Positions 1 through 34,542 of a stretch of DNA of 34,542 bases are shown piece by piece. This DNA is from a virus. Location: IMG/VR virus record IMGVR_UViG_3300036761_000820, positions 1 through 34,542 of that record; one strand, given 5' to 3'. Every line of letters begins with the position of its first letter. Position 1 is the first letter of the stretch. Position numbers and translations under genes: made by a program. The notes under the pieces were generated by a model, which was not told the DNA's origin, did not search any database, and worked only from the letters and a program-made list of their open reading frames with translations.

Positions 1-90
1 GGGCCGCAGAAATACGACAGAGCTATTGAGAGCGGCAGCATGTCGCTCGAAGAGGCCGAGGCTTTCGCGGCACAGAAAGGAGGCAAGTAA
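1..90 (+). CDS. 3' end of capsid protease/scaffold (duplicate of the end of the gene at 33504)
   Basis: This is the in-frame C-terminal fragment of the Mu I-like protease/scaffold protein, ending KGGK with TAA at 88-90. It is cut only by the arbitrary contig start. The complete gene lies at 33504-34505. The stop overlaps the next start (TAATG), which indicates translational coupling with the decoration protein. Confidence 0.95.
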   Translation, partial: GPQKYDRAIESGSMSLEEAEAFAAQKGGK

Positions 91-127
91 TGACAAACTT
101 AGCGGCAAATGTTGATAGAGTTAGAAA
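1..127. repeat. Terminal direct repeat, left copy (circular closure)
   Basis: These 127 bases are identical to 34416-34542. They hold the last 30 codons of the protease/scaffold gene and the first codons of the decoration gene. The coding sequence continues across the junction without interruption, so the contig is a closed circle or a circularly permuted genome of about 34,415 bp. The length of 127 equals a common maximum assembly k-mer, so the repeat is probably an assembly overlap and not a biological terminal repeat (inference). Confidence 0.95.
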
Positions 128-905
128 GGATGACGGAATAGAAGCCTTTAAGGTGGCGGCCAGTTCGCGTCTGTATCAAGGCGCAATGGCTATGCAGGTA
201 GTCGGGACCGGCTACGCAGTCAGGGCGGCTGATACCGCAAGCGGGCGTTTTATTGGTATCGTGGTCGAGGAAGCCAACGAGACCAGCGCAGTTGACGGCG
301 GGGCGATTGTCCGATGTTACACGGAAGGGATATTCCCTATCACCCTGGCAAGCGCAGCTATTACCGACATTGGCAAAACGGTTTACGCTACGGACGACAA
401 CGTTGTGGCATTGACCTCAACCAATTTGGTAGTAGTCGGCACTGTTGTGGGCCTGGCTGGAACTAATCTGGCCTGGGTAAAAATATCACCCAATTTGACC
501 GGGGTCGCGGTTCAAGCGCATGTTGCTAATTTGGCAGCTTTGACGGCATTGGCGATCACGGATTCAACCGGCGGGACCACGACTACGCCTGAGACTTTCG
601 CGGCAATGACGAACCTGGACGCGCTGACAATTACGGGATTGGTAGCAACGCCAGACAATTCCTTGACCGAAATTACCTATAACGGTACATGGTCGCAGGG
701 GCAAGCGGACACAATTGACAAAAATTTCAAAGAATTAGCTGATCAGGTCGTGACCCAGAAAGCCATGAATACGGTCATCATGAACACGGTTTCAAAGATC
801 GCAGTTAGCTTGAATGAAATTGTAGTCGACCTGGCGGCCAACCGGACTAAAGTCAACGCGATTCTAACCCAGCTTGAAAACGCGCTGGTATCGGCAACAT
901 CTTAA
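90..905 (+). CDS. Capsid decoration / head fibre protein
   Basis: A 271-residue virion protein placed between the protease/scaffold and the major capsid gene, where decoration proteins sit in Mu-like and lambda-like phages. Residues about 1-135 look like a small beta-barrel decoration domain of the DUF2190 type: Ala/Gly/Val-rich, with an initial VAASSRLYQGAMAMQ stretch. Residues about 140-271 are different: a Thr/Ala-rich linker, then a predicted helical heptad region (about 205-270, ending NRTKVNAILTQLENAL) like the C-terminus of head-fibre proteins. The ATG overlaps the upstream stop and follows an AGGAGG in the end of the scaffold gene. The two-part structure suggests a capsomer-bound base with a protruding helical fibre. 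Family assignment rests on position and composition, without strong motifs. Confidence 0.65.
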   Translation: MTNLAANVDRVRKDDGIEAFKVAASSRLYQGAMAMQVVGTGYAVRAADTASGRFIGIVVEEANETSAVDGGAIVRCYTEGIFPITLASAAITDIGKTVYATDDNVVALTSTNLVVVGTVVGLAGTNLAWVKISPNLTGVAVQAHVANLAALTALAITDSTGGTTTTPETFAAMTNLDALTITGLVATPDNSLTEITYNGTWSQGQADTIDKNFKELADQVVTQKAMNTVIMNTVSKIAVSLNEIVVDLAANRTKVNAILTQLENALVSATS

Positions 906-918
906 GAGGAGGTGAAAC

Positions 919-1914
919 ATGGGAGACATCGTAAATTTAGCTATACGGAAAGCGGCGAACACATCATTTTTCAGCACATTCGGCGAAGCGGTAAAGGTAC
1001 AGCCTTGGCGCAAAGGCGCGGGATATTTGGGCGGCAATGGGAAAGTGACTGAGTATTTTAACTGGCTCGGCGAAATGTCGGGAGTCAAGCGCTGGTTGGA
1101 CGAAAGACAGATCCGGGCATTGCAGACTATGAGCCACCAGGCCACGGCTTTGCGGTGGGAAGATACCATCGGCATTGAAGTCAATGCCTTGAATGAGGAT
1201 GGACCACTTATCAAGCAGAGAATCCCGGTCATGGCGCAAAAGTTTGCGCAGCATCCGAACAAAGTCTTTTTTGATTTTCTTAAGGCTGGGGATGGTATGC
1301 AGGCAGCCGGTGGCGCTAAAGCCACATATCCATACGCGGGTTGTTTTGACACTCAGACTTTTTTCAGCAACAGTCACCCGGTTTACTCTCCTGATATTGG
1401 AGTGGGAACCACAAACGACAACATCACTACCGGGACCGCGGTTGACACGGTCGCGCATATTCAGGCGGACTTTGACAGCGCTATCCAGGGTTTTTATAAC
1501 CTGATTTTGAGGGACGGCACCCCGATATTTGACGACATACCCGAGCCGTTGATTGTCTATTGCGCGGCTGAAGACATTGCGTTATTCAGACAGGCGTTTT
1601 TGTTGCCGACCTATGTTGCGACAGCATTACCCAATCCCTATTACAACCGGGCTATAGTGATACCGGCTGCTCATCTGAACACGGACACGGCATTTTCATG
1701 CAATGACTATTCAAGCATCTATACGCAGGAAAGCTGGTTTGTGCAAATCCCCGGTATTGAAATGCCCCTGTTTATGTACGAGTCAAGCCCCATCGAATTG
1801 GTTTGGGATGAAAGCGACAAATTCATGAAAGATAAAGTTTATTACGGCGGGAAGGGCATGTACAACATGGTATTTGCTTACTGGCAAACCATGCAACGAG
1901 TTTATAACGCATAA
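919..1914 (+). CDS. T: Major capsid protein, Mu gpT-like
   Basis: A 331-residue major head subunit forming the icosahedral shell. The order 'NWLGEM....W' near residues 47-58, then 'RWEDTIGIEVNALNEDGPL' around 86-105, then a C-terminal YYGGKGMYNMVFAYWQ region (about 308-323) matches the Mu major head protein family (short tryptophan motif, acidic strand, aromatic Tyr/Gly...W-Q end). Length is close to the Mu gpT family. It starts at an ATG seven bases after a strong GAGGAGG. It follows the scaffold and decoration genes and precedes the connector genes, the usual head order. No N-terminal delta domain is visible because the scaffold is separate (nested in the protease gene). Confidence 0.85.
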   Translation: MGDIVNLAIRKAANTSFFSTFGEAVKVQPWRKGAGYLGGNGKVTEYFNWLGEMSGVKRWLDERQIRALQTMSHQATALRWEDTIGIEVNALNEDGPLIKQRIPVMAQKFAQHPNKVFFDFLKAGDGMQAAGGAKATYPYAGCFDTQTFFSNSHPVYSPDIGVGTTNDNITTGTAVDTVAHIQADFDSAIQGFYNLILRDGTPIFDDIPEPLIVYCAAEDIALFRQAFLLPTYVATALPNPYYNRAIVIPAAHLNTDTAFSCNDYSSIYTQESWFVQIPGIEMPLFMYESSPIELVWDESDKFMKDKVYYGGKGMYNMVFAYWQTMQRVYNA

Positions 1915-1929
1915 TCGTAGGAGGTACGA

Positions 1930-2328
1930 ATGGGATTTAGAATCAAGTTGGCAGACCATTACGCCGACAAAAGGAAAAACGCTTCCAAGTGGATTGGGCC
2001 TTTTCGGGTTGACCGAACCTGGCGAGATGTTGTTGATACGGATGAGCTAAGAAAATCGGGCTATACGGTTAACCAGATAATTAAGGCTGCTCAAGCATTT
2101 GAAGGGTCGGTTTATTGGATTGACAGGGCAGCGACTTGCGGGGAAACCAAAAAAGTAGAACCGCCTGAAAAACAGGAGTTGATTACTACTGGCCGGGTGA
2201 TCGAAGAGCCTATGGCCGAAGAACCAATTGCTGAAGCTGAACCGGAACCACCGGAGGAAAAACCTGAATACGACGAAGAACCGGAAGCCGAAAAGCCTGC
2301 CAAGAAAAAGGGCAAAGGCCGAAGGTAA
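1930..2328 (+). CDS. Unknown head-module protein with Glu/Pro-rich tail (Mu gp35 position)
   Basis: A 132-residue protein of unrecognised family. Residues 1-70 form a compact, mixed-charge domain containing WIGPFRVDRTWRDVV and a 'GYTVNQIIKAAQAF' helix. Residues about 75-122 are a low-complexity acidic Glu/Pro/Ala tract, ending in a basic KKKGKGRR tail. It sits after the major capsid protein, where Mu has gp35, and has a good AGGAGG ribosome site. A capsid- or DNA-associated role is possible but only inferred from position. Confidence 0.7.
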   Translation: MGFRIKLADHYADKRKNASKWIGPFRVDRTWRDVVDTDELRKSGYTVNQIIKAAQAFEGSVYWIDRAATCGETKKVEPPEKQELITTGRVIEEPMAEEPIAEAEPEPPEEKPEYDEEPEAEKPAKKKGKGRR

Positions 2329-2334
2329 ACACAA

Positions 2335-2781
2335 ATGGCATATTGCACGCAAGCCGATATTGAGAACGCAAAGGATTCAAAAATCTTAATGCAGATTGCC
2401 GGTACTGGCACTGCTATAACAGCGTCGCTCATTGTCGACGCGATAGCGGCAGCAGAGGCCGAGATTGACCAGGCGATATGCCGGTATTATACGGTGCCGT
2501 TTGTAGCAACGGTGCCTACGATTGTCAAGTATTGGACGGTGCAGCTGGCATTAAGTCGGCTGTACCGCCGTCATAACAGAGATAACGAAGCCGAAGTCAA
2601 GGAAGCCGATAAGATCAGGGAAATGCTACGGTTGATTGGCGAGGGGAAAATGAGTATCCCGGGGATTGCCAGGACCGCCCAGGTGTTTTTTACCAGCCCC
2701 TTTACCAGCACGCAATTTGATGAGGACACATTGGACAGTCCAGGAAATTTGACATCATTAATAACGGACGATGAAAGTTAA
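2335..2781 (+). CDS. Head-tail connector, Mu Gp36 / DUF1320 family
   Basis: A 148-residue protein with the N-terminal 'MAYCTQADIENA' and a helical core with 'VDAIAAAEAEIDQAICRYY' (about 34-52) and a later Leu/Arg helix 'LALSRLYRRH' (about 78-87), the pattern of the DUF1320/Gp36 family. These adopt the HK97 gp6-like connector fold that forms a ring below the portal. It follows the capsid gene and overlaps the next gene by 11 bases. The start has only a weak ribosome site (GAAGG), consistent with translational coupling. Confidence 0.8.
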   Translation: MAYCTQADIENAKDSKILMQIAGTGTAITASLIVDAIAAAEAEIDQAICRYYTVPFVATVPTIVKYWTVQLALSRLYRRHNRDNEAEVKEADKIREMLRLIGEGKMSIPGIARTAQVFFTSPFTSTQFDEDTLDSPGNLTSLITDDES

Positions 2782-3286
2782 AATTGAGCATGACAGTATT
2801 ACCCCTAAGATCAAAAAGCTAGGGGAACAGCTAAAAGAACCATTACTAAAAGCCATTGGCAATATCGCGCTTCGGGAGGTCATGGAAAATTTCAGATCAC
2901 AGGGCCAGAACCTCGGCAAGCGTTGGGTGCCATTGGCTAAGTTAACCAGGGCATGGCGAAGAACGGGCGCGGGAAGTGGGAGCGATCAGGCATTATTGAA
3001 TACCCCGAATTTGATGATGAGCATTAAACAGGTCTTGAGATTGCCAAACAAGGTTGATATTCAAAGCAATTACCGCAAGGGCGACGTTGATATTGCAGCG
3101 GTACAAAATTTCGGAGTTAAGCCCTATACGCCAAGCAAGGAACAAATAGCCTGGTTTCGTTACCGCGGAGTCTATTTGAAAAAGGATACAAAAATGCACA
3201 TACCCGCGAGGCTATTCATGGCACTGTCAAAAGTTGGAATCACAGAAATTGCAGGGCTTCCCGCAAGAATGGTTAGGGACTTATGA
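2771..3286 (+). CDS. G: Virion morphogenesis / tail completion protein (Mu gpG, PF05069-like)
   Basis: A 171-residue protein matching the phage virion morphogenesis family. 'NFRSQGQNLGKRWVPLAKLT' (about 41-60) is the conserved 'nFr.eg...G..W.pL...T' signature. It is followed by a 'LLNTPNLMMSI' strand-helix, an 'AAVQNFGV' loop equivalent to the HQFG element, and a C-terminal 'IPARLFMAL' motif. The family acts in head-tail joining or tail completion. It overlaps the genes on both sides, typical of the packed connector operon. Confidence 0.85.
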   Translation: MKVKIEHDSITPKIKKLGEQLKEPLLKAIGNIALREVMENFRSQGQNLGKRWVPLAKLTRAWRRTGAGSGSDQALLNTPNLMMSIKQVLRLPNKVDIQSNYRKGDVDIAAVQNFGVKPYTPSKEQIAWFRYRGVYLKKDTKMHIPARLFMALSKVGITEIAGLPARMVRDL

Positions 3287-3735
3287 GCCTTAAAACTGTA
3301 TCAACTGGATTGAGGACTTATATAAACGCCAATTTCGTGCCATGCGAGGCGACCAGGTGCTATCTATTGCCGAGCGAGACCAGTTACTTGCTCATGTCCA
3401 CGTATGCGACCCCGGGAGTCGGAATTGTTTATACTGGCGGTGATCCCGCACTGCAAAAAAATCAAATCGCATTCAACCGCTACCAGTTTGATATTTTTAT
3501 CTGGCAAACTATCTGGAATGAAGAGGCGGTAATGGAGGGCATGGGGACTCAATTGGGCTTGCTGGAAATGCATGAGACCCTAGTTACTCTATTGGACGGC
3601 TACAAATTCGGCGACGTGGTTAGTATCACGGTAACAAAGTACTATGGCCCTAAAGATTACGCGGAGATTGGCACGGCTAATTTGTCCGCGAATATCGGCT
3701 TTCAGATAGAAGTTAGGGAGCAGATTTTCACATGA
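3283..3735 (+). CDS. Tail terminator candidate (Mu gp37 / DUF1834 position)
   Basis: A 150-residue alpha/beta protein. After an N-terminal helix it has strands including 'YQFDIFIWQTIWNEEAVMEGM' (about 67-87), a helix 'EMHETLVTLLDGYKF', and paired C-terminal strands ending 'GFQIEVREQIF'. This strand-helix-strand layout and the position between the gpG homologue and the tail genes fit a tail terminator that caps the tail tube. Sequence similarity is weak, so the call is mainly contextual. Confidence 0.6.
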   Translation: MSLKTVSTGLRTYINANFVPCEATRCYLLPSETSYLLMSTYATPGVGIVYTGGDPALQKNQIAFNRYQFDIFIWQTIWNEEAVMEGMGTQLGLLEMHETLVTLLDGYKFGDVVSITVTKYYGPKDYAEIGTANLSANIGFQIEVREQIFT

Positions 3736-3965
3736 AAACATTAAACTGTATTACAAAATTACCATTTATAAACGTGATCGGGCATGGCAGATTTCAAGCC
3801 GGAGATGTCGGGGTTTTTCCTGACGATGTTGCCGACTGCCTTTTGCTTACGGATAATTGGGAATCCGATGAAATTGAAGTCAAGGTCACGTCAAAGGTCA
3901 GGAATGTTGGTTATAACAAAGTCACGGATACCACCGTGAAACATTTTAAGAGAGGCGCAAAATGA
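3732..3965 (+). CDS. Small protein between tail terminator and tail tube (unknown)
   Basis: A 77-residue protein of unrecognised family with a good AGGGAG ribosome site and four-base overlaps with both neighbours. The middle 'GRFQAGDVGVFPDDVADCLL' resembles small phage proteins with a barrel-like turn (the DUF2635/Mu gp38 position), and the C-terminus is basic (KHFKRGAK). Function is unknown; tight coupling with tail genes suggests a role in assembly. Confidence 0.65.
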   Translation: MKTLNCITKLPFINVIGHGRFQAGDVGVFPDDVADCLLLTDNWESDEIEVKVTSKVRNVGYNKVTDTTVKHFKRGAK

Positions 3966-5170
3966 ATGCAGATACCATTGATATTGGACGTAGGGCACAA
4001 CTTTTCGTTAAAGCCGAAACTACACCGGGGACAGCGGTTTATCCCGCAGCTACGGATTATGTCTCCCTGGTGAATGGCGAGGCTGTTTTAAAGCAGCCAA
4101 GAATGTTTATTGAGGATAAGGAGCGGCGAGCGACGCTGTCAAAATTCCCTCCGTTTGCCGGGCCTTATGAGGTCGGCAGCTTTTCTTGCCCCGTCTTTAT
4201 TAAACCTTCGGGGACAATAGCGGTAGTACCACAGGCCGCTTGCCTCCTGCGTGGATTGTTCGGCAAGCAAACCATTACCCCGGCGACATCGGTAGTTTAT
4301 TCTATGGCCGCTCAGGACACCGCGATTGAAACATTCACCATTGTTTATACCAAGGGCTACAACACCTATTGGGCTTTTGGTAGCGTGGTGCAAAAGGGAA
4401 CTTTCCCGGTTGAGGTCGGCAATAGTGATACGGCCCTGGGGCAAGGCACTTTTTCCGGCCAGTTTATGAGAATGAAAAAGGCGGGAACCACAAAAATAAA
4501 CTTCGCCGCCGGTTATACTGTAGAAACCGCAGTAGTGGTCGACGATGCCACGGTTTTTCAATGCGAATCTAAGATTGAATTTCAGAAAGCAGATTTAAGC
4601 TGGCTGAATAATGCGGGCGCTGGGTATTTGGTCACAGGAGTCGTGGCTGCCACAAACACTGTGACTTTTACTCCGGCAATCAATGCGGCCATTGCTGATA
4701 ATGCAGTGGTTAGGGGTTTTGTGCCGACCGCTACAGATAGCGGGTATCTGGTACACGGACGCTATGGCCTGGCGCAACAAAAGGTCGCGGCTGTCGATTA
4801 TGTGGATATCGCAATTGCGAAAGCCCAGATCGAACTTGACAACGGGCGAAAGATTATTGCTGATGAAAAGACCAACACCGATTATTATTTGAGCCTAACC
4901 AATGGCGCTTTAAGATCGGCGGGAATCACCATCGAGCAAATTGTTGAAAGCGGCCACATGAAATATTTTTATCATGCCAATGCGCAGACTGTGTTTGGCC
5001 TAAAAATCCCGGTCGGCAATGTAGCGACCAAGCGGTATAGATTCGAGGCCGCGACTGTGAATTTCGCCGAGCCTGAAATGAGCGGGAATGAAGAGCTTAG
5101 AGACAACCGCAAGGGGACTTGTTACGGCTTAACCGCAGGAGACAACGAACTCACTTTAACATTCGATTAA
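3962..5170 (+). CDS. Major tail tube protein
   Basis: A 402-residue protein, rich in beta strand, Gly, Thr and Val, placed immediately before the tail chaperone pair and tape measure, where siphoviruses encode the tail tube subunit. It begins with 'IGRRAQLFVKAETTPGTAVYP', a motif common at the start of siphoviral tube proteins. At about twice the usual size for a minimal tube protein (about 200 residues), it may carry an additional surface domain. Residues about 210-260 (LSWLNNAGAGYLVTGVVAATN region) could be that insertion. It starts at an ATG behind AGAGG and overlaps the upstream gene by four bases. Confidence 0.75.
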   Translation: MNADTIDIGRRAQLFVKAETTPGTAVYPAATDYVSLVNGEAVLKQPRMFIEDKERRATLSKFPPFAGPYEVGSFSCPVFIKPSGTIAVVPQAACLLRGLFGKQTITPATSVVYSMAAQDTAIETFTIVYTKGYNTYWAFGSVVQKGTFPVEVGNSDTALGQGTFSGQFMRMKKAGTTKINFAAGYTVETAVVVDDATVFQCESKIEFQKADLSWLNNAGAGYLVTGVVAATNTVTFTPAINAAIADNAVVRGFVPTATDSGYLVHGRYGLAQQKVAAVDYVDIAIAKAQIELDNGRKIIADEKTNTDYYLSLTNGALRSAGITIEQIVESGHMKYFYHANAQTVFGLKIPVGNVATKRYRFEAATVNFAEPEMSGNEELRDNRKGTCYGLTAGDNELTLTFD

Positions 5171-5194
5171 AGCTTTATAAGGAGATATTTGACA

Positions 5195-5635
5195 ATGAAA
5201 GGCACTGTTACATTTAACGAAGTCGATGGGGTTGAGTTTGAAATAGAACTCATACCCATGCGAGAAAAGAAAGAAATGCTTTTGTCTGCTATGGCAAAGC
5301 GGAAGTCCTGGAAAAAAAATGATAGCGACCTGGACCTTAATGAATTTACCCGGGCGCAGGTCATGCGTTCGGTGGTCGGCTGGACGGGCTTGAAAAACAA
5401 ACACCTGTCGCAGATTTTAAGCGCAGAGCGGAAAGCCGATGGGCTTTGGGGATTTCAAGGGGAGCTATCTGCCGCAGGGAAATACTCCGCCAATCATGAA
5501 ATTGAATACAGCGAGGATTTCAAAAAGACCATTGCTGAAAACTGCTCGATAAGGTTTGGAAATTTTGTCAGTTACGCCCAGGACTATCTTGAAGAGCAGC
5601 AGCAGAAGCAAATTGATGATGAACTAAAAAACTAA
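5195..5635 (+). CDS. Tail assembly chaperone, upstream product (lambda G-like)
   Basis: A 146-residue protein directly upstream of a slippery site and the tape measure gene, the diagnostic position of the tail assembly chaperone that binds the tape measure during tail polymerisation. It is charged and helical, with a basic stretch 'RKSWKKNDSD' and a Gln-rich end 'EEQQQKQIDDELKN'. The start at ATG 5195 is preferred, ten bases after AAGGAG. A TTG at 5189 would be only four bases from it. A -1 shift at 5626-5632 would make a 253-residue fusion with the next frame. Confidence 0.75.
   Translation: MKGTVTFNEVDGVEFEIELIPMREKKEMLLSAMAKRKSWKKNDSDLDLNEFTRAQVMRSVVGWTGLKNKHLSQILSAERKADGLWGFQGELSAAGKYSANHEIEYSEDFKKTIAENCSIRFGNFVSYAQDYLEEQQQKQIDDELKN
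5626..5632 (+). other. Programmed -1 ribosomal frameshift site (A AAA AAC)
   Basis: The heptamer A AAA AAC lies in the correct register: codons CTA AAA AAC, directly before the TAA stop at 5633-5635. A one-base slip back reads CTA ACT GAA GTC and then the ATG frame of the downstream gene without a stop. This is the canonical slippery type (X XXY YYZ) used by tail chaperone genes in lambda and many siphoviruses. Confidence 0.85.
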
Positions 5636-5955
5636 CTGAAGTCATGGCGTACTGTCGTGATCATCCGGCAGTTAGCAATGACCAGTTGGCGATATACAAG
5701 GAGCAATTTGGAGATGGTCAGAGATTGGAAACGGGGCCGCTTCCCTTGCCTGGCAATAGCGATGCTTTGGAGGTTTGGGCGATGGTGAAAGATCAGTTGA
5801 TTGTCAATGGAGATGCGATTGCAATCAGGCTAGAGGCCATAAAGGCGGTTTGTGAGATCATGGAATTTTGCGGCGAAAAGGCAATCGAGATCATTAAAAA
5901 AATCCAACACGTTAAAGGCGTTTTATATCCGGTGAGCAGGGAAAAGCATGGCTGA
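5632..5955 (+). CDS. Tail assembly chaperone, frameshift extension (lambda T-like)
   Basis: This open frame of 107 codons follows the slippery site and runs to the tape measure start, overlapping it by eight bases. It contains an ATG at 5644, but no good ribosome site precedes that codon. With the heptamer, this supports synthesis as the C-terminal half of a 253-residue G-T-type fusion, not as a free protein. The extension has a helix 'DAIAIRLEAIKAVCEIMEFCGEKAIEIIKKI' region (about 57-88 from the slip) that would contact the tape measure, as T does in lambda (known for the family, inferred here). Confidence 0.75.
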   Translation, partial: LTEVMAYCRDHPAVSNDQLAIYKEQFGDGQRLETGPLPLPGNSDALEVWAMVKDQLIVNGDAIAIRLEAIKAVCEIMEFCGEKAIEIIKKIQHVKGVLYPVSREKHG

Positions 5956-8944
5956 AGGCAATTTAAAATTTACGATTGAGATCGACGACAAGGGCAGCGC
6001 CACTATAAAAAATTTGGATGGCAGTATCGAGAAGCTAAAAAATACTACCGCGACCTCAACCGATGTTATGGGAAAAAGCGTGTCATCCCTTTGGCAACAG
6101 GTTGCCATTGGCTCGGCTGTCTGGGATATGGTTAAGGGCAGCATTAAGGGTTTTTATGTCGACGCGATCCGGGAGTTTGCCGACAGTCAAAAGGGCATTT
6201 TATTGCTTGGGAATGCGGTAAAAAATGCGGGTTCAGATTTTAGGCTTACTACCGGCGACCTGGTTGAGATGTCTGAAGCCTTGAAAAAAACCACCATGTT
6301 TACCGACGATGAGCTTATTGCAGCCGAGGGCTTAATGCTGAGATTCGATCATATTAGCTCGAAGACATTCCCGCGCATTATCGGCGCGACCACCGACCTT
6401 GCCACGGCTATGGGTATTGATTTACGGTCGGCAACAATGATGGTTGGTAAGGCTATGGAAAACCCATTGGAAGGTATGAACGCCCTGGCGCGCGCGGGAA
6501 TCAAATTAAGTGATTCAGAGAAAGACCAAATCAAAGTATTAATGGAGCATAACCAAGGATTCGAGGCCCAGGACATCATCTTGAAAAAGATTGAGAAGCA
6601 AATGGGCGGGGCGAATGTCGAGGCTATGAAGGGATTATCCGGCGCCTTTAAAGAGGCCGGGGATTTTTGGGATGACTTCAAAAAGGAAGTCGGCAAAGGC
6701 TTTGGCGAGTTAATTATATTGGCCAGGGATTTTGCTAAGTCGCTTACGGGCGCGGAATCCAGCGCGGCAGCATCTCAAAGCGTGCTAGAGATTCAACAGG
6801 TTAAATTTTTGACGTTTATGGACAACATGCGAAAAGCCGGTCTAGGCGCAAGTGATGAGTATAAGAAGCTGGCCGAGGGTGTGAGGCAAATAAGCCTGGC
6901 AGCGGCCCAGGAACGGCAAGAAAATAAATTATTGGGTGCCCTGGGTGCAGCGCCGAGGTTTGACGCAGACACGAACGCGGCAAAAAAGTATTCTGACATG
7001 TTGCAAGGCGTTTCCCAAAGCGGCGGGGAAATGGCGAAGATGTTGAAAACTCAAACCGATGCGGCGTTAAAGACAAATGCGGCGTTGAAAGCCGGTGAAG
7101 TCCCTATTAAAAATTTTGGCGTAGCAAATGATGAGCTTGCCAAACAGATTAAAAAAGTAGCCGAAGAGGAAGCAAAGCAGGCCAAAGAAACTGAGGAGCT
7201 TTTTCAAAGGCTGGAAAAATTATCAGACCAGGGATTAAAACCAGCGGCCAAGAAATTTGATTTGCTCGCGGAATCCCTGGAAGCGGCCAATGCGGCCACG
7301 AAAGATTTCAAGCCGGAAATTATCGAATCCGTGGAAGCTATAAAAAAGCAACAGATTCAAACCGATGGCCAGTCCAAGGCAACAATGAACCTGGCCGACA
7401 AAATAACCATGATCAGCAATGCCTATAAATCATTTATGGGCTTGCTTGACGTGCTTGGAATAAAGAACGATGGCGTTATTGCTGGTATTGGCGAGACAAT
7501 TTCAGGTGTTGCTACTTTTGCGACAAGCCTTAAAACCGGTGATATCGCTGGTATGATATCGGGAGCTACACAGGCCATTAGTGGTTTACTCAAAGTTTTT
7601 GCCAGCCACGGCGAAGAGCAAGCCATTACCCGGACATTCCAAAATGTCGGCGGGATCAGTGAAGAGCTTGCGAAGAAAATGAAGGAGTTGACTAAGGCCA
7701 CGGGCGATGCGGTTAAATCCTCAATGATTCTCTTGGATGAGGCCATTCGGGAAGGTAATGTGACCGCCGATAATTTTGACCTTTGGGCCAGAAAACTCAG
7801 TGACATTATCAGCCAGGTCGACATGGGAAAAATGACAAAGGATGAGGCCGGTGGGGAGATTGGCGATGCTTTCACCGAATTGATGGCCAAGGCCAAGGAA
7901 TTGGGGATTGCCTACAGCAAGGAAATGGTCAGCCTATTCGGCTATATGCGCGAGCATGGAATAAAAAGCAAAGAGGTCACGGAGTTTATTAATTCTGCAC
8001 TTGCCGAAGGTTCTAAGGCTTTGCAGGATTATGCAAAAGACCAGGCCATTGGCGGTGAATATGCGGACGCTTTTTACGCGGCGTTCAAGTCTGAGGGAAA
8101 GTCGTTATTGGAAATCGCGGAATTGATGGGCGACACTTTACCCCAGGCGCAGCGAGATTTTGTCAAGGCGAATCGAACCACATTGCAGCAGGTATCTGCA
8201 TTGCAAAAAATGATGCAATCCCTGGGCGCGACCGGGTATGCGACTGACAAAACATTTCAGCAGTTTGGAAGGGATACCAAGACCCTATATGACAATATGA
8301 TCACAGGCGGGGCCACGGCTGAACAGGCACTGGACGCAATCACGCCGTTATTGATTGAGCAGTGCAGGCTTGCCAATGCCTACGGCTTCGCCATCAGTGC
8401 AGAGACTAAAGCTTGGCTTGAACAGCAAGGCATTGATTGGAGTAAGATTAAAGACCCGCAAACAGCAATGCTTGACGTGCAAAACCAAATGCTGGAAGTC
8501 CTGAAGTTAATTGCCAAAACATTCGGCGTTGACATTCCTGGCGCAATGGAGACTTTTGACGCGGCCACGCAAAGCGCTATTGATAACGCCAAGCGGGCGA
8601 TTGATGATTACGGCTGGTCGGTCCAAAACTTGCCTATACCTAACTTTGGCGGTGCTGGCGCGGGAATGCCCGGCTTTGCTACCGGCAGCCCTGGCTGGAT
8701 ACCAATACCTCATAGCTTTCTGGTCGGCGAGCGAGGCCCGGAAATCATTCAGGCCAGCGGCGGTAAAATGAACGTCAGGCCGATAAGCGACGATACCCGG
8801 CCACGTACCCAAAACAATATCACCATCCACATTACCGGCTCAAGGAACGACGCCCATTATATTGCTGAGCAGGTCAGGACAGCCCTTAAGGATAATCTCA
8901 ATGCTGATCTAAAAGTCCAGATAAGGAAGGCTGCTAATGTCTAA
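5948..8944 (+). CDS. Tail tape measure protein
   Basis: The longest gene: 998 residues that set tail length and are injected ahead of DNA. Residues about 60-250 show the tape measure N-terminal pattern ('GDLVEMSEALKKTTMFTDDE', 'TDLATAMGIDLRSATMMVGKA', 'MKGLSGAFKEAGDFWDDF'). Long helical, Ala/Lys/Glu-rich regions follow, then a hydrophobic Gly/Ile/Ala stretch at about 500-555 that could cross a membrane. The C-terminus has the typical 'FLVGERGPEII' motif (about 920-930) and a basic end. At about 1.5 angstrom per residue, the tail would be about 150 nm (inference from family rule). It overlaps both neighbours by eight bases. Confidence 0.93.
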   Translation: MAEGNLKFTIEIDDKGSATIKNLDGSIEKLKNTTATSTDVMGKSVSSLWQQVAIGSAVWDMVKGSIKGFYVDAIREFADSQKGILLLGNAVKNAGSDFRLTTGDLVEMSEALKKTTMFTDDELIAAEGLMLRFDHISSKTFPRIIGATTDLATAMGIDLRSATMMVGKAMENPLEGMNALARAGIKLSDSEKDQIKVLMEHNQGFEAQDIILKKIEKQMGGANVEAMKGLSGAFKEAGDFWDDFKKEVGKGFGELIILARDFAKSLTGAESSAAASQSVLEIQQVKFLTFMDNMRKAGLGASDEYKKLAEGVRQISLAAAQERQENKLLGALGAAPRFDADTNAAKKYSDMLQGVSQSGGEMAKMLKTQTDAALKTNAALKAGEVPIKNFGVANDELAKQIKKVAEEEAKQAKETEELFQRLEKLSDQGLKPAAKKFDLLAESLEAANAATKDFKPEIIESVEAIKKQQIQTDGQSKATMNLADKITMISNAYKSFMGLLDVLGIKNDGVIAGIGETISGVATFATSLKTGDIAGMISGATQAISGLLKVFASHGEEQAITRTFQNVGGISEELAKKMKELTKATGDAVKSSMILLDEAIREGNVTADNFDLWARKLSDIISQVDMGKMTKDEAGGEIGDAFTELMAKAKELGIAYSKEMVSLFGYMREHGIKSKEVTEFINSALAEGSKALQDYAKDQAIGGEYADAFYAAFKSEGKSLLEIAELMGDTLPQAQRDFVKANRTTLQQVSALQKMMQSLGATGYATDKTFQQFGRDTKTLYDNMITGGATAEQALDAITPLLIEQCRLANAYGFAISAETKAWLEQQGIDWSKIKDPQTAMLDVQNQMLEVLKLIAKTFGVDIPGAMETFDAATQSAIDNAKRAIDDYGWSVQNLPIPNFGGAGAGMPGFATGSPGWIPIPHSFLVGERGPEIIQASGGKMNVRPISDDTRPRTQNNITIHITGSRNDAHYIAEQVRTALKDNLNADLKVQIRKAANV

Positions 8945-9674
8945 TGGCGCATTTCTTTACACTTCCGCGACTACCGGAATTATACCGACATGCACGGGCA
9001 GCGATTCGGGATATGCGATTGGCAGTATATATGACGGCAACCCTAGCACGGTACATAAATATACTGCGGCTTCACAAACTTATGTTTGGGATGCCGGAGC
9101 GGGGGTTACAATTTCGCCATTAGTAATTTCAATCCATAATCATAATTTATTGGCTACGGCAACTGTCCATGTTGAATTTAGTGCAAATGGCTCGGACTGG
9201 TCGGACGCAATGGCTACGGCCGCTTTAATTCTGGGTATTGATTTTTACTGGTTTTTTACGACTTTATCCGCAAAGCGTTATTGGCGTGTCATTATTACCC
9301 CGGCAGCCTCTTATGCAATCACTATCGGAGAGATATGCCTTTGGTCAAATTATCACTTGCTTGTCCGTAATTACAATTGGGGATATGAGGAAATAAACGT
9401 ATTGTATGCGCAGCAAAACAATTTTTGGGGACAAAATGTCAGGTCGAAAATCAGTCAAGGCATTGGATATAATCTAAGTTTTGACAACGTGACGGCGGCT
9501 GATAAGGCGATTTTGGCGACCATTGCCAAAGAAACGGCGGTTGTTTTTATTCCCGACCAGGCCGTTAATCAATGCTATCACGGCATGATTCAGGGAGACG
9601 GTCTGAAATCAAAAGTTAGTTATAGCGGGTATTCATTCCAAATGACCTTTCTCGAAAACTGTAAGCGGGTATAA
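8937..9674 (+). CDS. Distal-tail-type protein with N-terminal discoidin-like module
   Basis: A 245-residue protein in the position of the distal tail protein, right after the tape measure. Residues about 15-140 resemble an F5/8 type C (discoidin) carbohydrate-binding jelly roll: 'IGSIYDGNPSTVHKYT', then alternating strands, then 'RYWRVIITPAASYAITIGEICLW', the typical strand end of such domains. The remainder (about 140-245) is beta-rich and likely the tail-binding part. This order, with the sugar-binding module first, differs from classical Dit. Family call is from pattern and position. Confidence 0.65.
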   Translation: MSNGAFLYTSATTGIIPTCTGSDSGYAIGSIYDGNPSTVHKYTAASQTYVWDAGAGVTISPLVISIHNHNLLATATVHVEFSANGSDWSDAMATAALILGIDFYWFFTTLSAKRYWRVIITPAASYAITIGEICLWSNYHLLVRNYNWGYEEINVLYAQQNNFWGQNVRSKISQGIGYNLSFDNVTAADKAILATIAKETAVVFIPDQAVNQCYHGMIQGDGLKSKVSYSGYSFQMTFLENCKRV

Positions 9675-9677
9675 TCA

Positions 9678-11813
9678 ATGCCCGCCTATTGTGACATCAA
9701 TCTGTATGCTGGTTGGCGAACCTATGGCTATGTCGCGGAAACTGCCAATGCTGTTTACGAAGGTTTGCAGGCCGTCAGCGAAATTTCGTATGCTATGGAT
9801 ACGCAAACAAGAACCGTGGAAAACCCCTGCTTTTCGGTGACATTCGATAATGTGAAAACAAATTTGGGCTCAAATTTAGTCGGCCCAAATCCCTGGTTTG
9901 TTGGCGCTGTTGTTAGGGTACATTGGGGAGAGACTTTCGCCAGCAGGCAATGTTTGGCCGTGGGCGTTATCCGCAGAATTGTCCGAAGCGGAACCGAGAC
10001 TTTTACTTTTGAATGTGATCGCAGTTTTTTGAAAATGGATGAGGAGCGGGGAAAGCAAATAACAAAAACTGATTTCGCCAGCGCATGTGATGATGCCGTG
10101 GGGCAATTTATGGCTTTTCCTTGCCATGGGCGCATGTCAGAAAATACAGCACTTCAAAAAACAGAAAATAATACCGGGCAAGTCAAATGCTGGCGAGTTG
10201 ATACCAATATTTTTTTGGTTGGCGTTATGGGATCGGGTTCAAAACTTTTGGAGCTTGCGCACGATAAGGATTTTGTTGATATTACCGCGACTTCCACGCT
10301 GGGAACCGGTGTATATAATAGTGTCACCTATGACATAATCACCCATACGTCCACCGATTCATATATTTTCGCGGCGGTAAAAAGCACCGCCAGCCTGGCT
10401 TTCGCCATTCGCTACAATTCTACCAGTAGTTGGTTTTTCGATAATCTTGACGGTAGTCCTTACTCGGCATGGATTGCCAGATTTGCGGCTATGGGATATT
10501 CCGATTACAATATTTCTATATTCAATCAGCAAAGCCAGGCCAATTTAGATTTTATAACACAGCTCGCCTTGACTTTTGACTTATGGAATTGCCCCATGAT
10601 TGATGGGGTCGCTGGGCATGAAAACTATTTTCTGCACTTGGCTAAAAATGAATTCATGCTTACTGGCGACTATACGCCGGACCTGACCCTTAATTATTCC
10701 CAGGTTGCAAATTATGAGCAATGGGTTGATTTTGACAATGTTTTCGTTTTAATGCAGCGCTGTTACTGGTATATGTTTCGCAATAATTTTTTCAACCGGC
10801 TTCCAATAGATGTGGTTTTACCTTCTGATTGGGCTGTGGCTCAGGGCAGTTGCGATTTGAGATATGTTTATGATGATCAGATCGCCTATAAACTGGCAAT
10901 GCGGCATTTATTTTTTAACAACAAGCAAAAATACTATTGCAGTTTTGACGTGCCGCTCACTGTTGGTTATCTAAGTAGGGTGGGAAAATTAATCAAGCTC
11001 AATTACCCGCTAGGATTTTTTGCTAACACCGATCGAATATTGCAGGTCATGAGGATGACCTATTCGCCAAATGGCGCAACCGTAAATTTTGAATGCCTGG
11101 ACTATTCGTTTATTGTTTCTGAAATGAAAGACATTAAACTTTTGATCCAAAGCAACACGACGGATAATAATACAACTTTTTATGACTTCTCGCCCACCGG
11201 AGAACATGCAATAACGCCTGTCAGTAATGTGATACACGACACAGCGGCCACAAAGTATGGATCAACTTCAATTTATTTTCCTGGTTATGTCAATCCAGTA
11301 ATGAGTTATCTTTCAACTCCTGCTTCGGCAGATTGGGAAATTTTTTTGCAGACAAATGCCACCGTTTCATTTTGGGTTAAATTTGCAGTAGCAACTGGAA
11401 TGCAGATGATAGTCTTTGACTATGCGAACTCAACAAATTGGTGGCAAATAGAAAGACTCACAAATGATAAAATCAGATTTTGTGGAAGAAATACAGCGGG
11501 ATATTTTTTGGTGCTTGATTCCGGGACTACAATTGCGGATACTAATTGGCATCATGTAGCATGCGTGAAGGTGGGCGCACTTCATGGGATTTACATAGAT
11601 GGAGTGCAGGTCGCGTATGTGAGTATGGCCTCATCTATCACAATAGCTGGGACTTTATACATAGGTCATCATCCTGCGGCGGTCACAGTGGATTTGAATG
11701 GATGGTTGGATGAAATCATGTTCAGTCACGACAACCTTTACGGCGTGAATCCAAATGTGGGATTAACGGATGTATTCTTTCCGCCAAATCAAAAACTTAC
11801 CTGGGAGGGATAA
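9678..11813 (+). CDS. Baseplate hub / tail tip protein with C-terminal LamG domain
   Basis: A 711-residue tail-tip protein. Residues about 1-490 look like the hub region: beta-rich, aromatic, with 'VRVHWGETF' and 'VGVIRRIVRSGTETFTFECDRSF' strands near 80-120, and 'GKLIKLNYPLG' near 440. Residues about 510-700 form a recognisable LamG/concanavalin-like jelly roll: 'TATVSFWVKF'-type strand, 'NWHHVACVKVGALHGIYIDG', and 'TLYIGHHP...GWLDEIMF'. Such modules bind sugars or other surface ligands. The position after the distal tail protein suggests a receptor-contacting tip. Confidence 0.7.
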   Translation: MPAYCDINLYAGWRTYGYVAETANAVYEGLQAVSEISYAMDTQTRTVENPCFSVTFDNVKTNLGSNLVGPNPWFVGAVVRVHWGETFASRQCLAVGVIRRIVRSGTETFTFECDRSFLKMDEERGKQITKTDFASACDDAVGQFMAFPCHGRMSENTALQKTENNTGQVKCWRVDTNIFLVGVMGSGSKLLELAHDKDFVDITATSTLGTGVYNSVTYDIITHTSTDSYIFAAVKSTASLAFAIRYNSTSSWFFDNLDGSPYSAWIARFAAMGYSDYNISIFNQQSQANLDFITQLALTFDLWNCPMIDGVAGHENYFLHLAKNEFMLTGDYTPDLTLNYSQVANYEQWVDFDNVFVLMQRCYWYMFRNNFFNRLPIDVVLPSDWAVAQGSCDLRYVYDDQIAYKLAMRHLFFNNKQKYYCSFDVPLTVGYLSRVGKLIKLNYPLGFFANTDRILQVMRMTYSPNGATVNFECLDYSFIVSEMKDIKLLIQSNTTDNNTTFYDFSPTGEHAITPVSNVIHDTAATKYGSTSIYFPGYVNPVMSYLSTPASADWEIFLQTNATVSFWVKFAVATGMQMIVFDYANSTNWWQIERLTNDKIRFCGRNTAGYFLVLDSGTTIADTNWHHVACVKVGALHGIYIDGVQVAYVSMASSITIAGTLYIGHHPAAVTVDLNGWLDEIMFSHDNLYGVNPNVGLTDVFFPPNQKLTWEG

Positions 11814-11816
11814 TAA

Positions 11817-12134
11817 ATGCCAAAGTATGAAAAACAGAAAATTGTTATATCGACAAAAGAGGCGGTCGACATTGTCATTGATACCCGGCTCAAGCTCGCG
11901 CATTTTGAATACATTGACCCGGCGACCGGCCAGTTAAAGACGACTCGAAATATCAGGATCAAATTTATTCTTGCGAAATTCACCAATGGCCAGCGAAAAG
12001 CCATTGATGATTTTTTGCGGGAAATCATGGCAGTCGGTTTTGGCAATGGCTGTAAACTTAGTGATATTCCTGCAAATCCTTTTGATTCTGAGGACCCGGA
12101 CCCGATAGTGCCGGACCCGGACCCGATACCGTAA
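11817..12134 (+). CDS. Small tail protein with Asp-Pro repeats (unknown)
   Basis: A 105-residue protein of unrecognised family with a strong GGGAGGG ribosome site. Residues 1-80 are alpha/beta with mixed charge. The last 20 residues are a rigid, acidic Asp-Pro-rich tail, coded by a short GACCCGGACCCG-type DNA repeat at about 12093-12128. Location within the tail-tip operon suggests a structural or assembly role. Confidence 0.6.
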   Translation: MPKYEKQKIVISTKEAVDIVIDTRLKLAHFEYIDPATGQLKTTRNIRIKFILAKFTNGQRKAIDDFLREIMAVGFGNGCKLSDIPANPFDSEDPDPIVPDPDPIP

Positions 12135-12152
12135 AAATAAATAGGAGGCAAC

Positions 12153-12521
12153 ATGGCAAATACAATAACAACAAAAACCCTGGAACTGGTTTCCGGGACG
12201 ACTTACAGGATTAGAAATCTGGTACATGCTTCGGGGATTATTTATCTTATAAGATATGTAAAGGGCAATTCGACCAGTATTGTTTTGAGCTTCGCTGAGA
12301 GCTACGGAATCACCGGCATTGACAAAAACACCAGGTATCAAGTAGTGGAGCCAGATACGAACAAATGGTTAACACCCAGCACGAAAAACATCAACGCCAG
12401 CGGAGATTATGAAATCCCTATTACGATCAGCAAGAGAACGCAATACAGCTATATAACAATAACGTTTAATTCGGGAACGACCGGAGCGGTCACAATTGAC
12501 GCTGCCGACGATATTTTTTAG
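12153..12521 (+). CDS. Small beta-rich tail protein (unknown)
   Basis: A 122-residue protein with a good AGGAGG site. It is rich in Thr, Ser, Ile and Tyr, with alternating strands such as 'TTYRIRNLVHASGIIYLIRYV' (about 16-36) and 'YSYITITFNSGTTGAVTI' near the end. The composition fits a small beta-sandwich tail or fibre component. No family is recognised. Confidence 0.6.
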   Translation: MANTITTKTLELVSGTTYRIRNLVHASGIIYLIRYVKGNSTSIVLSFAESYGITGIDKNTRYQVVEPDTNKWLTPSTKNINASGDYEIPITISKRTQYSYITITFNSGTTGAVTIDAADDIF

Positions 12522-12529
12522 GCCCGGCA

Positions 12530-13927
12530 ATGCGTGACAAAATACTTGTAGGCTATTCGATGATCACGCCCTATGCCTGGCAGGGCGACCCATTTGATAC
12601 CTGTGATGGGATTACCCATGTTTTTGATTTTGAGAAGTTCAGGGAATATGCCAGGCAGATTGCTAATACCGGGATTAATTTCTGGGGGCTTATTCCCTGG
12701 GGCGTTTGGTGTCAATGGCTATATGATCGGTATGGGATTTACGGAGTTTTCCAACCCTATGAAATCCTTGGTGGCCGTTTTGACCTATCGAACTGGAATA
12801 AATACTACTGGCCGACCATAAGAAAAATTGTTGAAATCCTGAATGACTTTGGAATAACAGTAAGATTTGAATTGTATGATAGTTGTCAATTCCATGGTCC
12901 ATACCGCCTGTATAGTCCGTGGTTTAAAAATTGTCAGGATTTTTTCGTGCCTTCCTTTGGGGAGCAAATGCCGGTCGAGGGATACCCTTATGTTGCCGCC
13001 TTTGTCAATAAAGCCCTAGACGAACTCTCCGGGCTGGACGTTATGTTTGGTCTTGGTAACGAGATGATGGACACTGAGCTTGCTATAAATTGTATTATGC
13101 CAATCATTCGGGACCATGGCATAAATCCGGCGCGCATGTGGTATGGCGCGGTAATGGCAGGCGGCAAATACGATCCGGTTGCCGGGAAATTTGCATTGCC
13201 TGCCTGGGACGCGCAGGGAATAATTAAGGGCAGGATTGAGCAGGTTTACGCGGGGACCCAATGGGCTGGCGAATCTATGGCATCGGCTAAATGCGCGTAT
13301 ATACGCCCGGTTCATGGAGCCTTGGCAAAGCCAACGGTTGAGGAATCAAGATACGGTTTTACCTACGGTTTGGCCGTTCACCAGGCTTTGATTTTCTGGG
13401 CCGGAAATATCAATATGAGGTTTTCGCTAGAGGATGACGGCACGGGCGACGGAGACGGCATCCTGGATACCGACGGTAACCGCACAAGACCTTCGGCTGA
13501 CCAATGGTTTAAAGCCATTCGGTTTTGCCTTTCATGGATTCGAGACCAGGAAGCTTTAGCCGGTCAGCCCTTAACTCATACGCCCATCGGCCCAAAAATA
13601 ACTTTCAATCATTTACCTAAAAATATTGACTTAGCTGTCCAGCTTTCGGTTTGCCAAGCAATGTGCAAAGCGGTGGAGGAATATTTTAACGAACCCCTTT
13701 ATAACCGGGATAGATACCCCGCACCATTTATACCAGACGATCCCGAGGAACCCGAAGAACCATTGCCGCCAAAATTGGTAGAGGTAATTAAAGACCATAA
13801 TGCTTTATGGCATTTAATTAGAGGCGATTTTAAACGGTTTTGGCGACATGTCAGAGGCAAAGGGCATGATCACAACAATTTTATCGGTGAACCTACCGAA
13901 TGGATAATTATAGAGAGGAAATCATGA
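12530..13927 (+). CDS. Clan GH-A TIM-barrel glycoside hydrolase-like tail protein
   Basis: A 465-residue protein that looks like a (beta/alpha)8 glycosidase. Successive strand-end motifs can be followed: 'NTGINFWGLIPWG' (46-58), 'FGITVRFELYDSCQF' (107-121), 'DVMFGLGNEMMD' (170-181) and 'NINMRFSLEDDGTGDGDG' (293-310). The Asn-Glu pair at 177-178 is where clan GH-A enzymes keep the acid/base glutamate. A nucleophile is less clear; E301 is a candidate. The 'DGTGDGDG' loop resembles a calcium site. A Glu/Pro linker at about 405-420 precedes a basic C-terminal segment. Placed last in the tail operon, it could digest capsule or exopolysaccharide. The ribosome site is weak. Confidence 0.65.
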   Translation: MRDKILVGYSMITPYAWQGDPFDTCDGITHVFDFEKFREYARQIANTGINFWGLIPWGVWCQWLYDRYGIYGVFQPYEILGGRFDLSNWNKYYWPTIRKIVEILNDFGITVRFELYDSCQFHGPYRLYSPWFKNCQDFFVPSFGEQMPVEGYPYVAAFVNKALDELSGLDVMFGLGNEMMDTELAINCIMPIIRDHGINPARMWYGAVMAGGKYDPVAGKFALPAWDAQGIIKGRIEQVYAGTQWAGESMASAKCAYIRPVHGALAKPTVEESRYGFTYGLAVHQALIFWAGNINMRFSLEDDGTGDGDGILDTDGNRTRPSADQWFKAIRFCLSWIRDQEALAGQPLTHTPIGPKITFNHLPKNIDLAVQLSVCQAMCKAVEEYFNEPLYNRDRYPAPFIPDDPEEPEEPLPPKLVEVIKDHNALWHLIRGDFKRFWRHVRGKGHDHNNFIGEPTEWIIIERKS

Positions 13928-14145
13928 CGCAACAAACGAGGTTCAAAATTACCTTGCTTTTTGGTATTTTTGCACTTATTCTTGCGACTTTATTGCTGAT
14001 TTTTAAGCAAATTTCGGCTGAAATTTGGAAAGATTTTTGCATTTTTTTTGATCTTCCTGTATTATTTGCTTTCATCGGTAGTAAGACGGCTGATAATATT
14101 ATGAGGGCAAAAATTAAAGCGCAGGGTGGAAATAATGCCGGTTGA
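13924..14145 (+). CDS. Holin-like small membrane protein
   Basis: A 73-residue protein with two predicted membrane helices (about 8-26, 'ITLLFGIFALILATLLLIF', and about 38-53, including 'LPVLFAFIG') and a basic C-terminus. The start at ATG 13924 is chosen because GAGAGGAA precedes it and it overlaps the upstream stop (ATGA). Size, topology and position before two more membrane-anchored proteins fit a class II holin, which would open the inner membrane at lysis. No family-specific motif is visible. Confidence 0.6.
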   Translation: MTQQTRFKITLLFGIFALILATLLLIFKQISAEIWKDFCIFFDLPVLFAFIGSKTADNIMRAKIKAQGGNNAG

Positions 14146-14569
14146 CATGACGGCAATTACCTTAGCCACCATTATTAGTGGCACGCTTGCCGGAATCATG
14201 ATAAAAATTACCAGTAATAGGTTGCCAAAATGGGCTGATGAAAAAATTAAAAAGCTTGAAATTTTGCATTCCATACCGTTGGATACTTGCGAAAAGGATA
14301 AAAGGCGATCCGAGCAAAACATAGAGCGGCTTGTTTTGCACGAAGAAAAATTAAATGATAGTTTAAACGTTTTTATTCGAGAATCTTTGGTTCAGGACGA
14401 TTATTTTAAGACTATCATTGAGCAACATGGTTGCGCAATTCCTAAATTACAATACAGATTGGAGCACTTAGAATCAAAAATTTCAACCTCAATCAATACA
14501 ATTAGCCTTGACATTGGGGAAATCAAGGGAAAATTAAAAATAAATCGCAGGAGCAACAAGCATGATTGA
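14135..14569 (+). CDS. Membrane-anchored coiled-coil protein, lysis module candidate
   Basis: A 144-residue protein with an N-terminal hydrophobic segment (about 6-25, 'TAITLATIISGTLAGIMIKI') followed by a charged helical region with heptad-like Leu/Ile spacing through residue 130. The start at ATG 14135 is favoured by the GGGTGG five bases before it; a GTG at 14126 is an alternative. It overlaps the holin-like gene by 11 bases. It may be a second holin-related protein or an inner-membrane spanin; the sequence cannot decide. Confidence 0.5.
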   Translation: MPVDMTAITLATIISGTLAGIMIKITSNRLPKWADEKIKKLEILHSIPLDTCEKDKRRSEQNIERLVLHEEKLNDSLNVFIRESLVQDDYFKTIIEQHGCAIPKLQYRLEHLESKISTSINTISLDIGEIKGKLKINRRSNKHD

Positions 14570-15209
14570 TTTTTTTGTTAAGCTGAAACGGGTAAAAATT
14601 TGGGTCTGGTTTTTAGTTGCTGGCGGTATTTTTTTATCCGGTCTTTATTTTGACAATTGCCGATTTTCGCGGCTGGAATCTCAGGAACTAAAAAAAGCGA
14701 AAACAGATTTTAAAAATCTACAAAAAACATCTATCGCCATTATAAAGCAAGCCGAGGCAGAGCAGAAAGCGAGAGATGTAATGATTATGGCAGGGCAGCA
14801 GGAGATCGACCGTTTAAAGCAATCCTATGCAATCCTAGCTAAAGATACAGATCAAATAAAGACTTTTACTGCCAAAGAATTAAAAAAATTAAACCTGGAT
14901 AAAAATCAACTGCTTTCCGAGCATGAGAAAAAGGACAATTTTATTGATAACCTAAAAAGTGAACTCAGCTTACAAATTGAACTTTCTATCCAGGCCGAAC
15001 AACTCGCGGAATCGTGGAAGCAAAAATTTTTGTTGAAACTAAAAAGCGAAAGCGAATGGATTGAACTTTATAATAAATGTTTAGAATTAAATCAAAAATT
15101 ATCGAAATATAAGCAGAAAAAGCAATTTTTTGCCGTGGTCCTTGGCACTGGATTGTCAAATAACGGTTTTCAACCAATACAATTGACGTTTGGGTTGAAA
15201 GTGTTATGA
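14562..15209 (+). CDS. Membrane-anchored coiled-coil protein, possible i-spanin
   Basis: A 215-residue protein with one N-terminal membrane helix (about 14-31, 'WVWFLVAGGIFLSGLYF'), a long Lys/Glu/Leu coiled coil (about 36-175) and a short beta-like end. An N-anchored periplasmic coiled coil next to a holin-like gene is the plan of an inner-membrane spanin such as Rz, which helps disrupt the outer membrane. No lipoprotein (Rz1-type) frame was recognised inside or after it. The DNA is visibly AT-rich compared with the tail genes. Confidence 0.5.
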   Translation: MIDFFVKLKRVKIWVWFLVAGGIFLSGLYFDNCRFSRLESQELKKAKTDFKNLQKTSIAIIKQAEAEQKARDVMIMAGQQEIDRLKQSYAILAKDTDQIKTFTAKELKKLNLDKNQLLSEHEKKDNFIDNLKSELSLQIELSIQAEQLAESWKQKFLLKLKSESEWIELYNKCLELNQKLSKYKQKKQFFAVVLGTGLSNNGFQPIQLTFGLKVL

Positions 15210-15829
15210 CCGTGCCTTGGTACCAAAGCGTAGAAATTGACGGGCTTATCTATCATGGCACCAGTGATACCCCCGAAATGGCAAAGCGGCTGATTGGTTT
15301 AGGGCGGTTAGATGGGCTGGACGTTTTAGACGTTGGCGCTTCGGAAGGTTATTTTATTTTTGACTCATTATCCAGAGGCGCTCGCAGTGTGACAGCCATT
15401 GACATTGACGTTGAAAAGCGGAATAAATTTGAGCAATTGTGCCAGGGAAAACATATAGCTGATTACCAGATAAAATCAGTTTATGATATTAGCGGAAACT
15501 TTGACGTTGTGTTTTTTCTCGGCGTTATTTATCACCTGGAACACCCGCTAATGGCTATTCAAAAAATTCATTCAGTTTGCCGGCCCGGTGCCACGGTTTA
15601 TGTCGAAAGTTTTGTAATTGATGATCTGATCCACGGCATAAAGGATTTGCCGGTGGCTTATTACATGCAGAACACTCCAATTAATAATGCTTGGGGATAC
15701 GGAGACACTACGAATTATTGGGCGCCGACCACAATTTTGCTACAAAAAATGTTTGTCGAAAACAATTTTGAAATCATAGATTGTCGAAATTATCATGACC
15801 GATCGGTTATGGTATGCAGGAGGCCATAG
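15206..15829 (+). CDS. Class I SAM-dependent methyltransferase (CmoB/DUF1698-like)
   Basis: A 207-residue Rossmann methyltransferase. Motif I is 'VLDVGASEGYF' (40-50), the ribose-binding acid follows in 'AIDID' (64-68), and 'FDVVFFLGVIYHLEHPL' (99-115) is the motif IV region, closely like the CmoB/DUF1698 group and many sugar or small-molecule methyltransferases. It starts four bases inside the spanin-like gene. Neighbouring genes are another methyltransferase and two glycosyltransferases, so a glycan substrate is more likely than tRNA (inference). Confidence 0.85.
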   Translation: MTVPWYQSVEIDGLIYHGTSDTPEMAKRLIGLGRLDGLDVLDVGASEGYFIFDSLSRGARSVTAIDIDVEKRNKFEQLCQGKHIADYQIKSVYDISGNFDVVFFLGVIYHLEHPLMAIQKIHSVCRPGATVYVESFVIDDLIHGIKDLPVAYYMQNTPINNAWGYGDTTNYWAPTTILLQKMFVENNFEIIDCRNYHDRSVMVCRRP

Positions 15830-15830
15830 C

Positions 15831-16523
15831 ATGACTTATCCATTACCCCCCATTGAATTAAGGCGAATTATTGGGCCTATTGATGACGATTCTTTTATTA
15901 ATCATAGCGGGGATTTTATTTACAAATTTAGAGACCTGGAATATGATGAACGTTATATTTTTAATCGAGTGTTTGACTTTGGATGCGGTTGCGGCAGGAA
16001 TGCCAAACGATTGCTAGAACAATTCCACGTGCCATCGCATTATGTTGGAATTGATATAAATCCGGTCTTAATTAATTGGGCGAAATATAACCTTAAGGCC
16101 CCCAATTTTAATTTTTATCACAATCCCGTGGAGACAAAAAGATCAAAAGCGGCTATCAAGAAATTTGGAACCGGCTTTACTGTCTGTCTAGCGCATTCCG
16201 TTTTCACCCATCTATATGAGGATCAGGCGAAATTTTATCTCGAAGAAATGCGAGACATGCTTGCTCCTGATGGGCTGATATTTTCCACATGGTTTTTATT
16301 TTACCGCCCGGACTTCCCGGTTTTAGCTGATTATCAACATTGTGTCTATGTTAACGAGATTGACCCTATCCAGGCGATTTATTATGACCGCGCTTTTCTG
16401 CAAAAAATGTTTGTCGAAATTGGATATAAAATCGTGTCATATACTCCTACATTTATCAGAGGCTTTCAGAACGAAATAATTCTAGCTCGGAGGGAAAGCG
16501 AATATGCGGAAATTAATATTTAG
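15831..16523 (+). CDS. Class I SAM-dependent methyltransferase
   Basis: A 230-residue methyltransferase. Motif I is 'VFDFGCGCGRN' (47-57), followed by 'YVGIDIN' (71-77) and 'VCLAHSVFTHL' near 133-143. The start is ATG 15831, seven bases after AGGAGG; an upstream in-frame ATG at 15795 overlaps the previous gene and lacks a ribosome site. It shares an exact 19-base stretch with the preceding methyltransferase gene near the C-terminus (QKMFVE). It overlaps the glycosyltransferase start by 20 bases. Likely acts with the neighbours on a glycan. Confidence 0.85.
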   Translation: MTYPLPPIELRRIIGPIDDDSFINHSGDFIYKFRDLEYDERYIFNRVFDFGCGCGRNAKRLLEQFHVPSHYVGIDINPVLINWAKYNLKAPNFNFYHNPVETKRSKAAIKKFGTGFTVCLAHSVFTHLYEDQAKFYLEEMRDMLAPDGLIFSTWFLFYRPDFPVLADYQHCVYVNEIDPIQAIYYDRAFLQKMFVEIGYKIVSYTPTFIRGFQNEIILARRESEYAEINI

Positions 16524-17472
16524 CGCCGGGACAGAAAGTTATATCCCATTCATACGAGTTTTAGCTCGGTCATTCCTTAACTATCATCCAGACTTCGACT
16601 ATTATTATTTTTGTCTCGATCCAGTAAGTAGTAAAAAATATCCCAATGAATGTTTCAAAATTTTGCCGGTGACTGACTTAAATATCCCGGAAATATACTC
16701 TTTTTTGATGCGGTATGAAATAGTGGAGGCCGCTACGGGAGTTAAACCATACTGCTTTGATTATTTATTCAACGTGCTTGGAGCGGATCGGGTTTTATTT
16801 TTTGACGCCGATATTAAAGTTTTCGCCCGGTTAACTGAATGCCTGGAAATGCTTGAAAAAAATGAGGTAGTATTGACTCCACATATTACCGACCCCTTGC
16901 CGGAGGACGGCCTTGGAATGTCGAACCAGGTAATTTCAATTGCGGGTACTTATAACATGGGATTCGGAGCTATGGCAAAGGGGCAATCATCCCAAAAGGT
17001 AATTAATTTTTGGAAATCCATGTTATACAAATATTGCTATCAAGACCCGAAAAATGGACTTGTAGTCGATCAAAAATGGATGGAATTTTGCCCTTCTCTG
17101 ATAGGCGAAAAATGCGGGATACTACGGGACCAGAGATATAATGTCGCTTACTGGAATCTGCACGAACGCGGTTTAAAAGATGTGATTTTTTATCATTTTT
17201 CTGGCATAAATCTTTTGGATTTATTCCCGGTGAGCAAATATCAAAACCGATGGACGCTTGGAAATCTACCGCTCGAATTTACAAGGCTATTTGAAAATTA
17301 CCGTCACGAGATATTTGAGGCAGGCTATCATGATTTTATGCGGCTGAAATATACCTGGAATTATTTTGATAATGGTGATCCGGTTACGCCTGCTATACGC
17401 CGGGCATATCGAAGAATATGGGAAGCAGAAGGAGAGAAATTTGGGAATCCATTCAAAACAAACATTTTATGA
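16504..17472 (+). CDS. GT-A-type glycosyltransferase with DxD motif
   Basis: A 322-residue glycosyltransferase. The N-terminal half is a nucleotide-sugar-binding fold with 'VLFFDADIKVF' (97-107), the metal-binding DAD being residues 101-103. Further family features are 'TPHITDPLPEDG' (near 124-135), 'GTYNMGFGAM', 'LVVDQKWMEFCP' and 'NVAYWNLHER', then 'FYHFSG'. This arrangement is shared by a widespread set of bacterial glycosyltransferases in surface-polysaccharide loci. It starts at an ATG after GGAGGG. Position beside methyltransferases suggests synthesis of a methylated glycan on the virion or the host surface. Confidence 0.88.
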   Translation: MRKLIFSAGTESYIPFIRVLARSFLNYHPDFDYYYFCLDPVSSKKYPNECFKILPVTDLNIPEIYSFLMRYEIVEAATGVKPYCFDYLFNVLGADRVLFFDADIKVFARLTECLEMLEKNEVVLTPHITDPLPEDGLGMSNQVISIAGTYNMGFGAMAKGQSSQKVINFWKSMLYKYCYQDPKNGLVVDQKWMEFCPSLIGEKCGILRDQRYNVAYWNLHERGLKDVIFYHFSGINLLDLFPVSKYQNRWTLGNLPLEFTRLFENYRHEIFEAGYHDFMRLKYTWNYFDNGDPVTPAIRRAYRRIWEAEGEKFGNPFKTNIL

Positions 17473-19105
17473 TTGGCTTAAATCCACGCGAAATACCGTT
17501 TTAACAAATGAGCAATTTGCGACTGCTGAAAACCAGGGAAAATCGGATATAAAAACCGGGCAGGAATTGCTTGAAATTATTGGCCAAAAAAACGATTATT
17601 TTCAGACAAAAACTGGATTTAATATCTATGGATATTTGGGTGGAAACTTTGGCCTTGCAAATGTCGGGAAAGATATTTCATCGGCCTTTAAAATTGGTAA
17701 AATAGCTCAGTCAAAAAATGATCTTGATAATATTTTTGACTCCTCATTTTTAAGTCAAACCAAAAATAAACATATCGCGAATCTATATTGCTGTAATGCG
17801 GATAAAATAAAATATCATTTATCGCAATTGGATTTACGGGAATATCTGCTAAAATATCAAATAGGGGTATGGTTTTGGGAGCTGGAACAATTGCCGGAAT
17901 ATTTCAGCGAATCCTTTAAGAAAATGAATGAAATTTGGGTTTTTTCTCAATTTTGCCGGGATGCCATAACTATGAAATCACCTATACCAGTTATTGAGAT
18001 GCCGTATCCGTTTTTCCCTCTGAGTGAAAATATTAATCCGATTAAGCATGATAAATATACGTTTTTGGCTATCTTCGACTATAACAGTGACTTCGTAAGA
18101 AAAAATATAATGACCACAATAAAAGTGTTTCGGGCCGCTTTCCCTAACAGAGAAAACGTGAAATTGATATTAAAAACATTGTCGGCGAAATCACGGCCCC
18201 TAGCAGAAAAACTTGTCAACGAAACCATAGCGGGAGACGATAGCATTGAGTTGATTGACGACTGTTTATCAGTAGCTGATATGACAATACTTTGGCGCTC
18301 AGTTGATTGTTATGTCAGCTTGCATCATTCAGAGGGCCTTGGCAAAAATATAATGGACGCTATATGGTTCGAAAAGCCGACTATTTGCACGGGGTATAGT
18401 GGTAACATGACATTTCAGCGCCAAAGTGACCACGGCATTGTGTCCTATCGCATGGTGTCATCCCGAAATGGCAGTTTTCCCGAATATCATGTTTCCGGCG
18501 GCAGATGGGCGGAACCTGATTTTTATCAAGCGGTTGACCTAATGCACCAAACGGAATACGGATTGCTGGAAAAGACACGCAAGGCAATAAAATCCCGAAT
18601 GCTGAAACAATTTTCGATTGAAAAATTTTGCCAGGCGGCAAAAATGAGGCTTAGTTTAATTGATAGGGACAAAATATTACAACGGGATATCCAAGCGATT
18701 TTTGCCCCGAGAAAAGTAAATGAAAATATCATAAAAGATAAAAATAATATCTTGCTTTTTTACACTACGCGGAAATGGAAATTAAAGCGGATCATCGAAA
18801 ATATTATGACTATTAATCCAGATGCGAAAATAACAATATTTGGAAGGTCAGATCAGGAATTAAAACGGCTGGTAGGAAATTACCTCCTATATCCCGAAAA
18901 AGGATTTTATCTACTGGAAAAAATACCATGGGTTATCCTGACCGAGTTAAAACAACAATATGATATTATTCTAATCCCGTTTTTTAATGACAATTTTACG
19001 GCGTATGCCAATATTTTTGAAATCCTGAGAGATATACAAACAGATAATATTTACGGAATAAATGGAATAAATGACATTTTCGACTTAAAAACTCAATTAA
19101 TTTAG
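17441..19105 (+). CDS. GT-B-type glycosyltransferase (GT4-like) with extra C-terminal domain
   Basis: About 554 residues. 'GFNIYGYLGGNFGLANVGKDI' near residues 58-78 is the donor-side start motif of GT4-like enzymes. 'YVSLHHSEGLGKNIMDAIWF' followed by 'KPTICTGYSGN' (about 287-320) is the classic E-x7-E donor-binding region. After about residue 430 there is a separate alpha/beta segment, with 'AKITIFGRSDQELKRL' and 'YDIILIPFFNDNFTAYANI', that looks like another Rossmann-like half domain. TTG 17441 is chosen as start because AAGGAGAG precedes it. ATG 17366 would overlap the previous gene by 107 bases. The gene is strikingly AT-rich. Confidence 0.83.
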   Translation: MGIHSKQTFYDWLKSTRNTVLTNEQFATAENQGKSDIKTGQELLEIIGQKNDYFQTKTGFNIYGYLGGNFGLANVGKDISSAFKIGKIAQSKNDLDNIFDSSFLSQTKNKHIANLYCCNADKIKYHLSQLDLREYLLKYQIGVWFWELEQLPEYFSESFKKMNEIWVFSQFCRDAITMKSPIPVIEMPYPFFPLSENINPIKHDKYTFLAIFDYNSDFVRKNIMTTIKVFRAAFPNRENVKLILKTLSAKSRPLAEKLVNETIAGDDSIELIDDCLSVADMTILWRSVDCYVSLHHSEGLGKNIMDAIWFEKPTICTGYSGNMTFQRQSDHGIVSYRMVSSRNGSFPEYHVSGGRWAEPDFYQAVDLMHQTEYGLLEKTRKAIKSRMLKQFSIEKFCQAAKMRLSLIDRDKILQRDIQAIFAPRKVNENIIKDKNNILLFYTTRKWKLKRIIENIMTINPDAKITIFGRSDQELKRLVGNYLLYPEKGFYLLEKIPWVILTELKQQYDIILIPFFNDNFTAYANIFEILRDIQTDNIYGINGINDIFDLKTQLI

Positions 19106-19217
19106 CTTTTCAGAGTTGATAATACCATTGTCAGACATAATGTAATAACAATTTGAAAAGGTATTGACTTTTCATTCTGACTGAATTGTAATATAGGCAG
19201 GTAAAAAGGAGAAAAAC
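19106..19217 (+). promoter_or_regulatory. Early promoter with overlapping operator-like dyad
   Basis: TTGACT at 19164-19169 and TGTAAT at 19187-19192 are 17 bases apart, a good sigma-70-type promoter. A perfect dyad, TGAAAAG-N7-CTTTTCA at 19154-19174, covers the -35 box. A third half site CTTTTCA lies at 19106-19112. Longer inverted pairs (AATACC 19121/GGTATT 19160; GTCAGA 19130/TCTGAC 19176) are also present. The layout suggests repression of the early operon, perhaps by the ribbon-helix-helix protein encoded just downstream (inference). Confidence 0.7.
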
Positions 19218-19283
19218 ATGAAAACAATGAATGAACAAACAAGAAAGAGATTGTTTAAATCACAAAATATCCGTCTTAATTGA
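19218..19283 (+). CDS. Possible 21-codon leader peptide
   Basis: The first ATG after the promoter's AGGAG (six-base spacing) opens a 21-codon frame that ends at TGA 19281-19283. It overlaps the 60-residue frame at 19231 by more than 50 bases, one base out of phase. It could be a real leader peptide, or the true N-terminus of the downstream protein displaced by a single-base difference. The sequence alone does not decide. Confidence 0.35.
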   Translation: MKTMNEQTRKRLFKSQNIRLN

Positions 19284-19413
19284 TTATTGGACATTTAAAC
19301 GTGATATGGAAAAAAAAGCAACAAAGCCCGATGAGTTTTTGCTTGGATATTATTGTGGGACTTGCGATACCTATTTACACGTAAAAAAACTAAAGCAAAT
19401 ATTATTAGCTTGA
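19231..19413 (+). CDS. Small early protein (unknown)
   Basis: A 60-residue protein of unrecognised family. It contains 'FLLGYYCGTCDTYLHVKKL' (about 36-54) with a Cys-x2-Cys pair. An in-frame TGA lies immediately before its ATG, and the nearest good ribosome site (19207-19211) is about 20 bases away and better placed for the 19218 start. Translation may therefore depend on the leader frame, or the region may contain a frameshift relative to relatives. Confidence 0.5.
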   Translation: MNKQERDCLNHKISVLIDYWTFKRDMEKKATKPDEFLLGYYCGTCDTYLHVKKLKQILLA

Positions 19414-19435
19414 GAATAAATAAGGAGAAAATAAA

Positions 19436-19621
19436 ATGAGCATTGTAAAGACTCAAATGGTGGGACGCCGGAGATTAAGCGTCAATGAGAAAACCGTACA
19501 ATTGACAATCAAGGTGTCCAGGTTACAACGGGAACAATGGAAAGCCCGCGCGAAAGCCGCGGGAATAAGTTTATCTGAGATGATACGATCAAAAGTTAAC
19601 AATTATGATGAGGAGGTTTAA
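19436..19621 (+). CDS. Ribbon-helix-helix DNA-binding protein
   Basis: A 61-residue protein with the ribbon-helix-helix plan: a beta strand 'KTVQLTIKVSRLQ' (about 19-31), helix 'REQWKARAKAAGIS' and helix 'LSEMIRSKVNNYD'. Proteins of this fold bind DNA as dimers and act as repressors (Arc, CopG). It is the second gene of the early operon and so a candidate for autoregulation through the dyad at 19154-19174. It has an AAGGAG ribosome site. Confidence 0.8.
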   Translation: MSIVKTQMVGRRRLSVNEKTVQLTIKVSRLQREQWKARAKAAGISLSEMIRSKVNNYDEEV

Positions 19622-19623
19622 AA

Positions 19624-19857
19624 ATGATGCAACAAAACGAACCAAAAAAATTGCTTAATATCCATGAAGCAGACGGCTTACAGGCGTTTGAAAATCTGAC
19701 CGAGCAGGTTATTTGTGATTTTAATTTACAAGAAATGACAATGCGTGAAGCGACTTTGTTTAGTCAAATTTGTGTTTCGATGACCGAACTAAAAAAATTG
19801 CTTGTTTTGGACAAAGCTAAAACTGAGGCAACAAAATTTATGGCGGTGATGCAATGA
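19624..19857 (+). CDS. Small helical early protein (unknown)
   Basis: A 77-residue, mostly helical protein without recognised motifs, after a strong AGGAGG. It precedes and overlaps by four bases the annealing-protein candidate, so the two are translationally coupled. A role as a partner in recombination is possible only by position. Confidence 0.6.
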   Translation: MMQQNEPKKLLNIHEADGLQAFENLTEQVICDFNLQEMTMREATLFSQICVSMTELKKLLVLDKAKTEATKFMAVMQ

Positions 19858-20909
19858 CAAACCAAGTCGAACACTTTGAGCAGCCTGGAATGTTGATATC
19901 CGGCGGGCAGATACGGCCTCGGTCATTAGCTGAAATTAAGGAAATGGACAAGTTTAGACGGGCACTTGTCGGTACTATGGACAAAGGCGACTATACAGAC
20001 GCGAACGGATCGCCCACCGGCGCGGATTATGGCTCTATCCCAGGCGTGAAATTAATTGTTTTCAAGGAAGCAATCCAGAAAATTGAGAGTGCTTTTGGGC
20101 TTGGCACTGGAAATCCATTACTTGAAAAAGAGGAAATGCTGATTATTGCCGGGGAAAACAGGATCACTCACTGGCGGATCACGGCGAAAGTGCCTATTGT
20201 CAACCTTGATACCGGCGGTATTGTGGCGGTCGGCATAGGCACTTGCGCTACTGCCGAAAGCAAATATCGCTTTAGGGGAACTGAGCGTAAATGCCCGAAA
20301 TGCGGAAAGGAAACGATTATTAAAGGCAAGTCGGAGTTTGGAGGCGGCTGGTTATGCTTCACAAAAAAAGGTGGATGCGGAATTAAGTTTAAGGACGGCG
20401 ACCCGGAAATTGAGGGCCAGGAGTTTGGTAAGACTGAAAATTTAAACCCTATCGATGTGCTTGACACCTGTATTGCAATGGCGGTCAAAAGAGCTACGGG
20501 CCGAGCGGTGTTAAACGTTACTGGTATGAGTAAATATTTTCGTTTGCCCGAAGAGATTGAGGACGAAGGCCACAATTTTTACAACGGAAACACCGAGCAG
20601 GAACCGGCGAAGCCCAAGAAAAATTATAAAAAAATGACCGAGGATTTGAAAAAACCAAAAGAAGCACCCGAAGAAAACGGAAAATCTAACCCAGAGGCTA
20701 CCAATACTGACCGGTTAAAACTGCTAGAAAAAGGCACAAAGATTTTTGGCACGGCGGCAAAATTTATTGAGTTTTTGGACAAAGAATCTGAAGGTAAAAT
20801 TCAAAGTCTTGAAAATCTGGAAACAAAAGTGCAATGCTCACAATTTTGGAAATTGATGGATCAGTTTGTAGAAAAGCCGGAATCAAAGGAACCGCTACAA
20901 TATAAATAA
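19854..20909 (+). CDS. Zinc-ribbon protein, single-strand annealing protein candidate (Rad52-like)
   Basis: A 351-residue protein. Residues about 60-140 are an alpha/beta core ('GVKLIVFKEAIQKIESAFGL', 'THWRITAKVPI', 'VGIGTCATAESKYRFR'), interrupted by a zinc ribbon with C147, C150, C168 and C175. A helix 'VLDTCIAMAVKRATGRAVLNVTGMS' (202-226) resembles the 'K-R-A...A-..-T' helix of phage Rad52/ERF-type annealing proteins. The C-terminal part from about 250 is charged and linker-like, with a small helical end. The exonuclease gene follows directly, the usual exonuclease-annealing pair. Function is inferred from this pattern; no direct proof. Confidence 0.55.
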   Translation: MTNQVEHFEQPGMLISGGQIRPRSLAEIKEMDKFRRALVGTMDKGDYTDANGSPTGADYGSIPGVKLIVFKEAIQKIESAFGLGTGNPLLEKEEMLIIAGENRITHWRITAKVPIVNLDTGGIVAVGIGTCATAESKYRFRGTERKCPKCGKETIIKGKSEFGGGWLCFTKKGGCGIKFKDGDPEIEGQEFGKTENLNPIDVLDTCIAMAVKRATGRAVLNVTGMSKYFRLPEEIEDEGHNFYNGNTEQEPAKPKKNYKKMTEDLKKPKEAPEENGKSNPEATNTDRLKLLEKGTKIFGTAAKFIEFLDKESEGKIQSLENLETKVQCSQFWKLMDQFVEKPESKEPLQYK

Positions 20910-21451
20910 TGGTTTTGGAATTTAATCCGGTGGGGCATGAATACCGGGCGGACGGGGTTAAAATCCCGTCCGTTACTCAGATAGTAAGTGCAATCTATGG
21001 CGCGTTTCCCAGCATCGACCCCGAGCCAGCCGACCGGGGAACCTATATTCACGAACTTTGCTTTGAATATTTACGAACCGGGTCTTATGAAACCGATGAC
21101 ACTGAGTGTTTACGATATTTACAGGCGTTTATGAAATGGGTGTGTGAAAGAGAAATCTTATTGCCTGCACATGGATTGATAGGAAAACGAACATTATACA
21201 CAGGCTATGCAGGTACTCCCGACATTGTAGGGGATTCGACGATAATTGATATTAAAACCGGGATAGAACAACCACAACGTGACCACATGCAATTGATTGG
21301 CTACCAGGCTGGTAATAAAAAAATTCTAACTGAAAATCTCTACCTCCGCTCCAATGGAACCTATGAGATTAAGCGCCGGAAATATAATGCCCGGCTATGG
21401 CGAATTTTCCAGGCCCAGGTCATGATACTAAATTTCACCGGGCGTTATTAA
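20909..21451 (+). CDS. PD-(D/E)XK exonuclease (Cas4/RecB-like)
   Basis: A 180-residue nuclease. It has 'SVTQIVSAIY' near the start, a 'RGTYIHEL' helix with H48, the metal-binding core 'GTPDIV' (D105) and 'IIDIKTG' (D114, K116), and the following 'HMQLIGYQ' helix (Q128). This is the complete RecB/Cas4-type motif set. It starts within the stop of the annealing protein gene (TAATG). Likely degrades one strand of duplex DNA to load the annealing protein in recombination-linked replication. Confidence 0.85.
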   Translation: MVLEFNPVGHEYRADGVKIPSVTQIVSAIYGAFPSIDPEPADRGTYIHELCFEYLRTGSYETDDTECLRYLQAFMKWVCEREILLPAHGLIGKRTLYTGYAGTPDIVGDSTIIDIKTGIEQPQRDHMQLIGYQAGNKKILTENLYLRSNGTYEIKRRKYNARLWRIFQAQVMILNFTGRY

Positions 21452-21460
21452 GGAGGATAA

Positions 21461-21691
21461 ATGCCAAAGAAGTATTTTTGCGACAAATGCGAAAAAGAAA
21501 CAGGCCATATGGAATTTGAAACAAATACTCAACTATTTGTTTATATAGGTTTAAGCGGTACTAAGATTGAAAGGCGGACTGAATCCGGAAAATATGAATA
21601 TTTGTGTAAACAATGCTGCCAAAATATTGAAAACAAAATTAATCAGGCATGGCCTATTCTTGAGGCCATTTTTAAAACATTTAAGGAGTAA
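21461..21691 (+). CDS. Small zinc-ribbon protein
   Basis: A 76-residue protein with paired cysteines, 'FCDKCEKE' (6-13) and 'YLCKQCCQN' (near 47-55), which can form one zinc site. The end is a charged helix. It has an AGGAGG ribosome site. One of a set of small Cys-rich proteins in the early and middle regions. No specific function can be assigned. Confidence 0.65.
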   Translation: MPKKYFCDKCEKETGHMEFETNTQLFVYIGLSGTKIERRTESGKYEYLCKQCCQNIENKINQAWPILEAIFKTFKE

Positions 21692-21696
21692 AAAAA

Positions 21697-21900
21697 ATGT
21701 CATTGGAATTAAATATCAGGTGTACCGGTTGTAGAAAGCAACTGGCAGAAGGTGACGAAATCTTTTGCGAGAGATGTAATGAAGATCAGGAAAAACAAAT
21801 TAAAGAATTGACTCAGGAATTACATAAAGCTATTTGTGAAATTGTTGATTTAAAAAACGAAATATCAAGGTGGGAAAAAGGAGACAAAGATGTCAAATGA
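21697..21900 (+). CDS. Small zinc-finger/coiled-coil protein
   Basis: A 67-residue protein. Residues 9-28 hold two Cys-x2-Cys pairs (CTGC and CERC), followed by a coiled coil 'IKELTQELHKAICEIVDLKNEI' region. It overlaps the next gene by 11 bases. The plan suggests a small adaptor or nucleic-acid-binding protein. Confidence 0.65.
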   Translation: MSLELNIRCTGCRKQLAEGDEIFCERCNEDQEKQIKELTQELHKAICEIVDLKNEISRWEKGDKDVK

Positions 21901-22639
21901 AAATTTAGAATTAAGAATCAAAGAAAAAATCGGCGAGATAAAAATTGCCGATGTAAACGCACTGGAAATTAAGAGCCAGGGGGATATGACCCTAGCCCAG
22001 GATTATATCGACCAAAACAAGGCCGTGCTTGCGATAATCGACCAGGAATTAAAACCGGCTATCGCCCAGGCGTATGACCTGCACAAGACGCTCAAGGCAC
22101 AGCAAAATAAATGGCGATTGCCTTTTGAGTCGAACATCCAGGTAGTGGAATCCAAGAGAAATACCTATTACCTAGAGCAGAAACGAATCGAACGCGAGAC
22201 ACAAGAGAAGGCAGAAGCTGAAGCCCGGAGAGAAGAAGCGCGGCAAAGAGAATTGTTGCTTTCCAGGGCCGCTAAGGCCGAGGAAAAGGGGAAAACTGAA
22301 AAGGCCGAGGAACTACTCGAACAGGCGCAGCAAGTTTTCATCCCAGTAAATATTACACCCATAACCGAAAAACGGATTGAATCTGAAAGCGGAAAAACAA
22401 CCATGATCCCGGAACTAAAAATTGCCGTCATAGATGGTCGAAAGGTTTTGCGCGCCGTCTTAGATGGTACCCTGCCTATGAATTGTATCGAAATCGACTA
22501 CCAGGGAATTAAAAGAGCGATCAAAGCTAACCTCCCGGCAGACTTCCTTGAAAAAGACATCCCCGCTCAATATCGGAATATTGGACTAGACTATCAGGTT
22601 ACTTTTAGCTCGCGGACCACGAAAAACAGAATTGAATAA
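21890..22639 (+). CDS. Coiled-coil protein of the recombination operon (unknown)
   Basis: A 249-residue protein. The first 145 residues are helical and strongly charged, with a long Glu/Arg/Ala coiled coil (about 100-145). The C-terminal 90 residues form an alpha/beta domain ('IPELKIAVIDGRKVLRAVLDG', 'IDYQGIKRAIKANLP', 'YQVTFSSRTTKNR'). Proteins with this layout are frequent near exonuclease and annealing genes in siphoviruses, but I do not know a defined function. It is the last gene before the terminator at 22646. Confidence 0.65.
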   Translation: MSNENLELRIKEKIGEIKIADVNALEIKSQGDMTLAQDYIDQNKAVLAIIDQELKPAIAQAYDLHKTLKAQQNKWRLPFESNIQVVESKRNTYYLEQKRIERETQEKAEAEARREEARQRELLLSRAAKAEEKGKTEKAEELLEQAQQVFIPVNITPITEKRIESESGKTTMIPELKIAVIDGRKVLRAVLDGTLPMNCIEIDYQGIKRAIKANLPADFLEKDIPAQYRNIGLDYQVTFSSRTTKNRIE

Positions 22640-22645
22640 ATATGC

Positions 22646-22676
22646 AAGGGGCGGGATAAATACCCGCCCTTTTTAA
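22646..22676 (+). terminator. Intrinsic terminator of the early operon
   Basis: GGGCGGG (22649-22655) pairs with CCCGCCC (22663-22669) around a seven-base loop. The stem can extend by A-T and G-T pairs, and a run of five T follows (22670-22674). It lies ten bases after the last early stop codon. Confidence 0.9.
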
Positions 22677-22702
22677 AAAAAAAAAATAATAATAACAAAT
22701 GC

Positions 22703-22731
22703 TTTACAATCCATTTTCGATGCTATATGGT
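22703..22731 (+). promoter_or_regulatory. Candidate promoter of the replication operon
   Basis: TTTACA (22703-22708) and TATGGT (22726-22731) are 17 bases apart. It lies between the early terminator and the structured RNA leader, where a new promoter is expected. The -10 match is moderate. Confidence 0.45.
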
Positions 22732-22779
22732 AAAGATGCGATGATACGACAAAATGAGACAACAATTTGACGAAATAAA

Positions 22780-22846
22780 AGGGCTTGCCCTGGACTTTTG
22801 GGCCTCTCGGCCCTGTGTCATCGCACAGGGCAAGTCCTGTTTTTAT
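22780..22846 (+). ncRNA. Structured RNA leader with competing folds (attenuator or antisense RNA candidate)
   Basis: Several stems share segments. A 12-bp outer stem pairs 22781-22792 with 22826-22837 (one G-U). An alternative stem pairs GGACTT 22792-22797 with AAGTCC 22832-22837. Inside are GGGCC-TCTC-GGCCC (22800-22813) and CCTGTG/CACAGG (22812-22817 with 22824-22829). A third option, ACAGG/CCTGT (22825-22829 with 22836-22840), is followed by five T like a terminator. The three-stem plan recalls phage c4-type antisense RNAs, but I cannot confirm a family. The next gene starts 10 bases later. Confidence 0.65.
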
Positions 22847-22856
22847 AGGAGGATAA

Positions 22857-23081
22857 ATGGAAAAACAAATTAAATTTATAATGCGAGGAATTTCAATTTC
22901 TATTAATCAAGACAATGAAATTGTATTAAGTCAACCAAGTGGTATTCAGATTACCGAATTGTCAGAAAGTATCATATTTTTAAGCCGCGATCAAATACCG
23001 ACAATAATTAAATGGCTAAGTGAGATAATAAACGTTACCCCAAACGTTTATAAAGGTAATGTCACAGAGTTGTCACAGTGA
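22857..23081 (+). CDS. Small protein upstream of the replication initiator (unknown)
   Basis: A 74-residue protein of unrecognised family after AGGAGG, just beyond the structured leader. Its 3' end contains one 12-bp iteron (23030-23041), a partial iteron and a TGTCACAG direct repeat. The C-terminus 'INVTPNVYKGNVTELSQ' is thus partly shaped by DNA-level elements. A role in replication control is possible by position. Confidence 0.6.
   Translation: MEKQIKFIMRGISISINQDNEIVLSQPSGIQITELSESIIFLSRDQIPTIIKWLSEIINVTPNVYKGNVTELSQ
23030..23049 (+). repeat. Iteron cluster 1
   Basis: One full iteron AAACGTTACCCC (23030-23041) is followed by AAACGTTT (23042-23049), a perfect 8-bp palindrome. It is about 50 bases upstream of the initiator start and read as NVTPNV, a different frame from clusters 2 and 3. 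Confidence 0.85.
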
Positions 23082-23082
23082 C
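23060..23082 (+). promoter_or_regulatory. Operator-like site before the replication initiator
   Basis: TGTCACAG occurs at 23060-23067 and 23071-23078, 11 bases apart (one helical turn). The second copy is part of a perfect palindrome GTCACAGTGAC (23072-23082). It lies 17 bases before the initiator start codon and overlaps its likely leader, so it may control initiator expression or bind it at the origin. Confidence 0.5.
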
Positions 23083-23098
23083 GTAAGGATAAATAATA

Positions 23099-24019
23099 AT
23101 GGCTATCTATCGAAAAATTTATCCCAGAATTTGGCAATCATTAAATGGTTTAAATGCTATCGAAAAACTTATTGCTCTTTATATTCTATCGGGACCGCAA
23201 ACAAATAGGATCGGGCTTTATCAATTTTCCATTGGCCGATCTATGGAGGATTTAGAAACGTTACCCCAAACGTTACCCCAAACGTTTATTAAATGTTTCA
23301 GGAACGTTATAAAACACCTTGATTGGCTGTATGATGAAAAATTCCGAGTGGTTTATATACCGACCTGGTGGAAATGGAATCCACCGGATAATAAAAATGT
23401 TTTAATAGGCAATTTAAAAGACATAGACGAATTGCCGAACACACCATTATTATCTATATTCTTGAGTAATAAAAAATATTTAGAAAGTAACCTTAAGGAA
23501 ACGTTACCCCAAACGTTACCCCAAACGTTACCCCAAACCGTCGCCGAAACAGAAACAGAAACAGAAACAGAAACAGAAACAGAAGAGAATACTGTTTCAT
23601 GTGAGCTTAAAGTAAAAAAAATAAAAACTAAAATTCAGGAAGCAAAGAAAAAATGCGAAAAAGAATTTCAAGAAAATTTAGAATTGTTTAAAATAAAATA
23701 CCCTGGTATTGATTATCCGGAAGAACTAAGAAAAATGTTGCTTTGGATTGAAGAAAACATAAGCAAAAGTATAAAAAAAACATCATGGAATCTATTCCAA
23801 TCCAATTGGCTATCGAGAGTAAAGCCAGTCTACATGCAGCCCAACAAAAATAATAATCGTTATTCAGTCGACCCCTCAGAGAGGAACCAGCCTAAAACAG
23901 AAAAACCCTTCCATCTACAAGTCATCGAATCAGGCAATACCAGGGATGACCTTGACCCAAACGCCAAGATTATGTTTGATAAAAGCATGAATTTATATCA
24001 AGATGAGGTAAAATCATGA
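23099..24019 (+). CDS. Replication initiator (lambda O / DnaD-like N-terminus) containing iterons
   Basis: A 306-residue protein. Residues about 1-110 look like the winged-helix N-terminus of phage replication initiators ('IYPRIWQSLNGLNAIEKLIALYILSGPQ' region, 'GLYQFSIGRSMEDL', 'VVYIPTWWKWNPPDNKNV'). Residues 53-62 and 134-146 are LPQT repeats encoded by iterons, and an acidic Glu-Thr run follows. The C-terminal part (about 175-305) is helical, with 'RKMLLWIEENISKSIKKTSWNLFQSNWLSRV', and may recruit the helicase. It is followed by nuclease genes. The position of iterons in the gene recalls lambda O. It starts after TAAGGA. Confidence 0.7.
   Translation: MAIYRKIYPRIWQSLNGLNAIEKLIALYILSGPQTNRIGLYQFSIGRSMEDLETLPQTLPQTFIKCFRNVIKHLDWLYDEKFRVVYIPTWWKWNPPDNKNVLIGNLKDIDELPNTPLLSIFLSNKKYLESNLKETLPQTLPQTLPQTVAETETETETETETEENTVSCELKVKKIKTKIQEAKKKCEKEFQENLELFKIKYPGIDYPEELRKMLLWIEENISKSIKKTSWNLFQSNWLSRVKPVYMQPNKNNNRYSVDPSERNQPKTEKPFHLQVIESGNTRDDLDPNAKIMFDKSMNLYQDEVKS
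23256..23309 (+). repeat. Iteron cluster 2
   Basis: Two full 12-bp AAACGTTACCCC units (23256-23267 and 23268-23279), then the palindromic AAACGTTT (23280-23287) and a partial AACGTTA (23303-23309). They are read as TLPQTLPQTF in the initiator. Confidence 0.9.
23499..23540 (+). repeat. Iteron cluster 3
   Basis: Three full AAACGTTACCCC units at 23499-23510, 23511-23522 and 23523-23534, then a decayed AAACCG. The three clusters are about 230-240 bases apart. The Glu-Thr repeat and an A-rich stretch follow directly. Confidence 0.9.
23546..23581 (+). repeat. Simple repeat (GAAACA)6
   Basis: Six exact GAAACA units encode six Glu-Thr pairs in the initiator. The strand is purine-rich and links the iterons to the A-rich segment at about 23594-23700. 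As the unit is six bases, slippage would change length without breaking the frame. Confidence 0.95.
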
Positions 24020-24408
24020 ATTTCAATCATTTTAGCCAAGTCAGTAAATACCGAAACAAGAAAGAAACACTTGACGGCCACGTTTTTGACTCAAAAAAAG
24101 AGGGCAGCGTTTACCTGGAATTAAAAGCGGCCTTAGCGCGAGGTGAAATTAAAAAACTCGAACTACAAAAACGCTTTGAACTCATACCGAATCAGACCGA
24201 AATAATCACAGTTACAAACAAAAAAGGGAAAACCATTGAAAAAGAAAAGGTGATCGAAAGGGCTATTGATTACATTGCAGATTTTGTCATTGAATACCCA
24301 GACGGCGAGGTATCCGTTATTGACTGCAAAGGAATGCGCCTGACCGATTATCGCATGAAGCGCAAATTAATGCGCTATTTTCACGGGATCAAAATTAAGG
24401 AAGTTTAG
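24016..24408 (+). CDS. DUF1064-type PD-(D/E)XK nuclease (Holliday-junction resolvase-like)
   Basis: A 130-residue protein with the DUF1064 pattern: 'KYRNKKETLDG' at 11-21, 'FDSKKEG' with E29, 'ADFVIEYPDGEVSVIDCKG' with D89, D103 and K105, and a 'YRMKRKLMRYFHG' end. The E...D...DxK set is the PD-(D/E)XK core. The family is found in phage replication modules and is thought to act as an endonuclease on branched DNA. It overlaps the initiator by four bases. Confidence 0.8.
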   Translation: MNFNHFSQVSKYRNKKETLDGHVFDSKKEGSVYLELKAALARGEIKKLELQKRFELIPNQTEIITVTNKKGKTIEKEKVIERAIDYIADFVIEYPDGEVSVIDCKGMRLTDYRMKRKLMRYFHGIKIKEV

Positions 24409-24409
24409 T

Positions 24410-24541
24410 TTGAATAAAAATCACTACAATCAACAGGATTTAACGATCGACCAGCTACGTGATAGATACCACTATACTGCCAGTTTAAATAAAGCCTTGC
24501 CTAATCCAAGAGAATCCAGGGGGTTTAAATACCAAAAATAA
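24410..24541 (+). CDS. Small protein with TTG start (unknown)
   Basis: A 43-codon frame (first residues after the start: NKNHYNQQDLTIDQL, end RGFKYQK) fills the gap between two genes. The TTG follows AAGGAAG with a spacing of about six bases and comes one base after the previous stop. No ATG alternative exists near the 5' end. Coding is plausible but unproven. Confidence 0.45.
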   Translation: MNKNHYNQQDLTIDQLRDRYHYTASLNKALPNPRESRGFKYQK

Positions 24542-24546
24542 TAACC

Positions 24547-24861
24547 ATGATCGAAAGAAGTCAACCAATAAAGCCACAAAAAAGGCATCCGCTGCAATGC
24601 TTTGAAATCAATTGCCAGGATGATTATATTAAAGTACTGGCCGTTGTCGAGAGTTTTATATTAGAGGGGCAGCATTTTCAACTTTGCAGTTTTAGCGAGC
24701 CGCCCAGGGTCGAAATAGAATTATTTAAAAAAATCATCCCGAACGGGTCAATTAATAAACGAACCAATACGAAAAGCTTTCACCAAACCCTTAAAAACAA
24801 GCAGCTCGCCAAGGAAATCGCGGCGAAACTAAGCCGGGAGGTCAGAGAATGGAATATCTAA
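24547..24861 (+). CDS. Unknown 104-residue protein of the replication module
   Basis: A small alpha/beta protein with 'YIKVLAVVESFILEGQHFQLCSF' strands (about 27-49) and a basic, helical C-terminal half ('NKQLAKEIAAKLSREV'). No family is recognised. There is no clear ribosome site. It overlaps the nucleotidyltransferase gene by 13 bases, suggesting a linked function. Confidence 0.6.
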   Translation: MIERSQPIKPQKRHPLQCFEINCQDDYIKVLAVVESFILEGQHFQLCSFSEPPRVEIELFKKIIPNGSINKRTNTKSFHQTLKNKQLAKEIAAKLSREVREWNI

Positions 24862-25346
24862 AGGCTTTGGCAATTGCTGAAGAAATAAAAAGTCAAATGG
24901 CTCCATTTTGCGAGCGGATAGAAATTGCCGGGAGTATCAGAAGGCAATGCCCGTTTTGTAATGACATTGAAATCGTAGCAATTAGAAAGTCTGCTTATTT
25001 GTTGGAACTATCCGATTTAATCGGACAATGGAAAAAAATAAAAGGGGAAGTCTCGGGGAAATATACTGCCAGGCTTCACCCGACCGGAATGCAAATTGAT
25101 ATTTTCTTTGCTACTCCTAAAAATTGGGGCAGTATATTTTTAATCCGCACTGGCTCAGCAGACTTTTCAAAAAGAATAGCGCAGGCATGGTCGAAGAAGG
25201 GTTATTATTCTAACGGAGGAGTTTTATACAGAAAGCAAATTTCTTGCGAAGGGGCCGAACTCGGCGACCCTGTTTATATCCGCGAAGAAAAAGACCTTTT
25301 CGACTTGCTAAAAATCACCTGGGTCGAACCAGAATTGAGGGTTTAG
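24849..25346 (+). CDS. DNA polymerase beta-like nucleotidyltransferase
   Basis: A 165-residue protein with the pol-beta palm signature: 'IEIAGSIRRQCPFCNDIEIV' (24-43), with GS at 28-29 and metal-binding D39 and E41, then D84 in 'MQIDIFFATP'. The following 'NWGSIFLIRTGSADFSKRIAQ' and 'EEKDLFDLLKITWVEPELR' are the thumb-side elements typical of family X polymerases. It lacks the 8-kDa lyase and most of the fingers. It starts after GGGAGG and ends near a run of small genes. It may repair gaps or modify ends; its substrate is unknown. Confidence 0.8.
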   Translation: MEYLKALAIAEEIKSQMAPFCERIEIAGSIRRQCPFCNDIEIVAIRKSAYLLELSDLIGQWKKIKGEVSGKYTARLHPTGMQIDIFFATPKNWGSIFLIRTGSADFSKRIAQAWSKKGYYSNGGVLYRKQISCEGAELGDPVYIREEKDLFDLLKITWVEPELRV

Positions 25347-25355
25347 AGGGAGCCA

Positions 25356-25607
25356 ATGACAGCAAAATGGGATTTTAACGCGTTTCGCATAGACGATCAC
25401 CCGACAGACACCAATTGTTTCACATGCGGGCTGCCATTCAACATGGCGATAACGGGGCAGCCAATATCACATACATGCACGGTGAACTATACCAAGATCC
25501 AATTATGTGACAAATGCTTCCCGGAGGTTGATTTTAAATTGCAGAAAGCTTTGCAGCAAGCTATTTTAGATATCGAATTTATTATGGAGGCTAAATGCGA
25601 GGAATAA
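25356..25607 (+). CDS. Small zinc-binding protein
   Basis: An 83-residue protein with cysteine pairs at 21-24 (CFTC) and 50-53 (CDKC-type) and a C-terminal helix. It starts after AGGGAG. One of the small Cys-rich proteins; no function is recognised. Confidence 0.65.
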   Translation: MTAKWDFNAFRIDDHPTDTNCFTCGLPFNMAITGQPISHTCTVNYTKIQLCDKCFPEVDFKLQKALQQAILDIEFIMEAKCEE

Positions 25608-25879
25608 AAGTTAAGATTATTGACGGGCAATTGGATTTTAATGACCAATGCCCTTTTGAACAATGTGATTTGATGTATATTTCCGATTATCGAAAAATTA
25701 TAGCCGAAAAAGACAAAATTATTGAGGAATTAATATTTTCTCTTGGATCATTTATTGACAATGATAAATGTGAACTTGATCACCATGGGGAATGCCAAAT
25801 GCATGGTAGTTTTAGCAATGGTGGCTGTATCATGTTATTTGCAAGAGCAATCTTAAGAAAAGCACGGGAGGCCGAATGA
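25595..25879 (+). CDS. Unknown Cys/His-rich small protein
   Basis: A 94-residue protein with GGAGG before its ATG. It has 'QCPFEQC' (18-24), a helical 'YRKIIAEKDKIIEELIFSLG' section, then 'CELDHHGECQMHG' (59-71), whose Cys and His residues could bind a metal. It overlaps neighbours at both ends (13 and 4 bases). Confidence 0.6.
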   Translation: MRGIKVKIIDGQLDFNDQCPFEQCDLMYISDYRKIIAEKDKIIEELIFSLGSFIDNDKCELDHHGECQMHGSFSNGGCIMLFARAILRKAREAE

Positions 25880-26025
25880 TCCATCTATTAATCGGCTTTT
25901 GCTTTGGCTTTTGCCTGGCTTGCTTTATTCTGGCAATCATTATCTGGAAAGCCGGAAAGGTGATGATTGTCCGCCGGGATAATGTCAAAATTTTCAATGT
26001 CGATCATTGGGAAAAGGTGATTTAG
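25876..26025 (+). CDS. Small single-pass membrane protein (49 residues)
   Basis: The frame starts ATG 25876 within the previous stop (ATGA) and ends at TAG 26023-26025. It has one membrane helix (about 3-24, 'HLLIGFCFGFCLACFILAII') followed by a basic stretch ('RRDNVKIFNVDHWEKVI'). No function is recognised. Confidence 0.6.
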   Translation: MIHLLIGFCFGFCLACFILAIIIWKAGKVMIVRRDNVKIFNVDHWEKVI

Positions 26026-26035
26026 GAGGAAAAAC

Positions 26036-26185
26036 ATGATTGTTAATTGGTGTGGAAGCATAAAATACGGTTGGACATGCCCGAAATGTGGCTGTTCTTA
26101 TGCACCCTGGGTGAGTAAGTGCTTCTCGGAAACATGCAAAGAGAAAATCGAATCCTTGGAAAAAGATAAAGAGGTAAAAAAATGA
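26036..26185 (+). CDS. Small Cys-rich protein (49 residues)
   Basis: It follows AGGAGG and overlaps the next start by four bases. 'WTCPKCGCSY' (13-22) with further cysteines at about 29 and 34 can form a zinc ribbon. The C-terminus is a charged helix. No specific function. Confidence 0.6.
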   Translation: MIVNWCGSIKYGWTCPKCGCSYAPWVSKCFSETCKEKIESLEKDKEVKK

Positions 26186-26379
26186 ATGCCGAAGTCATCC
26201 AAGAACCCGGCCAGCAAATTTTTAAAAGCCGCTTTAAATGCCCGCGATGCGGAATCACCGGCATATTAAGAACGTATGTCAAACCGCCCGAAGAGGAAAC
26301 ATTGATATTATGCCCGCCATGCACTAAGAAGCTGAGAAACAAAAAGCCGAAATCAAAATTGCCTAAAAAGACGAGGTGA
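26182..26379 (+). CDS. Small zinc-ribbon protein
   Basis: A 65-residue protein with 'KCPRCG' (19-24) and 'LCPPCTKK' (about 43-50), the two knuckles of a zinc ribbon, followed by a Lys-rich tail that could bind nucleic acid. It is translationally coupled to the preceding gene. Confidence 0.65.
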   Translation: MNAEVIQEPGQQIFKSRFKCPRCGITGILRTYVKPPEEETLILCPPCTKKLRNKKPKSKLPKKTR

Positions 26380-26383
26380 AAAA

Positions 26384-26581
26384 ATGAAAAAGGCAATGAA
26401 AGTAATTTATAACTGCAATGTTCATGTTTGCGAAAACAAAAAATGTAATTTTCAATTTGAAATCGCATGGATTAAACCTGAGGATGAAGAATATTCCTTC
26501 ATCTGTGATGGGGAATCATGGGATTACAATCCCAAATTTTGCCCTAGCTGCGGCAAAAAGTTTGAGGTGAAAAATGTCTGA
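26384..26581 (+). CDS. Small zinc-ribbon protein
   Basis: A 65-residue protein with a first Cys pair near 11-21 ('CNVHVCENKKC') and a second 'FCPSCGKKF' (about 53-61). The layout is a small zinc ribbon, like its neighbours. It overlaps the endolysin gene by eight bases. Confidence 0.65.
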   Translation: MKKAMKVIYNCNVHVCENKKCNFQFEIAWIKPEDEEYSFICDGESWDYNPKFCPSCGKKFEVKNV

Positions 26582-27083
26582 ATTATCACAAAAAATCTTA
26601 GAGGTCGCTATCGAGGAAATAGAGGCCGGGGCCGGGGAAATCGGGGAAAATAATGCCGGGCCATGGGTTGAAAAATACCTGAATGGGATCGTGGAATCTC
26701 CCGCAAATTGGTGTTGTGGCTTCATTTGCTGGTGTATTAATGAGGCTTTCGGCATCCTAAGAAATTATGCAAAATTAAACGTTTTAGAGAAATGGCCCTG
26801 GATACCAGAATATACATTGTCAGCCCGAAATCTCTTCAGACAATTTGTTGCCATAAATGCAATAAGGGAAGGTGATGAAATTCCCGAACCCGGCGACCTC
26901 ATTTTTTTCTGGCGGGAATCCCCGGCAAGCTGGCTCGGGCATGTGGGGATTGTTGAGAAAGTCAATGGCTTTGAATTGTTAACCATCCAAGGCAATACCG
27001 GGAATTTCCCAAGTAAAGTCAAAAGAATTAAATACCAAAATTGGAAAACAATAAAAACCCTTTTGGGGTTTGGGAGGCTTTAA
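26574..27083 (+). CDS. CHAP-domain peptidoglycan hydrolase (endolysin)
   Basis: A 169-residue single-domain enzyme. 'NWCCGFICW' (45-53) is the catalytic Cys helix (C47 expected), 'GDLIFFW' (107-113) the usual strand, 'GHVGIVEKVNG' (122-132) holds the catalytic His (H123), and 'TIQGNTG' (137-143) the polar third residue. CHAP enzymes cleave peptidoglycan peptide or amide bonds. No signal peptide or separate wall-binding domain is visible, so release would need the holin. It is about 12 kb from the holin-like genes. Overlaps both neighbours. Confidence 0.85.
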   Translation: MSELSQKILEVAIEEIEAGAGEIGENNAGPWVEKYLNGIVESPANWCCGFICWCINEAFGILRNYAKLNVLEKWPWIPEYTLSARNLFRQFVAINAIREGDEIPEPGDLIFFWRESPASWLGHVGIVEKVNGFELLTIQGNTGNFPSKVKRIKYQNWKTIKTLLGFGRL

Positions 27084-27268
27084 TGGTGAAAATTGATTGC
27101 GAATGGAGTCAAGATGAGTATGACGACTTCGAAAGCGGTGCTTGGAACGCCGATTGCGGAGAGACTTTTTATATCTGTGAAGGAACGCCCGCAGAAAACG
27201 GAATTAAGTTTTGTTGTTTTTGCGGGAAACCGCTTAAACAAAAAATATACAAGGAGGATATTGAATGA
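27083..27268 (+). CDS. Small zinc-binding protein
   Basis: A 61-residue protein; the start at ATG 27083 shares the endolysin stop (TAATG), and an upstream extension in the same frame is not needed. Cysteines at 'DCEWS', 'DCGETFYIC' and 'KFCCFCGKPL' suggest one zinc site. The acidic middle is unusual compared with the other Cys-rich proteins. Function is unknown. Confidence 0.6.
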   Translation: MVKIDCEWSQDEYDDFESGAWNADCGETFYICEGTPAENGIKFCCFCGKPLKQKIYKEDIE

Positions 27269-27450
27269 AAACATTTTTCGTTACCAAAAAAAAACTGTAT
27301 CAAAATTGCCCGCTTAAAATGAAAAAAAATCCCGTGGATAAGGACGGCAAACAGATACTTTCATTGCCATCCGGTTGCGGCCCGTGTGGGAATGCCAGTT
27401 GGAATTTATTTTCAATGGGCTTTGAATGTGTTTTTTCCGGACCGTATTAA
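27265..27450 (+). CDS. Small Cys-rich protein (unknown)
   Basis: A 61-residue protein with a basic N-terminal half (MKTFFVTKKKLYQNCPLKMK) and 'SGCGPCGNASWN' near 37-48. It overlaps the preceding gene by four bases (ATGA) and follows AAGGAGG. No family is recognised. Confidence 0.55.
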   Translation: MKTFFVTKKKLYQNCPLKMKKNPVDKDGKQILSLPSGCGPCGNASWNLFSMGFECVFSGPY

Positions 27451-27462
27451 GGAATTTCCGCA

Positions 27463-27558
27463 ATGAGACTTAATTGGCAGCCTATCGTTTTTATTTTATG
27501 GATCATTTTTTTAATGATCGTTTGTATAATTATGATTTTTCACTGTATAAAATCTTAG
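27463..27558 (+). CDS. Mini membrane protein (31 residues)
   Basis: A 31-codon frame preceded by AAGGA. Almost all of it is one hydrophobic helix (Ile/Phe/Leu/Met, 'IVFILWIIFLMIVCIIMIF'). It fills the gap between two genes, and the alternative frame lacks a ribosome site here. A tiny holin-like or membrane regulator is possible. Confidence 0.5.
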   Translation: MRLNWQPIVFILWIIFLMIVCIIMIFHCIKS

Positions 27559-27569
27559 GAGGTAAAGCA

Positions 27570-27725
27570 ATGGTTAACGGGGAGTATGGAAAAATTTATG
27601 ATGAAATTGGAATAGCAACATTTAAAGCTCAGATCGAGGGGCGCGAAGAACTACCGATAAAAGTTGAGGACGCTATTAAGCTTTTTGCCTTCATCGAGTC
27701 GCTTAAATCACAAATAACCGAATAA
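27570..27725 (+). CDS. Small acidic protein (unknown)
   Basis: A 51-residue protein. ATG 27570 is chosen because AGGAGG lies eight bases before it. A longer in-frame form from 27474 would overlap the mini membrane gene and has no ribosome site. It is mainly helical with 'GREELPIKVEDAIKLFAFIESL' at the end. No family recognised. Confidence 0.6.
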   Translation: MVNGEYGKIYDEIGIATFKAQIEGREELPIKVEDAIKLFAFIESLKSQITE

Positions 27726-27741
27726 AACAGGAGGTAAAGTA

Positions 27742-27987
27742 ATGCAGCAAATGATCCAAAATATCAAACCCGATGTGTATTATTCCAGGTTTGAAATTCA
27801 GACCGTCTTGAAAGTCAGTCCTGATACAATCTACCGGTGGATTACCCAGGGCCTGATTATCAGAAAATTTGTGGCAAACGAGGTCAGAAAATTTAAAATG
27901 AAACTGCCCGCATTTAAAGCCGGAGCAGACTACCGAGTTTTGGGAGCAGACCTTCAGGAGTTTATTAAAAAAAAAACTGAAAATTAA
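27742..27987 (+). CDS. Helix-turn-helix DNA-binding protein (MerR/excisionase-like)
   Basis: An 81-residue protein with 'YYSRFEIQTVLKVSPDTIYRW' (13-33) followed by 'ITQGLIIRKF', the winged helix-turn-helix of MerR-like and excisionase-like proteins. The rest is basic. It is the last gene before the conserved leader at 27987 and the packaging module, so it could activate late transcription (inference). It starts after AGGAGG. Confidence 0.7.
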   Translation: MQQMIQNIKPDVYYSRFEIQTVLKVSPDTIYRWITQGLIIRKFVANEVRKFKMKLPAFKAGADYRVLGADLQEFIKKKTEN

Positions 27988-28075
27988 TTTTTCCTATGCA
28001 AACAGACGCAAACCTCCGTAGATAGCCCGTCGCTTTTCATTATTTTCGAGATTATTATAAAGCAGGAGGTCATCA
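27987..28075 (+). promoter_or_regulatory. Conserved late leader, copy A
   Basis: ATTTTTCCTATG followed by a YAAA...GRC..AAA pattern begins 89 bases before the next ATG. The same element begins 90 bases before the protease gene at 33504. The similarity continues loosely (pyrimidine-rich 'CGCTTT' zone, then AT-rich, then ribosome site). A late promoter or activator site is likely. Confidence 0.55.
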
Positions 28076-28213
28076 ATGCCAGTAACAAAAGTTAAAGGCG
28101 GATTTAAAATATTTTCAAAAACTGGAAAAGCCCTGTCAAAAAAGCCCCTGACTAAAGCCAAAGCCAAGCGTCAACTTCGAGCGGTTAAAATGAGCCAAGG
28201 TGAAAGAAAGTAA
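28076..28213 (+). CDS. Small basic phage protein (45 residues)
   Basis: The frame begins with ATG after AGGAGG and ends in TAA shared with the next ATG (TAATG). The N-terminus 'MPVTKVKGGFKIFSKTGKAL' with following Lys/Ala/Arg-rich helix matches a common type of small basic phage protein that starts with a 'GGY/F...GK' motif. Function unknown; perhaps nucleic-acid binding. Confidence 0.75.
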   Translation: MPVTKVKGGFKIFSKTGKALSKKPLTKAKAKRQLRAVKMSQGERK

Positions 28214-29412
28214 TGAAAATCGAATATCTGCCAATCAATCAAGTAAAACTAAATCCCGATAATCCCCGACAGATTACCAAAGCAAAAATGGCTCTATTGG
28301 TAAAATCTTTGCAGGACTGCCCTTCGCTATTCGATGCCCGGCCATTGCTTATTTCAACGCGCACCGGTGAAAATATCATCATCGGCGGTAATATGCGCTA
28401 CCGGGCAGCTAAACAATTGAAATACGAGAAAGCCCCTTGTATCATACTCCAAGAACTTACCGAGGCCCAGGAAAAGGAAATCGCCATTAAAGACAATGGC
28501 TCATGGGGTGAATGGGATTATGATATTCTAGCGAATGAATGGTCAGACTTGCCATTGAATGATTGGGGTATCGACCTGCCAAAGGATTTTATTACGGAAC
28601 CAGAATCGGAGGCAGATGCCGAACCACAGATTGACCGAGCAGCGGAATTACAACAAAAATGGAATGTCCAAATAGGGCAATTGTGGCGGCTGGGAAAACA
28701 CCGCTTGGTTTGCGGTGATTCAACAGAGAAGACTGCGGTCGACAAACTGTTTAACGGGCAGGTCCCTTTCATTATGGTCACTGACCCGCCCTATGGCGTT
28801 CAGTATGATCCTGAATGGAGAAAAAAACTTGACCACTTCCACAAACACTCTCTTGGCAAGGTACTCAACGACGACCGGTTTGACTGGAGCGCTGCCTGGA
28901 AACTTTTTGAAGGAGATGTGCTCTATGTATGGCATGCAGGCAAGTATGTTTCTAAAGTGGCCGAAAGCATTGAATTGTGTGATTATGAAATAAGAAGTCA
29001 GATTATTTGGAAAAAGCAGCACTTCGTTTTCAGCCGGGGCGATTACCACTGGCACCATGAGCCTTGCTGGTACGCCGTCCGAAAAGGCAAGAAATCAAAA
29101 TGGAACGGCGACCGGACCCAAAGCACAATCTGGGAAATAGCCAACAGCAACCCTTTTGGCAATGGCCGGCAGCCTGAAGAAAAGACAAGCCACAGCACCG
29201 AAAAACCAGTTGAATGCATGGCCAGGCCAATTCGAAACCATGGCAATGAAAACGACATCGTTTACGATCCGTTCCTCGGCAGCGGTACAACCGTCATCGC
29301 CTGCGAACAACTGGGCCGCACCTGCTATGCCGTCGAAATCTCTCCCGAATATGTCGCGGTGTCTATCCAACGATGGGTTGATATCACCGGGAAGGAGCCT
29401 AAACTATTATGA
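28213..29412 (+). CDS. ParB-like nuclease domain fused to DNA methyltransferase
   Basis: A 399-residue fusion. Residues about 1-105 are a ParB/Srx-like domain ('INQVKLNPDNPR', 'GENIIIGGNMRYRAAKQL' at 52-69). From about 150 there is an N6-adenine/N4-cytosine methyltransferase: catalytic motif DPPY (191-194), then a target recognition region with many aromatic residues, then SAM motif 'DPFLGSGTTVIACEQLGR' (352-369). The order (IV before I) is the beta class. Such fusions are common in Mu-like and other phages just upstream of terminase. Probably protects phage DNA from restriction or marks packaged DNA. No restriction partner is visible. Confidence 0.88.
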   Translation: MKIEYLPINQVKLNPDNPRQITKAKMALLVKSLQDCPSLFDARPLLISTRTGENIIIGGNMRYRAAKQLKYEKAPCIILQELTEAQEKEIAIKDNGSWGEWDYDILANEWSDLPLNDWGIDLPKDFITEPESEADAEPQIDRAAELQQKWNVQIGQLWRLGKHRLVCGDSTEKTAVDKLFNGQVPFIMVTDPPYGVQYDPEWRKKLDHFHKHSLGKVLNDDRFDWSAAWKLFEGDVLYVWHAGKYVSKVAESIELCDYEIRSQIIWKKQHFVFSRGDYHWHHEPCWYAVRKGKKSKWNGDRTQSTIWEIANSNPFGNGRQPEEKTSHSTEKPVECMARPIRNHGNENDIVYDPFLGSGTTVIACEQLGRTCYAVEISPEYVAVSIQRWVDITGKEPKLL

Positions 29413-29546
29413 AATGGCCTGTTTTTATAGCCAAATTTATCGCATTTATCCATCGCAAAAATATAATCAATTCAAGAACAGCGGGGAAAATATTGAACTG
29501 GTTGGGATGGACATGGGCATGGAGACAAGGTGAAAAGCCCAAATAA
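29409..29546 (+). CDS. Small Trp-rich basic protein (45 residues)
   Basis: The frame starts at ATG 29409 within the methyltransferase stop (ATGA), about 11 bases after GGAAGGAG, and overlaps the small terminase start by 17 bases. It is basic and aromatic ('MKWPVFIAKFIAF', 'LNWLGWTWAWRQGEKPK'). The N-terminal helix could be amphipathic and membrane-bound. Unrecognised. Confidence 0.55.
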   Translation: MKWPVFIAKFIAFIHRKNIINSRTAGKILNWLGWTWAWRQGEKPK

Positions 29547-30000
29547 ATCACACCCAGGCAAGTCAACTTTTGCCGAAGCTGAAAAACGCAGACAAATTGT
29601 TTTTGAAATGTATTGTCATGATGAAAGCTATAGTGGCATAGTGAGATATTGCGCTGAAAACTGGGGTATAAAGGCCAGACAGACTCAAGAGTATATTTCG
29701 CAGGCAAAAAAGAAACTTGAAAAAGAGGCTTTGCCAAAATATGAGGAAGAACTCAAAAAGGCTTTGATCAGGAGGCAACGGCTCAAGCGCAAGGCGGAAC
29801 AGGCGGGCGACCTGAGGCTTGTGCTGGATATTGAAAAGGATGAGGGGAAACTACGAGGCCTATACATTGAACGAATCGACCATACCACAAAGGGCGAGAG
29901 CATGAAGAACATTACGGTTGAGGTATGCGGTAAGGAATCGCCATTATTGAAAGCCTTACAGGACGAAACGAACCCAAAAAACGATGAACCAAAAAATTAA
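29530..30000 (+). CDS. terS: Terminase small subunit
   Basis: A 156-residue protein directly upstream of the large terminase. The N-terminal half has a helix-turn-helix-like segment ('DESYSGIVRYCAENWGIKARQTQEYISQAKKKL' region, 31-63), followed by a coiled oligomerisation part and a flexible C-terminus. It starts at GTG 29530, five bases after GGAG. Small subunits recognise the packaging site and feed DNA to the motor. No cos or pac site could be located. Confidence 0.75.
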   Translation: MKSPNKSHPGKSTFAEAEKRRQIVFEMYCHDESYSGIVRYCAENWGIKARQTQEYISQAKKKLEKEALPKYEEELKKALIRRQRLKRKAEQAGDLRLVLDIEKDEGKLRGLYIERIDHTTKGESMKNITVEVCGKESPLLKALQDETNPKNDEPKN

Positions 30001-31192
30001 GACCGGGCCAGTATTTCAGGCAACACGAATCGCCATTGATGATCCTAAAACCAGGATCATCGTACACCAGGGCGGGACCAGGTCCGGGAAAACCTATAAC
30101 ATCGTACTCTTTTTGATTTTGTTTGCCCTTGCGCGAAAGATTGAAATCTCAATTGTATCCGAAACCCTACCCCACCTAAAGCGCGGAGCTATGAAAGACT
30201 TCCTTGAGATCATGGCTAATAATAATTTCTATGACGAAAAGAGCCACAACAAAACAGACAACGTTTACCGCTTCGGGAATAGTTCAACTATTGAATTTTT
30301 CAGCGCAGACAATAGCCAAAAGGTCACGGGAGCCAGCCGTGATCTGCTTTTCATCAATGAATGTAACCAGGTAAAAAAATCAGTATGGCAACAATTGCTT
30401 TGGCGGACGCGCTGGAAGGTCGCTATTGATTATAACCCCGCCGATGAGTGGCACTGGATTTATGAGGACATTTTGACCAGGGATGACCATAAATTTTATC
30501 GCTCAACCTTTTTGGACAACTTGGAATTTTTGCCCGAAGCCCAGGTGCGAGAAATCCTCAGGCTGAAAGAGCAAGACCCGAATATGTGGCGGATATATGG
30601 CGAGGGCTTAATAGGGATAAAGCAGGAACGCATATTCCCTAACTTCCAGATCATCAATGAATGGCCGGATCGTTTCCAGGAAGTCATTTATGGCCTGGAC
30701 TTCGGTTACAATCACCCCACAGTCTTGACCGAAAACGGGATTCAGGGAGACAAGCTTTATATCAGAGATTTGATCTATGAATCCGGCCTTACCAATAGCC
30801 AATTAATCGAAAAGCTGAAAGCATTAAACCTTTCAAGAAACAAATACATCTTTGCCGATAGCTCGGAACCCGCTCGAATCAAAGAAATTTTTCAGGCGGG
30901 ATTCAATATTCACGAGGCCAAAAAAGGCCAGGGCAGCATTAAAAAAAGCATTGACGACATGCTCCGATACAGCTTGCATATATACAAGGAATCGCCGAAC
31001 GTGATCAAAGAATACCGGGCTTACTCTTGGAAGGTCGATAAGAACGGGCAAAAATTGGATGAGCCGGTTGAGTTTATGGATGACGCTATTGCCGCGACCA
31101 GGTATGCAGTACATAGCTACCCAAGGTCTACGGGCCAGGCGCACGCCGTCAAAAGAGTAGTCGAATTACAAGGAGGACAACAACTATGGTAA
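29984..31192 (+). CDS. terL: Terminase large subunit
   Basis: A 402-residue packaging motor. The ATPase has Walker A 'GGTRSGKT' (30-37) and Walker B 'LLFINE' (121-126), with the coupling motif near 'AIDYNPADEW'. The nuclease has 'YGLDFGYNHP' (D239), 'FADSSEP' (D292) and 'FMDDAIAATRY' (D366/D367), an RNase H-like metal set. It overlaps the small terminase by 17 bases and the portal by seven. It translocates and cuts concatemeric or circular DNA. The length is typical of the PBSX-type large subunit (Terminase_3/6). Confidence 0.95.
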   Translation: MNQKIKTGPVFQATRIAIDDPKTRIIVHQGGTRSGKTYNIVLFLILFALARKIEISIVSETLPHLKRGAMKDFLEIMANNNFYDEKSHNKTDNVYRFGNSSTIEFFSADNSQKVTGASRDLLFINECNQVKKSVWQQLLWRTRWKVAIDYNPADEWHWIYEDILTRDDHKFYRSTFLDNLEFLPEAQVREILRLKEQDPNMWRIYGEGLIGIKQERIFPNFQIINEWPDRFQEVIYGLDFGYNHPTVLTENGIQGDKLYIRDLIYESGLTNSQLIEKLKALNLSRNKYIFADSSEPARIKEIFQAGFNIHEAKKGQGSIKKSIDDMLRYSLHIYKESPNVIKEYRAYSWKVDKNGQKLDEPVEFMDDAIAATRYAVHSYPRSTGQAHAVKRVVELQGGQQLW

Positions 31193-32478
31193 ACCAAATA
31201 AAACCAGGGAGCAGGCCGGAACTCGGTGAAGTCCGGGCAGCACAGGGAAAAGACCTTTGGTTAGGCTATAATAGCTTCGGTCAGCAGGTCAATTACAACA
31301 CTTTTTTCTCAGGAACCCGGCAGTATGACTTGGCCGCACAGACCAAAGAAATGGACGATTCAGACCCGAGGCTGTATGGCTTGACTCAGACCCGAAAACT
31401 CTCAATCCTTTCATTAAAGCGCGAGATAGTCGGCGACGGCCCGGAAGCTGATTTTGTACGCGAAACTCTGGCAGGCATACCGAATTTCCACATGTCTTTT
31501 TATGGGATTCTTAGCTGTATTCAATGCGGGTATTCAGTGACCGAATTGATATGGGCCGTGGTTAATGGCCGCTTTGTTATTGCCGATATGAAGGCCAGAT
31601 ACCCCGACCGCTTCACTTTCTCAAGGCCTGATTGGGAACTTCGATTGAAAACCACCAGCAATATGATTGACGGAGAGCCGGTGCATCCCGACAAGTTTAA
31701 GGTCTTGACCTTCATGGAGGAGTACGGCGACCGCTGGGGACAGCCGCTTTACCAGAAAATTTACTGGTACTGGTACTTAAAGAAGGCCGCTCAAAAGTTT
31801 TACAATATTTATGTAGAACGATTCGCCGGGCCATTGCTGACTATAAGCGGGGAAATGAGCGCAGAAGAAAAGGTAATTGTTGACGCTTTCCTGGCCGAAG
31901 TCAAAGCGCATACCGGATGTAGGCTACCGAAAGATTGCGTGCCTACCATTATTGAAGCCAGCCAAAACGGTGCGGCGACATACGAGAGCTTCATGGATTA
32001 CCTTGACCGCGGTATGGCGATTGCAATCTTAGGGCAATCCACCAGGGTTGATAATCGAACCGTAGGCAGCTATGCCAGCGACGCCATAGCCGACATTGTT
32101 ACCCGGGGCGACATCCTGGGCTTTGATATTCTGATGTGCGAAAACTTCTTTAACGACCAGATCATTAAGCCCCTGGTCGATTATAACTTTGCGAATGTCA
32201 AAGAATATCCTAAATGGCGAATTACCAAGGGCCGGATTTTAGATCTGAACCTAGCAGCCCAGATCATTGAAAAGCTGATCGTCCTAGGCTTACCTGTGAC
32301 CAAATCTTATATCTATGAGACCTTCGGCATACCCATTCCACAGGATGACGGCGACATATTGATTTACAATAAGCCCCAAGCCTTGCCTTTTGGCGGTCAG
32401 CAATTCAGCGAGCAAGCCAAGGGGATCATGTCGGCGGTTATCGCGCAAAACTTCATTAAAGAAATCGAAAAGCTATAA
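31186..32478 (+). CDS. Portal protein, Mu gp29 / DUF935 family
   Basis: A 430-residue portal. The DUF935 family pattern is visible: 'MDDSDPRLYGLTQTRKLSIL' near 52-71, 'QCGYSVTELIWAV' (about 115-127), 'VDAFLAEV' helices, and 'ILGQSTRVDNRTVGSYASDAI' (285-305). It is the dodecameric ring through which DNA enters the head. It begins after AGGAGGA and follows TerL, as in Mu. Confidence 0.9.
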   Translation: MVNQIKPGSRPELGEVRAAQGKDLWLGYNSFGQQVNYNTFFSGTRQYDLAAQTKEMDDSDPRLYGLTQTRKLSILSLKREIVGDGPEADFVRETLAGIPNFHMSFYGILSCIQCGYSVTELIWAVVNGRFVIADMKARYPDRFTFSRPDWELRLKTTSNMIDGEPVHPDKFKVLTFMEEYGDRWGQPLYQKIYWYWYLKKAAQKFYNIYVERFAGPLLTISGEMSAEEKVIVDAFLAEVKAHTGCRLPKDCVPTIIEASQNGAATYESFMDYLDRGMAIAILGQSTRVDNRTVGSYASDAIADIVTRGDILGFDILMCENFFNDQIIKPLVDYNFANVKEYPKWRITKGRILDLNLAAQIIEKLIVLGLPVTKSYIYETFGIPIPQDDGDILIYNKPQALPFGGQQFSEQAKGIMSAVIAQNFIKEIEKL

Positions 32479-32479
32479 A

Positions 32480-33403
32480 ATGGAACGCCTAACCCCTTAC
32501 GATTGGGAGCCTATCGAAACCAGGGCTTTGCTCGCGGCTAAGTTTCTGTATGGTCGCCAGGCGGTTCAATGGAAAAAAGAACTGCTCCAAACCAAGTCGC
32601 TGAAATCATTTGTTAATCTATCGCCTCTTGATAAACGCATAGGGAAGCTTTTTGAAAAGGCAATTACGGTCATGTATCTCAGAGGCCGCGAATCGGTTAA
32701 GGATGAAATCAACCGGCAGTTGACTATGAATTTTGATGACCCTTCAAAAAAGCTCATCCTTGGCTATGACGACATTATCCGAATGTTATTGAAAAAGAAA
32801 ATCATTAGTCCCCAGGCGTTCAAAGACGCTTCGGCTGAGATCAAATCAATTACCTTCAGTGTCCAAAAGATTGAGAGAATAACCGTGTTAAAAAAGATCA
32901 GGGCTTCGATTGAAAAAGCGATCGCTGACGGTCAATTGCTTTCAGATTGGCGAGGCGACCTAAATGATATTTTTAAGGCTACTGGAATCACGCCGCTGGA
33001 CCCCTGGCATGTCGAAACTGTTTTTAGGACCAATATGGCATCGGTCTTTAATATCTCGCGCCTAGAGGCTGGATTTGATGATGATAATACGGTTGCCTTT
33101 CAGTATTTCGGCATTGCTGATAGTAGGCAGTCAGAAATTTGCCAGGAACTTGACGGCTTAATCTATGCTAAGGATGATCCTATATGGTTTCAAATAACGC
33201 CTCCTAACCATTATAATTGCCGGTCAACCCTTATCCCCCTATCTGATTTCTACATGGAGGCCAAGGGGCTTGAATATGCCAACCGACTAAAACCCGGCAT
33301 CCTGGAAAAAATTGATGAGGACTTTGCTAGCTCGCCGGTCAGCTTAACCGAATATAGCTCAATGGTTGGCGATAAATTGGCCGAGGATCAGGCTGAAATT
33401 TAA
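32480..33403 (+). CDS. F: Head morphogenesis protein, Mu F / SPP1 gp7-like
   Basis: About 307 residues. The C-terminal half has the Phage_Mu_F pattern: 'ETVFRTNMASVFNISRLEAG' (around 186-205), 'YFGIADSRQSEICQELDGLIYAKDDP', then 'ITPPNHYNCRSTLIPL' with the conserved Cys-Arg. The family is a minor head protein needed for head assembly or DNA ejection. ATG 32480 comes one base after the portal stop. No clear ribosome site is present, so coupled reinitiation is likely; an in-frame TTG at 32390 lies inside the portal gene. Confidence 0.85.
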   Translation: MERLTPYDWEPIETRALLAAKFLYGRQAVQWKKELLQTKSLKSFVNLSPLDKRIGKLFEKAITVMYLRGRESVKDEINRQLTMNFDDPSKKLILGYDDIIRMLLKKKIISPQAFKDASAEIKSITFSVQKIERITVLKKIRASIEKAIADGQLLSDWRGDLNDIFKATGITPLDPWHVETVFRTNMASVFNISRLEAGFDDDNTVAFQYFGIADSRQSEICQELDGLIYAKDDPIWFQITPPNHYNCRSTLIPLSDFYMEAKGLEYANRLKPGILEKIDEDFASSPVSLTEYSSMVGDKLAEDQAEI

Positions 33404-33413
33404 CCCGGCTAAA

Positions 33414-33503
33414 ATTTTTCCTATGTAAATCGGCATAAATACCAGCAAACAGCCTCTTACACTTTCGCTTTCACTGGTTTATTTTGAGCATGGAGTCAAA
33501 ACG
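33414..33503 (+). promoter_or_regulatory. Conserved late leader, copy B
   Basis: A second copy of the ATTTTTCCTATG-YAAA element, beginning 90 bases before the ATG of the protease gene. It matches copy A (27987) in spacing and in most substitutions being transitions. This 100-base gap is the only sizeable non-coding space in the head module, which supports a transcription control element. Confidence 0.55.
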
Positions 33504-34505
33504 ATGCAAAAAGTAAGTCAGTTTTTTACCGATTCAGACCTAGGCTCAATCACAATATCAGGCGAGATAGCGCGGGTACATCCTGAACTTCCCTTGACCG
33601 CATTGCAAGAGATTGCTACCACCTATAACCCCGAACTCGCAGAAGCTCCGGTAAGAATCACACACGACGGCGTACCTTCATCCTGGGCCGCTTTTGGCTG
33701 GGTGAAAAAATTATGGCTGGCAGGCGAGAAGCTTATGGCTGATATGACCCTGCATAATTCCTTGGTTAATCTCATCAAAGAGGGAATGGTTAAAAAGAGG
33801 AGCGTGGGGATCAGAAAAGATTTCCAGGGAACCGGGAAGCCATATCTAGATCATTTGGCTTTTGAGGGTTGCAATTTGCCTAAGATCAAGGGTATGCCCG
33901 ACCTTGCGTTTATTGACGACCAAAAGGACTGCCAAAAATTTACCACCGATGTTGAATTTATGCTGGCTGTCCAAGATTCAACACAAAAATTAAAAAAGGA
34001 GGTTGCGGAAATGGCAACTTACACAGAAGAACAACTTAATGACCTGATAAACGCCGCCGTTCAGAAGGCAAGAGCCGAATGGGAAAGCCAAATTGCTGAC
34101 AAGCAAAAGACTTTTGCCGAAGAGAAAGCGGCAATGGAAACTCAAATCAAGTCATTCGTATCAAAAATCGAAGCCAATGAAAAGGCGCTCAAGGAATTCG
34201 CGGAAAAAACCCATCTGATTGAAGCCACGGCGAAAGTCGACAAGCTGATAGCGGAGGGAAAACTTATGCCGGCCGTAAAGGATGACACGATTAAAAACCT
34301 TTGCGAGGCCCGGAAATTCAGCGAGCCGCTTTTCAACGGCATGGTGAAAACATTGGAAGCCAGCCCGGTTCTCATTCAATTCGGAGAGGATTCGCGGGCG
34401 GTGGGAGCAGGCAAAGGGCCGCAGAAATACGACAGAGCTATTGAGAGCGGCAGCATGTCGCTCGAAGAGGCCGAGGCTTTCGCGGCACAGAAAGGAGGCA
34501 AGTAA
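33504..34505 (+). CDS. I: Capsid maturation protease with C-terminal scaffold, Mu I-like
   Basis: A 333-residue protein. Residues 1-140 are the serine protease part: 'VRITHDG' (H54), 'KRSVGI' (S100) and the 'LDHLAFEGCNLPKIKG' strand region (115-130), as in the Mu I family. Residues 170-333 are a scaffold: a long Lys/Glu/Ala coiled coil (about 175-245) and a helical end ('SLEEAEAFAAQ'). It processes the scaffold and head proteins during maturation. A strong internal ribosome site and ATG at 34011 allow separate production of the scaffold. The gene ends within the duplicated terminal repeat. Confidence 0.88.
   Translation: MQKVSQFFTDSDLGSITISGEIARVHPELPLTALQEIATTYNPELAEAPVRITHDGVPSSWAAFGWVKKLWLAGEKLMADMTLHNSLVNLIKEGMVKKRSVGIRKDFQGTGKPYLDHLAFEGCNLPKIKGMPDLAFIDDQKDCQKFTTDVEFMLAVQDSTQKLKKEVAEMATYTEEQLNDLINAAVQKARAEWESQIADKQKTFAEEKAAMETQIKSFVSKIEANEKALKEFAEKTHLIEATAKVDKLIAEGKLMPAVKDDTIKNLCEARKFSEPLFNGMVKTLEASPVLIQFGEDSRAVGAGKGPQKYDRAIESGSMSLEEAEAFAAQKGGK
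34011..34505 (+). CDS. Nested capsid scaffold protein (Mu Z-like), in frame with protease gene
   Basis: Within the protease gene, AAAGGAGG (33996-34002) lies eight bases before an in-frame ATG at 34011, the boundary between the protease and the coiled-coil domain. This would give a 164-residue scaffold identical to the C-terminus of the protease, the arrangement known from Mu (I and Z) and lambda (C and Nu3). The new product assembles the prohead and is then removed by the protease. Confidence 0.75.
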   Translation: MATYTEEQLNDLINAAVQKARAEWESQIADKQKTFAEEKAAMETQIKSFVSKIEANEKALKEFAEKTHLIEATAKVDKLIAEGKLMPAVKDDTIKNLCEARKFSEPLFNGMVKTLEASPVLIQFGEDSRAVGAGKGPQKYDRAIESGSMSLEEAEAFAAQKGGK

Positions 34506-34542
34506 TGACAAACTTAGCGGCAAATGTTGATAGAGTTAGAAA
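34416..34542. repeat. Terminal direct repeat, right copy (circular closure)
   Basis: Identical to 1-127. It contains the end of the protease/scaffold gene and the first codons of the decoration gene. Confidence 0.95.
34505..34542 (+). CDS. 5' fragment of the decoration gene (duplicate of the gene at 90)
   Basis: The start ATG at 34505 overlaps the upstream TAA. The 38 bases match the beginning of the complete gene at 90-905, and the fragment is cut only by the contig end. Confidence 0.95.
   Translation, partial: MTNLAANVDRVR

Follow-up and report, generated by a model that had tools for sequence, protein, structure and literature searches.

A probable replication origin marked by AACGTT iterons within a DnaD-like phage initiator gene

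The location of a replication origin within the gene of its own initiator is already well known from lambda O, Tuc2009 rep, and pSK41 rep. In lambda O, the iterons lie in the linker-coding part of the gene and are followed by A-rich and then by AT-rich DNA (PMC6022878). In the RepA_N protein of pSK41, whose structure is DnaD-like, the winged helix-turn-helix (HTH) N-terminal domain binds four Rep boxes located centrally in rep, and the protein can dispense with the linker that the origin encodes (PMC5703833). Tuc2009 Rep (orf16 of a Lactococcus phage) is encoded by a DnaD-like loader gene annotated as "contains origin of replication", and its linker region comprises repeats spaced by 11 bp followed by a purine-rich repeat tract. 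In B. subtilis, DnaD recognises a single-strand element of paired 5'-TnnT-3' motifs in oriC, beside the DnaA boxes (PMC10201434).

The DNA considered here, referred to as the window, is the whole stretch of 34,542 nucleotides of the viral record IMGVR_UViG_3300036761_000820, in which an initial annotation had pointed to repeats in and near a putative initiator gene.

The initiator gene and its iterons

The features of the gene, of the small open reading frame (ORF) preceding it, and of the three repeat clusters C0, C1, and C2 are the following.

22857..23081, + strand: small ORF of 74 aa with a Shine-Dalgarno sequence, upstream of the initiator gene, with C0 in its 3' part
23030..23049, + strand: cluster C0, AACGTT at 23031 and 23043, read as N-V, 67 and 55 bp before the initiator start
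23099..24019, + strand: DnaD-like replication initiator of 306 aa, PHROG 1701
23156..23356, + strand: predicted winged-HTH DNA-binding domain, codons 20-86 (AlphaFold2 model)
23256..23308, + strand: cluster C1, AACGTT at 23257, 23269, 23281, and 23303, degenerate AATGTT at 23292
23276..23317, + strand: predicted recognition helix, codons 60-73, overlapping C1 (AlphaFold2)
23499..23540, + strand: cluster C2, AACGTT at 23500, 23512, and 23524, degenerate AACCGT at 23536, encoding the linker
23594..23836, + strand: helical C-terminal domain of the initiator, codons 166-246 (AlphaFold2)

The initiator matches PHROG 1701 (DnaD-like helicase loader) over residues 1-245 with an E-value of 4.4e-17; this match and the presence of homologues in replication modules bear out its earlier identification as an initiator. 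The AlphaFold2 model, with pLDDT above 90 over most of the winged HTH, places helices at residues 20-31, 45-51, and 60-73 and strands at 40-42, 77-79, and 84-86; C1 corresponds to codons 53-70, that is, to the turn and most of the predicted recognition helix, while the linker around residues 140-165, encoded by C2, is disordered in the model. The C-terminal domain is recognised in homologues as DnaB_2 (DnaD-type) or as a weak DnaT match. Winged HTH domains make up most of the structural neighbours of the N-domain, with Z up to 5.9, and include Rep and DnaD N-domains at Z 4.2-4.5, values too low for a claim of kinship; among them are 4pql and 5kbj (Z 4.4-4.5, 11% identity), which we take to be the pSK41/pSK1 Rep N-domain chains. 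Solved structures yielded no credible match when searched by sequence and weak ones when Foldseek was run against the PDB; Pfam searches returned neither Phage_rep_O (PF04492) nor RepA_N (PF06970) at E 0.1, nor Rep_Org_C (PF06926). Adjoining the replication genes, a short protein encoded at 24849-25346 matches a DNA polymerase beta thumb.

The 12-mer AAACGTTACCCC occurs in six exact copies, all on the + strand, starting at 23030, 23256, 23268, 23499, 23511, and 23523, and allowing up to two mismatches raises the count to ten, where shuffles would give 2.5. What is conserved is the palindromic core AACGTT, present 16 times in the record, with 9 of the 16 within 23031-23529; in 200 first-order Markov genomes with the dinucleotide make-up of the window, the maximum in any 500 bp was 4. 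The steps are 12, 12, 11, and 11 bp in C1, counting the degenerate AATGTT, and 12 and 12 bp between the AACGTT units of C2. The AACGTT at 23303 is read as N-V, so that two frames are in use within the initiator gene alone. When codons were shuffled at fixed protein, the seven AACGTT of this gene were reached in none of 2000 trials (mean 1.1). The spacers of the window copies are also identical, which suggests a recent homogenisation here.

Most of what the initial annotation had read in these repeats stands: the six exact 12-mers, which span 23030-23534; their two reading frames, NVTPNV in the small ORF and TLPQ in the initiator; the palindromic core, which is indeed the unit that the closest relatives conserve; and the lambda-like layout with iterons inside the initiator gene, confirmed by the repeat positions. 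The copies were counted correctly, but the extent of the array was understated, because C1 also comprises AATGTT at 23292 and AACGTT at 23303, and the placement inside the initiator gene is refined by the position of C1 in the recognition-helix codons. A minimum of the cumulative GC skew near 23 kb had been suggested as a check; the skew is approximately zero or slightly negative at 22.5-24.5 kb, but the cumulative curve does not reach its global minimum in this region, and no origin signal results.

Two clusters with a shared core in homologous initiators

About 60 homologous initiators, gathered by profile searches, were compared; a single-protein search of viral contigs found no relatives, whereas an alignment query did find homologues. 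Those from named phages go under the annotations replication protein O, primosomal, or initiation protein, and their genes are mostly followed by one for a helicase loader, DnaC, P, or replicative helicase; one homologue belongs to the E. coli K-12 phage PhiR5_2. In the closest homologues, one from a Candidatus Nitrospira defluvii locus and another from a Pirellulales contig among them, 4-9 AACGTT with 11-12 bp spacing lie in the same places. AAACGTTACCCCAAACGTT was found in one further viral contig only, L007, where it lies within a homologous initiator of 38% identity; about 270 bp of L007 contain nine AACGTT, read in all three frames, and the rest of the 6.6 kb available has none. In all nine genes of this clade AACGTT exceeds the codon-shuffled genes of constant protein (0/2000 in six, 24/2000 in the worst case), and in 8 of the 9 it is read in two or all three frames. 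These relatives keep the core only and not the spacer, with steps of both 11 and 12 bp.

When 6-mers recurring every 11-12 bp were sought de novo in the homologous initiators, other cores came to light: AAGCCTT/AAGGCTT in a large proteobacterial clade, AACGGT in a clade whose hosts are presumably Pseudomonas-type, AACCCT/AAGGGT in Parasutterella and Klebsiella relatives, and TACCCA, ACCGTA, AAGGGG, and others in further homologues; ATACSGTAT and TTCGAA are also in use among the more distant ones. In most genes the same core is found both in the recognition-helix codons and before the linker tract. The two sites thus recur among homologous initiators, with either the window core or one particular to the clade, and homologues lacking repeats, which the initial annotation had named as a refutation, are not what the comparison shows. 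Within a gene, C1 and C2 have 10.4 6-mers in common, against 3.6 for control windows. The match is gene-specific: leaving aside the AAGCCTT clade, the 6-mers shared by true pairs add up to 230 over 26 genes, and 5000 re-pairings gave at most 159. In the AAGCCTT clade, Glu is encoded by GAA in 56 of 56 iteron codons against 97 of 231 elsewhere (p 2e-18) and Ala by GCC in 69 of 76 against 154 of 382 (p 4e-17), synonymous sites within the iterons being nearly frozen; in the model of a member of this clade (L150), helix 58-70 is the iteron-encoded PEAFREAFREAFA. In TTCGAA homologues the helix reads FEGASKGLR and the linker FEAPSKPLR, with cores shared and spacers not; since C1 and C2 of the relatives share cores and not spacers, duplication of one cluster at the site of the other fails to account for the pattern. 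In the TTCGAA clade (L326, L331, L334, L338, L342, L359, L360, and L384), this helix and the linker FEAPSKPLRS each hold up to three TTCGAA, at 11 bp and in three frames.

Some homologues, namely L174, L172, and most Firmicutes members, are devoid of C1, which is therefore not obligatory. With seven copies in C2 against zero in C1, L174 suggests, from the comparison of sequences, that the two clusters can substitute for each other; as its helix sequence persists without AACGTT codons, a protein constraint must also act there.

The upstream cluster C0 has a different history. The small ORF has no Pfam match and no relative in viral contigs, and C0, sought upstream of the initiator in relatives, was absent; it was consequently dropped as part of the core origin and may be a recent duplicate or an operator. 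Of the earlier proposal that all clusters form the origin, the part concerning the intragenic C1 and C2, which are kept in relatives, is supported, and the part concerning the upstream copy is not. Iteron initiators often repress their own gene, and the position of C0, 55-67 bp before the initiator start, would suit repeats that serve as operators for transcriptional autorepression of the initiator, or of another regulator, instead of an origin. As an account of the whole array this is improbable, because the clusters conserved in relatives are the intragenic ones and not C0, and because intragenic arrays adjoining a repeat tract resemble known origins (PMC5703833). Between the upstream gene and the small ORF, an inverted repeat with 19-nt arms, 84% complementary, lies at 22774-22844 (GGGCTTGCCCTG...CAGGGCAAGTCC); it is possibly a terminator or a leader hairpin of the replication operon.

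All viral contigs were also scanned at the DNA level for three AACGTT at 11-12 bp steps, which gave at least 119 loci. In all eight loci holding a homologue of the window initiator, the array lies inside the homologue; of the mid-sized ORFs over the remaining arrays, 25 of 47 match phrog_10469, a DnaD-like helicase loader, and the best-represented families are mostly replication-initiation, replisome-organizer, or primosomal proteins. Arrays with the same steps occur in other initiator families (Phage_rep_org_N and others; for example in L035, L043, L101, L224, and L264), directly before acidic tracts such as PDTETETDTETE and often in all three frames, and the AACGTT core seems to be reused across initiator families. 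TTCGAA, a palindrome of the same composition, was picked as a control, and its scan gave 63 loci in which 17 of 41 mid-sized ORFs are PHROG 1701 initiators; among the 16 distinct homologues listed, it is found in the recognition-helix region in 12 and in the linker in 12. Being itself an iteron core of the PHROG 1701 family, TTCGAA was rejected as a neutral background, and its scan is an independent replication of the two-cluster pattern that gives no clean background rate.

The possibility that TLPQ is a linker repeat of the protein, generated by slippage, with the DNA repeats as its by-product, has in its favour that the whole 12-mer is identical in all window copies, spacer included, as after a recent expansion. 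By-products of this type do exist: some AACGTT arrays occur in GNVTGNVTGNVT (GNVT) repeat proteins, in a single frame and at constant 12-bp steps, and are an example of a protein-driven array. For the window this origin of the repeats is very unlikely, because relatives keep only the core, at 11 and 12 bp steps and in all three frames, synonymous sites are constrained in the AAGCCTT clade, one core serves protein contexts as unrelated as the recognition helix and the linker, and one window copy lies in another gene and frame. The initial preference for selection on DNA over a protein repeat is thus supported both by codon shuffling and by the repeats of the homologues.

The triplet tract and the AT-rich DNA

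Downstream of C2, two further features are present.

23546..23586, + strand: (GAAACA)n tract encoding TETETE, with A at each third base over 13 triplets
23600..23699, + strand: candidate unwinding region, 80% AT, the most AT-rich 100 bp of the 34.5-kb record

On the opposite strand the window tract reads T-n-n-T. Nearly all homologues have such a tract directly after C2, in most of them with 7-27 triplets with A at each third base, and in most of them this A falls on codon position 2 (QEQE, KEKE), a pattern that the protein alone could explain. The periodic base falls on the synonymous position 3 in the window (TETE) and also in L184, whose ETGAGEGAG tract is DNA of this kind in another frame, in L019, whose PVPVPAPV tract has 13 codons ending in T and is the reverse complement, and in L219 (NANANA). 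Selection on T-n-n-T across frames and strands is suggested by these sequences, although slippage acting on a hexamer repeat would produce this periodicity as well. Most members follow a strand rule, with iterons followed by bottom-strand T or a tract followed by top-strand T, the exceptions being the L019 group and L215. In the Firmicutes-type L214 and L219 the tract comes before the iterons and has its periodic T on the top strand, which gives the impression of an inverted module.

In the QE tracts, Gln is encoded by CAG in 135 of 150 codons against 136 of 228 elsewhere, while Glu is freely GAA or GAG, which results in one CTG per six bases on the opposite strand; these CTG are perhaps primase start or priming sites. 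The AT-rich region after the tract is not constant in 31 relatives, where its median is only at the 73rd percentile; it is strong in the window but was dropped as a conserved feature of the family.

The proposed origin in comparison with known systems

The region 23256-23700 is probably a replication origin inside the initiator gene, whose product would bind the iterons through its own winged HTH, with the tract and the AT-rich DNA downstream; we infer the binding, the start of replication here, and the role of the tract from the arrangement described above. The N-terminal winged HTH would bind the AACGTT iterons spaced by 11-12 bp in C1 and C2, and perhaps also C0, possibly repressing its own operon; the assembled complex would strain the neighbouring triplet-periodic tract and the AT-rich DNA, and the C-terminal DnaD/DnaT-like domain would capture one strand while recruiting the helicase loader. 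A role is proposed for the tract because TnnT pairs constitute the single-strand element of B. subtilis DnaD beside the DnaA boxes. That the repeats are instead a centromere-like or other nucleoprotein array (partition, methyltransferase target) bound by another phage protein, for which a ParB-N/methyltransferase fusion encoded at 28213-29412 could be invoked, is highly improbable, since the core varies between clades together with the initiator around it, and initiators of several families contain arrays. In this fusion, a ParB N-terminal domain is joined to an N6/N4 DNA methyltransferase.

In the open-access literature searched, no description was found of a second iteron cluster in recognition-helix codons, of clade-by-clade covariation between both clusters, or of a tract kept across frames and strands. 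A broader reading, possible but somewhat doubtful, is that of a self-referential replicon family, in which the sites encode their own recognition helix, the core is repeated in the linker, and the tract is a phage counterpart of the DnaA-trio/DnaD element. If so, a base change in C1 can alter the binding site and its reader at once, and the overlap may either drive the turnover of origin specificity or hold it fixed, with at least eight cores in one protein family. In general, the arrangement described here would make abundant and mostly unannotated phage initiators a set with readable origins, as core, spacing, and tract can be found from sequence alone; paired cores and recognition helices of one protein family would provide data for a DNA-recognition code, and the sharing of nucleotides between a binding site and its presumed reader would make initiator-origin co-evolution directly testable.

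By analogy, the window phage would work like lambda O, Tuc2009, and pSK41 with no demonstrable membership in Phage_rep_O, RepA_N, or Rep_Org_C. As in lambda O, the C2 iterons of the window are in the linker-coding part of the gene, and A-rich and then AT-rich DNA follows; the lambda iterons, in contrast, number four, each a hyphenated inverted repeat of 18 bp, at intervals of about 20-24 bp, whereas those of the window are AACGTT at 11-12 bp, and hhalign found no homology between lambda O and the window family (probability 0.1). To our knowledge, no lambda iterons are present in recognition-helix codons. The pSK41 sites are only central, with none reported in the helix codons, while the window also has C1. 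As in Tuc2009, the linker of the window comprises repeats, here spaced by 12 bp, and then a repeat tract; Tuc2009 Rep differs in belonging to another PHROG and in its Rep_Org_C C-terminal domain, and profile comparison gave no match with the window family. Like B. subtilis oriC, the window has double-strand sites adjoining a triplet-periodic tract with TnnT on one strand; unlike oriC, a single phage initiator would putatively do both jobs, with the tract inside its gene.
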